The translations under genes and the position numbers were made by a program. From Neoasaia chiangmaiensis (GTDB taxonomy: Bacteria > Pseudomonadota > Alphaproteobacteria > Acetobacterales > Acetobacteraceae), in the NCBI RefSeq assembly GCF_002005465.1, contig NZ_CP014691.1, forward strand, positions 1,922,001-1,986,000: a DNA stretch of 64,000 nucleotides, read 5' to 3'. Below, piece by piece: positions 1-64,000 of the stretch (positions within the stretch are counted from its first letter, which is position 1; the number at the start of each line of letters is the position of its first letter). Below the pieces are notes generated by a model, which saw only the letters and a list, made by a program, of their open reading frames with translations, did no database searches and was not told where the DNA came from.

Positions 1-626
1 GGCATCAGGAAGCGGCCGGGTTGCAGGAAGGACAAGCCGTCCTGTTCCCGGAGAGACCCCAGAAGTGTCCGGTAGAGGCGATGCCCCGTTTCGGCCAGTG
101 CATCGGATGCCTCCGCACCCTTGGGTAGCGCGCGGACGAAGGACAGGAATGCCCGCGCCGATTCATGCGATGGCGTGCGTTCCAGTCGGGCCAGCGTGTC
201 GCGCGACCAGTCGGCGAAGCTCTGGCGGGCCATCGGCAGGTCCAGCAGCCATTCGCCGGGATAATCCAGGAATTCGATCCGGACCGGCCGCCGACCGCCG
301 GTGCGCTCGATCTCCAGCGCCAGTCGCGCGACGCTGTCCGTCCGGGCGGGCCAGTGCGGTGGATCGCCGGCCAGCGCGGCGCGCATGCGGGCATAGGGGA
401 ACTGCGGGATCGGATCGGCGCCGGATTCGGCGATCGTTGCGCGGCGGACCCGGCCGTTCAGGGCGCCGGGCGCCAGAAGGACGCTGGCCAACGCCGTCAG
501 CAGCACCGTCTTGCCGGCTCGCGCCAGGCCTGTCACGCCGACGCGCACGACCGGCATGCGCCAGTAGTCGCGCGGGTCCTGCCGCAGCCATTGCGTCATC
601 GTCGGCGCCAGCGCGTTCCAGGCCAC
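1..626 (-). CDS. YcjX/DUF463-type P-loop NTPase, partial (C-terminus beyond window)
   Basis: The reading frame is open to the left edge, so the C-terminal half is missing. It starts at GTG 626 behind GGGAG. About 30 residues in there is a Walker A-like stretch (VTGLARAGKTVLL). It is followed by FPYARMR, a WPART segment and the strongly conserved DYPGEWLLDLP block; these are the hallmarks of the YcjX/DUF463 family. Members are predicted nucleotide-binding proteins, often stress-induced, with no firmly established reaction. The neighbour on the right is divergent, and the roughly 150-bp gap between them can hold both promoters. Family assignment is strong; biological role unknown. Confidence 0.85.
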   Translation of the reverse strand, partial: MAWNALAPTMTQWLRQDPRDYWRMPVVRVGVTGLARAGKTVLLTALASVLLAPGALNGRVRRATIAESGADPIPQFPYARMRAALAGDPPHWPARTDSVARLALEIERTGGRRPVRIEFLDYPGEWLLDLPMARQSFADWSRDTLARLERTPSHESARAFLSFVRALPKGAEASDALAETGHRLYRTLLGSLREQDGLSFLQPGRFLM

Positions 627-773
627 CTGATTGCTCCCGTTGTTTTCCTCGCATCGTTACAGCGCGCCGCGATGCGATAAGATGCACGGCGCGGCGTCGT
701 GGCTTGATCCCGCATGACGCGCGCGACTATGGAAAAGCATTGTTCGTGCGTTGGGAAGGGACACAAGGAATAC

Positions 774-2255
774 ATGCGTATTGCCACCTGGATGGAACGC
801 TCCGGCGTCGCCTTCGGCACGAGCGGGGCCCGGGGCCTCGTCACCGCGATGACGGACGCTGTCTGCTTCGCCTACACGGTCGGATATCTCCGGCATCTGG
901 AAACGCTTGGCGAGTTCGCGTCCGGACGACCCGTCGCGGTGGCTGGCGATCTGCGCCCGAGCACGCCGCGTATCCTGACGGCGTGCGTCGCCGCCATCCG
1001 GTATCTCGGTGGCGAGCCGGTGTTCTGCGGTTACGTGCCGACGCCGGCGCTCTGCACTTATGCGTTCGCACGGAGCATGCCGTCGCTGATGGTGACTGGC
1101 AGTCATATCCCGGCCGATCGCAACGGCATCAAGTTCAATCGCGCGCATGGCGAGTTCCTGAAGCAGGATGAACTGGCCATGCGCGAACAGGATGTCGACC
1201 TGCCGGCAGGCTGGTTCGATGATGCCGGTGCGCTGGTCCATCCGGTCGAATTGCCGTCGGTGACCGAGGTCGAGGATGCCTTCATCGCGCGTTATCGCGA
1301 TTTCTTCGGTGATGATGCGCTGTCCGGCCTGCGGTTGGGCGTCTATCAGCACTCCGCTGTCGGGCGCGATGTGCTGGTGCGGCTGGTCGAGGCTCTGGGC
1401 GGCGAAGCCGTCCCGCTGGGGCGGGCGGAGAGTTTCATTCCCGTGGACACCGAAGCCGTCCGGCCCGAAGATGCGGCACTGGCGCGTCAATGGGCCGCCG
1501 ATGGCCGCTTTCATGCGATCCTGACGACGGATGGTGACTCCGATCGTCCGTTGCTGGCGGATCGTGATGGCAACTGGCTGCGTGGCGACGTGCTCGGCAT
1601 TCTGGTTGCGCGTTATCTGGAAGCGGGCAGCGTGACGACGCCGGTCAGCAGCAATACCGCGCTGGAGAAGGCCGGATTTGCGCAGGACGTGCGCCGCACG
1701 CGTATCGGCTCGCCATTCGTCGTGGCGGCGATGACGGATGCGGCGGCGGCCGGGCTGCTCCCGTCCATGGGCTATGAGGCCAATGGCGGCTTCCTGCTGG
1801 CGAGCGATATCGTGCGCGACGGTCGCACGTTGTCGTCCCTGCCGACACGCGATTCCGTCCTGCCGATGCTTTGCGCGCTGCTGGCGGCGCGGGCGCATGG
1901 CGACGATCTGACGGCGCTGGTGGCGTCCCTCCCGCCGCGTTACACGCTGAGCGACCGTCTGGTGGAGATGCCGACGGCACGGAGCCAGGCGCATCTCGCC
2001 GTCCTGCGCCGGGACCCGGCGGCGGGTGCGGCGAGGCTCGGCTTCGTCAATGCCTGCGGTCCGCTGACGCATGTCGACGAGACGGATGGGCTGCGGATGA
2101 CCTTCGCCGGTGGGGACATCATCCACCTGCGGCCCTCCGGCAATGCGCCGGAGCTGCGGGTCTATGTGGAAGCCGACAGCGTGGCGCGGGCCGCCGATCT
2201 CCTGAAGACCGGCATTGACGCCGTGGGGACGTGGCGGAACGACGCGCCCGTTTAA
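774..2255 (+). CDS. Phosphomannomutase/phosphoglucomutase family protein
   Basis: This 493-residue alpha-D-phosphohexomutase interconverts hexose 1- and 6-phosphates for nucleotide-sugar and envelope polysaccharide synthesis in the cytoplasm. The four family signatures are present in order: the phosphoserine loop TGSHIP (Ser about 110, a variant of TASHNP), the metal loop DGDSDRP (about 253-259), the sugar-binding loop GYEANGGF, and the phosphate-binding RPSGNAPELRVYVEA near the C-terminus. ATG 774 is preferred because AAGGA lies just upstream and the domain starts immediately; an upstream in-frame ATG at 714 would add 20 unrelated residues. Whether mannose or glucose phosphate is the main substrate cannot be told from sequence. 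A GNAT gene follows after 3 bp, suggesting co-transcription. Confidence 0.92.
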   Translation: MRIATWMERSGVAFGTSGARGLVTAMTDAVCFAYTVGYLRHLETLGEFASGRPVAVAGDLRPSTPRILTACVAAIRYLGGEPVFCGYVPTPALCTYAFARSMPSLMVTGSHIPADRNGIKFNRAHGEFLKQDELAMREQDVDLPAGWFDDAGALVHPVELPSVTEVEDAFIARYRDFFGDDALSGLRLGVYQHSAVGRDVLVRLVEALGGEAVPLGRAESFIPVDTEAVRPEDAALARQWAADGRFHAILTTDGDSDRPLLADRDGNWLRGDVLGILVARYLEAGSVTTPVSSNTALEKAGFAQDVRRTRIGSPFVVAAMTDAAAAGLLPSMGYEANGGFLLASDIVRDGRTLSSLPTRDSVLPMLCALLAARAHGDDLTALVASLPPRYTLSDRLVEMPTARSQAHLAVLRRDPAAGAARLGFVNACGPLTHVDETDGLRMTFAGGDIIHLRPSGNAPELRVYVEADSVARAADLLKTGIDAVGTWRNDAPV

Positions 2256-2258
2256 GGC

Positions 2259-2816
2259 ATGTCGTCCATGGCCTTGCCGCCGAAAGGGGTCGTCATCCGT
2301 CTGGCGACCCGTGACGAGGCGATACTTCTGCCGACGGTCGAGAAATCGGCGGCGCAGGCTTTCCGCCGATATCCACGGCTCGCGTTTGTCGCCGAGGGCG
2401 CGGTCCTGCCGGTTGCGTCGCACCATCGCTGCGTCGAGGCCATGACATGCTGGGTCGCGGTGGCCGAGACCGGCGGCCCACCGGTTGGTTTTCTGAGCGC
2501 CACGGTGCTTGATGCCGACATGCATGTTCTCGAAATGTCGGTTGCCGCCGAATGGCAGGGGCGGGGCATTGGCCGCGCGCTGCTTGCCGCGTGTCGGGAC
2601 GACGCCACGGCACGTCGCCTGCGGGCCGTTACGCTGACGACGTTTCGGGATGTCCCCTGGAACGCGCCGTTCTATCGCAGGCAGGGATTCAGGTTTTTAT
2701 CCGAGGGCGAGGAACACGCCCGGCTGAGGGCCGATCTGGCGGCGGAAGCGGCAGACGGCCTCGCTGTCGAAAGCCGCTGCGCCATGGTGCTTCCCTTGCG
2801 GAAGATGGCCTATTAG
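2259..2816 (+). CDS. GNAT family N-acetyltransferase
   Basis: This 185-residue protein has the GNAT fold signature: the acetyl-CoA pyrophosphate loop EWQGRGIGRALL around residues 97-108, followed by the late WNAPFYRRQGFRFL block typical of motif B. It should transfer an acetyl group from acetyl-CoA to an amine on an unidentified small molecule or protein. It begins 3 bp after the phosphohexomutase stop and probably shares its transcript. Its stop codon overlaps the stop of the convergent DUF885 gene, leaving no room for a separate terminator. Substrate unknown. Confidence 0.85.
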   Translation: MSSMALPPKGVVIRLATRDEAILLPTVEKSAAQAFRRYPRLAFVAEGAVLPVASHHRCVEAMTCWVAVAETGGPPVGFLSATVLDADMHVLEMSVAAEWQGRGIGRALLAACRDDATARRLRAVTLTTFRDVPWNAPFYRRQGFRFLSEGEEHARLRADLAAEAADGLAVESRCAMVLPLRKMAY

Positions 2817-4525
2817 AGCAGCGGCGCGTCTTCCCCGGTCATTTCACGCCGGATGATCTTCATCGGCACCAGCCCGGCGCCGAGCAGTCCATCGTGGAAC
2901 GCCGCCAGCGAGAAGGTGCTGCCCTGATGGGCGCGCATGTCGTCTCGCAGATGCAGGATCATCAGCTTGCCGAGCGTATAGGCGTAGTATTGCGGGTCGG
3001 CGGTGCCGCGACGGGCTTCCTTGTAGGCGGCGACCGAGGACTGATGGCATTCGTGCTGCATCATGGTCGTGGCATCCGCCAGGCTCATGCCCTGCGCGTG
3101 CATGCCGAAGGCCGCCAGGAAGCGGCAATCGCGTAGCAGTGCGTCCTGAAGCTGCATGAGGTGCAGTTTCGGGTTTGCCTGATCGAAGCCCTGCTCGATC
3201 ATCATCTGTTCGGTATAATGCGCCCAGCCTTCCGTCGTGGCGTAGGAGGCGCTGGCGCGGCGCACGAGTGACCATTGCGGGTTGGCCCGCAGATAGAGGC
3301 CCTGCACGAAGTGACCCGGCATGGCTTCGTGGACCGTGATGTTCAGCAGGGCGGGGCGATTGAAGTCCTCAAGCGCTTCCTGCGCCTGTCTGGCGCCGAG
3401 ATGCGGATCGATCGGCGTGACGTAGTAGAAGGACGTCGTGGCGTGGGTCTCGAACGGGCCGGGCCATTCCGTCGCCGCCGTGATGAGGGAGCGCTCGAAA
3501 CCCGGCGTGTCCAGAACCTCCGGCAGGGACATTGAGGGCAGATGCAGCAGATTGCGCGAGACGACGAAATCCTGCGCCTGTTTCAACTGGTCCAGAACGG
3601 TCCTGTTCAGGTTTTCCGCTGTCGGGTGATCCTCCCGCACGGTCGCCAGGGCCTGATCGGGATGGGCGGGATCGACCATGCGTTCCGCCGCGATGAAGTC
3701 CGCCTGATCCTTCCGCAGTTGCGCCTTGCCGGCATCGACGATCCTGTCGAGCGGCAGGTCCACGAGATCGGTCGCCAGCATGGCGCGCATCGTATCGGCG
3801 CCCAGAGCGAATTGCCCGGTGGCTTTCAGCCCGTTCAGGAAATCACGGTAGCGGGCCAAGGCGGCGAGCGTGGTCTGCGTCGTCGCCTTGAGTTGTGTCT
3901 GGAGTGTCGTGTCCGAGACGCTGGCGAAGGCTGCCGGCACGTTCTTGCCGACGAAATCGAAAGAACCGGCCAGGTCCTCCCGGGCGATTTCCAGAAAGAC
4001 CGGTGGCACGTCGGCCAGTTGCTTCTCGGCCAGCGCCAGCAGGGCGGGAATCTGGCGTTCGCGGGCGATGACGGCGCGCATCCGCACCGGCAGGGGCGCG
4101 AAATCCCGGTCGATCAGGCCGTAGAGCGATTCCGTCGCCAGCGAGACATAGCTGTCCGGCATGCGGCGGAAGGGCTGGATGCGCTCGGCGTCGATCAGTT
4201 CACGGTCGATCACCGCCACGAGGATATCGCGGTCGTCCTGTTCGCGCTGCGGCAGGGTCGAGACATCCAGCGCGGTCAGGGCCGCGCGCTCACGATGCAG
4301 ACGTGCCGCCTGGCGGGCGATGAAGGGCAGGGAGACGTCGTCCAGCCGCGTATCGTATCGATGGATGCCCGCCGATGTGGCGTCCGATGGCTTGGCCGAC
4401 CATTCGGCCTCGTAATGCGCCTTTTCGATGGCTCGGAGCGACGGGGCCGCTTGCGCGGCGGTGGCGATCAGGGCGGGGAGCGGCAAGGTCGCGCACAGGA
4501 GACGGCGCAGGCGATTTCTTATCAT
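2813..4525 (-). CDS. DUF885 family exported protein, metallopeptidase-like
   Basis: From ATG 4525 the product is about 570 residues and begins with an arginine-rich n-region, a hydrophobic stretch and an AQA cleavage site, so it is exported. Upstream in-frame starts would put extra residues before the signal peptide. The central HEAMPGHFVQ motif (about residue 390) is the zinc-binding HExxxGH-like element of DUF885 proteins, which are related to gluzincin metallopeptidases. A second conserved region (EGWAHYTEQM) follows. Substrate unknown; a periplasmic peptidase role is inferred. It lies downstream of copB on the same strand, separated by 50 bp, and could be a distal operon member without being copper-related. 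Confidence 0.85.
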   Translation of the reverse strand: MIRNRLRRLLCATLPLPALIATAAQAAPSLRAIEKAHYEAEWSAKPSDATSAGIHRYDTRLDDVSLPFIARQAARLHRERAALTALDVSTLPQREQDDRDILVAVIDRELIDAERIQPFRRMPDSYVSLATESLYGLIDRDFAPLPVRMRAVIARERQIPALLALAEKQLADVPPVFLEIAREDLAGSFDFVGKNVPAAFASVSDTTLQTQLKATTQTTLAALARYRDFLNGLKATGQFALGADTMRAMLATDLVDLPLDRIVDAGKAQLRKDQADFIAAERMVDPAHPDQALATVREDHPTAENLNRTVLDQLKQAQDFVVSRNLLHLPSMSLPEVLDTPGFERSLITAATEWPGPFETHATTSFYYVTPIDPHLGARQAQEALEDFNRPALLNITVHEAMPGHFVQGLYLRANPQWSLVRRASASYATTEGWAHYTEQMMIEQGFDQANPKLHLMQLQDALLRDCRFLAAFGMHAQGMSLADATTMMQHECHQSSVAAYKEARRGTADPQYYAYTLGKLMILHLRDDMRAHQGSTFSLAAFHDGLLGAGLVPMKIIRREMTGEDAPLL

Positions 4526-4575
4526 GATCGCAACGATAGGCGGCTGTTCGGCTGCTGGCAATCGGTGCGTCATGG

Positions 4576-5346
4576 TCAGAACCACGTCCGGATGCCGAAA
4601 GTGAAGCGGGTTGTGCCGGTGGCCTGCCCTTGCGCGCGGACGATATGCCGGGCCTGCGCCAGCGACCCGGCATAGGTGACGGCGACATAGGGCGCGAACT
4701 TGCGGGAGAATTCGTAACGCAGGCGCAGGCCCGTATCGATGTCCGAAATGCCCGCGCCGACCTGACGCGATGGATCGGCCCTGGTGTAGAAATTGATTTC
4801 CGCCTGTGGCTGAAGGATGAGGCGGTTGGTGATGAGGATGTCGTAGGAGCCCTCCAGACGGGTGGCGAAGCGTCCCCGGTCGCTGACATAGCCTGTGGCC
4901 TGCACCTCGAAATTATAGAGCGAGAGGCCCTGGATGCCGAAAGCGCCCCATGTGCGCGTGGGGCCGTCGTCCAGATCGGCGCGGACGCCCCCTTGCAGGT
5001 TGAAATAGGTGGAGATGGCACGGCTGTAGAGCAGTTCCTGATCGCCGTCGCTCAGGCGTCCATGGTTCAGGGTGCCTTCGCTTTTCAGCCAGAGGCGGTT
5101 GTAATCGCCGCCGTACCAGGCTTCGCCATCCCAGCGGAAGTCCGCGCCGCCGGGGGCGTATCGTCCTTCGAACTCGTCCAGAAGGCCATGGAAATAGGTG
5201 CGCTGGTCCATGACCGGCATGATGCCGTCGATATAGGCGGGCGGCGTCGTGCCGTTGTTGCCGGATGACATGGTCATGCCGGACTGCGCATGGGCGGCGA
5301 GCGGCAGGAGGGCGATCCCGATGAGGGCGATAGGGCGGGTCTTCAT
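4576..5346 (-). CDS. copB: Copper resistance protein B, outer-membrane
   Basis: This 256-residue protein has a Sec signal peptide ending AAHAQ. It then shows the CopB/PcoB pattern: a YFHGLLDEFEGRY start, a WDGEAWYGGDYNRLWLKSEG block, alternating beta-strand segments and a terminal phenylalanine (RTWF), typical of outer-membrane beta-barrels. CopB partners the periplasmic oxidase CopA in binding or exporting excess copper. ATG 5346 overlaps the copA stop in an ATGA, so the two are translationally coupled. The usual Met/His-rich N-terminal extension is short here (MTMSSG). Confidence 0.93.
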   Translation of the reverse strand: MKTRPIALIGIALLPLAAHAQSGMTMSSGNNGTTPPAYIDGIMPVMDQRTYFHGLLDEFEGRYAPGGADFRWDGEAWYGGDYNRLWLKSEGTLNHGRLSDGDQELLYSRAISTYFNLQGGVRADLDDGPTRTWGAFGIQGLSLYNFEVQATGYVSDRGRFATRLEGSYDILITNRLILQPQAEINFYTRADPSRQVGAGISDIDTGLRLRYEFSRKFAPYVAVTYAGSLAQARHIVRAQGQATGTTRFTFGIRTWF

Positions 5347-7148
5347 GCCACGATCACCGTACGGAACATGCCCAGATCCATGTGATACATCAGGTGGCAG
5401 TGAAACGCCCATCGACCGGGCGCGTCGGCGGTGACGAGATAGCTCAGCTTCGAGCCGGGCTGGGAGATGACGGTGTGCTTGTAGGGGCGGAAATCGCCCT
5501 GGCCGTTTTCCAGTTCGCTCCATAAGCCGTGCAGATGGATCGGGTGTTCCATCATCGTATCGTTGATGAGGGTGAAGCGCACGCGCTCGCCCAGACGCAG
5601 CATGACGGGGGCGGCCTCGGAAAATTTCCGGCCGTCGAAACCCCAGATGTAGCGCGTCATGTTGCCGGTGAGGTGTATGACGATCTCGCGCGTGGGCGGA
5701 CGCAGGTCGGTGCCGCGACGCAGGGCGCGCAATTGCCGGTAGTTCAGGACGCGCCGGCCGTTGTTCTCCAGCCCGTCGCCGGGACTGCCGAGGCGGTCGA
5801 TCGGCATCGCGGCCACGTTCTGGTTCTCGACGTTGAGCGGCGGTGGTCCGGGGTCTTCGATCACCGGTTTTGCGGCGGTGGCCGGTTTGTCATGCGGCGG
5901 CATGTCCATGTCGGGCATGTCCATGTCCGGCATATCGTCTTTCGGGGGCTGGGACATCGGTGCCTGGGAGGCCGGTGCTGGCGGCATGGGCATGGCATGA
6001 TCGTGCATCGGCATGTTGCCCATCCCCATGTCCACCATGGTGCGAACGGGCCGGGGGTCCATCGGCGGCACGGGGGCGCTCATGCCGTATCGCGGGGCGA
6101 GCGTGCCACGGGCGTGGCCGGTGCGGTCCTCGCTCTGGACGAAGATCGTATAGGCGCGTTCGTCGCGCGGCTGGACGATCACGTCATAGGTTTCGGCCAC
6201 GCCGATCCGGAATTCGTCCACCGGCACGGGGACGATGTCGTTGCCGTCCGCCTGCACGACCGACATCTCCAGACCCGGAATGCGCACGTCGTAGAACGAC
6301 ATAGCTGAGGCGTTGACGAAGCGCAGGCGGACCCGCTCACCGGGTTTGAACAGGCCGGTCCAGTTGGCGTCCGGCGGCAGGCCGTTCATCAGATGGGAAT
6401 AGATGACGCCGCTGACATCGGAGATATCCGTCGCGGCCATGCGCATCCGCGCCCATTGCAGGCGGTTGCCGATGGCGCCCATCAGGCCCTGTTGCCGGGC
6501 CTGCCCGAACAGCGATGCCACCGTGCGTTGGCGAAACGAATAGTAGTCGCTGTTCATCTTAAGATTATCGACGATGTCGGCAGGAGGCACATCGCTCCAG
6601 TCCGACAGGACGATGGAATAATCGCGGTCATGGGCAATCGTATCGCCGCCTTCGGGATCGATGACGATCGCGCCGTAAAGCCCCTGCGCTTCCTGTCCGC
6701 CGGAATGGCTGTGATACCAGTAGCTGCCGCTTTGCCGGACGGGAAAGCGGTAGGTGAAGGTCTCGCCCGGCGGGATGCCGCGAAAGCTCAGGCCGGGTAC
6801 GCCGTCCATGTCGGCGGGCAGGCGGATGCCGTGCCAGTGGATCGAGGTCGGCTCATCCAGGGTGTTCCGGATGTTGAGCGTTACCGTGTCGCCCTCGCGC
6901 CAGCGCAGGACGGGGCCGGGCACGCCGCCATCCACGCTGGGGGCGTTCAGGAACTTGCCGTCGATATGCAGCGGCGTGCGGCCGATCGTCAGGTCGTAGC
7001 GGTCGCGCGCGATCGGGGGCACGACGCCCGGGTAGGGGCGTGGCGTCCGGGCGAAGGCGTGTGGGCGTGCGGCGAGGGTGGACGCGCCGGCGGCCATGAA
7101 GGTGCGGCGCGCCAGCGCGGGACCGCGTGGGGGCGAAGGGACAGGCAT
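5343..7148 (-). CDS. copA: Copper resistance multicopper oxidase CopA (Tat-exported)
   Basis: This 601-residue periplasmic multicopper oxidase oxidises Cu(I) and sequesters copper. The N-terminus carries a Tat-like signal (ALARRTFMAAG). Copper ligands appear in order: IHWHG and YWYHSHS in the first cupredoxin domain, then HPIHLHG and the final type-1 site HCHLMYHMDLGMF. Between domains lies a methionine/histidine-rich insert (about residues 365-425, with repeated MPDMDMPD units) typical of PcoA/CopA copper-binding segments. It is first in a copA-copB pair, with a small His/Cys-rich gene just upstream on the same strand. Confidence 0.95.
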   Translation of the reverse strand: MPVPSPPRGPALARRTFMAAGASTLAARPHAFARTPRPYPGVVPPIARDRYDLTIGRTPLHIDGKFLNAPSVDGGVPGPVLRWREGDTVTLNIRNTLDEPTSIHWHGIRLPADMDGVPGLSFRGIPPGETFTYRFPVRQSGSYWYHSHSGGQEAQGLYGAIVIDPEGGDTIAHDRDYSIVLSDWSDVPPADIVDNLKMNSDYYSFRQRTVASLFGQARQQGLMGAIGNRLQWARMRMAATDISDVSGVIYSHLMNGLPPDANWTGLFKPGERVRLRFVNASAMSFYDVRIPGLEMSVVQADGNDIVPVPVDEFRIGVAETYDVIVQPRDERAYTIFVQSEDRTGHARGTLAPRYGMSAPVPPMDPRPVRTMVDMGMGNMPMHDHAMPMPPAPASQAPMSQPPKDDMPDMDMPDMDMPPHDKPATAAKPVIEDPGPPPLNVENQNVAAMPIDRLGSPGDGLENNGRRVLNYRQLRALRRGTDLRPPTREIVIHLTGNMTRYIWGFDGRKFSEAAPVMLRLGERVRFTLINDTMMEHPIHLHGLWSELENGQGDFRPYKHTVISQPGSKLSYLVTADAPGRWAFHCHLMYHMDLGMFRTVIVA

Positions 7149-7212
7149 GATATCATTCCGTCATCGGAGCGACGCGGCACGTCAGGTGCGCGTCATGCGG
7201 GAATTGCGACGA

Positions 7213-7578
7213 TCAGATGATATGAATGCGTGGTGGACGCAGGGGTGAGGTGGGGCCGGTGCCGAAAGGGGGCTTTTCCTGACGGATGGCATTGTGGATG
7301 CGTCGCTGCGGACGCCATGGCGCTGTGACGCGCTGTTCGACGGCCAATGCGACGTTGACCGGCGCGCTGGTGTTGCAGTGCATGCAGTCATGATGCGCGG
7401 GCGATGGCTGGTGATCGCCGCAGCAGGGCGCGTGGGCCTGATGAGCGACCGCGGCAGGCGGTGGCATGGTTCGTGCGAAAGCGGTTCCTGCGGTCAGGCA
7501 GAGTAGCAGGCAAAGTCCCAGACGCCACATGGCGGGGCGACGAAGCCACGGAACGATCTTTCGCGCAATGCGGAACAC
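7213..7578 (-). CDS. Small exported His/Cys-rich protein at copper locus (DUF2946-like?)
   Basis: From GTG 7578 this is 121 residues; an internal ATG at 7530 is an alternative start that still keeps the signal peptide. A hydrophobic stretch ending TAFA predicts export. The mature part opens with a metal-ligand cluster: two histidines, a CC pair, several more histidines and a CMHC. This would suit Cu(I) binding in the periplasm. The layout resembles small DUF2946-type proteins found beside copper genes, but I cannot confirm that family. It lies 64 bp upstream of the CopA oxidase on the same strand and is probably the first gene of that operon. Confidence 0.65.
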   Translation of the reverse strand: MFRIARKIVPWLRRPAMWRLGLCLLLCLTAGTAFARTMPPPAAVAHQAHAPCCGDHQPSPAHHDCMHCNTSAPVNVALAVEQRVTAPWRPQRRIHNAIRQEKPPFGTGPTSPLRPPRIHII

Positions 7579-7708
7579 GGGAGAGCGTTATCCTTCCTGG
7601 GGCGAGCAGCACACCTGTTGGCGGGAATATAACCCGACAGGATATTGAAAATTGAAGTGTATTCGGGACGAGGCACAAGGAAAGCGTTTTTCAGCCGATT
7701 TTTCAAGA

Positions 7709-7721
7709 ACCCCCTGGGGGT
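7709..7721. promoter_or_regulatory. C5-T-G5 palindrome, candidate CsoR-family operator
   Basis: A perfect 13-bp inverted repeat (ACCCCCTGGGGGT) lies in the 202-bp gap between the divergent copper operons, 60 bp before copZ. CsoR/RcnR-family copper sensors use G-tract operators of this kind. No regulator gene is in the window, so this is a proposal only. Confidence 0.45.
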
Positions 7722-7780
7722 ATCTTGCATGCGCTTTCCGAACGGCCCATGTTTTCTTGGGAGAAATGAGGAAAACCGTC

Positions 7781-7993
7781 ATGAGTGAAACCGTCACCAT
7801 CAAGGTCGAAGGCATGTCCTGCGGGGGGTGCTCCAGTCGTCTGGCCAAGACGTTGAGCGCGATCGATGGCGTCGCGTCGGCCGACGTCAGCCATGAAGCC
7901 GGGACGGCTGTCGTGGCCTACGACCCGGCGCGCACGCGGCCGCAGGCGCTGCATGATGCCATCGAGGATGCCGGGTTCGACGTGGCGGTCTGA
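7781..7993 (+). CDS. copZ: Copper chaperone CopZ (HMA domain)
   Basis: This is a 70-residue single heavy-metal-associated domain with the Cu(I) motif GMSCGGCSSR near residue 11 and the usual beta-alpha-beta-beta-alpha-beta spacing, ending in EDAGFDVAV. It shuttles Cu(I) in the cytoplasm to the P1B-ATPase encoded 27 bp downstream. ATG 7781 is chosen because the HMA domain starts at once; an in-frame ATG at 7766, nearer a GGGAG, would add five residues and is also possible. Confidence 0.93.
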   Translation: MSETVTIKVEGMSCGGCSSRLAKTLSAIDGVASADVSHEAGTAVVAYDPARTRPQALHDAIEDAGFDVAV

Positions 7994-8020
7994 TCGCGCC
8001 GACGGCAGGGAGGGCGTGTC

Positions 8021-10405
8021 ATGTCGCAGGAACTGGATTTCGTCGTCGAGGGGATGAGTTGCGCGGCCTGCGCTGCGCGGATCGAGAAGGTGCTCAACCG
8101 GATCGACGGCGTGGCGGCGCTTGTAAACTTTGCCAATGCGCGCGCGCAGGTCGATCTGGCGGAGGACGCGACGCCCTCGACCGTCGTGGAGGCGGTGCGC
8201 CGGAGTGGCTTCGATGTGGCGGGGCGCGAGGTCGATCTCTCGCTCGGCGGGATGAGCTGCGCGGCCTGTGCCGCGCGGATCGAGAAGCTGCTCAACCGCC
8301 TGCCCGTCACGGAGGCCAGCGTCAATTTCGCCGCCGAGCGGGCGCATGTGCGTTTCGTCCCGGGGATCGTCTCGGTCGAGGATATGATCGGACGGATCGA
8401 GAAGGCCGGGTTCACGGCCCGACTGGTTGATGACGAGGTGCCGGACGATCCGGCGGTGCGGCGTGATGCGGCGTGGCGGCGGGAGCGGCGCGATTTCGTC
8501 ATCACCGCGTTGCTGGCCGCGCCGCTGTTCATCGAGATGGCGGCGATGTTCGCCCATCGCATGCTGTTGCCGCTCTGGATGCAGTTCGTGCTGGCGACGG
8601 CGGTGCAGGTGTTCGGCGCGCGGCATCTTTATGGCCGGTCCTGGAATGCGGTGCGGGGCGGTTCCGCGAACATGGATGTGCTGGTCGTGCTGGGTACCGG
8701 CATCGCCTACGTGTTCAGCAGTGTCGTCTTTCTGCTGGGGCTGCATCAGCCGGTTTATTTCGAAGCCAGTGCGACGATCATCACGCTGATCTCGCTCGGA
8801 CGGCTTCTGGAGTCGCGCGCGAAGAACCGCACCAGCGCCGGAATCGAGCGCCTGCTGCATTTGCGGCCGGCGATTGCGCATGTTGTCGATGGCGAGGCGA
8901 TCATCGACCGGCCTGTCGCATCGCTGCGGGTGGGCGATGTATTCGTCGTGCGACCGGGAGAAAGCGTTCCGGTGGATGCGTGCGTCGTGGCGGGGGCCTC
9001 GGACATCGACGAATCCATGCTGACCGGCGAAAGCGTGCCGGTTCTGAAGCGGGAGAAGGACGAGATTTTCGCCGGCACGATGAACGCCAACGGCACGCTG
9101 CGCGCGCGCGCGACCGGCGTCGGGGCCGATACGGCGCTGTCCCGGATCGTGCGGATGGTCGAGCAGGCACAGGGGTCGAAAGCCCCGATGCAGCGTCTGG
9201 CGGACCGGGTTTCGGGTGTTTTCGTGCCGGTGGTTCTGGGTCTGGCGCTGCTGACGTTTCTGGTGGGCTGGGCTGTCATCGGGTCCGCTTCGTGGAGTCT
9301 GATATCCGCCGTGTCGGTTCTGGTGATTGCCTGTCCCTGTTCGCTGGGGCTGGCGACGCCGACGGCGATCATGGTCGGCACCGGCAAGGGGGCGCAGGCC
9401 GGTATCCTGTTCCGTCATGCCGAGGCGCTGGAGCGGGCGCAGAAGCTGACGACGCTGGTGCTGGACAAGACCGGCACGCTGACGGAAGGCGCGCCGTCGG
9501 TCAGTGACGTCCGGGCGGCGCCGGATGTCGGGATCGCGCGGCTGCTGGCGGTGGCGGTGGGTCTGGAGCAGGATTCCGAACACCCGCTGGCACGGGCCAT
9601 CGTCGCGCACGCGGCGGCGGAGAAGGTCGCGCCGGTTTCGGTGAGTGGTTTTCAGGCCGTGCCGGGGCAGGGCGTGACGGCGCAGATCGATGGACAATCC
9701 GCACGGCTGGGTGCGCCGCGCTTCCTGCGCGAGAACGGCGTGGCGCTGGATGACGCGCGGATCGCCGACTGGGAAGCGCAGGGCAGGACGGTGATCGCCG
9801 TGGCGCTGGGCGATCGTCCGCTGGGCCTGATCGCACTAGCGGACCGGTTGCGCCCGGACGCGGTGGCGACGGTGCGGGCGCTGCATGATCGTGGGCTGCG
9901 GGTTGTCATGCTGACGGGTGACAACGCCCGGGCGGCCGCCCGTGTCGCGCAGGAAGCGGGGATCGATGACGTGATGGCCGAGGTTCTGCCGGGCGAGAAG
10001 GCGGACCGCGTATCGGCCCTGCGGCGGGATGGGGCGGTGGTCGGCATGGTGGGAGATGGCATCAACGATGCGCCCGCGCTGGCGGCGGCGGATATCGGCT
10101 TTGCGATCGGCGCGGGTTCGGCCGTGGCGATCGATACGGCGGATGTGGTGCTGATGCGCAGCGAGCTGACGGGCCTGCTGGATGCGCTGTCGCTTTCGCG
10201 GGCGACGCTGGCGAAGATCCGGCAGAACCTGTTCTTTGCGTTCGTCTATAATCTGCTGGGTCTGCCGCTGGCGGCGCTGGGACTGCTCAACCCGATCGTG
10301 GCCGGCGCGGCGATGGCCATGAGTTCGGTTTCGGTGGTGAGCAATTCGCTCCTGCTCAACCGCTGGCGGCCCCGGCAGTTGGCGCGTACGGCTGGCTCGC
10401 GCTAA
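8021..10405 (+). CDS. copA: Cu(I)-exporting P1B-type ATPase CopA
   Basis: This 794-residue copper pump of the inner membrane has two N-terminal HMA domains ([13 protein letters not shown] at about residues 11 and 77). These are followed by membrane helices, the phosphatase motif TGES, the intramembrane metal motif CPCSLG, the phosphorylation motif DKTGTLTEG, the P1B-specific SEHPLA in the nucleotide domain, and the hinge [10 protein letters not shown]. The CPC motif and paired HMA domains identify it as a Cu(I)/Ag(I) exporter. It follows copZ and is divergent from the periplasmic copper genes. The symbol coincides with that of the unrelated oxidase because both are conventionally called CopA. 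Confidence 0.97.
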
Positions 10406-10413
10406 GGAGGGAG

Positions 10414-12138
10414 ATGACGCGAGCAGGAGAACCGGAACCGATGCAGCAGACGATCGCACGCCGTGTGGCGCAGGGGCAGGGTCTCGAGCCGGCGGATGTG
10501 GTCGTTCGCAATGTGCGGTTGTTCGATCTCGTTACCGGCGATCTGATCGACACCGATATCGCCGTATGCGGTGACACGATCGTCGGCACGCTGGGGCGTT
10601 ACGAGGGGCGGCGCGAGATCGACGGGCGTGGCCGTATCGCGGTGCCGGGCTTCATCGACACGCATCTGCACGTCGAATCCTCGCTGGTGACGCCTTTCGA
10701 GTTCGATCGCTGCGTCCTGCCGCATGGTGTGACGACCGCGATCTGCGACCCGCACGAGATGGCGAATGTTCTGGGGACGGCGGCGTTCGACTATTTCCTG
10801 GCCTGTGCCGAGCGTACGGTGATGGATCTGCGCGTCAATCTTTCCAGCTGCGTGCCGGCCACGCCGATGGAGACGTCCGGCGCGGCGCTGGTGGCGTCCG
10901 ACCTGCTGCCCTATCGGGACCACCCCAAGGTGATCGGGCTGGCGGAATTCATGAACTTTCCCGGCGTGCTGAACGGCGATGCCGGCTGCCTGGACAAGCT
11001 GGCGGCTTTCGCGGGCGGGCATATCGACGGTCATGCGCCCCTGCTGCGCGGGCGGGCGCTGAACGGTTATCTGGCCGCGGGTATCGCGACCGATCATGAA
11101 GCGACGGCGGCGGACGAGGCGCTGGAGAAGATCCGCAAGGGCATGACCGTACTGATCCGCGAGGGGTCGGTCTGCAAGGATCTGGCCGCGCTCGTGCCGT
11201 TGCTGACGCCGGAGACGGCGGCGTTCTTCGCGTTCTGCACGGACGACCGCAATCCGCTGGAGATCGCCCATGAAGGGCATCTGGATTTCATGATCCGCAC
11301 GGCCATCGCGCGTGGCGTGGCGCCCGTCGCGGCCTATCGCGCGGCATCGCTGACGGCGGCGACGGCCTTCGGCCTGCGCGATCGGGGCATGATCGCGCCG
11401 GGGAGGCGGGCGGATATCGTCCTGCTGGACGACCTGCGGGAATGCCGCGTGTCGGACGTGATCTCGGCGGGGCGGCTGGTGGACGATGCGTTGTTCGCCG
11501 CGCGGGAGATCGTGCCGCCGGTCGGGCTGGAGAGCGTCAGGCTCGCGCGCGCGGTGACGGCGGCGGACATGGCGGTTGCGGGCGATGGGCGCGACATGCC
11601 GGTGATCGGCATCGTGCCGGGGCAGATCATCACCGACTTCCTGCGCGATGATCTGCCGAGCGCGGATGGCGTGGTTTCGGGCGATCCGGCGCGGGATATC
11701 GCCAAGGTGTGCGTCGTGGCGCGGCACGGCATGAACGACAATATCGGGCGCGGTTTCGTGCGCGGGTTCGGGCTGCGGGAGGGAGCGCTGGCGTCCTCCG
11801 TCGGGCATGACAGTCACAATATCTGCGTCGTCGGGACGAATGACGCGGATATGGCGGCGGCGGTGAACCGGCTGGCCGCGACCGGTGGCGGGTTCGTGGC
11901 GGTGCGCGACGGCGAGATCGTGGCCGAGCTGGGGTTGCCGGTGGCGGGGCTGATGAGCGATGCGCCGTTCGAGACGGTGCGCGATGCGCTGGTCGAGCTG
12001 CGCCGTGTGGCGCGCGGCCTTGGCGGTGCGCTGGAGGAGCCGTTCCTGCAACTGGCTTTTCTGCCGTTGCCGGTCATTCCCCATTTGAAGATCACCGATC
12101 GCGGGATGATCGACGTTTCGACGATGACGCTGGTCTGA
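10414..12138 (+). CDS. ade: Adenine deaminase
   Basis: This 574-residue amidohydrolase-superfamily enzyme converts adenine to hypoxanthine and ammonia in purine salvage. Visible features are the metal-binding [12 protein letters not shown] near residue 84, the [19 protein letters not shown] block, the GHAPLLRG segment, and the late [13 protein letters not shown] motif found in Ade/YerA-type enzymes but not in adenosine deaminases. It starts 8 bp after the copper ATPase stop, with AAGGAGGGAG just before ATG, so it may be co-transcribed with copZ-copA although no functional link is evident. Confidence 0.94.
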
Positions 12139-12150
12139 TCCTTGCCGCCG

Positions 12151-13137
12151 ATGGCACGATATCGGTTCGTTCTGCCGGTCGCGCTATCGGTGTTGCTGCT
12201 GGTCATGCTGGGGGCGTTGGGAACCGGGCGCTATGCGATCGCGCCGGTCCACATCGTGCAGGCGCTGGCGGGGGGTGGCGATGCGACGACGCATGTGGTC
12301 GTCTGGCAGGCGCGTCTGCCGCGCCTGCTGGCGGCGGCGATGATCGGGGCCGGACTGGCGGTGAGTGGCGCGACGTATCAGGCCGTGTTCCGCAATCCGC
12401 TGGTGGCGCCCGACCTGCTGGGCGTGCTGAGCGGTGCGGCATTCGGCGCGGCTTCGGCAATCCTGCTGGGTGCATCGGGCGCGGGCGTGCAGGCGGGAGC
12501 GTTCGGCGGCGGCATTCTGGCCATGGCGACGGGGCTGGGGGTGGCACGGCTGCTCGGTGGCGGGGGATTGCTGGCGCTTGTTCTGGGCGGGCTGATCGCC
12601 AATGCCATTTTCACGGCGCTTGTTTCCCTGATGAAATACGTGGCCGATCCGCAGGATCAGCTGCCGGCCATCGTCTACTGGCTGCTGGGCAGTCTGGCGC
12701 AGGTCGGCTGGGGGCAGATCGTCTGGCTGACGCCTGCGCTGGTGTTGGCGCTCGTGCCGCTGCTGGCGGCGGGGCGGATCATGGACGTCCTGTCGCTGGA
12801 CGATGACGAGGCGCGCAGTCTGGGTGTGCCGGCCCGGACGTGGCGGCTGGCGGCCATCGGGTTCGCGACGTTTCTGGCCGCGCTGACCGTTTCGGTTGCG
12901 GGCATCATCGGCTGGGTCGGGCTGCTGACGCCGCATCTGGCGCGGCTGCTGGTCGGCGCGCCGCATCGGCGGATGGTGCCGTTGAGTGCTGTTCTGGGGG
13001 CCGTGGGTGTGGTGCTGGCCGATACGGTGGCGCGCACCCTGACGCCGGGCGAGATACCGCTTGGCATGTTGACGGAACTGTTCGGCGCGGTGGCTTTCGT
13101 GCTGGTCCTGCGTCGCTTGCGGCAGGACGTGGCCTGA
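12151..13137 (+). CDS. FecCD-family ABC transporter permease
   Basis: This is an integral membrane permease of about 328 residues with many hydrophobic segments and the FecCD/BtuC signatures: RLPRLLAAAMIGAGLAVSGATYQAVFRNPLVAPDLLG near the N-terminus and GWVGLLTPHLARLLVG before the last helices. It would form the channel for an iron-siderophore, heme, cobalamin or related metal-chelate importer. ATG 12151 is taken; a TTG nine bases upstream is possible. Its stop overlaps the ATG of the ATPase gene by one base (TGATG), and an SBP gene follows, giving a complete importer in the order permease, ATPase, binding protein. Confidence 0.92.
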   Translation: MARYRFVLPVALSVLLLVMLGALGTGRYAIAPVHIVQALAGGGDATTHVVVWQARLPRLLAAAMIGAGLAVSGATYQAVFRNPLVAPDLLGVLSGAAFGAASAILLGASGAGVQAGAFGGGILAMATGLGVARLLGGGGLLALVLGGLIANAIFTALVSLMKYVADPQDQLPAIVYWLLGSLAQVGWGQIVWLTPALVLALVPLLAAGRIMDVLSLDDDEARSLGVPARTWRLAAIGFATFLAALTVSVAGIIGWVGLLTPHLARLLVGAPHRRMVPLSAVLGAVGVVLADTVARTLTPGEIPLGMLTELFGAVAFVLVLRRLRQDVA

Positions 13138-13913
13138 TGGCCACGATTGCCGCCGGGGGCGTGGTGTTCGGGCGGGAGCGGCCTGTTCTGCGTGGCATCG
13201 ACTTCGCGCTTTCCGGCGGGGAGATGGTCGGGCTGCTGGGCGTGAACGGCGCGGGAAAGAGCACCTTGCTGCGGGTTCTGCTCGGTTTGCTGGCGCCGCA
13301 GGCGGGCGTGGTGCGGCTGAATGGTGTGGCGCTGTCCGGCTGCCGGCGTTCGGCGATCGCCCGTTCCATGGCTTATGTGCCGCAGGGTCAGGATAGGCGG
13401 CTGTCCTTCACGGTTGCGGAGATGGTGATGCTCGGCCGGGTGCCGCAGGCCGGGCTGCGCGGTGCGGTGTCCATGCGGGATCGTCGGATCGTCGATCAGG
13501 CGCTTGAACGCCTGGGACTGCATGCGCTTGCCGGGCGGCCCTGCAATGCGCTCTCGGGCGGTGAGTGGCAGCGTGTGTTGCTGGCGCGCGCACTGGCGCA
13601 GGACACGCCGATCCTGATTCTCGACGAGCCGTTGAGCGGGCTGGATTACGGGCATCAGCTTCGGCTGCTCGACCTGTTGCGGCAACTGGCATGGGAGGGG
13701 AAGGCGGTGCTGCTGACCTCCCACCGGCCGGAGGAGCTTTTCGCGCGGGCGGATCGCGTGGCCGTGTTGCGCGATGGCGTGATTGCGGCGGATGGCGCGC
13801 CGGAGGTGGTGATCGAGGCCGCGGCGATGTCCGCGCTCTACGATGTGCCGCTGCGGCAGGTCGATGAGGGGCGGCATCGGTTTTTCTATCGGGCGGAGGC
13901 ACCGGAAGGATGA
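13137..13913 (+). CDS. ABC transporter ATP-binding protein (FepC/BtuD type)
   Basis: This 258-residue ATPase subunit has Walker A GVNGAGKST (about residue 36), a Q-loop in AYVPQGQ, the ABC signature ALSGGEWQRV, Walker B LILDEPLSGLD and an H-loop in LLTSHRPEE. It energises the FecCD permease encoded immediately upstream, and its stop overlaps the start of the binding-protein gene in an ATGA. ATG 13137 is fixed by the one-base overlap with the permease stop; earlier in-frame codons lie inside the permease gene. The cargo is not determined by this subunit. Confidence 0.94.
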   Translation: MATIAAGGVVFGRERPVLRGIDFALSGGEMVGLLGVNGAGKSTLLRVLLGLLAPQAGVVRLNGVALSGCRRSAIARSMAYVPQGQDRRLSFTVAEMVMLGRVPQAGLRGAVSMRDRRIVDQALERLGLHALAGRPCNALSGGEWQRVLLARALAQDTPILILDEPLSGLDYGHQLRLLDLLRQLAWEGKAVLLTSHRPEELFARADRVAVLRDGVIAADGAPEVVIEAAAMSALYDVPLRQVDEGRHRFFYRAEAPEG

Positions 13914-14863
13914 GGATTTTGTGGAAGCGAATGCTGGGGGCGTTGCTGCTGCCCGGCCTGGCGCAGGCCGCGCCGCCGCAGCGCATCGCCGATGCGTGGT
14001 ATGCGCATAATGCCACCCTGATCCTGTTGGGTGCCACGGACCGGATCGTCGCGACGGTGGATGACCCGAAGCGTGTGCCGTGGATGTTCCACATCAAACC
14101 GCAACTGGCGCGCGCCAGTTTCGTCCCGACGGAGGCGATGAACGCCGAGGAATTGCTGCGTCTGCGGGCCGATCTGGTGTTCGTGACGCGCTCCGGCCAT
14201 TCGGCGCCGGCATTGCGGGCGGCGGGGCTGAACGTGGTGGAAGAGGGGTTCAGCACGTTCGATGGTCTGCTGGACTGCGTGACGTCCACGGCGGCGTTGC
14301 TGGAGGACCCGAAGGCGATGGCGCGCGCGCGGGATTACCGGCAGGCGTTCGAGGCCGAGCTTCGGGATTCGGCGGCGGTCGCGCATGAGCCGCCGCGCGT
14401 GCTGCATGTCCAGTCGCTCAGGCCGTTGAAGGTCGATGGCGACGGCACGATCATCGATGCGTGGATTCGCCATGCCGGTGGCATGAATGCCGCCATGGGC
14501 GTGCATGGCAACATGCAGACGGTGACGATCGAGCAGGTTCTGGCCTGGAATCCATCGATCGTCATCATCGGCGCGCGGGCCGGCGACCCGGGGCAGCTGT
14601 CGCACGATCCGCTCTGGCAACGGGTGGCGGCGGTCCGGGATGGGCATGTGTATCGCAATCCGGAGGGGGTGTTCCCCTGGGATCGCTACAGCCCGGAAAT
14701 GCTGCTGCAATTGCAATGGGCGCGGGATATCGTCCAGAAAGGCGGCGTGGATCGGCCGGCGATGATTGAGCGTATCCGTTCCTTCTATCGGCGTTTCTAT
14801 GATAGCGCGCTGGATGCGTCGGATGCCGGGCGTATTCTGGATGGGTTGCCGCCGGTGCCATGA
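13910..14863 (+). CDS. Periplasmic substrate-binding protein of FecCD-type importer
   Basis: This 317-residue protein has a signal peptide ending LAQAAP and a class III (BtuF/FhuD/CeuE-like) two-lobed layout. The first lobe starts RIADAWYAHNATLILLGATDRIV, followed by LLRLRADLVFVT. The second lobe has VLAWNPSIVIIGARAGDP. The start overlaps the ATPase stop by four bases. Candidate cargoes are ferric siderophores, heme, cobalamin or nickel/cobalt chelates; nothing in the sequence decides, and no TonB-dependent receptor gene is nearby to help. The third gene of a tightly coupled operon. Confidence 0.85.
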   Translation: MRILWKRMLGALLLPGLAQAAPPQRIADAWYAHNATLILLGATDRIVATVDDPKRVPWMFHIKPQLARASFVPTEAMNAEELLRLRADLVFVTRSGHSAPALRAAGLNVVEEGFSTFDGLLDCVTSTAALLEDPKAMARARDYRQAFEAELRDSAAVAHEPPRVLHVQSLRPLKVDGDGTIIDAWIRHAGGMNAAMGVHGNMQTVTIEQVLAWNPSIVIIGARAGDPGQLSHDPLWQRVAAVRDGHVYRNPEGVFPWDRYSPEMLLQLQWARDIVQKGGVDRPAMIERIRSFYRRFYDSALDASDAGRILDGLPPVP

Positions 14864-14955
14864 ATGTAACGGCGTGAAACGACAGGTGATGCGGCGGCGG
14901 CGCTGCTTTGCGTTACTGTGCCGTTTATGTCACATGAAAAATTTAATTCTCCACG

Positions 14956-15408
14956 ATGAGCCGTCATGTCAGGTTTCTTTCTGTCGTCCTGACAGTTGGT
15001 CTGGGTGGTTCGGGCCATGCAGCGCCGGCGAATGCCGGATATTTCATGCCGCGCCGTGCGCCGCCGCCTACGGGTGATGTGACGACGGGGACAAGGGCGC
15101 TCATACCACCCGGTAATCCGGGTGCCTCGGTCGTAATCGATAATGTCGCGTTTCCGGCCATCACGCCGCAGGAAATCGCGGCGTTCGACAGGAAATCGAT
15201 CGACAGGATCGGCCCGTTCGACGTGCAGAGCCGTCACGATTCGCCGTTGATGGAGGAGAAGGGCGTGACGATGACGCTCGCCTATCCCGTCAAGGCCGTG
15301 CCGGGGCTGGATCTCGTGGCCAACCTGTTCGGCGGCCATCGGGATACGCGTCTGGGCGCGGCGGCCGGTTCGGCGGCGGTGACGGGCGGCATCCGCTTTC
15401 GCTGGTAG
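14956..15408 (+). CDS. Hypothetical exported protein
   Basis: This 150-residue protein has an N-terminal hydrophobic segment and an AAPA-type cleavage site, so it is probably periplasmic or outer-membrane. The mature part is proline-rich at first (RRAPPPTGD). It ends in a segment that alternates hydrophobic and polar residues and finishes RFRW, reminiscent of a beta-barrel C-terminus. I recognise no family. It stands alone between the ABC importer and a convergent gene. Confidence 0.6.
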   Translation: MSRHVRFLSVVLTVGLGGSGHAAPANAGYFMPRRAPPPTGDVTTGTRALIPPGNPGASVVIDNVAFPAITPQEIAAFDRKSIDRIGPFDVQSRHDSPLMEEKGVTMTLAYPVKAVPGLDLVANLFGGHRDTRLGAAAGSAAVTGGIRFRW

Positions 15409-15427
15409 CCGCCGCGCAGGTTGAAAT

Positions 15428-16087
15428 CTAGTGCTGTGCCGCCGGGGAAGCCGGGGGTGCCGAAGCGTTCTGGCCGGATTTCTCGGAGACGGTGACGTTA
15501 GGATTGACGGTGCGGTTGGTCACGTCGAACGACACGGCATCCATGGTGGTGACGTCCACGTCGTCCCCGACTTTCAGCGTCGCGAGGAAATCCTGCATCG
15601 GTTTCTGATGGATGGCGACGGTGCGTGTCATGTCGTCCGGATCGGTGAACGTGACGGTGTGGTGCGGCACGTCGATGGCCAGGACATGCACACGCTGACG
15701 GCGGAAGGAAATCAGCGTGCCGTGCGGGTGGCGATGCACGTAACCTTTGGCGGAGGAGACGGTGGATTCAGGTGCCGGCGCGTCGGGCGGGACGATCTCG
15801 GCATCGATCGTCTGGAAGAAGCGCAGGTTGATCTGGTCGCCCGGTTGCAGGTGCGGCAGGTTATGTGCGCCTTTCGGCACGTTCACCGTCACCAGACCGC
15901 CGGTATGATCGCGCAGCAGGACATTGCCGTTCCCGGAATCGACTGTCTCGACGACCGCGCTCGTGACCTGATTGCCGGTAATGGCCGATGCCTGTGCCCA
16001 CGCGTGGGGTGTCAGGACGGTCGGGGCAGCGGCCAGTGTTGAAGCCAGAACCAGAGCCGCAAGCGGGCGGCGCAATGCGTAAGCCAA
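15428..16087 (-). CDS. Hypothetical exported protein with repeated small beta domains
   Basis: TTG 16087 is chosen because AAGGAA sits eight bases upstream; the alternative ATG 16129 lacks a ribosome site and adds 14 residues. The product is about 219 residues with a signal peptide ending HAWAQA. The mature part contains two similar stretches: VVETVDSGNGNVLLRDHTGGLVTVNVPKG, followed by LQPGDQINLRF, and a later VLAIDVPHHTVTFTDPDDMTRTVAIHQ, followed by LKVGDDVDVTTM. These look like duplicated small beta-barrel units. The C-terminus is Ala/Pro-rich. No known family recognised; function unknown. Confidence 0.6.
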   Translation of the reverse strand: MAYALRRPLAALVLASTLAAAPTVLTPHAWAQASAITGNQVTSAVVETVDSGNGNVLLRDHTGGLVTVNVPKGAHNLPHLQPGDQINLRFFQTIDAEIVPPDAPAPESTVSSAKGYVHRHPHGTLISFRRQRVHVLAIDVPHHTVTFTDPDDMTRTVAIHQKPMQDFLATLKVGDDVDVTTMDAVSFDVTNRTVNPNVTVSEKSGQNASAPPASPAAQH

Positions 16088-16205
16088 TGACCATTTCCTT
16101 CTGACGAATGCGTAGCCGCGTGGCGTCATGCGTCACGCGCATACCGATCTTGAAGCAAATCGTCGTCGGATAAAATGCCGGTGCGCGTGTTTTTGATGCG
16201 ACGGC

Positions 16206-16430
16206 TCAGATCGCCGTGCCTTCGTCGTCGTCATCGGGTTCGATGGGGTCATCGCTCAGGCCGCCATCATCCTCCCATTCGTCGCCGTCATCGTCGGTGG
16301 GCAGGGAGAGATCGTCCTCGTCCTCCTGCAGGCCGCCGTCGTGTTCGTCGCGCAGGCCCGGCGGGTCCGACGCGAGTTCGGGATTATGGGGATGCTTCGG
16401 CAGTGGTGGCTGGTTCGATGTGTCGGGCAT
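16206..16430 (-). CDS. Small highly acidic hypothetical protein
   Basis: This 74-residue protein is dominated by Asp and Glu in its C-terminal half (runs such as DDDGDEWEDDGG and EPDDDDEG). It starts at ATG 16430 behind a strong GGGAGAG. No signal peptide or membrane segment is present. Such acidic, disordered proteins may bind cations or basic partners, but no function can be assigned. The reading frame is open further upstream, but that part belongs to an unrelated gene relic. Confidence 0.55.
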   Translation of the reverse strand: MPDTSNQPPLPKHPHNPELASDPPGLRDEHDGGLQEDEDDLSLPTDDDGDEWEDDGGLSDDPIEPDDDDEGTAI

Positions 16431-16557
16431 GATCTCTCTCCCGCTTCGACAAGCCATCAATGAAGGACGGGTGAGGGCGGTTGCCGGGAGAGGAAAAAAT
16501 ATCTGCTCATCGGCCCGGCGGGGCTGGAAAGACACGGACAGGTGGCGCGCCCGCTGG

Positions 16558-16960
16558 TCAGCGGCGTCGCAGGCCGGTGCCGGGGCGACGTTTCCGGCGC
16601 TCGGTTCGATGGACCGAAGGGTTTGTTCGTGGGGCGGGTCGATCGGATGAACCTGGAAAGCCACGTCGATGACCTGTCGCAGGATGGTGTCCCGCGACAG
16701 GGACCGGATGACGTCTTCCGGGGTGCCGACATGCAGGTCGAAGGCGGTCAGCAACTGCGTTTGCGACAGATGTTCCGTGTTCACCCCGTCGGCCTGTCCG
16801 GCGTGGGTCATGATGCCCCGGAACCGTTTCAGGCCGGTTGCGACCAGCGGCGTCGCGGTCGTCGGCGACGAAAACGCTGCGGGAGGCCACGATCCGGGGC
16901 GCGGCCTTCGTCGAGAAGGCGGGTGAAGAAGTTATAGGCGGGTGCGGCTGGCGGGGGCAT
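16558..16960 (-). pseudogene. C-terminal relic of a luciferase-like (LLM) flavin monooxygenase
   Basis: Three reading frames must be joined to read a coherent product. The first gives AYNFFTRLLDEGRAP. The second gives RIVASRSVFVADDRDAA. The third gives LKRFRGIMTHAGQADGV and then LLTAFDLHVGTPEDVI with AFQVHPIDPPHEQTLRSIE. A final shift restores a short basic end. This resembles the last third of FMN-dependent luciferase-like monooxygenases. The N-terminal two thirds are absent, so this is a decayed fragment and not a sequencing slip in an intact gene. An intact but different LLM gene lies at 28.3 kb. Confidence 0.6.
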
Positions 16961-16990
16961 GAATGAACAGGCCTTTCCGGAGCGGCGAGG

Positions 16991-17176
16991 TTAGCCCAGC
17001 AGATGGAAATAACGGATTGCGAACCACATGCCGATCAGCAGGACGATGCCGCTGACGACGACTGGCAGGATCAGGCCGAAGACGATGCCGCTGCGGGTCG
17101 GGGGCGGTTCGGCGATGCCGGCCTGCCGTTCGATCGCGTCGGCTTCCGCGTCCGGGTCGGTCCATTCATAAGCCAT
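16991..17176 (-). CDS. Small single-pass membrane protein
   Basis: This 61-residue protein starts at ATG 17176 behind a consensus AAGGAGG, which decides the start over an upstream ATG. The N-terminal half is acidic and soluble (YEWTDPDAEADAIERQ). One transmembrane helix (about residues 31-55, GIVFGLILPVVVSGIVLLIGM) is followed by a short tail. Function unknown; such proteins often attach to membrane complexes. Confidence 0.65.
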   Translation of the reverse strand: MAYEWTDPDAEADAIERQAGIAEPPPTRSGIVFGLILPVVVSGIVLLIGMWFAIRYFHLLG

Positions 17177-17222
17177 GGGGTTGTTCCTCCTTGTGGAAAA
17201 CCGTTCCTTAGGCGTCATCCGA

Positions 17223-18128
17223 TCATGGATTGAGGCTTTCGGCCACCTTTGAAACCGGCAGGTCCGTGAGGTCGGGCGCGCGCAGGATGTCGACCTGTCC
17301 GGGTGTCCGCCCGACGGGTGCCGTCAGGCGGGGGTTGCTTTCGCCCGAGAAGAGCACCGTGGCGCGGCAGCCCATGGCGGCGGCCAGATGCATCGGGCCG
17401 GTATCGTTGCCGATCGCCCGTTGCGCGCGCGCTGCCAGACCGCCGAGCGCCGTCAGGTCCGTTTGTCCGGTGAGATCGAGTGCCCGTGGGCATATCGATG
17501 TGATCGTCGCGGCTGTTTCGCTGTCCGCTGCCGTGCCGATCACGACCGGGCGGATGCCGCGTTCGGCCAGCCGCAGGGCGAGTGCGCCGAAATGCTTCGC
17601 CGGCCAGCGTTTGGCGGGGCGATGGGGTGCGGCGCCGGGGACCAGCAGCGCGTAGGGCTGGTCGAGCCGGGGGCCGGCATCGGACAGCCATGTCAGGTCC
17701 GGATAGGGAACGGGCGCGATGCCGGCGCGGATCAGCTGGTCCCGCTGGCGTGCGATGGTGTGCATGTCGTCCCGCCACGGGTTGTCGTGCGGCAGCGTGC
17801 AGCCCGGCGCGATGCCGGACCACGGCGGATTGCCGGCGAGGCGGAAATAGCGCGAGGAGCGTCCGGAGGTCTGAAGGTCGAAGACGCGGTCGAAGCCCGC
17901 CAGTGCCTGACGCAGGCGCCAGATGCCACGGAAATCGTGCCAGGCGGGACGCGTGTCGATGACCACGCGATCGAACCATGGACTGGTTTCCGCCATGGCG
18001 CGATAGGGCGAGGTGGTCAGCAAAGTGATCTCGGCGTGTGGAAATGCCGCGCGGATGGCGGCGAACGGCCCGAAAGACAGCACGAAATCGCCCAGCGCGC
18101 CGAGCTTGATGACCAGAATGCGCAACAT
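17223..18128 (-). CDS. Glycosyltransferase family 9 (heptosyltransferase-like)
   Basis: This 301-residue GT-B enzyme of family GT9 is related to WaaC/WaaF, which add heptose to the lipopolysaccharide inner core from ADP-heptose. Features are the N-terminal ILVIKLGALGDFVLSFG, the central LVPGAAPHRPAKRWP nucleotide-binding region, and the C-terminal AIGNDTGPMHLAAAMGCRATVLFSGESNP, the classic GT9 donor-binding block. The donor sugar is not certain. hldD, which makes ADP-heptose, lies about 32 kb away in the same window, consistent with LPS core assembly. Confidence 0.88.
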   Translation of the reverse strand: MLRILVIKLGALGDFVLSFGPFAAIRAAFPHAEITLLTTSPYRAMAETSPWFDRVVIDTRPAWHDFRGIWRLRQALAGFDRVFDLQTSGRSSRYFRLAGNPPWSGIAPGCTLPHDNPWRDDMHTIARQRDQLIRAGIAPVPYPDLTWLSDAGPRLDQPYALLVPGAAPHRPAKRWPAKHFGALALRLAERGIRPVVIGTAADSETAATITSICPRALDLTGQTDLTALGGLAARAQRAIGNDTGPMHLAAAMGCRATVLFSGESNPRLTAPVGRTPGQVDILRAPDLTDLPVSKVAESLNP

Positions 18129-18198
18129 GCTCCCGTTCTAGCGCGCGCGGGGCGCAGATGATACGCCAGCGATCACGACGAAACCGGACCTGTCCATC

Positions 18199-19146
18199 AT
18201 GACCGAATCGAAACCGCTCATCCTCTCCTTCGGCAGCGTCAATATCGACGTTACCGCCCGTGCGCGCCGACTGCCGCGCCCCGGTGAAACCGTGCATGCC
18301 CATGGCTATACGCTGGGCCTGGGCGGGAAGGGCAGCAACCAGGCCGCCGCGGCGGCGCGACTTGCCGCGTCCCTGGGCTTGCATGCGGCGCTGGTGGGGC
18401 GGGTCGGGCGCGATGCGTTCGGTGCGCAGGCACGCGCCGATCTGGAACGCTTCGGGGTCGATCTTCAGGGGCTGCGCGACGATGCCGGAAATCCCACCGG
18501 CCTTGCCCTGATCGGCATCGACGATGGTGGTGAGAACAGCATCACCGTCGCGGGCGGGGCGAATATGGCGATCGACGAGAGCGACATCGTGGCCTCGGCC
18601 GGGTTGTTCGATGCGGCGCGCGTCCTGCTGTTGCAGCTTGAGATCCCGCAAGCGGCTGTTCTGGCGGCCGCGCGACACGTCAGGCGCCGTGGTGCGATTG
18701 TGGTGATGGACCCTGCGCCGGCACCGGAAGAGGGCTTGCCGGAGGCGCTGTGGCCGCTGATCGACATCATCACGCCCAATGAGAGCGAGACCGCCAGATT
18801 GACCGACATCGAGCCGCAGACGGCTGACGAGGCCGCTGCGGCGGCACGGCAGCTGGTGGCGCGCGGTGCGGCGGGCGCAGTCGTGAAGATGGGTGGTCGT
18901 GGCGTCTGGTGGCAGCACGGTGATGACGGCGGCTTCGTACCGCCGTTCCGCGTGACGCCGATCGACACCGTGGCGGCGGGGGACTGTTTCAATGCCGGGC
19001 TTGCCGTGGCGCTGGCCCAGGGACGCGACCTTGCCGGGGCGACACGCGTCGCGGCAGCGTCTGGCGCCCTGGCGACGACGAAACATGGCGCGGCGGATGC
19101 GGCGCCCACATGGCCGGAGGTCTCGGCCATGCTGGAAGGTGGCTGA
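18199..19146 (+). CDS. rbsK: Ribokinase (PfkB family)
   Basis: This 315-residue PfkB carbohydrate kinase phosphorylates ribose to ribose 5-phosphate. The sugar-binding motif GLGGKGSNQAAAAARL is near residue 37. The C-terminal DTVAAGDCFNAGLAVAL contains the catalytic Asp in a slight variant of DTxGAGD. GGANMAIDES and ITPNESETARLT are typical ribokinase blocks. ATG 18199 gives the expected N-terminus. It is divergent from the GT9 gene with a 70-bp gap. A related nucleoside/sugar kinase activity is possible but ribokinase fits best. Confidence 0.88.
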   Translation: MTESKPLILSFGSVNIDVTARARRLPRPGETVHAHGYTLGLGGKGSNQAAAAARLAASLGLHAALVGRVGRDAFGAQARADLERFGVDLQGLRDDAGNPTGLALIGIDDGGENSITVAGGANMAIDESDIVASAGLFDAARVLLLQLEIPQAAVLAAARHVRRRGAIVVMDPAPAPEEGLPEALWPLIDIITPNESETARLTDIEPQTADEAAAAARQLVARGAAGAVVKMGGRGVWWQHGDDGGFVPPFRVTPIDTVAAGDCFNAGLAVALAQGRDLAGATRVAAASGALATTKHGAADAAPTWPEVSAMLEGG

Positions 19147-19151
19147 GGGGC

Positions 19152-19649
19152 CTATGCCTGCCAGAGGCCGTGCGTCTTGTGCCATTCCTCCAGCGATTGT
19201 TCGGGGTAGCCGTCGAAGGCTTCATCGCCTTCCCGTATATCGGGCGTCACCCAGTCGGCCTTCGAGCCGAGCATGATGTGAACGCGCGATGGCGGAACGG
19301 GCAAGGGCGTGTCGATGACCCCGGCTGCCGGATGCAACAGTGCCGGCCAGCGGGCGTCGTAAAGCCAGAGCGCCGTGCCGCAGCTGCCGCAGAAATGGCG
19401 TTCCGCCGCGCTGTGCCTGACATGTCCGCCGTGACGGCCGGTCACCGCATGCGCCATCTGCTTTCGATGATGCGGATCGTGCAGTTTCAGCGTATCCGCC
19501 ATGCCGGAGAGGTTGATGGCATAGCCGCCCGTACCTGCTGTCTTGCGGCAGATGGAGCAGTAGCAGAGTTGATAGGGCACGGGGGCCTGGCTCTGCACGG
19601 AAAAGGAAATGGCGCCGCACTGGCAGGTGCCTTCGAGCAACATCGGCAT
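19152..19649 (-). CDS. GFA-domain (CENP-V/GFA) zinc protein
   Basis: This 165-residue GFA family protein shows the zinc ligands in order: CQCG at residues 9-12, CYCSIC around 29-34 and CGSCG around 87-91. The family is named after glutathione-dependent formaldehyde-activating enzyme, but most members, including this one, have unproven substrates. The typical GFA sequence after the second cysteine pair (RKTAGTGGYAINL) is present. It is convergent with ribokinase, with 5 bp between stops. Confidence 0.88.
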   Translation of the reverse strand: MPMLLEGTCQCGAISFSVQSQAPVPYQLCYCSICRKTAGTGGYAINLSGMADTLKLHDPHHRKQMAHAVTGRHGGHVRHSAAERHFCGSCGTALWLYDARWPALLHPAAGVIDTPLPVPPSRVHIMLGSKADWVTPDIREGDEAFDGYPEQSLEEWHKTHGLWQA

Positions 19650-19742
19650 GAGAGTCTCCTGATTTCCCGAACGGACCGGGCTGCGTGAAACTTTTGGCGC
19701 GCCCGACGCCTATCAATAATGTCAGAAGGGGAGTGCAGGTTC

Positions 19743-20030
19743 ATGTCCGAGGACGAACATCGCTGGTCAGCCGAGGTGACCGAGCATAGCGACGCCATGG
19801 ACATCGAACATGGCACGTTCAGCCATGACGATCCGCATGAGATCGCCCTGGCATTGAAGCATGCTGCCGAGAGCAGCGAACGGCGGAAAAGCGATCCGTT
19901 CCGTTCGGCCATGTCGATGCTCAACTTCTACATCAATCGTGCCGGCAAAAACCTCTCCCGGGCCGAGCACGAGAAACTGGAACGCACGAAGCCCGAACTG
20001 CGGAAGGTGTTCGGGCGGCCGCCGGAATGA
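19743..20030 (+). CDS. DUF3175 family protein
   Basis: This 95-residue soluble protein matches the DUF3175 pattern along its length: W-x-AEVTEHSDAMDIEHGTF, then DPHEIALALKHAAE, RRKSDPFRSAMSMLNFYINRAGKNL and a final LRKVFGR. Function is unknown. ATG 19743 is preferred because AGGGGAG precedes it; an in-frame ATG at 19719 would add eight residues. It stands between convergent and divergent neighbours and is probably transcribed alone. Confidence 0.8.
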   Translation: MSEDEHRWSAEVTEHSDAMDIEHGTFSHDDPHEIALALKHAAESSERRKSDPFRSAMSMLNFYINRAGKNLSRAEHEKLERTKPELRKVFGRPPE

Positions 20031-20040
20031 CGTGCGGGCC

Positions 20041-21657
20041 TCAGGCGGCCTCCGCTTCCGCGCGGATGGCCGCCGCCACCCATTCGGCCACGCGGATACC
20101 GTCGATCCCGGCGGAGAGGATGCCGCCCGCGTAGCCCGCGCCCTCGCCAGCGGGGAACAGGCCGCGCCAGTTCGGGTTCTGCCCGGACGCGTCCCGCGCA
20201 ATGCGGATCGGGGAGGAGGTGCGCGTTTCCACGCCGGTCATCACGGCGTCGTTCATGGAAAAGCCCTTCAGCTTGCGTTCGAAACGCGGCAGGGCCTCGC
20301 GAATGGCCTCGATGGCGAAGTCCGGCAGGCTGAGTGACAGATCGGTCGGCGTCACGCCCGGCCTGTAGGACGGCACGACGCTGCCCAGGTGCGTGGAGGG
20401 CCGTCCCGCCAGAAAATCGCCGACGAGTTGGGCGGGGGCCTTATAATCGCCGCCGCCTGCCTCGAAGGCCGCGCGCTCCCACTGGCGCTGGAATGCGACG
20501 CCGCCCAGCACGTCGTCGGGAAAGTCGCGTTCCGGCGTGACCTCGACGACGATTCCGGCATTTGCGTTCCGTTCCGCGCGCGAATACTGGCTCATGCCGT
20601 TGGTGACGACCTGATTGGCTTCCGACGTGGCGGCCACGACGGTGCCCCCTGGGCACATGCAGAAGGAATAGACCCCGCGACCGTTGCTGGCGTGGTGCAC
20701 CAGCTTGTAGTCGGCGGCGCCCAGCAGCTTGTGTCCGGCCTGGGGGCCGAAGCGCGCCGTATCGATCATGGACTGCGGATGTTCGATCCGCACGCCGATG
20801 GAGAACGGTTTGGCGTTCATGGCCACGTCGTTTTCGCGCAGCATCTCGAAACTGTCGCGGGCGGAGTGGCCGATCGCCAGCACGACGTGGGAGGCCGGCA
20901 GTTCGGTGCCGTCCGCAAGGCGCAGGGCACGGATGCGTCTGGGCGTGCCGTCGCCGATGATGCCGTCCACCCGGGTGTTGAACCGGTATTCGCCGCCAAG
21001 GCGTTCGATCTCCGCGCGGATATGTTCGACCATCGAGACGAGGCGGAACGTGCCGATATGCGGTTTGGAAACGTAGAGGATTTCTTCCGGTGCGCCGGCC
21101 TTGACGAATTCCTCCAGAACCTTGCGGCCGAGATGGCGGGGATCGCTGACGCCGCTCCAGAGCTTGCCGTCCGAGAACGTGCCTGCCCCGCCTTCGCCGA
21201 ACTGCACGTTGCTTTCCGGGGTGAGGACGGATTTGCGCCAGAGCGCGAAGGTATCGACCGTGCGCTCCCGCACGACCTTCCCACGTTCCAGAACGATCGG
21301 GCGCAGGCCGGCCTGCGCGAGGATCAGGGCCGCCATCAACCCGCAGGGCCCCGCGCCGATCACGACCGGGCGCGGTGACTCCGGCGGTGCTTCCGGCAGG
21401 TGGTAGCGCGTATCGGGCGTGCGCTGGACGTTGGGATCGTCCGCGAAGCGCGCCAGCACGGCTTCCTCGTCGTCGACCTCGACATCCAGCGTGTAGACAA
21501 GCATGATGTTGCCGCGTTTACGGGCGTCGTAACCACGGCGGGCGATGTGGATGTTGCGGATGGTGGATGCGTCGACTTTTAGCTTCTCGGATATCATTGT
21601 CATGAGAGAGCTTGGCGCATCTTCTAACGGTGCCTGGATTTGATTTAATCTTATCAC
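20041..21657 (-). CDS. FAD-dependent oxidoreductase, COG2509 type
   Basis: This 538-residue flavoprotein has an N-terminal domain (IRLNQIQAPLEDA, characteristic of the family) before a Rossmann FAD-binding motif VVIGAGPCGLMAALILAQAG at about residue 97. Further conserved blocks are ERTVDTFALW, NVQFGEGGAGTFSDGKL, VVLAIGHSARDSFEML, and the C-terminal GLFPAGEGAGYAGGILSAGIDGIRVAE that completes the FAD site. The physiological substrate of COG2509 proteins is not established. GTG 21657 is used because the family N-terminus begins there; no clear ribosome site is visible and ATG 21603 is an alternative. Confidence 0.85.
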   Translation of the reverse strand: MIRLNQIQAPLEDAPSSLMTMISEKLKVDASTIRNIHIARRGYDARKRGNIMLVYTLDVEVDDEEAVLARFADDPNVQRTPDTRYHLPEAPPESPRPVVIGAGPCGLMAALILAQAGLRPIVLERGKVVRERTVDTFALWRKSVLTPESNVQFGEGGAGTFSDGKLWSGVSDPRHLGRKVLEEFVKAGAPEEILYVSKPHIGTFRLVSMVEHIRAEIERLGGEYRFNTRVDGIIGDGTPRRIRALRLADGTELPASHVVLAIGHSARDSFEMLRENDVAMNAKPFSIGVRIEHPQSMIDTARFGPQAGHKLLGAADYKLVHHASNGRGVYSFCMCPGGTVVAATSEANQVVTNGMSQYSRAERNANAGIVVEVTPERDFPDDVLGGVAFQRQWERAAFEAGGGDYKAPAQLVGDFLAGRPSTHLGSVVPSYRPGVTPTDLSLSLPDFAIEAIREALPRFERKLKGFSMNDAVMTGVETRTSSPIRIARDASGQNPNWRGLFPAGEGAGYAGGILSAGIDGIRVAEWVAAAIRAEAEAA

Positions 21658-21750
21658 TGTAATTGTGCTCTAGCAGAAGAGATTTAGAAAGCGTTTATCT
21701 TTGTATCTAAATGGGTATTAGCCGAATTAGCCATTCCGCAGGCATATTTT

Positions 21751-21779
21751 TTGACATATGCGACGGTTCGTAGTAAATT
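21751..21779 (+). promoter_or_regulatory. Sigma-70-like promoter before glycosyltransferase pair
   Basis: A perfect -35 TTGACA (21751-21756) is followed after 17 bases by TAAATT (21774-21779) as -10, about 55 bases before the GTG start at 21836. The surrounding 170-bp leader is AT-rich, unlike the GC-rich neighbourhood. Strength is inferred from sequence only. Confidence 0.55.
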
Positions 21780-21835
21780 TTCTAGACTGGTTCCAAAGTT
21801 ATATTCCTGAGAAAAATCTCTGAGGGTTATTCTGC

Positions 21836-23173
21836 GTGTCTAAATACAGTTATTGCCTTGTCGCTTGCGCACGTTGGGAAACCGACACAATTCAGGAATG
21901 GCTTCTGTATCATCGATCTATTGGTTTCGAGCACGTCTACCTTTACTGCAATGATGACGATGCCTCGGAATTATATGAAAAAGTCATGCCTTTCAACATG
22001 GTGGACAAGCCTTTTGTGACGTTCAATCACCACCATATTCAGGGTGACCAGAAAGGGATGTACAATCATTTTCTGGATAAATATGCTAAAGAGACAGAAT
22101 ATTTCATATTTTTGGACGTAGACGAATTTATCTGCATTAGAAATATCAATAATATAGACAACTTTGTAAAAGGCGGATTTAGAGATTGTGATGATATATA
22201 TTTCAACTGGCTATCATTTGGGCCCAACGGTCACTTAACCCGACCCAAAGGTTCTGTTCTAGAGAATTACACAAGACGTGACAAAAGCCCATTTGTTTTG
22301 ACAAAGCATCTTGTTAAAACAGCGTCTTTCTTCGAGAAACAAAGCCGCGATCATTTACCTCCGCCTTTCCATCATGCATTCTCTGCGTCGGAAAATTGGA
22401 TAGCAAAGAACGTCTTGGGTGAAGATATGATGACATATCTTAGCTCCGATCATGCTACGCAGGCACACTACCTTTCAATGGACAGGAGAGGCGAACGGAT
22501 TATTGAGACCGCCTGTATTTTTCACTATGCGTTCAAGTCGCTCGATGATCTGGAAAGACGGGTGCGTCGAGGCCTGAAAGGCGCTTTTGTGGGCCAGAAA
22601 ATATGGCAGGATGCATTTGACTCTGAAAGCTATGTATCACTTTTCGAAAGTCTCAATACTGTTGAAGATACATATTTACAAGAATATTGGAATGGATTGG
22701 TTTTAAATGGTGTTTCGCAGAGGACGCTGCCCGGTAAAGCCATCTCGCTTAACAAGGCAAGACTTGGCAATGCCAGTCAGAGTTCTGTGTCTAAATGGTC
22801 TCTAAACGAAGACCCACAAATTGAAGCGCAAGGCGCCATAAGCGGCTCACCTACTGGCGGGTATCAATTTCATACTGATGCTGACGATACACCATGGTGG
22901 GCACTAAAATTTCCCGAAGTCACCGAGATATCGCAAATTATAATCTATAATAGAATGGATGTTCCGCACAGAGCAAACAATATCGTTGTCGAATGTTGTT
23001 CTGATGATGGAATCTGGCAAGAGGTAGGCGCCTGGAATTCCGACACGCCATTTGGCGGTATTGATGGAAAGCCTTTTGTTATAGATATAGAAGAAAAAAT
23101 CAAGATAAACGGAATAAGAATTCGTGGATTATTCAAAGACTACTTGCATTTAGATCAAGTTGAAATATATTGA
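21836..23173 (+). CDS. GT92-like glycosyltransferase with C-terminal discoidin-like module
   Basis: This 445-residue protein starts at GTG 21836 behind TGAGG. The N-terminal GT-A domain begins SYCLVACARWETDTIQEWLLYH, has HVYLYCNDD, and carries the metal-binding FIFLDVDEFI at about residues 91-100, as in GT92/Glyco_tranf_2_4 enzymes. It therefore transfers a sugar from a nucleotide donor, acceptor unknown. From about residue 315 a separate beta-rich module begins (QSSVSKWS ... HTDADDTPWW ... YNRMD ... TPFGGIDGKP ... QVEIY), resembling F5/8-type carbohydrate-binding domains. The same module ends the next protein. Base and codon use are AT-rich compared with neighbours, suggesting transfer. No signal peptide. 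Confidence 0.82.
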   Translation: MSKYSYCLVACARWETDTIQEWLLYHRSIGFEHVYLYCNDDDASELYEKVMPFNMVDKPFVTFNHHHIQGDQKGMYNHFLDKYAKETEYFIFLDVDEFICIRNINNIDNFVKGGFRDCDDIYFNWLSFGPNGHLTRPKGSVLENYTRRDKSPFVLTKHLVKTASFFEKQSRDHLPPPFHHAFSASENWIAKNVLGEDMMTYLSSDHATQAHYLSMDRRGERIIETACIFHYAFKSLDDLERRVRRGLKGAFVGQKIWQDAFDSESYVSLFESLNTVEDTYLQEYWNGLVLNGVSQRTLPGKAISLNKARLGNASQSSVSKWSLNEDPQIEAQGAISGSPTGGYQFHTDADDTPWWALKFPEVTEISQIIIYNRMDVPHRANNIVVECCSDDGIWQEVGAWNSDTPFGGIDGKPFVIDIEEKIKINGIRIRGLFKDYLHLDQVEIY

Positions 23174-23186
23174 TTCTGAGGAAGGT

Positions 23187-24788
23187 ATGAAAGCATACAA
23201 GAAGGACTTGAGCTCCTTAATGGTCTTGAGTCATAGTCCTGATGTTCACATATATCAAAACGCCTTATATGTTCCAAAGAGATTCAACTTTGATCCTGAC
23301 GTTGGTATTTACACCGAAGTAGGATTTCTTGTTCCGCAAGCAGCGCTTTTCCATAAAAGGCCGATGGAGACGAAGGGACATAGCAGTATCAGTTCTTTGG
23401 ATATGACCCTAGAATATGATATCTGCGAGAGCGCATTTTATGTTGGACATATCGACTTACATTATGGGCATGTAATTACTGAATTTTTATCGCGCCTATG
23501 GGCTTTAAGAGATTATAGACGAGATAAACAAAAACTCCTGTTCCATTCTATATATGATGAAGAGACTGTCTTTTCTTGCTCTTGGTTTGTTGAACTTTTG
23601 GCGTTGTGCGGACTTTCTCGAGATGACTTTCAATATTTTTGTGTGCCGACAAGAATAAGGAAATTAACAGTTCCATCGCCCGCTTTTGGTGAGAATAATT
23701 TCGTCTATAAATCGTTCTCAGATTATTGTTCTCAAGTAGGTCGGTTGATCGAAAAAGAAAATCGCAAAAAATATTTTAATAAGAACATTTGGTTGGCTAG
23801 GTACAAACTAACAAAAGGAACTTTTAAGTTATCAAATGAGGAAGAATTGTGTAATGAACTTATTAAATACGGATTCAAAATTGTTTTCCCGGAATTTTTG
23901 TCTGTGTCGGAGCAGATATCACTATTTAATTCAAATGTTGTTTGTGGGCTCATAGGGTCCGCATTTCATACGTCCATTTTCCAAAAAAAATCCAGAATTG
24001 TCTGTCTTACTAAAAATCAGCCTTCAGAGAATTTTATTCTGATGGATGCTGTTAGTGATGCTGATGCAACCTATCTGGATTACCCATTGTCGGATGCTGA
24101 ACAAGACAAAAACTTTTTTTATACTCAGAAGTGCGAAAACATATCTGATATTGCTCAGATAATATTTAAAGAGTGTCAAAATAAATTAGAAAAAATCGAT
24201 ACGAAAGAGGACTTGTTGAAAGAAACTATCAGAAATTATGAAAATGCCGAGTTAAAAAAAATCGATGAACGTTTTCGTAGAGCAATACCGGGAAAAATAA
24301 AAGAAAGGGCCCGTTTTCAAGAATATGAAAATCTAACAGGAGAAAAATTTTTACTAAAAACTGAGCAGAGCTCTGTTTCAAAATGGTCTAAATATATGGA
24401 TCGAAATAAAGAATCTCATCGTGCATTGGAATTATCTACTGATTTAGATCATTATATTCATACGGATGAAGAAGAAAATCCATGGTGGTCAATAAGTTTT
24501 CTATTTTCGTGTGACATAAATGAAATAGTTGTTTATAATAGGATCGATAGCGTATTTTTGGCTTCAAAATCTAATGATATAATTATCAATTTCACTTATG
24601 AAGACGGAATTTCAAAGGATGTTTATTTACGAAAATCATCAATCCCATTTGGCGGAATGGATGGACATCCTTTGGTTTGGAAACCAATAACTTTGGAACG
24701 CTCTGTAAAAACCGTTAAGTTAGAGCTGAGGAAAAAATCGTTTCTTCATTTTTCCTACATTGAGATTTTTGGGCGACGATCAGCATAA
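23187..24788 (+). CDS. GT61/DUF563-like glycosyltransferase with C-terminal discoidin-like module
   Basis: From ATG 23187 (GAGGAAGG just upstream) this is 533 residues. The central region has HIDLHYGHVITEFLSRLWAL (about residues 88-107), a DUF563/GT61 hallmark. Later, LSVSEQISLFNSNVVCGLIGSAFHTSIF matches the GT61 segment that binds the donor. The C-terminal roughly 125 residues repeat the module of the upstream protein (QSSVSKWS, HTDEEENPWW, YNRID, IPFGGMDGHP, YIEIF). It starts 13 bp after the GT92-like gene on one transcript. It is strongly AT-rich and Lys/Asn-rich, unlike surrounding genes. Probably acts on a surface polysaccharide. Confidence 0.78.
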   Translation: MKAYKKDLSSLMVLSHSPDVHIYQNALYVPKRFNFDPDVGIYTEVGFLVPQAALFHKRPMETKGHSSISSLDMTLEYDICESAFYVGHIDLHYGHVITEFLSRLWALRDYRRDKQKLLFHSIYDEETVFSCSWFVELLALCGLSRDDFQYFCVPTRIRKLTVPSPAFGENNFVYKSFSDYCSQVGRLIEKENRKKYFNKNIWLARYKLTKGTFKLSNEEELCNELIKYGFKIVFPEFLSVSEQISLFNSNVVCGLIGSAFHTSIFQKKSRIVCLTKNQPSENFILMDAVSDADATYLDYPLSDAEQDKNFFYTQKCENISDIAQIIFKECQNKLEKIDTKEDLLKETIRNYENAELKKIDERFRRAIPGKIKERARFQEYENLTGEKFLLKTEQSSVSKWSKYMDRNKESHRALELSTDLDHYIHTDEEENPWWSISFLFSCDINEIVVYNRIDSVFLASKSNDIIINFTYEDGISKDVYLRKSSIPFGGMDGHPLVWKPITLERSVKTVKLELRKKSFLHFSYIEIFGRRSA

Positions 24789-24820
24789 ACCTTGCCTTTC
24801 AGAGCTGTGAGCGTAATGGC

Positions 24821-25738
24821 ATGCACCACCACCACCACCACCACCACCACCATCCCACGACCTACGGCAGCGCTTTCGCCATCGGCATAGCGCTCAACGT
24901 CGCCTATATTCTCGCCGAGGTCATATGGGGCGTCTGGGCGCATTCCCTGTCGTTATTGTCCGATGCGGGGCATAACCTGTCCGATGTGCTGGGGCTGGGG
25001 GGTGCCTGGCTGGCGCAGCATCTGGCGGCGCGTGCGCCTTCGGCCCGGTTCACGTATGGTCTGCGGCGCTCCACCATTCTCTCGGCGCTGGGCAATGCGG
25101 TTCTGCTGCTGCTGGTGACGGGCGGTATCGTCTGGGAGGCTGTCCAGCGTCTGGTTCATCCTGCGCCGGTGGCGGGGATGACGGTCATGGTTGTGGCGTT
25201 CGCCGGTATCGTCATCAACGGTGCGACGGCGTTGCTGCTCATGCGCGACAGCCATCATGACCTGAACATGCGGGGTGCCTTCCTGCATATGGCGTCCGAT
25301 GCGCTCATGTCGTTCGCTGTGGTCGTGACTGGCCTTGTCATCATGCTGACGCGCTGGACGGTGCTCGATCCGATCGTCAGTCTCGTGGTGTCCGGCGTGA
25401 TCGTCTGGGGCACGTGGTCGCTTTTGCGCAAATCGCTGGATATGGCGCTGGATGCCGTGCCTGCGCGTATCGATCCGGCTGCCGTCGATACCGCGTTGCG
25501 GGGGCTGACGGGTGTCGCGGATGTGCATCATCTGCATATCTGGTCGCTCAGCACGACGGAAACGGCGCTGACGGTGCATCTCGTGGTCGATGAAAGCTTG
25601 ACGACGGATAATGCTCTGCTCCACACCGCAACGCATATGCTGATGCACCAATTCGATATCGCCCACCCGACCTTCCAGGTCGAGCGGGGCCACTGTGCCA
25701 CGCACGCGTCGGATGTGTGTGCCGTGCCGCACGCCTGA
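24821..25738 (+). CDS. CDF metal cation efflux protein, ZitB/CzcD type, with N-terminal His10
   Basis: This 305-residue inner-membrane proton antiporter exports divalent cations such as Zn2+ or Co2+. It has six predicted membrane segments, SLSLLSDAGHNLSD in helix 2 (metal-binding HxxxD pattern), HMASDALMS in helix 5 and a C-terminal cytoplasmic domain with HHLHIWSLSTTETALTVHLV. The protein begins with ten consecutive histidines and contains further histidines near the end, plausible cytosolic metal sensors. ATG 24821 directly precedes the histidine codons. A second CDF gene follows after 5 bp. Confidence 0.9.
   Translation: MHHHHHHHHHHPTTYGSAFAIGIALNVAYILAEVIWGVWAHSLSLLSDAGHNLSDVLGLGGAWLAQHLAARAPSARFTYGLRRSTILSALGNAVLLLLVTGGIVWEAVQRLVHPAPVAGMTVMVVAFAGIVINGATALLLMRDSHHDLNMRGAFLHMASDALMSFAVVVTGLVIMLTRWTVLDPIVSLVVSGVIVWGTWSLLRKSLDMALDAVPARIDPAAVDTALRGLTGVADVHHLHIWSLSTTETALTVHLVVDESLTTDNALLHTATHMLMHQFDIAHPTFQVERGHCATHASDVCAVPHA
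24824..24853 (+). repeat. (CAC)n trinucleotide repeat encoding His10
   Basis: Nine CAC codons and one CAT lie directly after the start codon of the CDF transporter. Slippage here would change histidine number without shifting the frame. Confidence 0.9.
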
Positions 25739-25743
25739 CGCGG

Positions 25744-26640
25744 ATGCGACCGGACGGGAAGCTGCGTCTGGGCTGGTGGTCGCTTGCCGTCAGCCTGCTG
25801 GTTCTGGGCCTGAAATATCTTGCCTGGCGGGTGAGTGGCAGCGCCGCGTTACTGTCGGATGCGATTGAGACGATCATCAACGTGGCGGCGGCGATCGGTG
25901 CCTTGTGGGCGCTGACGGTCGCGTCCCGGCCGCCGGACGAAAATCACAATTACGGGCATGAGAAGGCGGAGTATCTGTCCGCCGTCATGGAGGGGGTGCT
26001 GGTCATTCTGACGGCGATCGGCATTGCCGTCGTCGCCTGGCAGGACTGGTGGACGCCGACGCCGCTGCTGGCGCCGTGGCGGGGTGTGGCGCTTAACGCG
26101 CTGGGTGGCCTGGTCAATCTGGGCTGGGGGCTGGCACTGGTGCGGGCGGGTCGCCAGCGGCGTTCGCCGGCATTGACGGCCAATGGCCGTCACGTGATTT
26201 CGGATGTCTGGACGACGGTTGCGCTGGTGATCGGCGTCTCGCTGATTCCGATTACCGGGTATTTGCGGCTGGATGCCATCATTTCCGGCCTGGTGGCTGT
26301 CAACGTGCTGCGCGTGGGCTTCGAGATGACGCGTCGTTCGATTGCCGGGCTGATGGATGAAGCGCCGGGATCGGAGATGATGCAGGCGGCGAGGGCGGTG
26401 ATTTCCGAGACGGCCGAGGGCGCTCTTGAGGCGCATGACCTGCGTTTCCGCAGCGCGGGGAGCATCAGCTTTATCGATTTCCATCTTGTGGTGCCGGGGG
26501 AGATGCGGGTTCAGGATGCGCATGTCATCTGTGACCGGATCGAGCATGCGCTACGGCGGCATTTCGGACGTGCCGTCATCCATATTCATGTCGAGCCGGA
26601 AGACAAGGCCAAGCAGACGGGTGTGCCTGTCGTACCATAA
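25744..26640 (+). CDS. CDF metal cation efflux protein, FieF-like
   Basis: This 298-residue cation diffusion facilitator differs in subfamily from its upstream neighbour. The metal-site region SGSAALLSDAIETIINV (helix 2), NYGHEKAEYLSAVMEG and ANGRHVISDVWTT (helix 5) are the FieF/MMT1-type signatures. The C-terminal domain ends with a DLRFRSAGSISFIDFHLVVPG strand and an IHIHVEPED metal-binding end. ATG 25744 is used; an in-frame GTG at 25717 overlaps the preceding gene. Probable cargo is Fe2+, Zn2+ or Mn2+. Two CDF pumps in one operon suggests complementary metal specificity. Confidence 0.88.
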   Translation: MRPDGKLRLGWWSLAVSLLVLGLKYLAWRVSGSAALLSDAIETIINVAAAIGALWALTVASRPPDENHNYGHEKAEYLSAVMEGVLVILTAIGIAVVAWQDWWTPTPLLAPWRGVALNALGGLVNLGWGLALVRAGRQRRSPALTANGRHVISDVWTTVALVIGVSLIPITGYLRLDAIISGLVAVNVLRVGFEMTRRSIAGLMDEAPGSEMMQAARAVISETAEGALEAHDLRFRSAGSISFIDFHLVVPGEMRVQDAHVICDRIEHALRRHFGRAVIHIHVEPEDKAKQTGVPVVP

Positions 26641-26774
26641 ACGGCACCTTTCATGACCGTAACCTCGATTATGCTGGTGCGTTGCTTGACCCGGGACTGG
26701 CAATCCTGTCAGGACCGGGCCCAGGGCGCCGCCGGACCGGTTGTCGTCTTCTTGGGCATCTTGATGGGAACGCC

Positions 26775-28196
26775 ATGAGACCGAGCACCGCGTTGCGGCA
26801 GAGCAATCGCATTCAGTATCTTCGTCGGTCGGCCCGTGTCACGACCACGCAGTGGCGACGCACGTTGACCTACTGGCTCGGTGCGATTCTGGTGGGGATT
26901 GTCGCCGTCGGCTTTGCCGAGGCTGCCGACTGGGCTGCGCGCGCGCGGTCGCGCATGGTGCATTGGGACCCGTGGATCATGGTGGTGGTCATCCCGGGCG
27001 GGCTGGCGTTGTCCACCTGGCTGACGCGCCGGTTCTTCCGGGGGGCGCAGGGCAGTGGCATTCCCCAGACAATCGCGACGCTGCACATCGATAATTTCGG
27101 GGTGGTCGACAGGGTTCTGTCGCTGAGGACGGCTTTCGGCAAGATCCTGCTGACGACATTCGGCTTGCTGTGTGGCGCGTCCATCGGGCGTGAAGGTCCG
27201 ACGGTGCAGATCGGCGCGTCCATCATGCATGCGTTTTCGCGCCTGCTGGGCCATTCGAATGTCACGGCCAAGCGCGGCGCCATTCTGGCCGGTGGCGCGG
27301 CGGGGGTCTCGGCGGCGTTCAACACGCCGCTGGCTGGCATCGTCTTCGCGATCGAGGAACTTTCCCACTCCTTCGAGCAGCGCACATCCGGCACGATGCT
27401 GACAGGCGTGGTGCTGTCGGGTGTCACCGCCATCGCGCTGGTCGGCAACTATACCTATTTCGGCCATACGGACGTCGATGTGCCGATCGGCATTTCATGG
27501 ATCGCCGTGTTGACCTGCGGGATCGTCGGCGGTCTGGCCGGCGGATCGTTTTCCGCGATCCTCATTCGTGCCTCGAAAGGCATTCCGGGTGCCCTGGGCC
27601 GTTTCATCATGCAGCGTCCCGTTGCCTTCGCGGCGTCCTGCGGGTTGGTGCTGGCGGTTCTTGGCCTCGTCTCGCACGGGGCGACCTATGGCACCGGTTA
27701 TGCCCAGGCCCGGGCGATCATCGATGGGTCGGAGCACTACCCGGCGTCCTTCTTCATCCTGAAATTTCTGGCGACCATCGTGTCGTACTGCTCCGGCATA
27801 CCGGGCGGTCTGTTCGCGCCGTCCCTGGCCATCGGCGCGGGCATCGGCGGCTGGATCGAGCAGTTCCTGCCGCATACCACGCCCGGCGCGGTGGTGTTGC
27901 TCGGCATGGTCGCGTATTTCTCCGCCGTCGTGCAGGCGCCGTTGACCGCGACGGTGATCGTCATGGAGATGTGCGACAACCAGCAGGTGACGCTTGCGCT
28001 GATGGCGACGTCCTTCCTGGCGTTCGGCGTGTCACGGATGATCTGCGCGCATGCGCTGTATGGCGCGCTGGCCGATCGTTTCATGGATACCGTGGATCGC
28101 GCGCCGGTCACGCGCCGGCCCGCGACGGAGAGCCGTGGCGCGAATGCGACCGAGACGCTTGTCGGTGAGGTTCAGGGCAAGCCCGACGCTTCCTGA
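26775..28196 (+). CDS. ClC-type chloride channel/antiporter
   Basis: This 473-residue membrane protein has the three ClC selectivity-filter motifs: GSGIPQ, GREGPTVQIG (with the gating glutamate) and GGLFAPSLAIGAGIGG. The YFSAVVQAPLTATVIVMEM segment carries the inner-gate region. Many ClC proteins of this kind are Cl-/H+ exchangers that assist acid resistance, which would suit an acid-producing host. ATG 26775 is chosen because upstream frame residues are Arg/Gly/Pro-rich and not helix-like. No C-terminal CBS domains. The CDF pair lies just upstream on the same strand. Confidence 0.92.
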   Translation: MRPSTALRQSNRIQYLRRSARVTTTQWRRTLTYWLGAILVGIVAVGFAEAADWAARARSRMVHWDPWIMVVVIPGGLALSTWLTRRFFRGAQGSGIPQTIATLHIDNFGVVDRVLSLRTAFGKILLTTFGLLCGASIGREGPTVQIGASIMHAFSRLLGHSNVTAKRGAILAGGAAGVSAAFNTPLAGIVFAIEELSHSFEQRTSGTMLTGVVLSGVTAIALVGNYTYFGHTDVDVPIGISWIAVLTCGIVGGLAGGSFSAILIRASKGIPGALGRFIMQRPVAFAASCGLVLAVLGLVSHGATYGTGYAQARAIIDGSEHYPASFFILKFLATIVSYCSGIPGGLFAPSLAIGAGIGGWIEQFLPHTTPGAVVLLGMVAYFSAVVQAPLTATVIVMEMCDNQQVTLALMATSFLAFGVSRMICAHALYGALADRFMDTVDRAPVTRRPATESRGANATETLVGEVQGKPDAS

Positions 28197-28253
28197 TCCG
28201 ATGCACGTGGCGTCAGGCTTGGCGTCATGGTCCGGCGTTCCCACATGCACGTC

Positions 28254-29240
28254 ATGACACCGTTCTCGATCCTCGATCTCTCCCTTATCACGGAAGGCGG
28301 CGACGTGGCGGGCGCGCTGCGCCGTTCTCGCGATCTGGCGCAGCACGCCGAAGCGCTGGGTTTCGACCGCTACTGGGTGGCCGAGCATCATGCCATGCCG
28401 GGCATCGCCTCCGCTGCGACGTCCGTGCTGATGGGCTATCTGGCCGAGGGGACGCGGAAGATCCGGATCGGCGCAGGTGGCATCATGCTGCCGAACCATG
28501 CGCCGCTGGTCATTGCCGAGCAGTTCGGCACGCTGGCCGCCCTCTATCCCGGTCGCATCGATCTGGGTCTGGGGCGCGCGCCGGGAAGCGATCAGGTCAC
28601 CGCCCGCGCCTTGCGTCGCCGTATGGATCGACAGGACGACTTTCCGCAGGATGTTCTGGAGCTGCTGCATTATTTCGAGCCGCCCGTGCCGGGGCAGGCT
28701 GTCGTGGCCACGCCCGGCGCCGGATCGGATATTCCGGTCTGGCTGCTGGGCTCGTCGCTCTATTCGGCGCAACTGGCGGCGGCGATGGGCCTGCCTTTCG
28801 CGTTTGCCTCGCATTTCGCGCCGCAGATGATGGATGAGGCGATTGCGCTTTATCGCCATCGCTTCCAGCCCTCGGCGCGCCTTGCGCAGCCGCATGTCAT
28901 GCTCAGCGCCAATATCATCGCCGCCGATACGCCAGCGGAGGCTGCACGGCTGGTCACGTCGTTGCAGATGTATTTCGTTGCCTTGCGGCGGGGCCGCCCA
29001 CGCGCTTTTCCGGCGCCGGTCGATCCGGAAAGCCTGCACTGGACGGATGTGGAGCGCGGCCTTCTGGATAGCGTTCTGTCATGCTGCTGGGCAGGCGATC
29101 CGACCCATATCGCGTCGTCGCTGCGAACGTTCATTGCGCGCTACAGGCCTGACGAACTGCTGGTTGCCGCGCCGATCTACGATCATGCCGCCCGCCGGCA
29201 TTCGATCGGCCTGACGGCGGCGTTGCGTGAGGCGTTGTAG
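28254..29240 (+). CDS. Luciferase-like monooxygenase (YhbW type)
   Basis: This flavin-dependent oxidoreductase of the bacterial luciferase superfamily has about 328 residues. [12 protein letters not shown] opens the TIM barrel, then [51 protein letters not shown] and [17 protein letters not shown]. This string is characteristic of YhbW/YtmO-type members. The actual substrate is unknown. Start choice is uncertain: ATG 28254 fits the family N-terminus, while ATG 28245 and ATG 28227 are in frame and none has a good ribosome site. It converges on the GH15 gene. Confidence 0.88.
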
Positions 29241-29248
29241 CGCCGCCG

Positions 29249-31081
29249 TTATTTGTTGAACGTCTGCTGGAAGCGCCCGGCGAGCGCGCAGGCGGCTTGG
29301 ATGATGCCCAGATGGCTCAGGCCCTGCGGCGTGTTGCCGAGATACTGTCCTGTGGCGGGGTCGATCATCTCCGCGATAATGCCGCAGTTCTTTGGGAGCG
29401 CGCCGAGGAAGTCTTCAAAGAGCTTCTCGGCCTCCTTTCGGTGCCCCAGGAGGGTCAGCCCTTCGACCATCCAGCAGGTGCAGGCCAGGAAGGCACCTTC
29501 TTCCTCCGCCATACCGCTGTAGCGATAGAGGAAAGGACCGCGCCCCAGTTCGCTGCGGATGGCCTGGAGGGTCGAGAGCATGCGCGCCTTGCCGTCGAAC
29601 CCGAACGGTACGGCCAGTGCGAGGGACGCATCCAGCTTGTCGGTGCCGGGGTAGAACGTGTAGGCCTGTCGTGTCTCGGACCAGCAGTTCTCATTGATCC
29701 ATTCCACGATGCGCTGCGCTTCGCGTTGCCAGCGTGGCAGGCAGTCCTTTGCGATATGGCCCCTCTCTGCCAGGGCGCAGGCCCGGTTCAGCGCCTGCCA
29801 GCAGCTGATCTTGGACATCGTGTAGTGCTGGCGGTCCGTCAGTTCCCAGATTCCGGCATCTTTCTCGTGCCAGCGATCGGCGCAACGGTCTGCCAGATCG
29901 GCCAGCAGCTTGGCGCTCTTTTGGTCCAGGATATTGCCGTCGGAGACGAACAGCGATGCCGTCTCGAAGATATCGCCATAGATGCCGTGCTGATGCTGAA
30001 GGCTGGCACGGTTGCCAATGACGACGGGGGTGGAATGACGGTAACCTTCGATCTCCTCCAGCATGACCTGATCGTTCACCGGCTCGCCGGAAAGTGCGTA
30101 CATCACCAGGGGGCCATGCTGGTTCAGCCGGTGCATCAGCCACGCAAAGGCGGCCTTGGCCTCCGGCATCGCGCCGATCCGCAGGAATGCCGCCGTGACA
30201 TAGGCGGCGTCGCGTATCCAGGCGTAGCGATAATCCCAGTTCTTGCAGCCGCCGATGCGCTCGGGCAGGGAACTTGTCGCGGCGGCGGCGATTGCGCCGC
30301 TTGATGAATACAGCAGAAGTTTCAGTGCAAGGGCGCTGCGACGGACGACGCTTTGATAAGGGCCTTCGTAGCGCACATCGGCGGCCCATTCGCGCCACGC
30401 ATGGTCGCTGGTTTCGATGCGTTCGTCGATCTCCGTCAGGAGCGGGATGCCCAGCGGTTCGTCATCGGCCGCCTGAATGGCGACGAGCGTATGGCTGCCT
30501 TCCTTCACGGTGAACTCGGCTTCGACCGACTGATCGACTTCGTGCAGGATCCGCACGTCATCGCTCCGGCGCAGGAGCGCGAGCACGGAACCGATATGGA
30601 AAATCGCGCCGTTGGGGTTTGGCTGGATCCAGGGTGAGACGCGACCGCCGCGCGTGCCGAGGCGCAGGCGCAGTGCGAATTTCACATGGCCCCTGATGCC
30701 TTCGACCCGACGACCGAACTCGGTCCAGGGCAGGCGACCGGCCAGACTGCTGTTGAGTGACTCGGTGATCCGCGCCTTGCCGCTTGCCGTCGTCACGACG
30801 CTTTCCATCACGTTGCTGTCTGGATGATAGTGACGGCGAACGGTAAAGGACTCGACGGGCCGGAGCTGAAAGAAACCGCCGGCACGATGCATCATCCGCT
30901 CGAAGAGTGGGGGCGAATCCAGATTTGGTACGCACCACCAGTCCACGCTGCCATCGGGCGCGACCAGTGCGACAGACCGGCCGTCTCCCAGGGCAGCGTA
31001 ATCCTCGATGAGCCAGAAGCCGTCGCATGGGCCGGATGGCGTGAACGGTTCGGCCAATGCGGAGATATCGTAGGAACGCAT
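29249..31081 (-). CDS. Glycoside hydrolase family 15 protein (glucoamylase/trehalase-like)
   Basis: This 610-residue GH15 protein has an N-terminal beta domain starting ISALAEPFTPSGPCDGFWLIEDY and continuing ALVAPDGSVDWWCVPNLDSPPLF, followed by an (alpha/alpha)6 catalytic barrel. The invariant GGCKNWDYRYAWIRDAA (about residues 285-301) lines the active site, and the late FLYRY and EGAFLACTCWMVEGLTLLG carry the general base region. No signal peptide, so probably cytoplasmic. Bacterial members of this shape hydrolyse alpha-glucans or trehalose; which one is not decidable here. It lies immediately outside the left end of the tRNA-Arg island. Confidence 0.9.
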   Translation of the reverse strand: MRSYDISALAEPFTPSGPCDGFWLIEDYAALGDGRSVALVAPDGSVDWWCVPNLDSPPLFERMMHRAGGFFQLRPVESFTVRRHYHPDSNVMESVVTTASGKARITESLNSSLAGRLPWTEFGRRVEGIRGHVKFALRLRLGTRGGRVSPWIQPNPNGAIFHIGSVLALLRRSDDVRILHEVDQSVEAEFTVKEGSHTLVAIQAADDEPLGIPLLTEIDERIETSDHAWREWAADVRYEGPYQSVVRRSALALKLLLYSSSGAIAAAATSSLPERIGGCKNWDYRYAWIRDAAYVTAAFLRIGAMPEAKAAFAWLMHRLNQHGPLVMYALSGEPVNDQVMLEEIEGYRHSTPVVIGNRASLQHQHGIYGDIFETASLFVSDGNILDQKSAKLLADLADRCADRWHEKDAGIWELTDRQHYTMSKISCWQALNRACALAERGHIAKDCLPRWQREAQRIVEWINENCWSETRQAYTFYPGTDKLDASLALAVPFGFDGKARMLSTLQAIRSELGRGPFLYRYSGMAEEEGAFLACTCWMVEGLTLLGHRKEAEKLFEDFLGALPKNCGIIAEMIDPATGQYLGNTPQGLSHLGIIQAACALAGRFQQTFNK

Positions 31082-31208
31082 GCCTTATCGGCCTTTTTCT
31101 GTTCGAGTTCATTCAAACTCGAACGGGACGACGATGGTTTCGTTGACGTTTCCGTCACCGGGAACGTGTGTCGTCCGGCATGATACGGCGTGATCGGGAT
31201 ATGGGGAG

Positions 31209-31230
31209 AATGGTGGACCCGAAAGGATTC
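31209..31230. repeat. Distal attachment repeat (copy of tRNA-Arg 3' end)
   Basis: Shares the core GGACCCGAAAGGATTC with the 3' end of the tRNA-Arg gene at 37671-37692, with a single mismatch (T for C) over 22 nt. Marks the left end of the island, 127 bp upstream of the GH15 start. Confidence 0.72.
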
Positions 31231-31522
31231 CGACAAATCTTGAAAATCAACGCACTAGAAGCACAAACCATGAAAACTAGCGCATTGAAAAGAATGACTC
31301 TTTTTTGGCACTGTCAAACCACTTTTCCCTGTACACCGCCACCCGAATGTGAGATTCTGTGTGGGCTGCGGCGGTGTGGATGGACACACAATAGGTTAGG
31401 CGAGAACCCTTGAGTCGAAAGTCAGATTTTATCTGGTCGAGTAAGCCTAAAAGACGCAAGCCGGTATCAAGCCCGGTCCGCAGCACCACCGCCCCGACTA
31501 TAGGGACGGAGACGCGCACAAC
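31231..31522. other. Island left margin without recognisable gene
   Basis: No convincing gene here. Short open frames exist on both strands but their products are Arg/Ser/Thr-rich without motifs. The sequence is less GC-rich than the chromosome and contains a GGCACTGTC string and a (T)6 tract but no paired inverted repeat that would define an insertion sequence end. Confidence 0.4.
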
Positions 31523-31876
31523 TCAGGAGCGCGGCAGTCGGTGGAAGACATTCGCCATGAACGTCGCGAAGGCCCACATGCCAAGGAAGGCCGCAACACG
31601 CCGCGTCCTCGGCATGCGCAGGACCGCCGCTACCGCTTGCAGGACGCCGATAAATCCGACGATGGCCGTGAAGTAATGGATGACCCAGTAGAACGAGTAG
31701 AACCGGCTGGTCGTCACGATCCACTGCCACTGCCACTGCCAGTGCCAGACGGCAAGCGCGGCCCAGCCGAACAGGACGTAGGACATCAAAAGGTCGATCC
31801 AGGGCCAACCTCTCGCGCCGCGATAGCGAGCGATTGCTGCATCGGCGGCGGCCAAAGACGTGGTGAACCGCCGCAC
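31523..31876 (-). CDS. Small membrane protein with (Gln-Trp)n tract
   Basis: About 117 residues from GTG 31876; the start is uncertain because no ribosome site is visible and the frame stays open further upstream through sequence that is better explained by genes on the other strand. Three hydrophobic segments are seen: LLMSYVLFGWAALAVWHW, YSFYWVIHYFTAIVGFIGVLQAVAAVL, and VAAFLGMWAFATFMANVF. A WHWQWQWQW tract, encoded by a hexanucleotide repeat, joins the first and second. Size and topology resemble holins or small phage/plasmid membrane proteins, but no family is recognised. Confidence 0.5.
   Translation of the reverse strand: MRRFTTSLAAADAAIARYRGARGWPWIDLLMSYVLFGWAALAVWHWQWQWQWIVTTSRFYSFYWVIHYFTAIVGFIGVLQAVAAVLRMPRTRRVAAFLGMWAFATFMANVFHRLPRS
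31721..31748. repeat. CCACTG hexanucleotide tandem repeat
   Basis: Three exact CCACTG units followed by CCAGTG and CCAG. On the minus strand it encodes alternating Gln-Trp/His-Trp residues between two membrane segments; unit gain or loss would keep the frame. Confidence 0.75.
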
Positions 31877-31993
31877 GTCATGCGACGCTAGTGGTGGTAA
31901 CCCGCCCTTTTTCTGCCGTGGCGGACACGACCGCGACGCAGGGCGCGGCACGCGACTTTTGCGCCCAGCTTCTTCGTTGCCTGCTCGGACGGC

Positions 31994-32170
31994 ATGTACG
32001 ATCTCGAGGGCGTGGTGATCGGGGGACAGCGCGACGACGACACCGGGGAAGGGTGGGACCCGTCGGGCACGTTCACCCTTTTCGACGAACAGGGCGCCAT
32101 TCTCGACGTGAATGGCTGGCGCGCCACCGAACTGAAATTCGTCATTCATATTGCGGCAGAGGAGCAATAG
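31994..32170 (+). CDS. Orphan small protein, island cargo
   Basis: A 58-residue protein starting MYDLEGVVIGGQRDDDTGEG, continuing WDPSGTFTLFDEQGAIL and ending FVIHIAAEEQ. It is soluble, acidic and beta-rich in appearance. The frame is open back to a stop at 31898, so a longer product with a non-ATG start is possible (upstream residues read TFAPSFFVACSDG). The stop lies 3 bp before the next gene's ATG, and GGCAGAGGAG near its end supplies that gene's ribosome site, indicating an operon. No family recognised. Confidence 0.5.
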   Translation: MYDLEGVVIGGQRDDDTGEGWDPSGTFTLFDEQGAILDVNGWRATELKFVIHIAAEEQ

Positions 32171-32173
32171 CCG

Positions 32174-32530
32174 ATGTTCGTTCTTACCGATTCCTGGTTT
32201 CAGGCAGTCACGGATAACCTCGTGCTTCGCGCTGGCCTCGCCCAGACTTTCGATCGCTGTGCTGCCGCTCGTGCCTTCTGGGAGACGCATCTCATGCGTC
32301 TTCATCTCGACCCGCTGCCGGGTGGGCCGCCGCCGGAGTGCATGGTGCGCCTCGACGAGCGTCCCGTGACCCCGATCGCCCTCGTGGTCAGCGGACGCCG
32401 GGACACGGCTTGCGACGATTTCGACCTGTCGGGGCCTTTCCTGATCGTCACCACAAAGGGCACGATCGAGCGCTGCGAAAGCTGCCTCCTCGAGATCGTG
32501 AGTGCTGTGATGTCCGATCTCGAGATTTGA
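32174..32530 (+). CDS. Orphan hypothetical protein, island cargo
   Basis: A 118-residue soluble protein, beginning MFVLTDSWFQAVTDNLVLRAG and ending CESCLLEIVSAVMSDLEI. Residue composition and strand-like patterning (MVRLDERPVTPIALVVSG, GPFLIVTTKG) support a real protein, while the opposite-strand frame reads as His/Arg-rich low-quality sequence. It contains four cysteines, two as CESC near the C-terminus. It is coupled to the 58-residue gene upstream. No known family recognised. Confidence 0.55.
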   Translation: MFVLTDSWFQAVTDNLVLRAGLAQTFDRCAAARAFWETHLMRLHLDPLPGGPPPECMVRLDERPVTPIALVVSGRRDTACDDFDLSGPFLIVTTKGTIERCESCLLEIVSAVMSDLEI

Positions 32531-32615
32531 ACCGTCCCGGGATTGGCGGAGGCCCTTTCTCCTGAGAAGAAGGTCTGACGAGCAATCCCGCGAAGAAGGA
32601 ACGATCACCTACTCG

Positions 32616-32650
32616 CATTGTGGTGGGTTGATGCAGTGATTGTGAGGTGA
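32616..32650 (+). repeat. Imperfect direct repeat, left copy (flanks transporter module)
   Basis: Shares GGTTG, TGCAG and TTGTGAGGTGA in the same order and spacing (one-to-two-base gaps) with 35803-35834, 3.2 kb away. The left copy lies 70 bp before the MFS gene. Confidence 0.5.
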
Positions 32651-32719
32651 CAGAAAAATGATCCTGTAACTTATTCTCTCCTGCGCAGTTAAGCAGCACG
32701 GCTTAACGAAGAGCGCTTT

Positions 32720-33982
32720 ATGACACCGAATTCCTTTGCCGCTGTTGGTGCTGATAACAGTATTGGCGTTCCGAGCCTCAATCGGGCGTTGTTCGCCCTA
32801 TGCGCACTCAACTTCTTCATGGCGGATGTTCAAGCGGGCGTCGGACCCTTCCTGGGCGTTTTCCTACAGCGGCATGACTGGCAGACAGGGCCGATCGGTA
32901 CCGTAATGACGGTCGGCGGAATTGCCGGAATGATCGCCACGATCCCGGCGGGTGCGTTCATTGACCAGACAAGGAAAAAGCGGCTACTCGTCATCGTGGC
33001 GGCGCTGTGCACCATCTCCGCTTCAATTCTGTTGCTGACTTCACAATCGGTGGCCGTTGTAACGGTCAGTCAGCTCGCAACTGCTGTGGCAGGTGCTGGA
33101 ATCGGGCCGCTGATGACGGGCATAACGCTCGGGATCGTGCGCCAGAAAGGCTTTAATGCACAGATAGGGCGTAATCAGGCGTGGAACCATGCGGGCAACA
33201 TGGTGGGGGCAGGACTTTCCGGTTGGCTGGGGTGGCGGTTCGGTCTGTCAGCGATTTTCTGCCTCGAAGTCGTATTCGGCCTGTTCGCCATGTCCGCTGT
33301 TCTTCTGGTTCCGGAAAGATCCATCGATCACAGGGCCGCGCGTGGACTGGGAGACGAACAGGCTCGTGATGACGGCAGGGCCGAAGGGTTAAAGTCATTT
33401 CTGCGACACAGACCCCTGCTCGTCCTGGCAGTCTGTCTATGCTTTTTCCATCTCGGCAACGCAGCGATGTTGCCGTTGTATGGCATGGCGGTCGTTAGCG
33501 CTGGCAAAGGCAATCCGGCCATGTTCACCGCGCTGACCGTGGTGGTCGCTCAAGCTGTGATGATCGTCGTTAGTCTTCTGGCCATGCGCTTCATCAGAGC
33601 GCGCGGCCACTGGATCGTTCTGCTCTTGTCGTTTGCCGCCCTGCCGTTGCGTGGCCTGGTCGCGGGAAGCTTCATCCAGCATTGGGGCGTGTGGCCGGTG
33701 CAGATCCTCGATGGTATCGGCGCAGGACTCCAGAGTGTTGCCGTGCCTGGCCTGGTGGCACGTCTTCTGGACGGAACCGGGAGGATCAATGTCGGCCAGG
33801 GTGTCGTCATGACCGCGCAAGGAATTGGAGCGAGCCTTTCTCCTGCGCTGGGAGGGTGGCTCGCCGAGGATCTGGGATACCCGTTCGCCTTCTATACTTT
33901 AGGCTGCTTTGCCGTCGTGTCGCTGGGGCTGTGGATAGGCTCGGCATCGACCGTGCGTTCCGCCGGACATGTGCCTGCATGA
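32720..33982 (+). CDS. MFS transporter
   Basis: This 420-residue protein has 12 predicted membrane helices. It starts ALFALCALNFFMADVQAGVGPFLGVFL, with the loop 2-3 MFS motif region GMIATIPAGAFIDQTRKKRLL and a central cytoplasmic loop rich in charged residues (about 195-225). It exports or imports an unknown compound. Its stop overlaps the ATG of the ArsB-type gene (ATGA), so the two proteins are made together. That coupling suggests a shared toxicant, such as arsenic or a related oxyanion, but MFS sequence alone does not show it. Confidence 0.85.
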   Translation: MTPNSFAAVGADNSIGVPSLNRALFALCALNFFMADVQAGVGPFLGVFLQRHDWQTGPIGTVMTVGGIAGMIATIPAGAFIDQTRKKRLLVIVAALCTISASILLLTSQSVAVVTVSQLATAVAGAGIGPLMTGITLGIVRQKGFNAQIGRNQAWNHAGNMVGAGLSGWLGWRFGLSAIFCLEVVFGLFAMSAVLLVPERSIDHRAARGLGDEQARDDGRAEGLKSFLRHRPLLVLAVCLCFFHLGNAAMLPLYGMAVVSAGKGNPAMFTALTVVVAQAVMIVVSLLAMRFIRARGHWIVLLLSFAALPLRGLVAGSFIQHWGVWPVQILDGIGAGLQSVAVPGLVARLLDGTGRINVGQGVVMTAQGIGASLSPALGGWLAEDLGYPFAFYTLGCFAVVSLGLWIGSASTVRSAGHVPA

Positions 33983-35232
33983 TGCTCCATCATGAGGCGA
34001 TCTGGACGATCGCGGTTCTGGCAACGGCGGGCGTCATCATCCGGCCGTTCCGGGTCCCGGAGTGGGTGTGGGCAGTGACAGGGGCGGCGCTCCTCATGCT
34101 GACAGGACTGATTCCGTTCTCCATGGCCGGGGCAGGTATTCTAAAGGGTGACGATGTCTATCTGTTTCTGATTGGTATGATGCTGCTCAGCGAGACCGCC
34201 CAGGCAAACGGCCTGTTTGAATGGATAGCGGCCTGGGCGGTCGATCATGCCGCAGGTTCGATGGTGAAATTGTTCACACTCGTCTATCTGGCGGGTGTCC
34301 TGGTGACGACCTTCATGTCCAACGATGCGACGGCTGTCGTGTTAACCCCGGCGGTGCTGGCAGTGGCGAACAGGGCCAGGGCCGATCCGCTTCCGTTGCT
34401 GTTCGCATGTGCGCTCATTGCCAATGCCGCCAGTTTCGTCCTGCCGGTCTCAAACCCGGCAAATCTGGTGCTGTATGACGGTGCGCTTCCTGCTCTCGGG
34501 TCGTGGATGGTGTCGTTCGCGCTGCCGTCGCTCATGGCAATTGTCATGACCTATCTGGTCTTGCGCGTCACTGAACGAAAACACCTGAGCCAGCGATGTG
34601 CGTCTCAGGTTGACGTGACGCCGTTGACGCGAGGTGGCAAGGCAGCCTTCGGAGGAATCGTGCTGACAGCGACCCTGCTTATGATGTTCTCCGCGCTCGA
34701 TCGGCCTCTCGGATTGCCGACGGCGCTTGCTGGCATTGCGACAGCTCTGGGAGTGTCCGCGTTGGCGCGACGGTCGCCATTTGCACTCGCGCGCAATATT
34801 TCATGGGGCATTCTCCCGCTCGTGGCGGGGTTGTTCGTTCTGGTCGCGGCGATCGATAGTACCGGACTGGTCGGACATGTTTCCCAATTGCTTAAGGAGG
34901 CGGCAAGGACCGATCCTGCGACTGCCGCTTTCGGGTCTGGCACCCTTCTGGCCTTCGTCTCGAACATCATGAATAACCTGCCAGCCGGATTGATCGCCAG
35001 TGAGGCAGTCGCTCAGGCTCATGCGCCGCAGCTGATGGTTGATAGCCTGCTGATAGGCGTGGATCTTGGCCCCAATCTTTCCGTGACAGGGTCTTTGGCC
35101 ACAATCCTCTGGCTCCAGGTTATCCGCCGCGGACGCGAAGATGTCGGGTTCCTGCAATTTCTGAAGGTGGGCGCCCTTGCCATGCCTGCTGCGCTGTTCA
35201 CCGCTCTTGGCGCGCGACTATTGATCGGATGA
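33979..35232 (+). CDS. ArsB/SLC13-type permease (arsenite efflux-like)
   Basis: About 417 residues with around 11 hydrophobic segments. It shows the ArsB/ion-transporter pattern in two related halves: TFMSNDATAVVLTPAVLAV in the first, followed by NAASFVLPVSNPANLVLYDGALP, and AFVSNIMNNLPAGLIASEA in the second, followed by DLGPNLSVTGSLATILW. Such permeases export arsenite/antimonite or carry organic anions. No arsR, arsC or arsA gene is nearby, so arsenic specificity is only a proposal. The start overlaps the MFS stop by four bases; the longer upstream frame is MFS shadow sequence. Confidence 0.82.
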   Translation: MMLHHEAIWTIAVLATAGVIIRPFRVPEWVWAVTGAALLMLTGLIPFSMAGAGILKGDDVYLFLIGMMLLSETAQANGLFEWIAAWAVDHAAGSMVKLFTLVYLAGVLVTTFMSNDATAVVLTPAVLAVANRARADPLPLLFACALIANAASFVLPVSNPANLVLYDGALPALGSWMVSFALPSLMAIVMTYLVLRVTERKHLSQRCASQVDVTPLTRGGKAAFGGIVLTATLLMMFSALDRPLGLPTALAGIATALGVSALARRSPFALARNISWGILPLVAGLFVLVAAIDSTGLVGHVSQLLKEAARTDPATAAFGSGTLLAFVSNIMNNLPAGLIASEAVAQAHAPQLMVDSLLIGVDLGPNLSVTGSLATILWLQVIRRGREDVGFLQFLKVGALAMPAALFTALGARLLIG

Positions 35233-35257
35233 AACGGGGTTATCGGAGACTGAAGCC

Positions 35258-35704
35258 ATGAATACTGTTGCGGCGTTTTCCTTCATCTTTGCGGCGGGCA
35301 TGTTGCAGGCCGTAGGCGCCGTGATGAACGGCGCCCTAAATAAGGCCGTGGTCAATCCATGGCTTGCCACGGCCATCTCCTTTCTACTGGTGCTTTTCCT
35401 CGCGGTAGCATTGTTCGTCTGTATGCCGAAGCCGCTGCCATCAACCGGCGATATGTCCCAAATGCCCTGGTGGGCACCTTTAGGCGGAATCACAGGGGCG
35501 GTCGCCGTGTTTGCCGGGCTCCTTCTAATTCAGAAACTAGGTGCCGGACCGGTGAATGGCATCACAATCACGGCTAATATCCTGGCCAGTCTCCTAATAG
35601 ACCACTTTGGATTGCTGCATATGGAACAGCATTCTCTCAACCCCTATCGTGTTGCGGGTGCAGTCCTAATGATCGTTGGCGTGACGTTAATTGCCAAATT
35701 CTAA
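35258..35704 (+). CDS. DMT-superfamily YdcZ/DUF606 transporter
   Basis: This 148-residue protein has five predicted helices, with FIFAAGMLQAVGAVMNGALNK in helix 1, WWAPLGGITGAVAVFAGLLLIQKLGAGPVNGITITANILASLLIDHFG in the middle and a final RVAGAVLMIVGVTLIAKF. This matches the DUF606 (YdcZ) half-size drug/metabolite transporters. These usually act as dimers or pairs; here only one is present. It lies 25 bp after the ArsB-type gene and is probably the last gene of the three-transporter operon. Confidence 0.82.
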   Translation: MNTVAAFSFIFAAGMLQAVGAVMNGALNKAVVNPWLATAISFLLVLFLAVALFVCMPKPLPSTGDMSQMPWWAPLGGITGAVAVFAGLLLIQKLGAGPVNGITITANILASLLIDHFGLLHMEQHSLNPYRVAGAVLMIVGVTLIAKF

Positions 35705-35802
35705 ACGTAACCTGCAACCGCGCCGCACCGTCTGGCGCGTCGGCGAAGTGTGACGACGGGTCGTATTCTTTCAGCCTGCACCATCGAGGTATCTGCTTGC
35801 AC

Positions 35803-35834
35803 CATTGCAGGGTTGTGCAGCGGTTGTGAGGTGA
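35803..35834 (+). repeat. Imperfect direct repeat, right copy
   Basis: Right partner of the repeat at 32616-32650, in the noncoding stretch between the YdcZ gene and the convergent LysR gene. It may be a relic of a duplicated regulatory region or of transposition. Confidence 0.5.
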
Positions 35835-35970
35835 TATTATGGAGAGGGGCAGAGTGGTTTTTTGGTGAACAAGGCCTTGGGGCGCGAAAAATAACTGCTA
35901 GCGCCCTCATGCCAGACCTAAAAATCCCGGCCAAGTATTACGTAAACCGGACATCATTCAACCCAAGTTT

Positions 35971-36864
35971 TTATCCGGCATAGCGCACGGCCTCCACGAA
36001 CAGCTTGAACGCCGCCGACGCGTTCCGCCGGTTCGGATAATAAAGATGGTAACCGGGAAGATCTGGGGTGAATTTCCCCAGGACATGGATCAGATGCCCG
36101 GTGTCGATATCCGCCTGCACCATATCCCGTGGCAGGTAAGCCAGCCCATGCCCGTCCAGGGCGGCATCGCGGATAAGGTCGATGGTATTGAGCGTCATCT
36201 GCCCCTCCAGCCGCACCCGCGTTTCCCGCCCACCGCGCATCAGACGCCAGCCATTGACGGTCTGCGATGTCGGCAGCCGCAGATTCACCGCCTTATGCTC
36301 GACAAGCCGTGCTGGAGAGGTTGGCACCGGGTGGGTGCGGAAATAGTCCGGTGATCCGACAATGGCCATGGGGATATCCGGACTAATTCGCACGGCAATC
36401 ATGTCTTTCGCAATCTCGCCGCCCAACCGGATGCCAGCGTCGAAGCGATCTGCCACCACATCCGCCAGTCCGTAATCGATGGTCACGTCCACGCGGATAT
36501 CGGGATTGTCTCGCAGAAGCTGCTTCACGCCGGGAAGGAGAATGGTTTTCGCCGCATGTTCCACGGTCGTCACCCGGATGGTGCCCGATGGACGGTCCCG
36601 CAAATCACCCAGAGAGGCCACCGCCGCGTCCAGATCATGCAGCATCGGGCCGAGCGTCGCGAGCAGCCGCTCGCCCGCTTCCGTCGGTGCCACGCTGCGG
36701 GTGGTGCGTGACAGCAGGCGCATGCCCAGCCGTTCTTCCGTCCGCCGCACGATCTGGCTCAGACCGGACTGTGCAATGCCAAGACGACGGGCCGCCTTGG
36801 TGAAGCTGCCTTCCTCGGCCACCACGACGAAAGCTGCCAGATCGGCGATTTCATCCCGCCTCAT
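35971..36864 (-). CDS. LysR-family transcriptional regulator
   Basis: This 297-residue LTTR has an N-terminal winged helix-turn-helix (FVVVAEEGSFTKAARRLGIAQSGLSQIVRRTEERLGMRLLSRTTRSVAPTEAGERLL, split over residues 12-70). A periplasmic-binding-like effector domain follows (GTIRVTTVEHAAKTILLPGV to GHGLAYLPRDMV). LTTRs of this subgroup control a divergently transcribed gene, often an oxidoreductase. Here the divergent gene has been lost and replaced by an integrase fragment, while a strong candidate operator remains 27-46 bp upstream of this start. Confidence 0.92.
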   Translation of the reverse strand: MRRDEIADLAAFVVVAEEGSFTKAARRLGIAQSGLSQIVRRTEERLGMRLLSRTTRSVAPTEAGERLLATLGPMLHDLDAAVASLGDLRDRPSGTIRVTTVEHAAKTILLPGVKQLLRDNPDIRVDVTIDYGLADVVADRFDAGIRLGGEIAKDMIAVRISPDIPMAIVGSPDYFRTHPVPTSPARLVEHKAVNLRLPTSQTVNGWRLMRGGRETRVRLEGQMTLNTIDLIRDAALDGHGLAYLPRDMVQADIDTGHLIHVLGKFTPDLPGYHLYYPNRRNASAAFKLFVEAVRYAG

Positions 36865-36890
36865 TCATCACTCCAGTGATAGGGACATGA

Positions 36891-36910
36891 CGGATTATCC
36901 GTCTAATCCG
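36891..36910. promoter_or_regulatory. LysR-type operator candidate
   Basis: Perfect 7-bp inverted repeat CGGATTA/TAATCCG with a 6-nt spacer, containing the T-N11-A pattern of LTTR boxes. It lies between the LysR gene and a well-formed start site (ACAGGAGACAGACC before ATG 36958). Confidence 0.6.
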
Positions 36911-36957
36911 CGCAATGGGTTTGTCGTACCATGCTTTCATCAACAGGAGACAGACCA

Positions 36958-37672
36958 TGCGGGCCGCACCCTACGCGGGGAATCCCGTAGACCAGCTTCA
37001 GCAAAAGCATGTGCGCGCTCTGGTGGCCAAGGAGTCCCCGTCGCCCGCGACCGCAAATAGGGTGCTTCGCCTTCTGCACCAGCTTTGCCATCATGCGATT
37101 GAACTGGGGTGGATCGACACAGACCCGACGAACGGTGTCCGGCGTATCGCCGCCAAGAGCAAAGGCATCCACCCTTGGACAGATAGTGAAATCGCTTCCT
37201 ACGAGTCGCACTGGGCGACCGGGACTCGTCCAAGGATTGCCCTGGCACTCCTTCTTTTCACCGGTCAGAGGCGCTCAGACGTGGTGCGCATGGGGCCATC
37301 GGACGTTTGGCATGGCGGTCGCGTCCATCAGCAGAAGACCGGGGCGGCGCTCATAATCCCCCTTCATGAAGATCTGAAGCGAGAGATTGATGCAGCACCA
37401 GCGGGAAAGACGTTCCTCATGACGGACCGTGGGCAGCCCTATTCGGTCAACGGCTTTTATAACTCATTCGTGAATTGGGCCAAGGAAGCGGGATAGCCGA
37501 GCGGGTGCAGCCCCCACGAATTGCGCAAGGCCGCCGCGCGCCGGTTGGCCAGTATACAAGAGCCGTTGACCAAAGGAATCTTGCCCGCGACGCGATGGTC
37601 TTAATAGCAGGATTGTCAAACCCTGCTACCGATGCACAAACCTTGGCGGAAAACTGCGGGGAAATTGACCAA
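36958..37672 (+). pseudogene. Tyrosine integrase, truncated and deleted
   Basis: ATG 36958 has a good ribosome site, but the first few codons seem to belong to a lost gene; integrase homology begins around VDQLQQKHVRALVA. A core-binding segment (TANRVLRLLHQLCHHAIELGW) leads to the catalytic-domain LALLLFTGQRRSDVVRMG (first catalytic Arg). A TAG stop follows WAKEAG at 37494. Reading on in frame gives CSPHELRKAAARRLA, the second catalytic box. About 25 residues including the third box are then deleted, and another frame gives YTRAVDQRNLARDAM, the C-terminal end, running up to tRNA-Arg. N-terminal arm-binding domain, second Arg region continuity and the catalytic Tyr context are all compromised: inactive. 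Confidence 0.75.
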
Positions 37673-37692
37673 TGGCGGACCCGAAAGGATTC
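37671..37692. repeat. tRNA-proximal attachment repeat
   Basis: The 3' end of tRNA-Arg(CCG), including the encoded CCA, duplicated at 31209-31230. The integrase relic abuts it. Confidence 0.72.
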
Positions 37693-37749
37693 GAACCTTC
37701 GACCTTCGCCTTCGGAGGGCGACGCTCTATCCAGCTGAGCTACGGGTCC
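37673..37749 (-). tRNA. tRNA-Arg (anticodon CCG)
   Basis: On the minus strand the sequence folds as a cloverleaf: acceptor GGACCCG paired with CGGGTCC, D-arm GCTC...GAGC, anticodon stem TCGCC/GGCGA with loop CTCCGAA (anticodon CCG, reading CGG), and T-loop TTCGAAT. CCA is encoded at the 3' end. It is the integration target of the 6.5-kb island. Confidence 0.95.
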
Positions 37750-37912
37750 ACGCGCCTCTCATAACCAATCCCGTGCCGCGACGCCAGCCCTGCGAGACGA
37801 ATTGTCGTCCCGGTTGTCAAAGCCTCGTTTTTTTGTGACGGGTGGCATAGTGACGGCTGGCGTCGTTTTTGCTTTGCATATGGAAAATCGTGATGAATCA
37901 GGAACGTTTTCC

Positions 37913-39181
37913 ATGCCCGACGCCGCACCCTTGCCGAACCGACGCCGTTTCCTGGCGGGCAGCAGTGCGACCGGACTCGCAACCTTGCTGCCCGGCGCAG
38001 CGGAAGCCGCGCAGAAAGGGGTGCTGACCGGCTTCGATCTGGCGCGGCGGCAGGGATTTCCCATGTTGCGGCACGGTCCTTTCGGGCTGATCGCCAATCC
38101 GACCAGCGTCGATGCGACGGGTGTGCATATTGCCGATATCCTGCATGAGACGGCGGGCGTGCCGCTCGCGGCGATGTTCGGGCCGGAACACGGTTTCCGG
38201 GGCTCGGCGCAGGCGGGGAAATCGGAAGCACGCAGCCGCGATGCGCGAACCGGCCTGCCGGTTTTCGACATCTATGCGAAATCGGGCGATGCCCTGACGG
38301 CGATCTTCCGCGCGGCGGGCATCGGTTGTGTCGTGTTCGACATTCAGGATGTGGGCGTGCGTTTCTACACCTATATCTCGACGCTGTTCGACAGCCTCGT
38401 TGCCTGCGCGCGGCTGGGTTACGAGATGATCGTCCTCGATCGCCCCAATCCCATCACGGGCCTGGACTGCGCCGGACCGGTCATGCAGCCGGGCTACGAA
38501 TCCTTCATCGGTCGCGCCGCCATTCCCATCCGGCACGGCATGACGGTGGGCGAACTGGCCCGGTTGTTCAACGCGGCGTTCGTTCCGGCATTGGCAGGCC
38601 GTCCGGCACGGTTGCGGGTCGTGGGCATGCAGGGCTGGTCACGCGATATGTGGTATGACCGGACGGGGCTGATCTGGGTTCCCCCCAGCCCGAACATGCC
38701 CAGTCTGGAGACGGCGATCGTCTATCCCGGCACATGTCTTTTCGAGGGGACGACGTTATCGGTCGGGCGTGGGACGACCATGCCGTTCGCCTATCTCGGT
38801 GGGCCGGAGGTCGACGGGGCGGCATGGGTGGCGGCGCTGCGGCGGCGCGCCCTGCCCGGCTGCGTGTTCCGGGAGACGTATTTCACGCCGGGCTTTTCGC
38901 GGCATGCGGGCGAGACGATCATGGGGCTCGAACTGATCGTTACGGATCGGCAGGCTTTCGCGCCGATCCCGACGGCGCTCACCATGCTGTCGGATGCGTT
39001 GCGGCTGGCCGGGAAACCGTTCTGGTCGGACGGGGGGCGGACGTTCGACCTTCTGGCCGGCGACGGTGATACGCGTGCGATGCTGGAACGCGGCGTGGCG
39101 CCGGAGCGGATCGTGGCGGGATGGCAGCCTGCGCTGGACCGTTTCCGCGCGCGGCGATCGGGCTATCTGCTCTATTCCTGA
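37913..39181 (+). CDS. DUF1343 protein, NamZ-like exo-beta-N-acetylmuramidase
   Basis: This 422-residue exported protein has a Tat-like leader NRRRFLAGSSATGLATLLPGAAEA. The DUF1343 core is plain: GPFGLIANPTSVDATG, MFGPEHGFRGSAQAG, GLPVFDIYA, VFDIQDVGVRFYTYISTL, VLDRPNPITG and VPPSPNMPSLETAIVYPGTCLFEGTTLSVGRGTTMPF. Characterised members (NamZ, family GH171) release terminal N-acetylmuramic acid from peptidoglycan fragments during wall recycling. ATG 37913 follows CAGGA and places the twin arginines correctly; longer starts are possible. No recycling partners (murQ, anmK) are adjacent. Confidence 0.85.
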   Translation: MPDAAPLPNRRRFLAGSSATGLATLLPGAAEAAQKGVLTGFDLARRQGFPMLRHGPFGLIANPTSVDATGVHIADILHETAGVPLAAMFGPEHGFRGSAQAGKSEARSRDARTGLPVFDIYAKSGDALTAIFRAAGIGCVVFDIQDVGVRFYTYISTLFDSLVACARLGYEMIVLDRPNPITGLDCAGPVMQPGYESFIGRAAIPIRHGMTVGELARLFNAAFVPALAGRPARLRVVGMQGWSRDMWYDRTGLIWVPPSPNMPSLETAIVYPGTCLFEGTTLSVGRGTTMPFAYLGGPEVDGAAWVAALRRRALPGCVFRETYFTPGFSRHAGETIMGLELIVTDRQAFAPIPTALTMLSDALRLAGKPFWSDGGRTFDLLAGDGDTRAMLERGVAPERIVAGWQPALDRFRARRSGYLLYS

Positions 39182-39190
39182 GGCGTGTCG

Positions 39191-40207
39191 TCAGGGATCG
39201 CCCGCGTTCCATGCGGCGGCGGCGATGTCGCCGCCCGATGGCAGTGCGTGATCCGGCCGCAGGATCCATGCGGCGATGTCGGCCGTTGCGCGGGCGCCCG
39301 CGCGGTCTCGCAGCAGGAGATGATGACCGCCGGGGATCTCGTCACGCCGGACGGCGTGGGGCAATGCGCGCCAGAACCGCGCCATCGGGCCGGGTGGCAC
39401 GAGCTGGTCATTGTCGCCATAGATCGCGAGAACCGGCAGGCGGGCATGTGTCGCGCCGGCGCGTGCCGCGGCCATGAGTTCAACCAGGCCGTGCAGGGCA
39501 TGCAGCGTGCTGCTGTGCAGGGTCAGCGGGTCGAAATACAGGCGACGCAGCGCGGCGAGATTATCGCTGGGCACGATCCGGACCGGCAGATCGCTGCCAT
39601 CGAAGCGCCAGTAGGGTGCGACGGCATCCATGACCGCCAGGGTCGCGCGGGAAGCATCGTCCAGCCGCCAGACGGCGGGTGCGACGAGGATGGTGCCTGC
39701 GATCGGGGTGGGATCGGGTTCCTCGTCCAGCCGCAGGGCGACCGCGCCGCCCATGCTCTCGCCCATGACGAAAAGCGGCGTTGCGGGATACTGGGCGTGC
39801 AGCCAGGCGGCTTCCTCCCGCGCGTCGGCGACCATGCGTTCGGTGCTGGTCCAGCCGCCGCGGCCGGGTGCCTGACCGAAGCCGCGCTGGTCGGGCGCGA
39901 AGATGGCGATACCCTGCCGCACGAGTTTGGGGGCGGGCATTTCCCATGCATCCCGGCTGTCGCCGAAGCCGTGCAGCGCCAGCACGATGGCACGGGGTTG
40001 CGCGGGCGGGCGCCAGATGCGCACGGGAATACGGGCGCCGTCCGAGAGTGTGAGCGTCGTATCCGGCGGAATCAGCGCGGCTTCCTGGCCATGGGGATGC
40101 GGGACGCGGCGGGGCGTGCCGGCACAGGCGGAGAGCAGGGCCGCCAGCGCGCAGGCGGCGAGAATGCCGGTGCGGCGTTTTGAAAAGAACGTGAAACGGC
40201 CTATCAT
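39191..40207 (-). CDS. Lipoprotein alpha/beta hydrolase (lysophospholipase-like)
   Basis: This 338-residue protein has a lipobox signal (LAALLSAC, lipidated Cys about 28), so it is membrane-anchored. The serine hydrolase fold has VLALHGFGDSRDAWE (oxyanion region), nucleophile elbow GESMGG, catalytic Asp in IYGDNDQLVPP and His in GGHHLLLRD, as in monoacylglycerol lipase/S33-type enzymes. It probably cleaves lipid or ester substrates in the periplasm. It converges on the DUF1343 gene and is divergent from polA. Confidence 0.87.
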   Translation of the reverse strand: MIGRFTFFSKRRTGILAACALAALLSACAGTPRRVPHPHGQEAALIPPDTTLTLSDGARIPVRIWRPPAQPRAIVLALHGFGDSRDAWEMPAPKLVRQGIAIFAPDQRGFGQAPGRGGWTSTERMVADAREEAAWLHAQYPATPLFVMGESMGGAVALRLDEEPDPTPIAGTILVAPAVWRLDDASRATLAVMDAVAPYWRFDGSDLPVRIVPSDNLAALRRLYFDPLTLHSSTLHALHGLVELMAAARAGATHARLPVLAIYGDNDQLVPPGPMARFWRALPHAVRRDEIPGGHHLLLRDRAGARATADIAAWILRPDHALPSGGDIAAAAWNAGDP

Positions 40208-40303
40208 CGGCGCAGTATCCGCTGTCCTGCCGTTTCGGCCAAGCGCCCGAAGGGGAATGTTCTTGTCTTATCCGTTCCTGATCCGTTTCGACGGGCATCG
40301 CGC

Positions 40304-43045
40304 ATGAGCGACGCGCCGCATCTGGTCCTTGTCGATGGGTCCGGCTTCATTTTTCGGGCGTTTCATGCCCTGCCGCCCATGAGTAGCCCTGAGGGCGTGC
40401 CGGTCAACGCCGTGTTCGGTTTTACGAACATGCTGACGCGTCTGCTGCGCGATCATGTCGGGACGCATCTGGCGGTGATTTTCGATGCGGGGCGCACGAC
40501 GTTCCGCAACGAGATCGATCCGCGTTACAAGGCGCACCGGCCGGAGCCGCCGGAGGATCTGATCCCGCAATTCGCGCTGATCCGCGAGGCGACCGCCGCC
40601 TTCGGCGTGCCGGGGATCGAGCTGGCCGGCTGGGAGGCGGACGATCTGATCGCCTCCTATGCACGCGCCGTGGAGGCCGTGGGCGGGCGTTGCACGATCG
40701 TCTCGTCCGACAAGGATCTGATGCAGCTGGTCGGGCCGAAGGTCGAGTTGCTGGACCCGATCAAGCAGAAGCCGATCCGTGCCGAGGAGGTGATGGCCAA
40801 GTTCGGCGTGACGCCGGACAAGGTGATCGAGGTGCAGGCCCTGATGGGCGATTCCACCGATAACGTGCCGGGCGTGCCGGGTATCGGGCCGAAAGGCGCG
40901 GCGCAGCTTGTGCAGGAATATGGCGATCTGGAAGCGATCCTTGCCGCCGCGCCGACGATGAAGAAGTCCAAGCGGCAGCAGGCGTTGCTCGACCATGCCG
41001 AAGACGCACGGATTTCCAGACGGCTGGTAACGCTGGCCTGCGATGTGCCGCTGCCGGAGCCGCTGGAGGCGTTGGGCACGCGCGATCCCGAGCGCGACAC
41101 GCTGCGGGCATGGCTGGACAGGATGGGTTTTCATTCGGTGATCCAGCGCATGGCGCTGGGCGCGGCCGCGACACCACGCACGGCCGATGAAGAGACGGCT
41201 ACCGCACCTGTAGGCGATGCGCCGTCTTTCGGGCCGTATGAGACGATCACCGACCTGGAGGTGCTGGATCGCTGGATCGATGCGGCGCGGCAGGCCGGTC
41301 GCTGCGCCGTGGATACGGAGACGGACAGCCTGAACGCGCGGACGGCCAGTCTGGTCGGCATCTCGCTCGCGACGGCGCCGGGCAAGGCGGCCTATATTCC
41401 GCTGCGTCATGACGGCACGCTGGAACAGCCCGCGGGCCATCAGCTGGCAGTGGACGACGTGCTGGCCCGGCTATCGCCCCTGCTGGCCGACGACACGGTT
41501 CTGAAAATCTTCCAGAACGCGAAATACGATCTGCTGGTGTTTGCAAATGCCGGGGTCGAGACGATCGCGCCGATCGACGACACCATGCTGATGTCCTACG
41601 CGCAATCGGCGGGCGAGCACGGTCAGGGCATGGACGAACTGGCGCAGTTGCATCTCGACCATACCCCGATCAGCTACGACACCGTGACGGGCACCGGCCG
41701 CAACCGGATTCCCTTCGCGCGGGTGCCGCTGGACCGGGCGACCGCCTATGCCGCCGAGGATGCGGATGTGACCCTGCGGCTCTGGGATGTCCTGCGCCCC
41801 GGCCTGCGGGCGCGGCAGTCGCTGGTGGTCTATGAGCAGATGGAAAGACCGCTGATCGGCATTCTGGCGGGGATGGAACGCCTTGGCATCAAGGTCGATG
41901 CGCCGGAACTGCGCCGCATGTCCGCGGATTTCGCGCGCCGCATGGCGGAGATGGAAACGGACATCCACCGTCTTGCCGGGCGCAGCTTCAACCTCGGATC
42001 GCCCAAGCAGCTGGGGGAGATCCTGTTCGATGAGATGGGCCTGCCGGGCGGCAAGCGCACCAAGGCGGGGGCGTGGGGAACGGATTCGTCCGTCCTGCAG
42101 GAACTGGCCGATAGCGGGCAGGAACTTCCCGCGCGGATTCTGGAATGGCGGCAGTTGGCCAAGCTGAAATCGACCTATGCGGATGCGCTGGTCGAGCAGA
42201 TGGATGACGGTTCCGGGCGGGTGCACACCTCCTTCCAGATGGCGGTGACGACGACGGGGCGCCTGTCCTCCAACGAGCCGAACCTCCAGAATATCCCGAT
42301 CCGGACGGAGGAGGGCGGACGCATCCGCCGCGCCTTCGTGGCGGAAGAGGGCTATGTGCTGGTTTCGGCGGATTATTCGCAGATCGAACTGCGCCTGCTG
42401 GCGGATGTGGCGGATATCGGCCCGCTGAAGGAAGCCTTCGCGTTGGGGCAGGATATCCATGCCCGCACCGCGTCCGAGGTGTTCGGCGTCCCGCTGGAGG
42501 GGATGGACGCCCTGACCCGCCGCCGGGCGAAGGCCATCAATTTCGGCATCATCTATGGTATATCGGCCTTCGGGCTGGCGCGGCAGTTGCAGATTCCTCC
42601 CGGCGAGGCGCGCCGTTACATCGATGCCTATTTCGCGCGCTATCCCGGTATCCGCGACTATATGGACAGGACGCGAGAGGAAGCGCGCGCCCATGGTTTC
42701 GTCACCACACCGTTCGGGCGGCGATGCTATGTGCCGGGCATTCGCGAGAAGAACGGCGCGCGGCGTGGTTATGCCGAACGTCAGGCGATCAACGCCCCCT
42801 TGCAGGGCGGCGCGGCGGATATCATCAAGCGGGCGATGGTGCGGTTGTCGCGCAGGCTGCCGGGTTCGGGGCTGGATGCGCGACTGCTGTTGCAGGTGCA
42901 TGACGAATTGCTGTTCGAGGTCCGGCGCGAGGATGCGCAGGCGCTGGCGGAACTGGCGCGACAGGAGATGGAGCAGGCCGCGCGGATTGGCGTGCCGCTG
43001 GTGGTGGAAACGGGTATCGGGTCCAACTGGGCCGAGGCGCATTGA
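40304..43045 (+). CDS. polA: DNA polymerase I
   Basis: This 913-residue enzyme has three domains. The N-terminal 5'-3' exonuclease starts HLVLVDGSGFIFRAFHALP, with SSDKDLMQLV and MGDSTDNVPGVPGIGPKGA. The 3'-5' proofreading domain keeps its catalytic carboxylates (AVDTETDSL, about residue 345). The polymerase domain has RLSSNEPNLQNIPIRTEEGG, motif A VSADYSQIELRLLAD, O-helix RRRAKAINFGIIYG and motif C LLLQVHDELLFEV. All key residues are present, so it should be fully active in Okazaki-fragment processing and repair. Length is typical. Confidence 0.97.
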   Translation: MSDAPHLVLVDGSGFIFRAFHALPPMSSPEGVPVNAVFGFTNMLTRLLRDHVGTHLAVIFDAGRTTFRNEIDPRYKAHRPEPPEDLIPQFALIREATAAFGVPGIELAGWEADDLIASYARAVEAVGGRCTIVSSDKDLMQLVGPKVELLDPIKQKPIRAEEVMAKFGVTPDKVIEVQALMGDSTDNVPGVPGIGPKGAAQLVQEYGDLEAILAAAPTMKKSKRQQALLDHAEDARISRRLVTLACDVPLPEPLEALGTRDPERDTLRAWLDRMGFHSVIQRMALGAAATPRTADEETATAPVGDAPSFGPYETITDLEVLDRWIDAARQAGRCAVDTETDSLNARTASLVGISLATAPGKAAYIPLRHDGTLEQPAGHQLAVDDVLARLSPLLADDTVLKIFQNAKYDLLVFANAGVETIAPIDDTMLMSYAQSAGEHGQGMDELAQLHLDHTPISYDTVTGTGRNRIPFARVPLDRATAYAAEDADVTLRLWDVLRPGLRARQSLVVYEQMERPLIGILAGMERLGIKVDAPELRRMSADFARRMAEMETDIHRLAGRSFNLGSPKQLGEILFDEMGLPGGKRTKAGAWGTDSSVLQELADSGQELPARILEWRQLAKLKSTYADALVEQMDDGSGRVHTSFQMAVTTTGRLSSNEPNLQNIPIRTEEGGRIRRAFVAEEGYVLVSADYSQIELRLLADVADIGPLKEAFALGQDIHARTASEVFGVPLEGMDALTRRRAKAINFGIIYGISAFGLARQLQIPPGEARRYIDAYFARYPGIRDYMDRTREEARAHGFVTTPFGRRCYVPGIREKNGARRGYAERQAINAPLQGGAADIIKRAMVRLSRRLPGSGLDARLLLQVHDELLFEVRREDAQALAELARQEMEQAARIGVPLVVETGIGSNWAEAH

Positions 43046-43059
43046 GCGAAAGAAAACGG

Positions 43060-43674
43060 ATGAGCGGTAAAAAGACGTGGAGCGCCCGACGCGTTCTGTT
43101 GGTGGCGGTTGTGCTGGCGTTCGCGTTGGGCTGGACGGGTTTTCGCGTGGCATCGCGTTACGGCATGCCGCTGACGACGAACGGCAATGAGGTCGGCGGC
43201 TCGTTCCGTCTGACGTCGCTGGGCGAAGGCAGCGTGACGGAAGGCGATTTCCGGGGCTACTGGATCCTGATGTGGTTCTTCGACACGCATTGCCCGAAGG
43301 ACACCTGTGGCCCCGTGCTGAAAACGATGAGCGATGCCTATGTGGCGCTGGGCAAGGACGGTATCCGCGTGGCGCCGCTGGTGGTCACGCTGGACCCCGT
43401 CAATGACGAGGCGAAGCAGCTTCAGGACTATGTGCTGCCGCTGGGGCATGAGGATGTGCCGCTGACGGCCGCGCCGAACATGATCGAGCGGGTGGCGAAG
43501 GAATTCCATGCGCCGATCGAGACCATCAAGGCGCCGGACGGCACCACCTATCACCGTCCCGCGCCGCGCATCGTCATCATGGATCCGGCCGGACATTATG
43601 CCGGCACCGTGGATGCGGATATCGGCACGGACGGCCTCGTGTCCCGGTTGCATGAGCTGGCGCATCACGGGTGA
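43060..43674 (+). CDS. SCO1/SenC-like protein with CX4C motif
   Basis: This roughly 204-residue protein has one N-terminal membrane anchor (RRVLLVAVVLAFALGWTGF) and a thioredoxin-fold domain as in SCO/SenC copper chaperones for cytochrome oxidase assembly. Where SCO proteins have CxxxCP, here the sequence reads HCPKDTCGP, with four residues between the cysteines. A downstream YHRPAPRIVIMDP could supply the conserved His. The altered spacing may change copper binding or suggest a thiol-redox role. It starts 15 bp after polA; TTG 43042 is a poorer alternative start. Confidence 0.8.
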   Translation: MSGKKTWSARRVLLVAVVLAFALGWTGFRVASRYGMPLTTNGNEVGGSFRLTSLGEGSVTEGDFRGYWILMWFFDTHCPKDTCGPVLKTMSDAYVALGKDGIRVAPLVVTLDPVNDEAKQLQDYVLPLGHEDVPLTAAPNMIERVAKEFHAPIETIKAPDGTTYHRPAPRIVIMDPAGHYAGTVDADIGTDGLVSRLHELAHHG

Positions 43675-43688
43675 TGCGTCGGCCTGAC

Positions 43689-43718
43689 CCCTGGCATGAC
43701 CTTTTTATCATGCCGGGG
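43689..43718. other. Hairpin with T-rich loop after SCO-like gene
   Basis: Arms around GGCATGA and TCATGCC extend outward with CCC/GGG pairs (one G-T) to about ten base pairs, with an eight-base CCTTTTTA loop. It lies 15 bp after the SCO-like stop. It may end transcription or act as a mobile or processing element; the T run is in the loop and not after the stem, so it is not a standard terminator. Confidence 0.35.
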
Positions 43719-43899
43719 CCATCTGCCGTCACGTGACGTGCCGACCGCCGGGGCACTAAGGTCATTCCGGGGAACACAGAGACGACACGCCCGGCGTGTC
43801 GACATGTCATTCCCGGATCGCCGCGGCGGATGCTGTTGATGTTCCTCCCGCAACGTGTCGCGGCGGCACCGGGAGACGATCCCGGCTGGAGGCAATATA

Positions 43900-44265
43900 A
43901 TGGCCCGACAAGCAACGGTTGCGATTTTCTCAAACGCCAAGGAAGCGCAGGCAGCCGCCGACGATCTTCTGGGCAAGGAGATCGAACCTGACGATATCAA
44001 GCAATATGCGCGCAAGCCCGATCGTTCGACGGCTGCGGCGATCACGCCGGCGAATGAACTCCAGTTGCACAAGAGCTTCTGGAACTGGCTGAGCGGCAGC
44101 AAGGAGACGGAGGAAGCCTACGACGAGTATCATGGCCGCTACGACAAGGTCGTGCATGATGGTGGGGTCATTCTGACGGTTGTCGTGGATGCGGCCCTTC
44201 AGCCCGTTGTCGATGGTGTCTTGCGTAGCCACCACCCGACGGACCTTCTGGTCAGGGCGTCCTGA
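43900..44265 (+). CDS. Stress-protein-like small protein, paralogue 1
   Basis: This 121-residue soluble protein starts at ATG 43900 after a consensus GGAGG. It opens ATVAIFSNAKEAQAAADDLLGKEIEPDDIKQY, a pattern like the GSP17M/general-stress fold (beta strand, alanine-rich helix, then strand). The middle KSFWNWLSGSKETEEAYDEYHGRYDKVVHDGGVILTVVV is shared with the gene downstream. Function unknown; the family resemblance is weak and based on pattern. Tandem copy follows at 44449. Confidence 0.65.
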   Translation: MARQATVAIFSNAKEAQAAADDLLGKEIEPDDIKQYARKPDRSTAAAITPANELQLHKSFWNWLSGSKETEEAYDEYHGRYDKVVHDGGVILTVVVDAALQPVVDGVLRSHHPTDLLVRAS

Positions 44266-44448
44266 AATCGGTCTGTCGCCTTTAAGGATTACGGCTCTTT
44301 AATATAAACTATGCGTGAAGCGCCGTCAGGGCCGAACTCCGGATCGGGTGTTGCGCTTGGAGCGTCAGGATTCAACTGGAATCCGCGGATGATCGTTCCG
44401 CCTGCGGGCGTCATCCGGCTCCGTGCCACAACCCTTCCGGGGGCGACC

Positions 44449-44946
44449 ATGACCGATGAAACCATTGTAGCCATTTTCGATTCCGCCCGTCGGGCGCAGA
44501 CGGCGGCTGACGACCTGATTGTCAACGACGTTTCGCCATTCGACATCAAGCTTTATGCACACGAACCGGAACGCACGATCGACGAGGCGCTGCGTGCCGA
44601 GAACGAGATGCACCGTCGGCGCAGTTTCTGGACATGGCTGATCGGCGATAGGGAGGCCCGCGATACCGACCATCGGCTCCATCATGCATTGTATGACAGG
44701 ACGATCGGAAAAGGCCGCGCCCTGTTGACGGTGGTTCCGGGGGCGCGCCCCGGCAAGGGGCGCATCATGATTATGCTCCGCGCGCACAAGCCGCTCGAAA
44801 TCGTCATGCGCCCCGCCGCCGTGCCCCGGACGGTGAAGCCGCGCGACTTCATCAACGATATTGACGAAGCGGATGGTGCGGTACGGATCGACATCGGGGC
44901 GATGGGACATGTCAGCGTCACGCCGCAACCGCGCCAGAAATACTGA
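44449..44946 (+). CDS. Stress-protein-like small protein, paralogue 2
   Basis: A 165-residue paralogue of the preceding gene. ETIVAIFDSARRAQTAADDL, RSFWTWLIGDREARDTDHRLHHALYDR and GKGRALLTVVPGA align with it along the first 110 residues. A C-terminal extension of about 45 residues (KPRDFINDIDEADGAVRIDIGAMGHVSV) is unique. ATG 44449 is selected because paralogy begins there; the upstream frame is not conserved. The gene ends 11 bp before the attachment repeat of the tRNA-Gln element. Confidence 0.65.
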   Translation: MTDETIVAIFDSARRAQTAADDLIVNDVSPFDIKLYAHEPERTIDEALRAENEMHRRRSFWTWLIGDREARDTDHRLHHALYDRTIGKGRALLTVVPGARPGKGRIMIMLRAHKPLEIVMRPAAVPRTVKPRDFINDIDEADGAVRIDIGAMGHVSVTPQPRQKY

Positions 44947-44957
44947 TTTTTCGGATT

Positions 44958-44973
44958 TTGGCTGGGGCGGGAG
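44958..44973. repeat. Distal attachment repeat (copy of tRNA-Gln 3' end)
   Basis: Identical over 16 nt to 47057-47072. The 270 bp to its right before the first island gene carry no recognisable gene, only GC-to-AT transition sequence. Confidence 0.68.
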
Positions 44974-45221
44974 ATCGGTCCTGCCCTGCCCTGCCTTGCT
45001 TGATGGTGCTGCGACCTAGGCACGTCGTCTGACAACACAGGGCTTGTTTGCCTATAGGGTGGGCAAACCTCTTAAAGTCCCGAATATGACTGCATGGCGG
45101 ACGACTAATTCCTGAAAATCCATTCTGCAATTTTGGTACTGGAATTGCAGGCTGAGAATCTCGGTTATGGAATTTACCTATTCCGGAAAGGTGTTTTTTT
45201 GGAGTAGAGAAAGTGGATATT

Positions 45222-46214
45222 TTACAAAGAGCCAAATATTTTTGGATAAACCCAAGAAGAAAAAATGTTTACAATTAAAGCCACTATTACTGTAACGACA
45301 AGAAATGATGCTGTAGAAATAAATCTTTTCTTTTTTAAACCTATTGAGTTTATTCTATCTTGGTCACCAAGCGTGAAATCAATAAGCATGCGGGGGCCGA
45401 GTAAAGAAACATTTTTGTATATTAAATCTATTAACATTTCAATTATTGCATCCGATATAATTGAAATTGCAAAGCAAAATAGAACTATAGATGTTAGTGT
45501 GCTTGGCCCATATTTGTGATGTATAACGTTTATTGAGGCCCCGATAAAAGGGGATGCTTTCAGTATCACAGGGGAAAAAGATCGGAATTTTCCCTCTATT
45601 TTCCTAAAAAATTTTACATATCCACTTTCTATTTGTTTTGGTAGGGAATTAACCCATCCATTTATTGTTGCGCTTAATGCTTGAGCTACCATATAATCTG
45701 AGTATTCAAGAGACATTTTAATTGCAGGCGTGCCAATAAAACCTCTAAGAAAAAACGGAACGCTATCATCTCTTTCATCAACTTCATCTTTATCTATAAC
45801 AATAGACACTTTATATCTTTGAGCAAAATCTTTAACTGTTTCTATTTCTGCCGGAAGAATAATTAAAAATTCCATTTCATACGAAATGGTTGATGTTTGC
45901 TCTCTAGAGCTCATGTCTGCAATTTTAAATAATTGGATGCTATTAAATGTTCTAGAGCCGTGCCTTCGTTGCACATGAACAACTTCTTCGTGACTTCCTA
46001 CTATCTTATATTGAACAATAGTTTGGTGCATCATTGCATGCAAATTAACAATATCACTCGGTTTTAGCGTGTATCCCCCATTGAATATTCTATTAATTCT
46101 GTCAACTTTTTTTGTTATTTTATGAAATATCGCTTGGTATGCTCCAAATGGAATTAATTCATCGTTTATGAATACAGGACGACTAGAGAGATCTTGAGAA
46201 GAACCAGGAATCAT
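45222..46214 (-). CDS. Orphan membrane-anchored protein in tRNA-Gln element
   Basis: A 330-residue protein, AT-rich and Ile/Lys/Ser-rich, unlike the host genes. ATG 46214 is used; an in-frame TTG three codons upstream is possible. The first roughly 230 residues look soluble, with a likely coiled or helical start (FHKITKKVDRINRIFNGGY), a MMHQTIVQYKIVGSHEEVVHVQRRHGSRTF segment and beta-like FLIILPAEIETVKDF. Two C-terminal hydrophobic segments follow: SIVLFCFAISIISDAIIEMLIDLIY and FISTASFLVVTVIVALIVNIF. No family recognised. Single-gene cargo of this design in a tRNA element could be a membrane effector or phage-defence gene, but that is a guess. Confidence 0.6.
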   Translation of the reverse strand: MIPGSSQDLSSRPVFINDELIPFGAYQAIFHKITKKVDRINRIFNGGYTLKPSDIVNLHAMMHQTIVQYKIVGSHEEVVHVQRRHGSRTFNSIQLFKIADMSSREQTSTISYEMEFLIILPAEIETVKDFAQRYKVSIVIDKDEVDERDDSVPFFLRGFIGTPAIKMSLEYSDYMVAQALSATINGWVNSLPKQIESGYVKFFRKIEGKFRSFSPVILKASPFIGASINVIHHKYGPSTLTSIVLFCFAISIISDAIIEMLIDLIYKNVSLLGPRMLIDFTLGDQDRINSIGLKKKRFISTASFLVVTVIVALIVNIFSSWVYPKIFGSL

Positions 46215-46546
46215 TTTTCGCAAATCCGGCAGTTTTACTACAAAGTATAGAATTAATTATGTTTTAGAAATTAACAACATCAAATAAATAAAAAAGTTGT
46301 AAAAAATAATTTGATGAGTTATGTTTTGTAATTCTGAGATAGATTGAGATTTCTGGCGGTATTATAAAGCCGTGAAAAGCAGACAAAAAATAACTGTAAT
46401 GTTTCTCCAAGAAAAAATTAAAAATAAACCATATGGAGTTTGGTTATTATTGAGTATCTATATCAAAGAAATTTTTAAGAAATAAAAAGATTAATTGATA
46501 TATATTTGTATAATAAAAGTTGTCCTTTCTAAGGAAAAGATTTAGC
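46215..46546. other. AT-rich noncoding stretch
   Basis: No gene seen. Dense stop codons in all frames and long A/T runs; it probably holds the promoter of the leftward orphan gene, but no single -35/-10 pair stands out. Confidence 0.5.
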
Positions 46547-46956
46547 TGTCATCAGCTCGGATGACAGACTTCAGTTCAGGAAGCTGCTGAAAAAGATTCA
46601 ATCCGGAGATGAGCTTGTTGTGATGAAGCTCGACCGGCTGGGAAGGTCCATCCTTGATATCCTGACGGATTAGTCAGAATCTGAGGGGCCAAGGCGTCTC
46701 TATCACCTTCCATGGCGTGGGGACCATCAGGGATGACATGATGGGAAGCATCTGCTGTCCTTTACAGAGTTCGAACGTGCTCTGATGATCGAGCGCGCCC
46801 AGTCTGGCAGAAAGAGAGCCACGACCAACGGTTAAACTCTCCAGCCCGGCCAGAGACACTATCAAGCGATGTTATGAGCGTAAGGCAGGAACTGCATTGG
46901 CAAAAGAATATGGGATTGGTTTGCCGACTGTTCGGAGAGGTGCAGCAGAAAGCTGA
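46547..46956 (+). pseudogene. Serine recombinase (resolvase/invertase) relic
   Basis: Four frame segments read as one resolvase. First FRKLLKKIQSGDELVVMKLDRLGRSILDIL (the conserved DRLGR motif), then a stop. Next LRGQGVSITFHGVGTIRDDMMGS in another frame. Then FTEFERALMIERAQSGRKRA (the E-helix), a stop, and finally RDTIKRCYERKAGTALAKEYGIGLPTVRRG, the helix-turn-helix. The N-terminal catalytic serine region is absent. At least three frameshifts and stops make it non-functional. It lies 100 bp from tRNA-Gln inside the element. Confidence 0.75.
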
Positions 46957-47056
46957 TTTCAGGGGCCTACAGAATCCCTGAATTCGTCTGGACTGTCGCT
47001 TCCGTTATTCCCGGAGCGGCTTTTTTCCGGGCCATCAGCGTTCGATTTATCGGTGC

Positions 47057-47072
47057 TTGGCTGGGGCGGGAG
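47057..47072. repeat. tRNA-proximal attachment repeat
   Basis: Exact 16-nt match to 44958-44973; overlaps the 3' end of tRNA-Gln. Confidence 0.68.
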
Positions 47073-47132
47073 GATTCGAACCTCCGCATGGCGGAATCAA
47101 AATCCGCTGCCTTACCACTTGGCTACGCCCCA
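47058..47132 (-). tRNA. tRNA-Gln (anticodon TTG)
   Basis: Minus-strand cloverleaf: acceptor TGGGGCG/CGCCCCA, D-arm GCC...GGC, anticodon stem GCGGA/TCCGC with loop TTTTGAT (anticodon TTG), T-arm GGAGG-TTCGAAT-CCTCC, and encoded GCCA end. It serves as the integration site of the AT-rich element. Confidence 0.95.
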
Positions 47133-47193
47133 AGACGTGGGAGGCTTTTTAGTGCGGAGGCCGGTAAACGTAAAGCCGTCTCGTCAGCATTAA

Positions 47194-47859
47194 TTACGAT
47201 TCGAGTTCAAGGGGATGGTCCGGCACGCCGCCGGTCGCCCCGGCGGCTTCGGCCATGCGCTGCGTGGCCGAGGGGCGCAGCAGCGAGAAGCGTTCGGCGC
47301 GGTCGAGCGCCTGATCGAGGGCCGCCATCGTGGAGGACAGGTCAAGACTTTCGTCCTTTTCCCAGGCGCGCAGCGTGTAGGCCCAGATTCCGGCGATACC
47401 GTTGACGGCGATCTTGCCGCGCAGCCCTTCCGTATCCACGCCCGCGACGTCGGCGATCCATTTCATCGTATCGAGCGTCAGGACGGCCATGAGCGCGGCG
47501 AGGGGCGGATCGTAGGGGAGTGCGTGCAGGACGGCGCGGATGCCCTCGCGATATTGCTGGAACACGTCGAACCGGCGCATCAGCAGGTCGAACACGCGTT
47601 CGCGCACCGTGATGCCCGCGCCGTCGTCGCGCAGTGCCGATTCGTCGGCGATGCGGCCAAGGCGTGTCAGCAGCATGTGCTTGAAGGGAAAGCGGGCGCG
47701 CACCGCATCGACCGGCAGACCGGCTTCCCGGGCGGCATCGACGAGTGTCAGGCGCCGCCATCCGGACATGGCGGCGAGATTCATCGCGGCGTCCAGCAAG
47801 GCGTCATCGAAAGCTTCCAGGTCGGGTTCGGTCGGCGGTGCGTTATGGTCTTGTGGCAC
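47194..47859 (-). CDS. TetR-like transcriptional regulator
   Basis: This 221-residue protein has an N-terminal helix-turn-helix of TetR type (ALLDAAMNLAAMSGWRRLTLVDAAREAGLPVDAVRARFPFKHMLLTRL, roughly residues 20-67) and an all-helical C-terminal ligand domain. Some alphaproteobacterial members of this layout are annotated COQ9-like or rpsU-divergent regulators, since the C-terminal half (YREGIRAVLHALPYDPPLAALMAVLTLDTMKWIADVAGVDTEGLRGKIAVNG) is conserved there. Target unknown. It stands between tRNA-Gln and proC, same strand as proC. Confidence 0.78.
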   Translation of the reverse strand: MPQDHNAPPTEPDLEAFDDALLDAAMNLAAMSGWRRLTLVDAAREAGLPVDAVRARFPFKHMLLTRLGRIADESALRDDGAGITVRERVFDLLMRRFDVFQQYREGIRAVLHALPYDPPLAALMAVLTLDTMKWIADVAGVDTEGLRGKIAVNGIAGIWAYTLRAWEKDESLDLSSTMAALDQALDRAERFSLLRPSATQRMAEAAGATGGVPDHPLELES

Positions 47860-47943
47860 GACTGGTCGTTCCCTTCGCGAAAGCGTTGATTGGCCTGGAT
47901 ATAAGCGCGCGTATCGGGGCGCGGTTCATGGGAGGCGCGCCTG

Positions 47944-48756
47944 TCATTGCGCAAGTTCCCGCGCGCGCGCCGCAGCGGCGGAGATGGCCTGGTCGATGGT
48001 CTTCGGCCATGCCTCGGACGTCATGAGCACGGACAGGGCGGCTGCCGTGGTGCCGTTGGGGCTGGTCACGTTCCGCCGGAGCGTATCGCTTTCTTCCGGC
48101 GAGACGGCCAAAAGGGCGCCCGCGCCGGAGACGGTCCCGCGCGCGAGCAGCCGCGCGGTTTGCGCTGGCAAGCCATGTGCGAGGCCGGTTTTCTCCAGCA
48201 GTTCCGCGAGAAGGAAGACATAGGCCGGGCCGCTGCCGGATATGGCCGTCACGATGTCGATCTGTGCCTCGTCCGTCACCCATGCGACCGCGCCGACGGC
48301 ACTCAGCAGGGCTTCGGCCTGCGCACGGCGGGCTGGCGAGACATCGTCGCTGGCATAGGCCCCGGTGATGCCCTGCCCGATCTCGGCGGGGGTGTTGGGC
48401 ATGGCGCGCAGCACCGGCGGTCGGCAGCCGGAACGGCCGGCGATGTCCCGCAGGCCGGCGACCGTGCGACCGGCCATGACGGAGATGAGGACCGCGCCGG
48501 GCAGCCAGGGCGCGATGGCGGCGATGGCGTCGGCTGCCGCAACGGGCTTGACCGCGAGGATGATGAAGTCGGGCTGGAAATCCTGCGGGATGTCCGCAGG
48601 TGTTTTCGCGACCCGATGTGGTGCTGGAACGGCGGTGCCGTGCCGGTCCAGCACGACGGAGGGGGCCAGCCCCTTGCGCAGCCACCCCGACCACAGGGCG
48701 CCGCCCATTTTCCCGCGTCCGACGAGCAGGACGCGCGGCAGGACTGGATCGGTCAT
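47944..48756 (-). CDS. proC: Pyrroline-5-carboxylate reductase
   Basis: This 270-residue enzyme catalyses the last step of proline synthesis, reducing pyrroline-5-carboxylate with NAD(P)H. The N-terminal Rossmann motif is VLLVGRGKMGGALWSGWL; FIILAVKP, SVMAGRTVAGL and RAMPNTPAEIGQG follow. The C-terminal dimer domain has AISGSGPAYVFLLAELLEK and VTSPNGTTAAAL, the signature that binds substrate. The start overlaps the YbjN-gene stop (ATGA), so the two are coupled. proA lies 13 kb away in the same window. Confidence 0.95.
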   Translation of the reverse strand: MTDPVLPRVLLVGRGKMGGALWSGWLRKGLAPSVVLDRHGTAVPAPHRVAKTPADIPQDFQPDFIILAVKPVAAADAIAAIAPWLPGAVLISVMAGRTVAGLRDIAGRSGCRPPVLRAMPNTPAEIGQGITGAYASDDVSPARRAQAEALLSAVGAVAWVTDEAQIDIVTAISGSGPAYVFLLAELLEKTGLAHGLPAQTARLLARGTVSGAGALLAVSPEESDTLRRNVTSPNGTTAAALSVLMTSEAWPKTIDQAISAAAARARELAQ

Positions 48757-49259
48757 GCTTCGCCGGCGCAGTCCAGCATGGCGGCTTCAAGGGCTTCGGC
48801 GGGGGATTTGCCGCCCCAGAGCGTGAACTGGAAGGCAGGATAGAAGCGCTCGCATTCGGTGAGGGCGATATCGATCATGTCTTCCATGCTTTCGGATGCC
48901 AGGGAGGTTGCGCCACGCAGAAGGACGGCATGGCGGAAGACGGGCATGCCGGTGTCGAGATCGAGGCTGAAATGCCCGATCCAGAGGCGTTCGTTGGCCA
49001 GCGCAATGAGTTCGTAGAGCGCGCGGCGGCGGTTGACGGGTGATTTGAGGTCGAAGGTGCAGGTGAACTGCATGGCCGAGATTTCGCGCGACCACGAGAA
49101 GTAAAGGCCGTAATCGCACCATTTTCCCGGTGCCTCGGCGGCCATTTCGGAATCGTTGCGGCGATCGAAAGCCCATTCGTAGCCGTTGACGATCTGTTCC
49201 ATCAGATCGAGCGGATTGGCGTCCTGCGAGACGGGGGAGGAGAGGGAAACGGCGGGCAT
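48753..49259 (-). CDS. YbjN-domain protein
   Basis: This 168-residue soluble protein has the YbjN fold (NGYEWAFDRRNDSEMAAEA, YGLYFSWSREISAMQFTCTFDL, LYELIALANERLWIGHFSLDLDTGMPVFRHAVLL). Its shape is like type III secretion chaperones. Its cellular role is unknown, but it is regularly found just upstream of proC in alphaproteobacteria, as here with a four-base overlap. ATG 49259 is chosen for its AGGGAG ribosome site. Confidence 0.85.
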   Translation of the reverse strand: MPAVSLSSPVSQDANPLDLMEQIVNGYEWAFDRRNDSEMAAEAPGKWCDYGLYFSWSREISAMQFTCTFDLKSPVNRRRALYELIALANERLWIGHFSLDLDTGMPVFRHAVLLRGATSLASESMEDMIDIALTECERFYPAFQFTLWGGKSPAEALEAAMLDCAGEA

Positions 49260-49417
49260 GGACGAACTCCCTGAACCGTGCGGGCAACCCGGCATCCGAG
49301 GGCCGGGCTGGCGCTCCTGATGTCTGTCGTTCGCGCCGACGCGGAATGTCGGCGCAGGCTCACGTTAAGTAGCTCATTGCCGTTTCGCAAGTATCGACGC
49401 GGCAACGATGCCTTGGC

Positions 49418-49729
49418 TCAGCCCTGCGGGCCGTCGCCGTGATTGTCGTGGTGTCCGTGATTGCCTTTGCGGTGTTTCTCGAGCTCGTGAAGGCGTTCCT
49501 CGATGGTGGCGAGGCGTGCCTCGGCGTCTTCCTGGCCGGTCCGGGCGTGGGCGGCCATCTCGCGGACGATGTCGAGTTCCTCCCGTCGGACGAGATCGAG
49601 CGAGGCCAGCACCTCGTCGATCCGGCTACGGACCATGGACTGCACTTCCTCGCGCAGGCCATGAAGGGCGGAAAAGGCGCCACCCGCGACCCCGGCGAGG
49701 TCGTCGAAAAAGCGTGGCCGTTCTGGCAT
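49418..49729 (-). CDS. ubiK: UbiK-type accessory factor (BMFP/DUF526)
   Basis: This 103-residue protein begins PRFFDDLAGVAGGAFSALHGLREEVQSMVRSRIDEVLASLDLVRREELDIV and continues with a long coiled coil, ending in a His/Gly-rich tail. This matches the BMFP/UbiK family, which assists assembly of the aerobic ubiquinone-biosynthesis complex and binds lipid membranes in enterobacteria. ATG 49729 follows GGGAG; the longer upstream frame is not homologous. It belongs to the proC/YbjN side of the locus. Confidence 0.82.
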   Translation of the reverse strand: MPERPRFFDDLAGVAGGAFSALHGLREEVQSMVRSRIDEVLASLDLVRREELDIVREMAAHARTGQEDAEARLATIEERLHELEKHRKGNHGHHDNHGDGPQG

Positions 49730-49919
49730 GGCCGGTATCTCCCGTTCCGCGCGGCGGGGCGCGCCTTGTTCTGTTGCGATCGGTCCCGCGATCCGATCGC
49801 CAAGCTGCACCTCTTGGCCGCAGCATGCAACGCGACATATGCGGCGAAGATACGGCAAGCGTGATTTCCCCGTGGCCCTGTGGCTTGGAGGTTGCTTCGG
49901 GGCGTCTTATACAGTGTTC

Positions 49920-50900
49920 ATGATTATCGTCACCGGCGGTGCCGGATTTATCGGCTCATGCCTGCATGCGGCGCTCAAGGCGCGGGGGAAGCAGACGGTC
50001 GTCGTCGATCGGCTGCGCGATGGCGGCAAGTGGCGCAATCTGGCGCATCATGCGCCCGATCGTATCGTGACGCCGGAAGAACTGCCGGGCTTTCTGGACG
50101 CCGCCCCGGCTGTGGAGGCGGTTTTCCACCTGGGGGCGATCAGCGCGACGACGGCGCGCGACGGCGATCTTGTCTGGTCCACGAATGTCGTGCTTTCCGA
50201 AACCCTGATGAACTGGTGCGCGGCGCGGGCGGTTCCTTTCATCTATGCGTCCTCCGCCGCCACTTATGGCAGTGCCGATCGGCCGGAGCTGTTTTCCGAT
50301 GCGCCGGCGCGGCTGGAGACGTTGCGGCCGCTCAATCTCTACGGCTGGTCGAAGCATGTGTTCGACCGGCATCTGCTGGCGGCCCGGGACCGGGGCGAGG
50401 CGATGCCGCCGCAATGGGCGGGGCTGAAGTTCTTCAATGTCTATGGCCCGAACGAATACCACAAGGGCAGCATGATCTCGGTCGTGAAGGTGAAATACGA
50501 CGAGGTGATGCGCGGCGGCCCGGCGCGGCTGTTCCGGTCCGACCGTTCGGACATGGCCGATGGCGCGCAGGTGCGGGATTTCATCTGGGTCGGCGATGTG
50601 GTGGACGTGCTGCTGTGGTTTTACGACCATCCCGGCGTCAGCGGGCTCTACAATTGCGGCACCGGTGTTGCGCGCACCTATCTCGATCTGGCGCATGCGG
50701 TGTGCGATGCGGCTGGCAAACCGCGTGAGGTGGCATTCATCGACATGCCGGAGGCATTGCGCGGGCAGTATCAGTCCTATACCTGCGCCGATCTGACACG
50801 TCTTCGCGCGGCGGGATGCGATATTGCGTTCACATCGCTGGAAGACGGCATTGCACGCTATGTTCGCGACTATCTCGCGACGCCCGATCCCTACGTATAG
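49920..50900 (+). CDS. hldD: ADP-L-glycero-D-manno-heptose 6-epimerase
   Basis: This 326-residue extended SDR epimerase converts ADP-D-glycero- to ADP-L-glycero-manno-heptose, the donor for the LPS inner core. N-terminal IIVTGGAGFIGSCLHAAL binds NADP; catalytic features are ASSAATYG and the YGWSK active-site Tyr/Lys. FFNVYGPNEYHKGSMISVV and LFRSDRSDMADGAQVRDFIWVGDVV are HldD-specific. ATG 49920 gives the expected start although the ribosome site is weak. lgt follows after 9 bp. Confidence 0.92.
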   Translation: MIIVTGGAGFIGSCLHAALKARGKQTVVVDRLRDGGKWRNLAHHAPDRIVTPEELPGFLDAAPAVEAVFHLGAISATTARDGDLVWSTNVVLSETLMNWCAARAVPFIYASSAATYGSADRPELFSDAPARLETLRPLNLYGWSKHVFDRHLLAARDRGEAMPPQWAGLKFFNVYGPNEYHKGSMISVVKVKYDEVMRGGPARLFRSDRSDMADGAQVRDFIWVGDVVDVLLWFYDHPGVSGLYNCGTGVARTYLDLAHAVCDAAGKPREVAFIDMPEALRGQYQSYTCADLTRLRAAGCDIAFTSLEDGIARYVRDYLATPDPYV

Positions 50901-50909
50901 ACGGACCCC

Positions 50910-51734
50910 ATGACCGCTTTCCTGATGCCGTTCCCCCAGTTCGACCCGGTGGCGATCCATCTCGGGCCGGTTGGCATTCACTGGTATGCCCTGGCCTATA
51001 TCGTCTCGCTGGCGGCGGGGTGGATGATCGCGCGGCGCCTGTGCGCGCTGGCGCCGGTCGTGGCGACGCGCGAGCAGGTGGACGATTTTGCATCCTGGGC
51101 CGTTCTGGGCGTCGTTCTGGGCGGCCGGCTGGGGTACATCCTGTTCTACAAGCCGGGTTTCTATCTCACGCACCCGCTGGCCATTCTGCAGGTCTGGTAT
51201 GGCGGCATGTCGTTTCACGGCGGGGCACTGGGTGTGATTATCGCGCTGGCCTGGTTCTCCTGGAAGCAGAAGCTGAACTTTCTGGCGTTTTCGGACCGCA
51301 TCACCGCCATCGTGCCGCTGGGGCTGGGCATCGGGCGCTGCGCCAACTTCGTGAACGGCGAATTATGGGGGCGCCCGGCCTCGCCCGATCTGCCGTGGGC
51401 CATGGTTTTCCCCTATGGTGGGCCTCTGCCGCGTCATCCGTCCGAACTCTATGAGGCATTGGCCGAGGGGCTGGTATTGCTGACCGTCACGCTGCTGGCT
51501 GTCAGCCGTCCGTGGGTTCGGGTGCGGTTCGGTTTTTCCTCCGGGCTGTTCCTGTTCGGCTATGCCGTGGCGCGTTGCTTCTGCGAGATGTTCCGCGAGC
51601 CCGACAGTTTCATCGGTTTTCTGCCGTTCGGCGTGACGATGGGGCAGGTGCTGAGCGTGCCGATGGCGATCGCGGGCCTCGGCCTCATGGCCTACGGCAT
51701 GCGTCACCCGCGCGCGGTGGCCGCTCATGCGTGA
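50910..51734 (+). CDS. lgt: Prolipoprotein diacylglyceryl transferase
   Basis: This 274-residue inner-membrane enzyme transfers diacylglycerol from phosphatidylglycerol to the lipobox cysteine of prolipoproteins. Seven hydrophobic segments, the GGMSFHGGALG motif (conserved His), the IGRCANFVNGELWGRP signature and the late HPSELYEAL are all present. The lipoproteins encoded at 39.2 and 52.5 kb would be its substrates. It overlaps pgeF by eight bases. Confidence 0.95.
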   Translation: MTAFLMPFPQFDPVAIHLGPVGIHWYALAYIVSLAAGWMIARRLCALAPVVATREQVDDFASWAVLGVVLGGRLGYILFYKPGFYLTHPLAILQVWYGGMSFHGGALGVIIALAWFSWKQKLNFLAFSDRITAIVPLGLGIGRCANFVNGELWGRPASPDLPWAMVFPYGGPLPRHPSELYEALAEGLVLLTVTLLAVSRPWVRVRFGFSSGLFLFGYAVARCFCEMFREPDSFIGFLPFGVTMGQVLSVPMAIAGLGLMAYGMRHPRAVAAHA

Positions 51735-52515
51735 CATGCCGCGTGGCTGGGTGATTCCGACGGCCAATCTTGCAGATGTGCCGCATGGCTTTTTCACCCG
51801 TCGGGGCGGGGTGTCTCCGGCCCCGTTCGACAGCCTGAACTGCTCCCTGTCTTCCCGGGATCTGGCGGAGAACGTCGCGACCAACCGGACGCGCGTGGCG
51901 GCCTATCTCGGCGTGGCGGGCGAAGCGCTGCTGGGGCTGACGCAGGTGCATTCGAGCGATGTCGTGACGGTGCGGCGCGGTGCGGCGCTTTGGGCGACGG
52001 GGCGCGGGCTGCGTGCGGATGCGCTGGTGAGCGACGATCCGAACGTGGCGCTGGGCGTTATCACGGCGGATTGCGCGCCAGTGCTGTTTGCCGACGATGA
52101 CGGACATGTCGTGGGTGCGGCGCATGCCGGATGGCGTGGTGCGGCAGGCGGCATATTGGAAGCGACGGTCGAGGCCATGCGGGCGCTGGGCGCGCGCGAT
52201 ATCCGCGCGACGGTGGGGCCGTGCATCGCGTCGACGCGTTATGAGGTGGGACCGGATATGCGGGCGGCCGTTCTGGCCGTCGATGCGCAGGCGGCGCGCT
52301 GGTTTCTGCCGGCGGCGCGGCCGGGCCATTTCATGTTCGACCTGCCGGGTTATTGTCTGGCGCGACTGCGGCGCGCCGGTTTGCGCCGGATCGAGGCGCT
52401 GGGTCTCGACACCTTGCGCGACAGACGCCGATTTTTCAGCCATCGTCGCCGGACATTGGCTGGTGGCGGGGCGATCGGCCACCAGATTTCCGCCATTCGT
52501 GCGGCCTCCCGCTGA
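51727..52515 (+). CDS. pgeF: PgeF/YfiH-type multicopper-oxidase-domain protein
   Basis: This 262-residue protein of the PgeF (YfiH/laccase-domain) family is linked to peptidoglycan-editing and, in characterised homologues, purine nucleoside phosphorylase/adenosine deaminase activity. Motifs: HGFFTRRGGVSP near the start, LTQVHSSDVV, ADALVSDDPNVALGVITADCAPVL, GAAHAGWRGAAGGIL and GPCIASTRYEVGPDM, providing the conserved His and Cys ligands. Directly downstream of lgt, as in many alphaproteobacteria. Confidence 0.88.
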   Translation: MRDMPRGWVIPTANLADVPHGFFTRRGGVSPAPFDSLNCSLSSRDLAENVATNRTRVAAYLGVAGEALLGLTQVHSSDVVTVRRGAALWATGRGLRADALVSDDPNVALGVITADCAPVLFADDDGHVVGAAHAGWRGAAGGILEATVEAMRALGARDIRATVGPCIASTRYEVGPDMRAAVLAVDAQAARWFLPAARPGHFMFDLPGYCLARLRRAGLRRIEALGLDTLRDRRRFFSHRRRTLAGGGAIGHQISAIRAASR

Positions 52516-52532
52516 TCTGATCGAGTTTGCCG

Positions 52533-53462
52533 ATGGTTCGTCGTTTCCTTGCGCTTTCGTTGCTGTCCGCATCGTCCCTGATACTGACGGGTTGTCTGGA
52601 TATGCCGCATCCCTTTGCCGATCCGGGGCGGGAGGCCGCGCGTCTGGCGCTCAACACGCCGCCGCCGCGTCTGGCGATTCCGACGCCGTCCGAATCCCTG
52701 CTGGATGATGGCGCCGCGCAATTATGGGCACGGGATATGGCGCAGGCGATGCTCGATCAGTCCGTTCCCGCGACGGCGCAGGCGGTCAAGCCGGGTGACT
52801 GGTGGCTGAAGATGACGGCGACGCTCGCGGGCGGGTCGGTCGTGCCGCATTACACCGTCATGACGCCGAAAGGAGAGGCGCGCGGACAGGAAAATGGCGC
52901 GCCGGTTTCGGCGGCCGTATGGTCGAAGGGCGACCCGGCGGCGCTGGCGCAGATGGCCCAGCTTGAAGGGCCACGTGTCGCGGCGGTGTTGACCGGCATT
53001 CAGGCGGACATGATGCAGCATGATCCGCAAAGCCTGAAGCGCCGTCCGGCGCGCGTGTATTTCTCCGGCGTGACCGGCGCGCCGGGGGATGGCAATGTCA
53101 GCCTCGCGCAGGCGTTCGTCACGTCCTTTCCCGATGCGATGGACCAGTTGCAGCAGGGCGCGAAGGGCGCGGACTATACGGTTCGGGGTGTCGTGCGCCT
53201 GAGTGACGGTCCTGTCGGCATGACGGGGCATCCGCAGCAGCATATCGAGATCGTCTGGCATACGGTGGCGGCTGACGGGAAGGAGGCCGGGGCGGCGACG
53301 CAGTTGCACGAGATCGATGCCCATTCCCTCGATGGGGCTTGGGGAGATGTCGCGGCCGCCGCGGCGGAGGAGGCCGCGGGCGGGGTGCGCCAGATCATTT
53401 CGAATTATTCCGGTCGCGATCACAAGCCACTGCCGCCGCCCGGCCAGGCGCGTCCGTCATAG
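52533..53462 (+). CDS. Lipoprotein of unknown function
   Basis: About 309 residues with a clear lipoprotein signal (LILTGC, Cys about 21), so it is anchored in a membrane facing the periplasm. The mature part is Ala/Pro-rich, with WWLKMTATLAGGSVVPHYTVMTPKGEARG and a later VYFSGVTGAPGDGNVSLAQAF. No catalytic motif recognised. It begins 17 bp after pgeF and ends 6 bases inside the convergent cardiolipin synthase gene. Confidence 0.75.
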   Translation: MVRRFLALSLLSASSLILTGCLDMPHPFADPGREAARLALNTPPPRLAIPTPSESLLDDGAAQLWARDMAQAMLDQSVPATAQAVKPGDWWLKMTATLAGGSVVPHYTVMTPKGEARGQENGAPVSAAVWSKGDPAALAQMAQLEGPRVAAVLTGIQADMMQHDPQSLKRRPARVYFSGVTGAPGDGNVSLAQAFVTSFPDAMDQLQQGAKGADYTVRGVVRLSDGPVGMTGHPQQHIEIVWHTVAADGKEAGAATQLHEIDAHSLDGAWGDVAAAAAEEAAGGVRQIISNYSGRDHKPLPPPGQARPS

Positions 53463-54902
53463 AACGGGGCCGATCGTCGCCAGCACGTTGTTCCAGAGCA
53501 CGCGCCAGGTGGGCCAGGCCTTGACCATGTCGATGGTGATCTCCTGGCTGGCGTCCAGATAATGTTGCTGCCGTTCACGGACCTGTATCGTGAAGGCGGG
53601 ATCGAAAAGCAGGATGTTGTTCTCGAAATTCAGGTCGAAGCTGCGTCGATCCATGTTGGCCGAGCCGATCAGCGTCGTTGTGCCGTCGACGGTCAGGGAT
53701 TTGGTGTGCAGCAGGCCATGCGGATATTCGAGAATCCGCACGCCGGCTTGCAGGAGTTCGAGGTAGTAGCTGCGGCTGGCGCCGGCAACGATCCATGAAT
53801 CGTTGCGTTGCGGCATGATCAGCGTCGTGCGCACGCCGCGATGGGCGCTGGCGCGCAGGGCGGTCTGGATGGCTTCGTCCGGCACGTAATACGGGGTGGT
53901 AATCATCAGTTCGTCGGTCGCCGAATCCATGAGGGCGATGAACATCTCCGGCATGGCTTCGTAGCGCGTGGCGGCCCCGGAGGCGACGACCTGCGCCACG
54001 AAGCCGGGTTCCTGCGGCACGGTTGCCGAGGCGAGCAGAGGGGTGAGGTCCTCGCTCGTCTGGGACATCCAGTCGGTGGCGAACAGATGCTGGTTTTGCA
54101 GCGCGACCGGGCCTTCGAAGCGCGCGACCAGATCGACCCAGGGGGCATATCTGGCTTTGACGCGGAATTCGGGATCGGCGCAGTTCTGGCTGCCGCAATA
54201 GGTCACGCGGTTGTCGATGACGACGACCTTGCGATGGTTGCGCATGTCGAATCGCCCGTGCAGCGGGCGCAGCAGGATGCTGCCGATGGGCAGGGCGCGC
54301 ACGAGTTGCACGCCATCCTGTGCCATGTCGCGCCAGGCGCGGTGATGGATGAGTTTGCGCGAGCCGAGATCGTCCGCCATGACGCGGCATGTGACCCCGC
54401 GTCGCGCCGCGCGCCGCAGGGCTTCGACCATCTTCATGCCGTTATGGTCGGTCAGCCAGATATAGAAGCAGATATGGACATGTTGCCGGGCGCGATCGAT
54501 ATCGGCGACCATCGCATCGATGGCGGCATTGGAATCGGCCATCAGGGCGGCGCTGTTGCCGCCCATGGGTGGATAGCCGTTGATGGACTGGCCCATGCGG
54601 AAAAGCGGCACGGCGCGCGGTGGCAGGCGATAGGCGTCTTCAACGTCCAGCAATGTCTCGCTCGTCTTGCCGGGAATGGGGACCTGGCGCATCGCGGCGT
54701 GGATGCGTGTGACCAGCGCACGGCCGGGATTCGTCTCGCCGAGCAGGAGATAGGCCAGTATGCCCACGATCGGCAGGGCGCCGATGATGGCGACCCATGC
54801 AATGCGTGACGTGGGTTGGCGATGAGGCCGCAGAAGGGCGCGAATGATGAAGATCACCTGCAGCGTGAAGACGCTTGCCGGGCCGAGCCAGTGCCAGTTC
54901 AT
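53457..54902 (-). CDS. cls: Cardiolipin synthase (phospholipase D family)
   Basis: This 481-residue membrane enzyme joins two phosphatidylglycerols into cardiolipin. Two N-terminal helices (SVFTLQVIFIIRALL and IAWVAIIGALPIVGILAYLLLG) anchor it. Two PLD catalytic motifs are visible: MRNHRKVVVID at about 220 with SQNCAD after it, and LLHTKSLTVDGTTTLIGSANMDRRSFDLNFE at about 398. Both HxK pairs are intact, so it should be active. The convergent lipoprotein gene shares its last six bases. Confidence 0.93.
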   Translation of the reverse strand: MNWHWLGPASVFTLQVIFIIRALLRPHRQPTSRIAWVAIIGALPIVGILAYLLLGETNPGRALVTRIHAAMRQVPIPGKTSETLLDVEDAYRLPPRAVPLFRMGQSINGYPPMGGNSAALMADSNAAIDAMVADIDRARQHVHICFYIWLTDHNGMKMVEALRRAARRGVTCRVMADDLGSRKLIHHRAWRDMAQDGVQLVRALPIGSILLRPLHGRFDMRNHRKVVVIDNRVTYCGSQNCADPEFRVKARYAPWVDLVARFEGPVALQNQHLFATDWMSQTSEDLTPLLASATVPQEPGFVAQVVASGAATRYEAMPEMFIALMDSATDELMITTPYYVPDEAIQTALRASAHRGVRTTLIMPQRNDSWIVAGASRSYYLELLQAGVRILEYPHGLLHTKSLTVDGTTTLIGSANMDRRSFDLNFENNILLFDPAFTIQVRERQQHYLDASQEITIDMVKAWPTWRVLWNNVLATIGPVL

Positions 54903-55072
54903 GCGGTATGTTGCTTCCTCGATGGCGTGTGGAAGGGAGACGGGGCTTGGACAGGAAAATTCATTGCGCGTACGGCGGATGACAATCTTGCGTCACATTG
55001 CTAGAACGCCATCGCGTAAGTCCATAGCCCGCAGTTCCAGGGCATCGACGCATCCGACCGGAGCCGTTTCGC

Positions 55073-56005
55073 ATGAAGATCGTTGCCTGCAACAGCAATC
55101 TCCCGCTGGCGCGCGCCGTCGCGCAGGAGCTTCGCCTGCCATTGTGCAAGGTTTCCGTCCGGCGGTTCGCGGATGCGGAAGTGTTCGTCGAAATTCAGGA
55201 GAACGTGCGCGGCGAGGATGTTTTCGTCATCCAGAGCACCTGTTCGCCGACGAATGACAACCTGATGGAGCTGCTCATCATGCTGGACGCGCTGCGGCGC
55301 GGTTCGGCGCGCCGGGTGACGGCGGTGATGCCGTATTTCGGCTATGCGCGGCAGGATCGCAAATCGGGACCGCGCACGCCGATCAGCGCCAAGCTGGTGG
55401 CCAATCTGCTTGTGGAGGCGGGCGCCAACCGCATTCTGACCATGGACCTGCATGCGATGCAGATTCAGGGTTTTTTCGACATCCCGGTGGATAACCTCTA
55501 TGCCGCGCCGCTTTTCAAGCGCGATATCCATGCGCGTCATGACGGAGAGAACCTGATGATCGTGTCGCCCGATGTCGGTGGCGTGGTGCGGGCACGACAG
55601 CTGGCGCAACGCCTGAACACCGATCTGGCGATCATCGACAAGCGCCGCGAGCGGGCGGGTGTTTCCGAGGTGATGAACGTGATCGGCGATGTGTCCGGGC
55701 GTTATTGCATTCTGGTGGACGATATCGTCGACAGTGGCGGATCGCTGTGCAATGCGGCGGAAGCGCTGATGAAACATGGTGCGGCGGGGGTCGAGGCCTA
55801 CGTGACACACGGTGTGTTGACCGGCAGCGCCATTGAACGGATCGGTGGTTCGCCCTTGAAGATGCTGACATTGACCGACAGTATTCCGGCAACCGAGGCG
55901 CTGGAGAACACGCCCAACATCCGCCAGATCACCACGGCCAATCTCCTGGCGCGCGCGATGAGCGCCGTCGCTGACGAAAGCTCCGTTTCGTCGCTGTTCG
56001 ATTGA
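55073..56005 (+). CDS. prs: Ribose-phosphate pyrophosphokinase
   Basis: This 310-residue PRPP synthetase uses ATP and ribose 5-phosphate and feeds purine, pyrimidine, His and Trp synthesis. Typical segments are [33 protein letters not shown], the flexible loop [38 protein letters not shown] (metal and ATP), [12 protein letters not shown], and the PRPP loop [14 protein letters not shown]. All expected catalytic residues are visible. Ribokinase at 18.2 kb can supply its substrate. rplY and pth lie downstream after a phosphatase gene. Confidence 0.95.
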
Positions 56006-56016
56006 GGAATTCGCGC

Positions 56017-56604
56017 ATGCTGCTGTCCCGCCCCTACTGGTATCTTCGTCACGGCGAGACGGACTGGAACGCGCAGGGGCTCTCTCAGGGGCGAACGGAT
56101 ATTCCACTGAATGCAACTGGCGAGGCGCAGGCGATCAAGGCCGGCGAACGCCTTGCCGCGCATTGGCGCGATGGCGCCTCGCCGATCACGCGGATCGTTG
56201 CCTCGCCGCTCAGCCGTGCATTGCGCACGGCCGAGGCGGCGCGCGATGCGATTGCGACGTCGAGCGGCGTGGAGCTGCCGCTGACGACCGATCCGCAGCT
56301 TGAGGAGGTCTGCTTCGGGGAGAAGGAAGGCCATCCGATGGGGGATTGGTACGATCCCTGGATCGAAGGCAGGTTCCTCCCGCAGGGATGCGAACCTTTC
56401 GCCGAACTGACGGCGCGGGCCGCCGGTGCGGTCAATCGGGCGCTGGAAGGTGAGGGCATGCCGCTGATCGTGGCGCATGGCGCGCTTTTCCGGGCGTTGC
56501 GGGCGGCGATGGGTTTGCCGATCAACGTGCGCCTGGCCAACGCTGTCCCGCTTTACATCACGCCGGGGGCGGAAGGCTGGAACATCAAGGCTTTTTCCGA
56601 GTGA
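56017..56604 (+). CDS. Histidine phosphatase family protein
   Basis: This 195-residue phosphoglycerate-mutase-like enzyme has YLRHGETDWNAQGLSQGRTD, where the RHG histidine is phosphorylated. SPLSRALRTAE, LEEVCFGEKEGH and the second histidine loop IVAHGALFRAL complete the site. The substrate is unknown, and phosphatases of this size are often broad. ATG 56017 follows GAGGA and lies 11 bp after prs, so it is probably co-transcribed. Confidence 0.88.
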   Translation: MLLSRPYWYLRHGETDWNAQGLSQGRTDIPLNATGEAQAIKAGERLAAHWRDGASPITRIVASPLSRALRTAEAARDAIATSSGVELPLTTDPQLEEVCFGEKEGHPMGDWYDPWIEGRFLPQGCEPFAELTARAAGAVNRALEGEGMPLIVAHGALFRALRAAMGLPINVRLANAVPLYITPGAEGWNIKAFSE

Positions 56605-56705
56605 ATCGTGCCGATTCGGTTGCGGGCGGCGGGGTTTTCCGCTAAGGCCGCCCCTCGCGTCGGCACCCCTGGAGGCTGGCGCGCAACCGATAAGGAAATT
56701 TTCAA

Positions 56706-57359
56706 GTGGCTACGAATCTGACGACTCTCGAAGTCTCTTCGCGCGCGAAGGCTGGTAAGGGGGCAGCGCGCGCAACGAGACGTGCCGGTCTGGTGCCCGG
56801 CGTGATCTACGGTGCCAAGCAGGAGCCGACGCTGATCCAGATCGATCCGCGCGTGATCCTCAAGGAGATGGTGCGTGGCGGCTGGCGTTCGCGCCTGTAT
56901 GAACTGCCCGTCGACGGCACGCCGGTGCGTGCGCTGATGCGCGAAGTTCAACTGCATCCGGTGACCGATGCGCCGATCCATATCGACTTCCAGCGTCTGG
57001 CGCCGGGCGAGAAGGTTCACGTCACGGTTTCCATCCATGTGACCGGCGAAGAGTCCGCACCGGGCATCAAGCGTGGTGGCGTGCTGAACCTGATCCGTCA
57101 TACGGTTGAGGTTCTGGCGGATGTGGACAACATTCCGGCCAGCTTCAATGTGGATCTGAGCAAGCTCGACATCCATGACAACGTGCGCTGGGACGATCTG
57201 GAAGGCACGGAGCATGTTACGCCGCTGTTGCAGATCCCGAACTTCGTGATCGCGACCATCGCGCCGCCGACGGTCGATGCCGAGATGGAAGCCGAAGCGG
57301 CCGCCAAGGCTGCGGCGGAAGCGGAAGCCGCCGCCAAGCCGGGTGCGAAGAAGAAGTAA
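56706..57359 (+). CDS. rplY: Ribosomal protein bL25 (Ctc form)
   Basis: This 217-residue long-form bL25 (general stress protein Ctc) binds 5S rRNA. The L25 domain begins [31 protein letters not shown]. The TL5/Ctc C-terminal beta domain has [37 protein letters not shown]. The tail is alanine-rich and lysine-rich ([12 protein letters not shown]). It starts at GTG 56706 with AAGGA eight bases before. pth follows after 12 bp, the usual pairing. Confidence 0.95.
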
Positions 57360-57371
57360 GACCGAACGTTC

Positions 57372-57959
57372 ATGGCGGGGATGTTGCTTTGGACCGGGCT
57401 CGGCAATCCGGAGCCCGGAATGCGGCGTCACCGCCATAACATCGGCTTCATGGCGGTCGACCGGATCGCCGAGCGCCATGGGTTCGGCCCGTGGCGCAAT
57501 CGTTTCCGCGGCGAAACCGCGGACGGCGTCATTGCCGGACAGAAGATCGTTCTGCTGAAGCCGATGACGTATATGAATGCGTCCGGCGACAGCGTGCAGC
57601 AGACGGCACGCTTCTACAAATTGCCGGTGGCCGACATCACCGCCTTTCATGACGAACTGGACCTTGCGTTCTGCAAGGTGCGGGTGAAGCGCGGCGGTGG
57701 CGCGGCGGGACATAATGGCTTGCGGTCGATGGACCGGACGCTGAACGATCAGAATTATCAACGCGTGCGTCTGGGCATCGGGCATCCGGGCCACAAGGAC
57801 CGCGTGACCGGCCATGTGCTGGGCGATTTCGCGAAAGCGGAACAAAACGAACTCGAAGCACTTCTGGATGCGGTGGCCGATGCGGCGCCGTTGCTTGCCA
57901 AAGGCGAGCCGGAAGCGTTCATGACCAGAATTGCCATGCTGTGTGGGGAGAAGCGCTGA
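57372..57959 (+). CDS. pth: Peptidyl-tRNA hydrolase
   Basis: This 195-residue enzyme recycles peptidyl-tRNA released from stalled ribosomes. The N-terminus WTGLGNPEPGMRRHRHNIGFMAVD carries the conserved Asn and the catalytic His. KPMTYMNASGDSVQ, FHDELDL with the conserved Asp, and RGGGAAGHNGLRSMDR follow. The stop overlaps the ychF start by one base (TGATG). Family size and all motifs are normal. Confidence 0.95.
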   Translation: MAGMLLWTGLGNPEPGMRRHRHNIGFMAVDRIAERHGFGPWRNRFRGETADGVIAGQKIVLLKPMTYMNASGDSVQQTARFYKLPVADITAFHDELDLAFCKVRVKRGGGAAGHNGLRSMDRTLNDQNYQRVRLGIGHPGHKDRVTGHVLGDFAKAEQNELEALLDAVADAAPLLAKGEPEAFMTRIAMLCGEKR

Positions 57960-59053
57960 TGGGTTTCAATTGCGGCATCGTCGGCCTGCCCAATGTCGGC
58001 AAATCGACGCTTTTCAATGCATTGACCGAGACGGCGGCGGCGCAGGCGGCGAATTATCCGTTCTGCACGATCGAGCCGAATGTGGGTCGTGTGGCGGTGC
58101 CCGATCCGCGGCTGGCGAAGCTGGCGGAAATCGGCAAGTCCCAGAAGATCCTGCCGACGAGCCTGGAGTTCGTCGATATTGCCGGTCTGGTGCGTGGCGC
58201 ATCCCGTGGGGAAGGGCTGGGCAACCAGTTCCTCGCCAATATCCGCGAAGTGGATGCCATCATCCATGTGCTGCGCTGCTTCGAGGATGACGACATCACG
58301 CATGTGGAGGGCGGCGTCGACCCGGTGCGCGATGCGGAGATCATCGAGACCGAGCTGATGCTGGCCGATCTGGAAAGCCTGGAGAAGCGCGAGACGCAGT
58401 TGCAGAAGCGCGCGCGCGGAAACGATCGCGAGGCGCAGCAGCAGCTTACGGTCATGCAGCCGTTGATCGCGGCGCTGCGTGACGGCAAGCCCGCGCGCAC
58501 GGCGATTCCTGCCGGCGAGGAGGAAACGGCGCGTCGTTTGCAGCTGATGACGACGAAGCCGGTCCTTTATGTCTGTAATGTCGAGGAGGGTTCGGCCTCC
58601 ACCGGCAACACGCATTCGGAGGCCGTGCGCAAGCGGGCGGAAGCCGAGGGCGCGGCGGTCGTGGTCGTTTCGGCGGCGATCGAGGCGGAAGTCAGCCAGT
58701 TGCCGCAGGAGGACCGCGCCGAATTCCTCGAAGGGCTCGGGCTTCATGATTCCGGTCTGGATCGGGTGATCGCGGCGGGTTACGGCCTGCTGGGTCTGCG
58801 GACCTATTTCACGGTCGGGCCGAAGGAAACGCGCGCCTGGACGATCACGGCGGGCACGAAAGCGCCACAGGCCGCTGCGGTCATCCATAACGATTTCGAG
58901 CGTGGCTTCATCGCTTGCGAAACCGTGGCGTATGACGACTATGTGGCCTGCAAGGGGGAAGCCGGCGCGAAGGACGCGGGCAAGCTGCGGATCGAAGGCA
59001 AGGAATATGTGGTGCAGGACGGCGATGTCCTGCTGTTCCGCTTCAACGTCTGA
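57959..59053 (+). CDS. ychF: Redox-regulated ATPase YchF (Obg-related)
   Basis: This 364-residue P-loop protein of the YchF/OLA1 group hydrolyses ATP and binds ribosomes. The G1 motif [16 protein letters not shown] starts near residue 9; G3-type [29 protein letters not shown] follows. [10 protein letters not shown] replaces the usual GTP-specific NKxD, as is standard in this family. A C-terminal TGS domain includes [15 protein letters not shown] and [11 protein letters not shown]. Translationally coupled to pth. Confidence 0.96.
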
Positions 59054-59106
59054 GGCCTGATCCCGCATTCCCGATGCAGGGCGCTGACCGGGATAGGGAA
59101 CGTGAC

Positions 59107-60252
59107 ATGAAGATCGCCATCGTCTGCGACTCGTTCAAGGAAAGCCTTTCCGCTTTCGACGTCGCGCATGAGGTCGAGGTCGGATTTCGGACGGTTTTCC
59201 CGGATGCCCTCTATATCAGGCGGCCGATGGCGGATGGCGGGGAAGGCACGGCGGCCATCCTTGCGGAAGCGACGGGCGGACGATTGATCCACCGTGTCGT
59301 GCGTGGTCCGATGGGCGCGGCGGTGGAAGCGCGTTTCGCCATTCTCGGGGATGGGCGGACGGCGGTGGTCGAACTGGCGGAGGCCGCCGGGCTGGCATTG
59401 GTGCCGCCCGTGCGACGCGACCCCTTGCGGGCGACGACATATGGCGTCGGGGAATTGATCCTTGCGGCGCTGGACGAGGGTTGCCGCCATATCCTGCTGG
59501 CTCTGGGTGGCAGCGCCACGAATGACGGTGGCGCGGGCATGGCCCAGGCGCTCGGGGTTTCCCTGCGTGATGGGAGGGGGCTTGAGTTACCGCCCGGCGG
59601 CGCGGCGCTGGCCGAGGTGGCGACGATCGATGTGACGGGCATGGATGCGCGGCTGGCGGAATCCCGGATCGAAATCGCCTGCGATGTGGACAATCCTTTG
59701 ACGGGTTCCTTGGGAGCCTCTGCGATCTTCGGTCCGCAGAAGGGGGCGACGCCGGAGATGGTGGCGCGACTGGATGCGGCATTGGCGCGGTATGCGGCGC
59801 TTCTGGAAGCGACGACAGGTCGCGCCCTGGCGGACCTGCCCGGAATTGGCGCGGCAGGCGGGACGGGTGCGAGTGCCGTGGGGTTGTTCGGCGCCGTCAT
59901 GAGGCCGGGTGTCGATATCGTCATGGAAGCATTGCGGCTGGAGGATGCGATCCGGGATGCCGATCTGGTGGTGACGGGGGAAGGCCGGATCGACGGGCAG
60001 ACCTTGCAGGGCAAGGCGCCGATCGGCGTGGCGCGTCTGGCGAAGCGGCATGGCGTTCCGGTCGTGGCGCTGGCCGGCTCGCTGGGCGACGATGCCGGGG
60101 CTGTGCACGATCACGGCATCGATGCGGTGTTCAGCGTCGTGAACCGGCCCTGTAGCCTGGATCAGGCGCTGGCGGAAGCGGCCGTCAACGTGCGGCGCAC
60201 GGCGCGTAACGTTGCGGCTGCGATGGCGCTGTTTCAGCCACGTCGCCAGTAG
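59107..60252 (+). CDS. Glycerate kinase
   Basis: This 381-residue enzyme of the GarK/GlxK type (PF02595) phosphorylates glycerate using ATP, feeding glycolysis. Signatures: KIAIVCDSFKESLSAFDVA, PMADGGEGTAAIL, LLALGGSATNDGGAGMAQALG, GASAIFGPQKGATPEMV and DLVVTGEGRIDGQTLQGKAP. ATG 59107 starts the domain; an in-frame ATG at 59074 adds 11 unconserved residues. It lies 53 bp after ychF. Which phosphoglycerate isomer it makes cannot be told. Confidence 0.93.
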   Translation: MKIAIVCDSFKESLSAFDVAHEVEVGFRTVFPDALYIRRPMADGGEGTAAILAEATGGRLIHRVVRGPMGAAVEARFAILGDGRTAVVELAEAAGLALVPPVRRDPLRATTYGVGELILAALDEGCRHILLALGGSATNDGGAGMAQALGVSLRDGRGLELPPGGAALAEVATIDVTGMDARLAESRIEIACDVDNPLTGSLGASAIFGPQKGATPEMVARLDAALARYAALLEATTGRALADLPGIGAAGGTGASAVGLFGAVMRPGVDIVMEALRLEDAIRDADLVVTGEGRIDGQTLQGKAPIGVARLAKRHGVPVVALAGSLGDDAGAVHDHGIDAVFSVVNRPCSLDQALAEAAVNVRRTARNVAAAMALFQPRRQ

Positions 60253-61000
60253 TCGTATCGGTAGGCCTTGGCGAAGCCGAGCTGGTCGTAAAGGCGCATG
60301 GCCGCAAGGTTGTCGGCAAGGACCTGTAGATAGGCATGCTGCGCGTTGCGGACGTATCCCCAGTTGCAGAGTGCGTGCATCAGCGCCTGCGCATGGCCCT
60401 GATGCCGGTTCGGCGCCGCGACGGCCAGTTCGAAAAGGCCGAGGTGCCCCTGTTGAAGCACGGCCAGCCCCACGCCAACCAGACGGCCATCGGCATACCG
60501 CGTGGCGAATGCGCAGGGGGTCTCGATACGCGACAGGATGTCGGCGTGACCCCGGCGTGCGCGTTCCGTCAATCCGGCGGCATGGGCCAGGGTGGCCAGC
60601 CAGGTTGCGGTTGGCGCGGGTTCCACGATGATGCCGGACGGGGCGGTCGTGGGAGACAGATCGCGCAGCACAGGACCCAGGAGGGCTCGAAAGGGGCGTA
60701 GCCAGCCTGCCGCAGGCGATCGGCGGTGTCGAATGTGGCGAGGTCGGTCAGGCGGAACAGGGGTGGGAGACCCTGCTCGACGTAATGTGTCTCGATCGCG
60801 GGCAGGAGCGTGCTGAAATCGGCGGATGGCGAGAGGGGGCTGGCGCTATTGGCGCGTTTCGTGTGGCCATCCGAGGTGCGCAGCATCCATCCGTCGAGCA
60901 TTGCGGTGTGGCGTGCGGGCCAGGCATGCGCGGCGTATTCCTCCAGTTCGCGGATCTGTGCGAGGGAAATCATCGCGCTTGGGATCGAAACGGTTGCCAT
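60234..61000 (-). pseudogene. GNAT acetyltransferase gene interrupted by one frameshift
   Basis: Two overlapping frames encode the halves of one protein. The first, from ATG 61000, gives LEEYAAHAWPARHTAMLDGWMLRTSDGHTKRANSA and runs to FEPSWVL. The second continues VLRDLSPTTAPSG and carries the GNAT core, ELAVAAPNRHQGHAQALMHALCNWG, with LQVLADNLAAMRLYDQLGF and YRYDYW at the end. They join at about 60660-60680, where the reading must move by one base. Either the gene is recently disabled, or there is a base-calling error at this GC-rich point. The combined length of about 250 residues is normal for two-part GNAT proteins. Its 3' end overlaps glycerate kinase by 19 bases. Confidence 0.7.
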
Positions 61001-61062
61001 GATACCTCTGGCAATGCTGGATGGGCGTCGTGTGATGCGTCTGCTGTCCGAAGGAGCTTAAC

Positions 61063-62322
61063 ATGGATACGGTTGCGGCTGAGAAGAGCGGCATCGGCGC
61101 TTTGACCGGCCCGGCGCGTCAGGCTGCGCGCGCATTGGCGACCTCGACGACGGCCCGGCGCAACGATGCCCTGATGGCGGCAGCCGCTGCCTTGCGTGCG
61201 CGACAGGCGGAGATTCTTGCGGCGAACGTGCAGGACGTGGCGGCCTCCACGGCCTCGGCGGCGTTCCGGGACCGGCTGACGCTCAATCCGGCACGGGTCG
61301 AGGCGATGGCGAAGGGGCTGGAGGAGATCGCGGGATTACCCGATCCGCTAGGGCATGTTCTGGCGGAATGGACGCGTCCGAACGGTTTGCTGATGCGTCG
61401 GGTCGCGGTGCCGATCGGCGTGATCGGCATGATCTACGAAAGCCGTCCGAACGTCGGCGCCGATGCGGCGGGATTGTGCATCAAGTCCGGCAATGCGGTG
61501 ATTTTGCGCGGCGGATCGGAAAGCCTGCATTCGGCGCGGGCGATCCAGACATGTATCGAGGACGGGCTGCGCGCGGCGGGTCTGCCGGTGGCGTGCGTGC
61601 AGATCGCGCCGGATGCCGACCGCGCGCATGTCGGCGCAATGCTGACGGCGGTGGGCGCGATCGACCTTATCATTCCGCGTGGGGGGAAATCGCTGGTCGA
61701 GCGCGTTTTGCGTGAGGCGCGCGTGCCGGTTCTCGCGCATGCGGAGGGGCTTTGCCACACCTATGTTCACGCCGCCGCCGATCCGGACATGGCGCGCAGG
61801 GTTCTGGCGGATGCCAAGATGCGGCGCACCGGCATCTGCGGTGCGACGGAGACGTTGCTGATCGACGCCGCCATCGCGCCATCGCTGCTGCCGTTGCTGG
61901 TCGAGGACCTGAGCGCGCGCGGGTGCGCGTTCGTGGGCGATGCGCGCGCGCAGGCGATCGTGCCGGGTCTGCCGCCCGCCACGACGCAGGACTTTGCGAC
62001 CGAATGGCTGGACGCCAAGCTCTCCATCGCCGTGGTGGATGACGTGGCGGCGGCGCTGGCGCATATCGCCCGTTATGGCAGCCAGCATACCGAGGCGATC
62101 GTCACTGAAGATGCGGCGGCGGCGGCGACGTTCCTCAACGGCACGGACAGTGCGGTCGTGATGTGGAATGCGTCCACGCAGTTCTGCGACGGTGGGGAGT
62201 TCGGATTCGGTGCGGAGATCGGGATCGCGACGGGCAAGCTGCATGCGCGCGGGCCGGTCGGGCTGCAACAGCTCACGACATTCCGCTACGAGGTGCGCGG
62301 CAACGGGCAGGTACGCGGCTGA
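61063..62322 (+). CDS. proA: Gamma-glutamyl phosphate reductase
   Basis: This 419-residue enzyme of the aldehyde dehydrogenase superfamily reduces gamma-glutamyl phosphate to the semialdehyde, the second step of proline synthesis. VPIGVIGMIYESRPNVGADAAGLCIKSGNAVILRGGSES forms the cofactor region. IPRGGKSLVERVLREA and HAEGLCHTYVHAAAD follow, and the catalytic cysteine is in RRTGICGATETLLID. The usual partner proB is not in the window. nadD, rsfS and rlmH follow in the usual alphaproteobacterial order. Confidence 0.96.
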   Translation: MDTVAAEKSGIGALTGPARQAARALATSTTARRNDALMAAAAALRARQAEILAANVQDVAASTASAAFRDRLTLNPARVEAMAKGLEEIAGLPDPLGHVLAEWTRPNGLLMRRVAVPIGVIGMIYESRPNVGADAAGLCIKSGNAVILRGGSESLHSARAIQTCIEDGLRAAGLPVACVQIAPDADRAHVGAMLTAVGAIDLIIPRGGKSLVERVLREARVPVLAHAEGLCHTYVHAAADPDMARRVLADAKMRRTGICGATETLLIDAAIAPSLLPLLVEDLSARGCAFVGDARAQAIVPGLPPATTQDFATEWLDAKLSIAVVDDVAAALAHIARYGSQHTEAIVTEDAAAAATFLNGTDSAVVMWNASTQFCDGGEFGFGAEIGIATGKLHARGPVGLQQLTTFRYEVRGNGQVRG

Positions 62323-62357
62323 TCCCGTCCATTCCGACATATGGCGACGGCCGGAAC

Positions 62358-62936
62358 ATGGCGATCGGCGTGCTGGGCGGTTCGTTCAACCCGGCGCATG
62401 TGGGGCATTTGCAGCTTGCGCGCTACGCGTTGCAGCATCTGCGGCTGGATCAGGTCTGGCTGATGGTGTCGCCGGGCAACCCGCTGAAATCGCGCCATGG
62501 CATGGCGCCGTTCGCCGCGCGGCTGGCAAGTGCGACCCGGTTGGCCGATGGGCGGCGCATCATCGCCACGGATATCGAGGCGCGTCTTCATCGTCGCTAC
62601 ACGGTGGAGACGATGGCCGTGCTTCGGCAGCGCTTTCCGCGGGCGCGATTCGTCTGGCTGATGGGGGCCGATGGTCTGGCCTCCCTGCCGCGCTGGCGGC
62701 GGTGGCAGGATCTGGCGAGGCTGGTGCCGATCGCCATCCTGCCCCGGCCCGGCAGCAATATCGGCGCGCTGGAAGGCCTGGCGGCGCATCGATTGCGGCA
62801 TACGCGACGGCCGCCGCGTCGTGGGCCGGTGCTTGCGCGCTATAAAGGTTCAGCCTGGACTTTTCTTCCGGCCCCGCAGAACGGTATATCGGCGACAGCG
62901 TTGCGCGATTCGGGCATGATTGCCGACGCGCCCTGA
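62358..62936 (+). CDS. nadD: Nicotinate-nucleotide adenylyltransferase
   Basis: This 192-residue NAD-synthesis enzyme transfers AMP from ATP to nicotinate mononucleotide. The nucleotidyltransferase motif GGSFNPAHVGHLQLARYAL is at the N-terminus. VSPGNPLKS, FVWLMGADGLASLPRWRRWQDLARLVPIAILPRPG and the late ISATALRDS (ISSTxxR variant) are typical of NadD. ATG 62358 puts the motif seven residues from the start; the longer open frame upstream overlaps proA in a wrong frame. Confidence 0.95.
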   Translation: MAIGVLGGSFNPAHVGHLQLARYALQHLRLDQVWLMVSPGNPLKSRHGMAPFAARLASATRLADGRRIIATDIEARLHRRYTVETMAVLRQRFPRARFVWLMGADGLASLPRWRRWQDLARLVPIAILPRPGSNIGALEGLAAHRLRHTRRPPRRGPVLARYKGSAWTFLPAPQNGISATALRDSGMIADAP

Positions 62937-62954
62937 CTGCCATGATGAACCGGA

Positions 62955-63506
62955 GTGCGAGCCATCGCCAGGAAGCCGACAACCGATACGCCTGCCACGC
63001 CCGCACGACGGACTGGCAAATCGACAAAATCCCCCGCCGCCTTGGCTGAAGCCGCCAAATCGGCCGGAACGCCGCGCAAGAAGGCTGCGGCGGCTGGCCC
63101 CAAGCGTGGCCAGCGCGTGACGCGTGAAGCCGCCGAGCGCGAGGCGCTGGAGAAGGCGCTTGCCGTCATCACCGCCAGCCTCGAGGCGGACAAGGCGGAG
63201 GACATCGTCGTCCTCGATCTCACCGGCCGGGCGAGCTTTGCGGACCGGATGGTGATCGCGACCGGTCAGGTCGATCGTCAGATCACGGCCATGGCGACGC
63301 ATCTCGAGCGCAAGCTGAACGAGGAAGCCGGCATCAAGCGGGTGTTGATCGAAGGCGCCAACGGCTCGGACTGGGTGCTGATCGACGTGGGCGACATCGT
63401 CGTGCATCTCTTCAAGCCCGACAGCCGCGTTCTGTATGGGTTGGAGCGCATGTGGGGTGCGGATTTCGACGCGACCGATTCGGACGATTCGGTCACGACG
63501 CTCTGA
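62955..63506 (+). CDS. rsfS: Ribosomal silencing factor RsfS
   Basis: This 183-residue protein binds uL14 and blocks subunit joining in starvation. The RsfS domain runs from about residue 62 ([46 protein letters not shown]) to [28 protein letters not shown]. The first 60 residues are an Ala/Lys/Pro-rich basic extension that most homologues lack or keep short. Start at GTG 62955; a later start inside the extension cannot be excluded. Confidence 0.93.
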
Positions 63507-63508
63507 CC

Positions 63509-63970
63509 GTGCGGTTGATCGCGATCGGCCGGATGAAGGCCGGTCCGGAGCGCGACCTGCTCGATCGTTATGCGGCGAGGCTGCGGCCGCGTCTGGATGT
63601 GACCGAGATTGCCGAAACGCGCGGTTCGGCGCTGGAGATCCGGCGTCGGGATGCGGCATCGCTGCTCGGGGCCTGCCCGGATAACGCTCTTGTCGTCGCG
63701 CTGGACGAGGGGGGAGCCACGCCGGACAGTCTCGAATTCGCCGGGATGATGGTGCGGTGGCGCGAAACCGGGCGACCGCTCTGTTTCCTGATCGGTGGTG
63801 CGGAGGGACTCGAATCCAGCGTCATCGACCGGGCGGATGCGACATTGTCCTTCGGGCGCATGACGTGGCCGCACATGCTGGTGCGTGGCCTGCTGGCGGA
63901 GCAACTCTATCGGGCGCAGGCCATCAATACGGGCCATCCCTATCATCGGGCCGCCAGACCCCGGGATTAG
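63509..63970 (+). CDS. rlmH: 23S rRNA pseudouridine-1915 N3-methyltransferase RlmH
   Basis: This 153-residue SPOUT methyltransferase modifies pseudouridine 1915 in the ribosomal A-site region. [25 protein letters not shown] is the N-terminus; the SAM knot has [18 protein letters not shown] and [35 protein letters not shown], the C-terminal signature. GTG 63509 begins 2 bp after rsfS and is required to keep the family N-terminus. A 30-base tail after it holds nothing recognisable. Confidence 0.95.
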
Positions 63971-64000
63971 ACACCCGGTCGTTGAGTCAAAAAAAAAGCC

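Follow-up and report, generated by a model that had tools for sequence, protein, structure and literature searches.

A predicted F-type lectin module shared by two unrelated glycosyltransferases of Neoasaia chiangmaiensis, and its spread in the Acetobacteraceae

F-type lectins have been described in animal immunity, in bacterial toxins and in glycosidases, and the label CBM47 presumably denotes the same F-type lectin domain (FTLD). Their fucose contacts are made by a His-Arg-Arg/Lys triad (PMC5712786, in excerpt; the spacing is printed there as HX24R, yet the residue numbers given, 52 and 79, make it x26). The excerpt of PMC5712786, in its summary of the prokaryotic FTLD fusions of Bishnoi et al. 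(2015), names no glycosyltransferases and, unlike what we describe in the Acetobacteraceae, no single family in which the module is used across many transferase folds; the word "glycosyltransferase" has a count of zero in the PMC5712786 text. Among the literature matches listed, no title or abstract opening names a natural F-type-lectin glycosyltransferase (we do not claim that none is in print), and in the excerpt of PMC11339370 the lectin belongs to a protein chosen for engineered chimeras.

We analysed a 64,000-nucleotide stretch of the N. chiangmaiensis genome (the window) that carries two adjacent genes, called A and B here, whose products end in a module predicted to be of this kind. The best relatives of the modules by both profile and structure are F-type lectins (MsaFBP32, 3CQO; Streptococcus pneumoniae 2J1R/2J22; lectinolysin, 3LEI; eel agglutinin, 1K12), and the Acetobacteraceae modules share with these the His-Arg-Arg/Lys triad and a WW motif. 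Unlike the known F-type lectins, they are fused to presumed intracellular glycan-building enzymes, the calcium motif is mostly lost, and GDP-fucose synthase is mostly absent.

Other known systems offer further comparisons. Plant GalS1 joins a GT92-fold catalytic domain, as in A, to a polysaccharide-binding module (CBM95, N-terminal) that may bring GalS1 to its acceptor, a precedent for lectin docking (PMC11062476, in excerpt). It differs from A in being a plant enzyme whose binding module lies at the opposite (N-terminal) end. We take CBM95 to be unrelated to the module of A. The polypeptide GalNAc-transferases differ from A and B in having a ricin-type lectin and a protein acceptor and in being animal enzymes. 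Their lectin domain steers the transferase to an already glycosylated acceptor (GalNAc-T1; PMC10901373, in excerpt). POMGNT2 (GT61) has a fold like that of the B catalytic domain. To our knowledge it has no F-type lectin domain. The CBM of the Wzt-type ABC transporters of O-antigen export, presumably a different module from that of A and B, sits on a transporter, whereas theirs sit on transferases. The Wzt module recognises the growing glycan at its end (PMC11231755, in excerpt).

The two enzymes and their common module

Gene A (bp 21836-23173) and gene B (bp 23187-24788) both lie on the forward strand and encode a GT2_4/GT92-like and a GT61 glycosyltransferase, respectively, each with a C-terminal F-type-lectin-like module. 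A has 445 codons for amino acids and a GTG start. The mechanical open reading frame of B starts at TTG 23160 and overlaps A; ATG 23187, preceded by a GAGGAAGG stretch (read by eye in the sequence), is the likelier start. Both genes are AT-rich, as the first-pass annotation had stated (GC 0.42 for A and 0.35 for B versus about 0.65 around them).

The A catalytic domain (residues 1-295; bp 21836-22720, forward strand) has a DVDE motif at residue 94, and its predicted model has the GT-A fold of GT92, aligning with GalS1 (8d3t) at a VIA-align Z of 17.9 and an rmsd of 3.6 over 224 residues. A matches PF13704 (50.1 bits, cut-off 27.5) and, at 18.0 bits, misses the curated cut-off of 23 for Pfam GT92 (PF01697), but members of its own cluster pass it (L070, L043, L046, L027, L020 and L096), and A is therefore termed GT92-like. 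The B catalytic domain (model residues 26-346, counted from 23160; bp 23235-24197, forward strand) has in its model the GT61 fold of POMGNT2 (8kb7 and 6xi2; Z 15.7, rmsd 4.7 over 286 and 290 residues) and scores 64.1 bits against Pfam GT61 (PF04577, curated cut-off 27). No likeness was found between the two catalytic parts by Smith-Waterman comparison with shuffles (score 36, shuffle mean 36.8), in agreement with the earlier claim that the enzyme folds are unrelated.

The lectin modules occupy residues 302-445 of A (bp 22739-23170, conserved core 22778-23170) and model residues 387-542 of B (bp 24318-24785, conserved core 24366-24773), both on the forward strand. The C-terminal ~135 residues of the two proteins are 37% identical, and the module alignment, which contains all the motifs quoted in the first-pass annotation, scores 230 (Smith-Waterman; 2000 shuffles gave a mean of 27.3, an sd of 4.7 and a maximum of 50). 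The shared module proposed there thus stands, with an alignment far better than that of shuffled sequence.

AlphaFold2 models of A and B (mean pLDDT 89.6 and 80.4; predicted, not solved) give both modules a jelly-roll fold of the F-type kind by VIA-align and Foldseek, and solved F-type lectins rank first for both by profile search, Foldseek and VIA-align. The top six sequences in the profile search are all F-type lectins, from 3cqo (1.9e-29) down to 1k12 (4.3e-14). By VIA-align the A module is nearest 3cqo (Z 19.0, rmsd 1.8 over 134), followed by 2j1t (Z 18.3) and 1k12 (Z 17.8); its eight best rows are F-type lectins, the next is GalS1, and then come 1k12 and 2j22. The B module is likewise nearest 3cqo (Z 17.8, rmsd 2.3 over 139; 3lek has Z 16.9 and 1k12 Z 15.6), and its nine best rows are F-type lectins. 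The best CBM32 structure falls short of the best F-type lectin by 2.3 Z units for A and by 2.2 for B, CBM32 rows tie with the lowest F-type rows in both VIA-align lists, and by profile the GH31-linked CBM32 entry 4lpl reaches 8.9e-05 versus 1.9e-29 for the best F-type lectin. The F5/8 type C family (PF00754) is found in A (33.6 bits, Pfam cut-off 28.2) and is not listed for B, which has a weak match to PF22633 (18.8 bits, cut-off 27.8). The module had been called discoidin-like and compared with F5/8C and CBM32 folds; this named the right superfamily, and A and B do have a common predicted fold, though within it F-type lectins are the closest match. By predicted fold, both modules are of the F-type lectin kind.

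The triad residues are in place in both. In A they are His346 (bp 22871-22873), Arg373 (bp 22952-22954, H-x26-R) and Arg379 (bp 22970-22972), the last in a loop shorter than the canonical R-x-D-x4-R; in B they are a His (bp 24459-24461), an Arg (bp 24540-24542, again H-x26-R) and a Lys aligned with the third residue (bp 24567-24569) after a loop longer than canonical, all on the forward strand. Across 119 full-length modules the His is present in 107, the Arg in 110 and a third Arg or Lys in 103; 96, including A and B, have all three, and the triad is incomplete in 23. This recount lowers the share seen in alignment A2 (69 of 80 rows), which was hand-picked from the same 119. Of 130 modules, 80 contain H-x26-R-x-D, where shuffling predicts 2.6, and the exact spacing H-x26-R-x-D-x4-(R/K) in 36; A and B lack the exact x4 spacing, though both have H-x26-R-x-D. 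The triad His and Arg are among the most conserved A2 columns, together with PWW. In the module alignment neither A nor B shows the calcium-binding motif h2DGx, and a loose form (h2DG) is present in 15 of the 119.

Spread and ancestry of the module

The module is found in 76 of 299 sampled Acetobacteraceae genomes and is not a private duplication of this pair. The search for other glycosyltransferases that carry it, suggested by the first-pass annotation, found it on GT92-like, GT61, GT17 and GT11-like enzymes; its partners comprise GT2_4/GT92-like, GT61, GT17 and GT11-like (below cut-off) domains, FkbM methyltransferases, a hydrolase-like family and several unnamed families, and most of the families that can be named are glycan-directed. 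A Burkholderiales MAG has it on a NodZ/FUT8-like protein, and in some MAGs (L155, L156) the proteins with the module show no sign of acting on glycans. Partner families without known function include CL1 (19 members), CL4 (9) and smaller ones. Profile search found no convincing relative of solved structure for CL1, CL4 or CL5 and only a hydrolase-like hint for CL3 (E 0.023), and NCBIfam had no name for any of ten proteins. In one locus (L027) a GT92-like domain, a module and a GT61 domain are joined in a single open reading frame. Three open reading frames have two modules, and 29 of 125 module hits have a second hit at a distance of 5 kb or less.

The module of B could be a copy of that of A, or that of A a copy of that of B, made once the two genes had been brought together, although we regard this as less likely than not. 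By bits A is the second-best match of the B module, with the highest identity (35.8%) among the 15 matches listed, the two share 85% DNA identity over 33 nt, and identical synonymous codons number 25 of 46, where 17.7 are expected (p 0.016 in one post hoc test). They also fall together in both module trees, which were built from 119 of the 130 modules (fragments under 110 aa were left out) and from 82 of those 119 (without the rows of eight long or divergent loci, L081 among them, and without the rows of other partners, for example CL1, CL8 and FkbM). However, in the first tree their group (support 90, long branches) includes a third row, L081, and without L081 in the second tree the A-B join has a support of 72. 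Placing the B module in one clade with the other GT61 modules is not rejected (AU p 0.711), and the tree with that clade has a log-likelihood 10.84 above the free tree. Modules of one catalytic class mostly group together in the tree (13 changes versus 44.1 when shuffled). The earlier description of the module as "duplicated" between A and B is a possibility that the synonymous codons favour and that the grouping by class and the AU result speak against; any copying must be old, since the modules are 37% identical.

A proposed docking role and the sugar that might be read

The reading that we favour, with moderate confidence, is that A and B are cytoplasmic transferases whose F-type lectins dock each catalytic domain on the same acceptor. 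The lectin of each would hold a sugar already on the growing glycan and would so bring both catalytic domains to one acceptor; the module would be a reusable tag, attached in the Acetobacteraceae to many enzymes that build or modify glycans, and enzymes of unrelated folds could therefore act on one product. On this view the modules would bind sugar, and A and B would have one ligand in common. A cytoplasmic location is suggested by the finding of no strongly hydrophobic segment in either protein, and the triad leads us to guess at a sugar with an axial 4-OH, fucose-like or galactose-like. That A and B both attach to one glycan or partner, as the first-pass annotation had proposed, is plausible and is favoured by the natural GT92-module-GT61 fusion. 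A module with a mostly intact triad across Acetobacteraceae glycan-building enzymes suggests how several unrelated transferases could stay on one growing glycan, and it could serve as a sequence tag for finding co-acting enzymes.

A Sulfitobacter module locus adjoins gmd and GDP-fucose synthase, which prompted us to consider L-fucose supply as an explanation; it is rejected by the lack of association across the 299 genomes, GDP-L-fucose synthase being present in 4 of 76 module-bearing genomes and 24 of 223 others (Fisher p 0.18; 2 of the 28 hits are weak, at 32% identity). The genome of the window has none at a threshold of 1e-40. The classical F-type ligand is therefore probably not self-made by this route, and self-made L-fucose is a doubtful ligand in these cells. 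L-rhamnose supply is uninformative, as rmlD is found in 273 of 299 genomes, this one included. A ligand other than L-fucose would widen the range of sugars readable by the F-type site. More tentatively, the family may practise a lectin-addressed glycan assembly, in which one F-type lectin domain gives enzymes of at least six catalytic kinds the same acceptor address, is exchanged in gene and domain cassettes, and reads a fucose-like sugar whose source in most of these cells is not GDP-L-fucose. The enzymes so addressed, a set that varies, would be glycosyltransferases, methyltransferases and hydrolase-like enzymes of the cytoplasm.

A less likely reading is that the module, with its F-type fold, binds galactose or another axial-4-OH sugar in the manner of CBM32 and that A and B bind different glycans, their shared tail reflecting ancestry. 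This would agree with the missing link to GDP-fucose synthase, the close ranking of CBM32 structures behind F-type lectins, the unlike triad loop lengths of A and B, and the module tree that follows catalytic class; but the third basic residue goes beyond the described two-residue galactose sites, and the fusion and the tandem arrays point to joint work on one product. The galactose-binding-like superfamily also includes non-lectin domains such as APC10 and factor V C2, and the module might be a structural, dimerisation or protein-docking domain that no longer binds sugar. Such domains do occur in the Foldseek lists of A and B, and the calcium motif is lost; the conservation of the triad His and Arg and of PWW nevertheless makes this improbable. 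That two AT-rich genes resemble each other by chance or through low complexity can be dismissed, given the score of 230 against a best shuffle of 50 and the same fold family in two independent models.

Genomic setting of the pair

Left of the pair lies an FAD-type oxidoreductase gene (bp 20041-21657, reverse strand) and right of it a gene for a CDF-like metal transporter whose N-terminal part has a run of ten His (bp 24821-25738, forward strand), both named by eye and outside the insert. In four relatives these flanking genes are only 229-325 bp apart, which supports insertion of the AT-rich segment. The first-pass annotation held that the pair was acquired as a unit; an insertion is supported, and joint arrival of A and B, which differ in GC content, is one possibility. 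It also gave the pair its own consensus promoter. A promoter-like site, TTGACA-17-TAAATT, is indeed present upstream of A (bp 21751-21779, forward strand; 10 of 12 positions), but the region has 12 such sites versus 9.8 ± 2.8 in shuffles, no significant excess, and the site is thus weak evidence.

A phage or plasmid origin was considered and rejected. With the A module as query, viral_contigs (a search that reaches close relatives only) gave no match, and with A as query six phage records gave weak partial matches. Plasmid records matched A in 79 cases and B in 6, none of them spanning 80% of the query; modules are present in two plasmid records. No tRNA gene lies beside the pair, and no flanking direct repeat of at least 16 nt was found. 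Two repeats lie inside the A-B pair, one of them in the modules.

Two glycosyltransferases with a common C-terminal module

Gene A (21836–23173, plus strand, GTG start) and the co-directional gene B (ORF 23160–24788, with the ATG at 23187 the more likely start) lie in a genome of 3.41 Mb in one contig and form an AT-rich insert with GC contents of 0.42 and 0.35, respectively, vs about 0.65 around it. The A protein matches Pfam families PF13704 (50.1 bits, cut-off 27.5), F5/8 type C (33.6 bits, over the cut-off of 28.2) and GT92 (18.0 bits, under the cut-off of 23), and B matches GT61 (64.1 bits, cut-off 27) and has a sub-threshold F5/8-type match only. In predicted models, residues 1–295 of A match the plant GT92 enzyme GalS1 (Z 17.9) and residues 26–346 of B match the GT61 enzyme POMGNT2 (8kb7, Z 15.7). 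No strongly hydrophobic segment was found in either protein (highest Kyte-Doolittle means over 19 residues 0.77 and 1.29), so both are probably cytoplasmic, judging from hydrophobicity. The first-pass annotation had claimed that the two enzymes share a C-terminal module, and this claim stands; the modules are 37% identical and align with a score of 230, vs a mean of 27.3 (sd 4.7, maximum 50) for 2000 shuffles, whereas outside the modules A and B are no more alike than shuffled sequence.

The module was called discoidin-like in that annotation. A profile made from 80 hand-picked modules of the 119 full-length ones finds six F-type lectin sequences at the top of the PDB (3cqo 1.9e-29, 4gwi 3.8e-20, 3le0 5.3e-20, 2j1r 1.1e-15, 2j22 1.7e-14 and 1k12 4.3e-14), ahead of factor VIII (from 6.2e-11) and then neuropilin. 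The full-length proteins were modelled with AlphaFold2 (mean pLDDT 89.6 for A and 80.4 for B), and the models were compared with known structures by VIA-align. The A module matches 3cqo (Z 19.0, rmsd 1.8 over 134), 2j1t (18.3), 3lei (18.2) and 1k12 (17.8), with the top CBM32 at 16.7; the B module matches 3cqo (17.8, rmsd 2.3 over 139), 3lek (16.9), 2j1t (16.8) and 1k12 (15.6), with the top CBM32 level with the last at 15.6. The predicted structures thus place both modules in the same fold, within the expected F5/8 type C/CBM32 superfamily, and F-type lectins lead for both; the structural gap to CBM32 is small and partly tied, so the sequence evidence carries weight.

The fucose contacts of F-type lectins are His52, Arg79 and Arg86 in eel agglutinin (PMC5712786). 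At the corresponding positions, His is found in 107, Arg in 110 and Arg/Lys in 103 of the 119 full-length modules (complete triad in 96), and in 76, 75 and 74, respectively, of the 80 in the profile alignment (complete in 69); the residues are H, R, R in A and H, R, K in B. Of 130 modules, 80 have the spacing H-x26-R-x-D vs 2.6 expected from shuffles, and the full motif, in which x4 precedes the final basic residue, is present in 36 vs 0.27 expected; A and B do not have this x4 spacing. The calcium motif is absent from both, and a loose form is present in 15 of the 119 modules. By sequence and predicted structure, then, the module is an F-type-lectin-like domain in which the putative sugar-contact triad is kept and the loops are altered.

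A third module, which also has the triad, lies about 44 kb upstream of A (G000:C1 1900010–1900381). It belongs to a 444-aa protein of the unnamed partner cluster CL1, directly preceded by a GT92-like gene without a module. The two form a second glycosyltransferase pair (L041:6160–8396, some 22 kb before the window begins), in an order found in one other genome (L094) among 80 loci inspected. Nearby genes, named by eye, are presumably pqq-like.

Partners and distribution of the module

A two-sequence profile (E ≤ 0.001) gave 125 matches in 76 of 299 sampled genomes of the family Acetobacteraceae; 26 of these 76 have at least two, and 29 matches, in 13 genomes, lie within 5 kb of another. The fetched loci, two of which are plasmid records, yielded 127 ORFs with 130 modules after duplicate removal. 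Of the modules that reach 100 aa (127), 99 are located at the C-terminus, 15 at the N-terminus and 8 internally, and 5 are placed otherwise. The 128 non-module segments form 22 clusters, named from one or a few Pfam-scanned representatives each: GT92-like (45), CL1 (19), GT61 (14), CL3 (hydrolase-like, 12), CL4 (unnamed, 9), CL5 (GT11-like, below cut-off, 6), FkbM methyltransferase (3) and smaller ones. Individual proteins reach the Pfam thresholds for FkbM (L044), for a second methyltransferase (L025) and for GT17 (L085 and L137). Other glycosyltransferases do carry the module, and GT92-like, GT61 and GT17 enzymes all bear it. A 950-aa ORF (L027:487–3336, from an assembly with a listed contamination of 7%) joins GT92-like, module and GT61 parts, the window's pair in a single chain, and L020 joins GT92-like, module and GT11-like parts. 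Tandem genes at L104, L105, L109, L118 and L119 encode proteins of 660–720 aa in which an N-terminal module is joined to a CL4 domain of 530 aa that is well conserved; this domain has no Pfam match (L105 scanned) and no PDB profile match.

Outside the family the module is rare. Among 385 genomes of the class, searched at E ≤ 1e-6, only four had a match (the window's and three others of the family). Of 398 genomes from the phylum 15 matched, five of them in the family and three belonging to different families within the class. When named genomes were scanned with a pattern, 41 loci turned up, among them loci in Acidocella, Acidiphilium, Komagataeibacter, Gluconobacter, Acetobacter and Methylobacterium. 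A Trichodesmium MAG (L143) has five consecutive module ORFs, the first truncated by the end of its own stretch; three of the five match the FkbM-type cluster. In planctomycete and verrucomicrobial MAGs the scan found the module towards the N-terminus of other proteins. It is N-terminal, with hydrazine-synthase-alpha-like and cytochrome domains, in a Rhodopirellula MAG (L155), and with an FGE-sulfatase domain in an unclassified bacterium MAG (L156).

Possible ligand and role

The ligand may be a sugar with an axial 4-OH other than fucose. Fucose is favored by a Burkholderiales MAG protein that joins a NodZ/FUT8-like domain to the module (L150:3792–5447) and by a Sulfitobacter plasmid on which the module adjoins gmd and GDP-fucose synthase. 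Self-made L-fucose is doubtful, as the synthase, which should then accompany the module, does not (4 of 76 genomes with the module vs 24 of 223 without it, Fisher p 0.18; the window's genome has no match at E ≤ 1e-40). Rhamnose synthesis is uninformative, being nearly universal (273 of 299 family genomes). By word search, a review of the family's exopolysaccharides mentions rhamnose and lacks the words fucose and galactose (PMC10097950).

On the best reading, the lectin tail would dock the enzyme on its acceptor, by analogy with the lectin domains of GalNAc-transferases (PMC10901373) and, as a second analogy, with GalS1, which bears a polysaccharide-binding CBM95 (PMC11062476). Prokaryotic FTLDs fused to glycoenzymes, lipases and methyltransferases are known (PMC5712786, section 16). 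Relative to the primary FTLD survey as summarized, what seems new here is the use of the module throughout the family on glycosyltransferases with several different folds, together with the tandem arrays and the fusions.

Probable insertion and history of the pair

The search for the flanking genes covered 60 genomes. Apart from the window's own, 20 of them match both genes, on one contig within 5 kb in seven and on different contigs in 13. The distance between the flanks is 229, 267, 304 or 325 bp in four genomes and 3.0–4.6 kb, with other content between them, in three, so the pair most likely represents an insertion at a variable site. Insertion agrees with the earlier suggestion that the pair was acquired as a unit; joint arrival is plausible only, since the GC of A and B differs and no tRNA lies beside them and no direct repeat of at least 16 nt flanks them.

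The module tree tracks catalytic class (13 changes vs a shuffled mean of 44.1, with five labels, 90 rows labelled and 29 unlabelled). The A and B modules group together in both trees, though not strongly supported: L081 joins them in the first (support 90), and they stand alone in the second (support 72), from which L081 was left out. The AU test (p 0.711) does not reject a tree that keeps all GT61 modules, including that of B, together, and this tree has the higher likelihood. Amino acids identical between the A and B modules use the same codon in 25 of 46 cases vs 17.7 expected (p 0.016 in a single post hoc test).

A CDF-like transporter gene opens with ten consecutive histidine codons, a natural run (24821–24853). 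A second AT-rich island, with GC down to 0.37 in a 2-kb profile, spans 44900–47060 of the window and contains a 333-aa ORF (45222–46223, minus strand) with no Pfam match; a tRNA-Gln gene (47058–47132, minus strand) adjoins its end, and the island may be a tRNA-side insertion.
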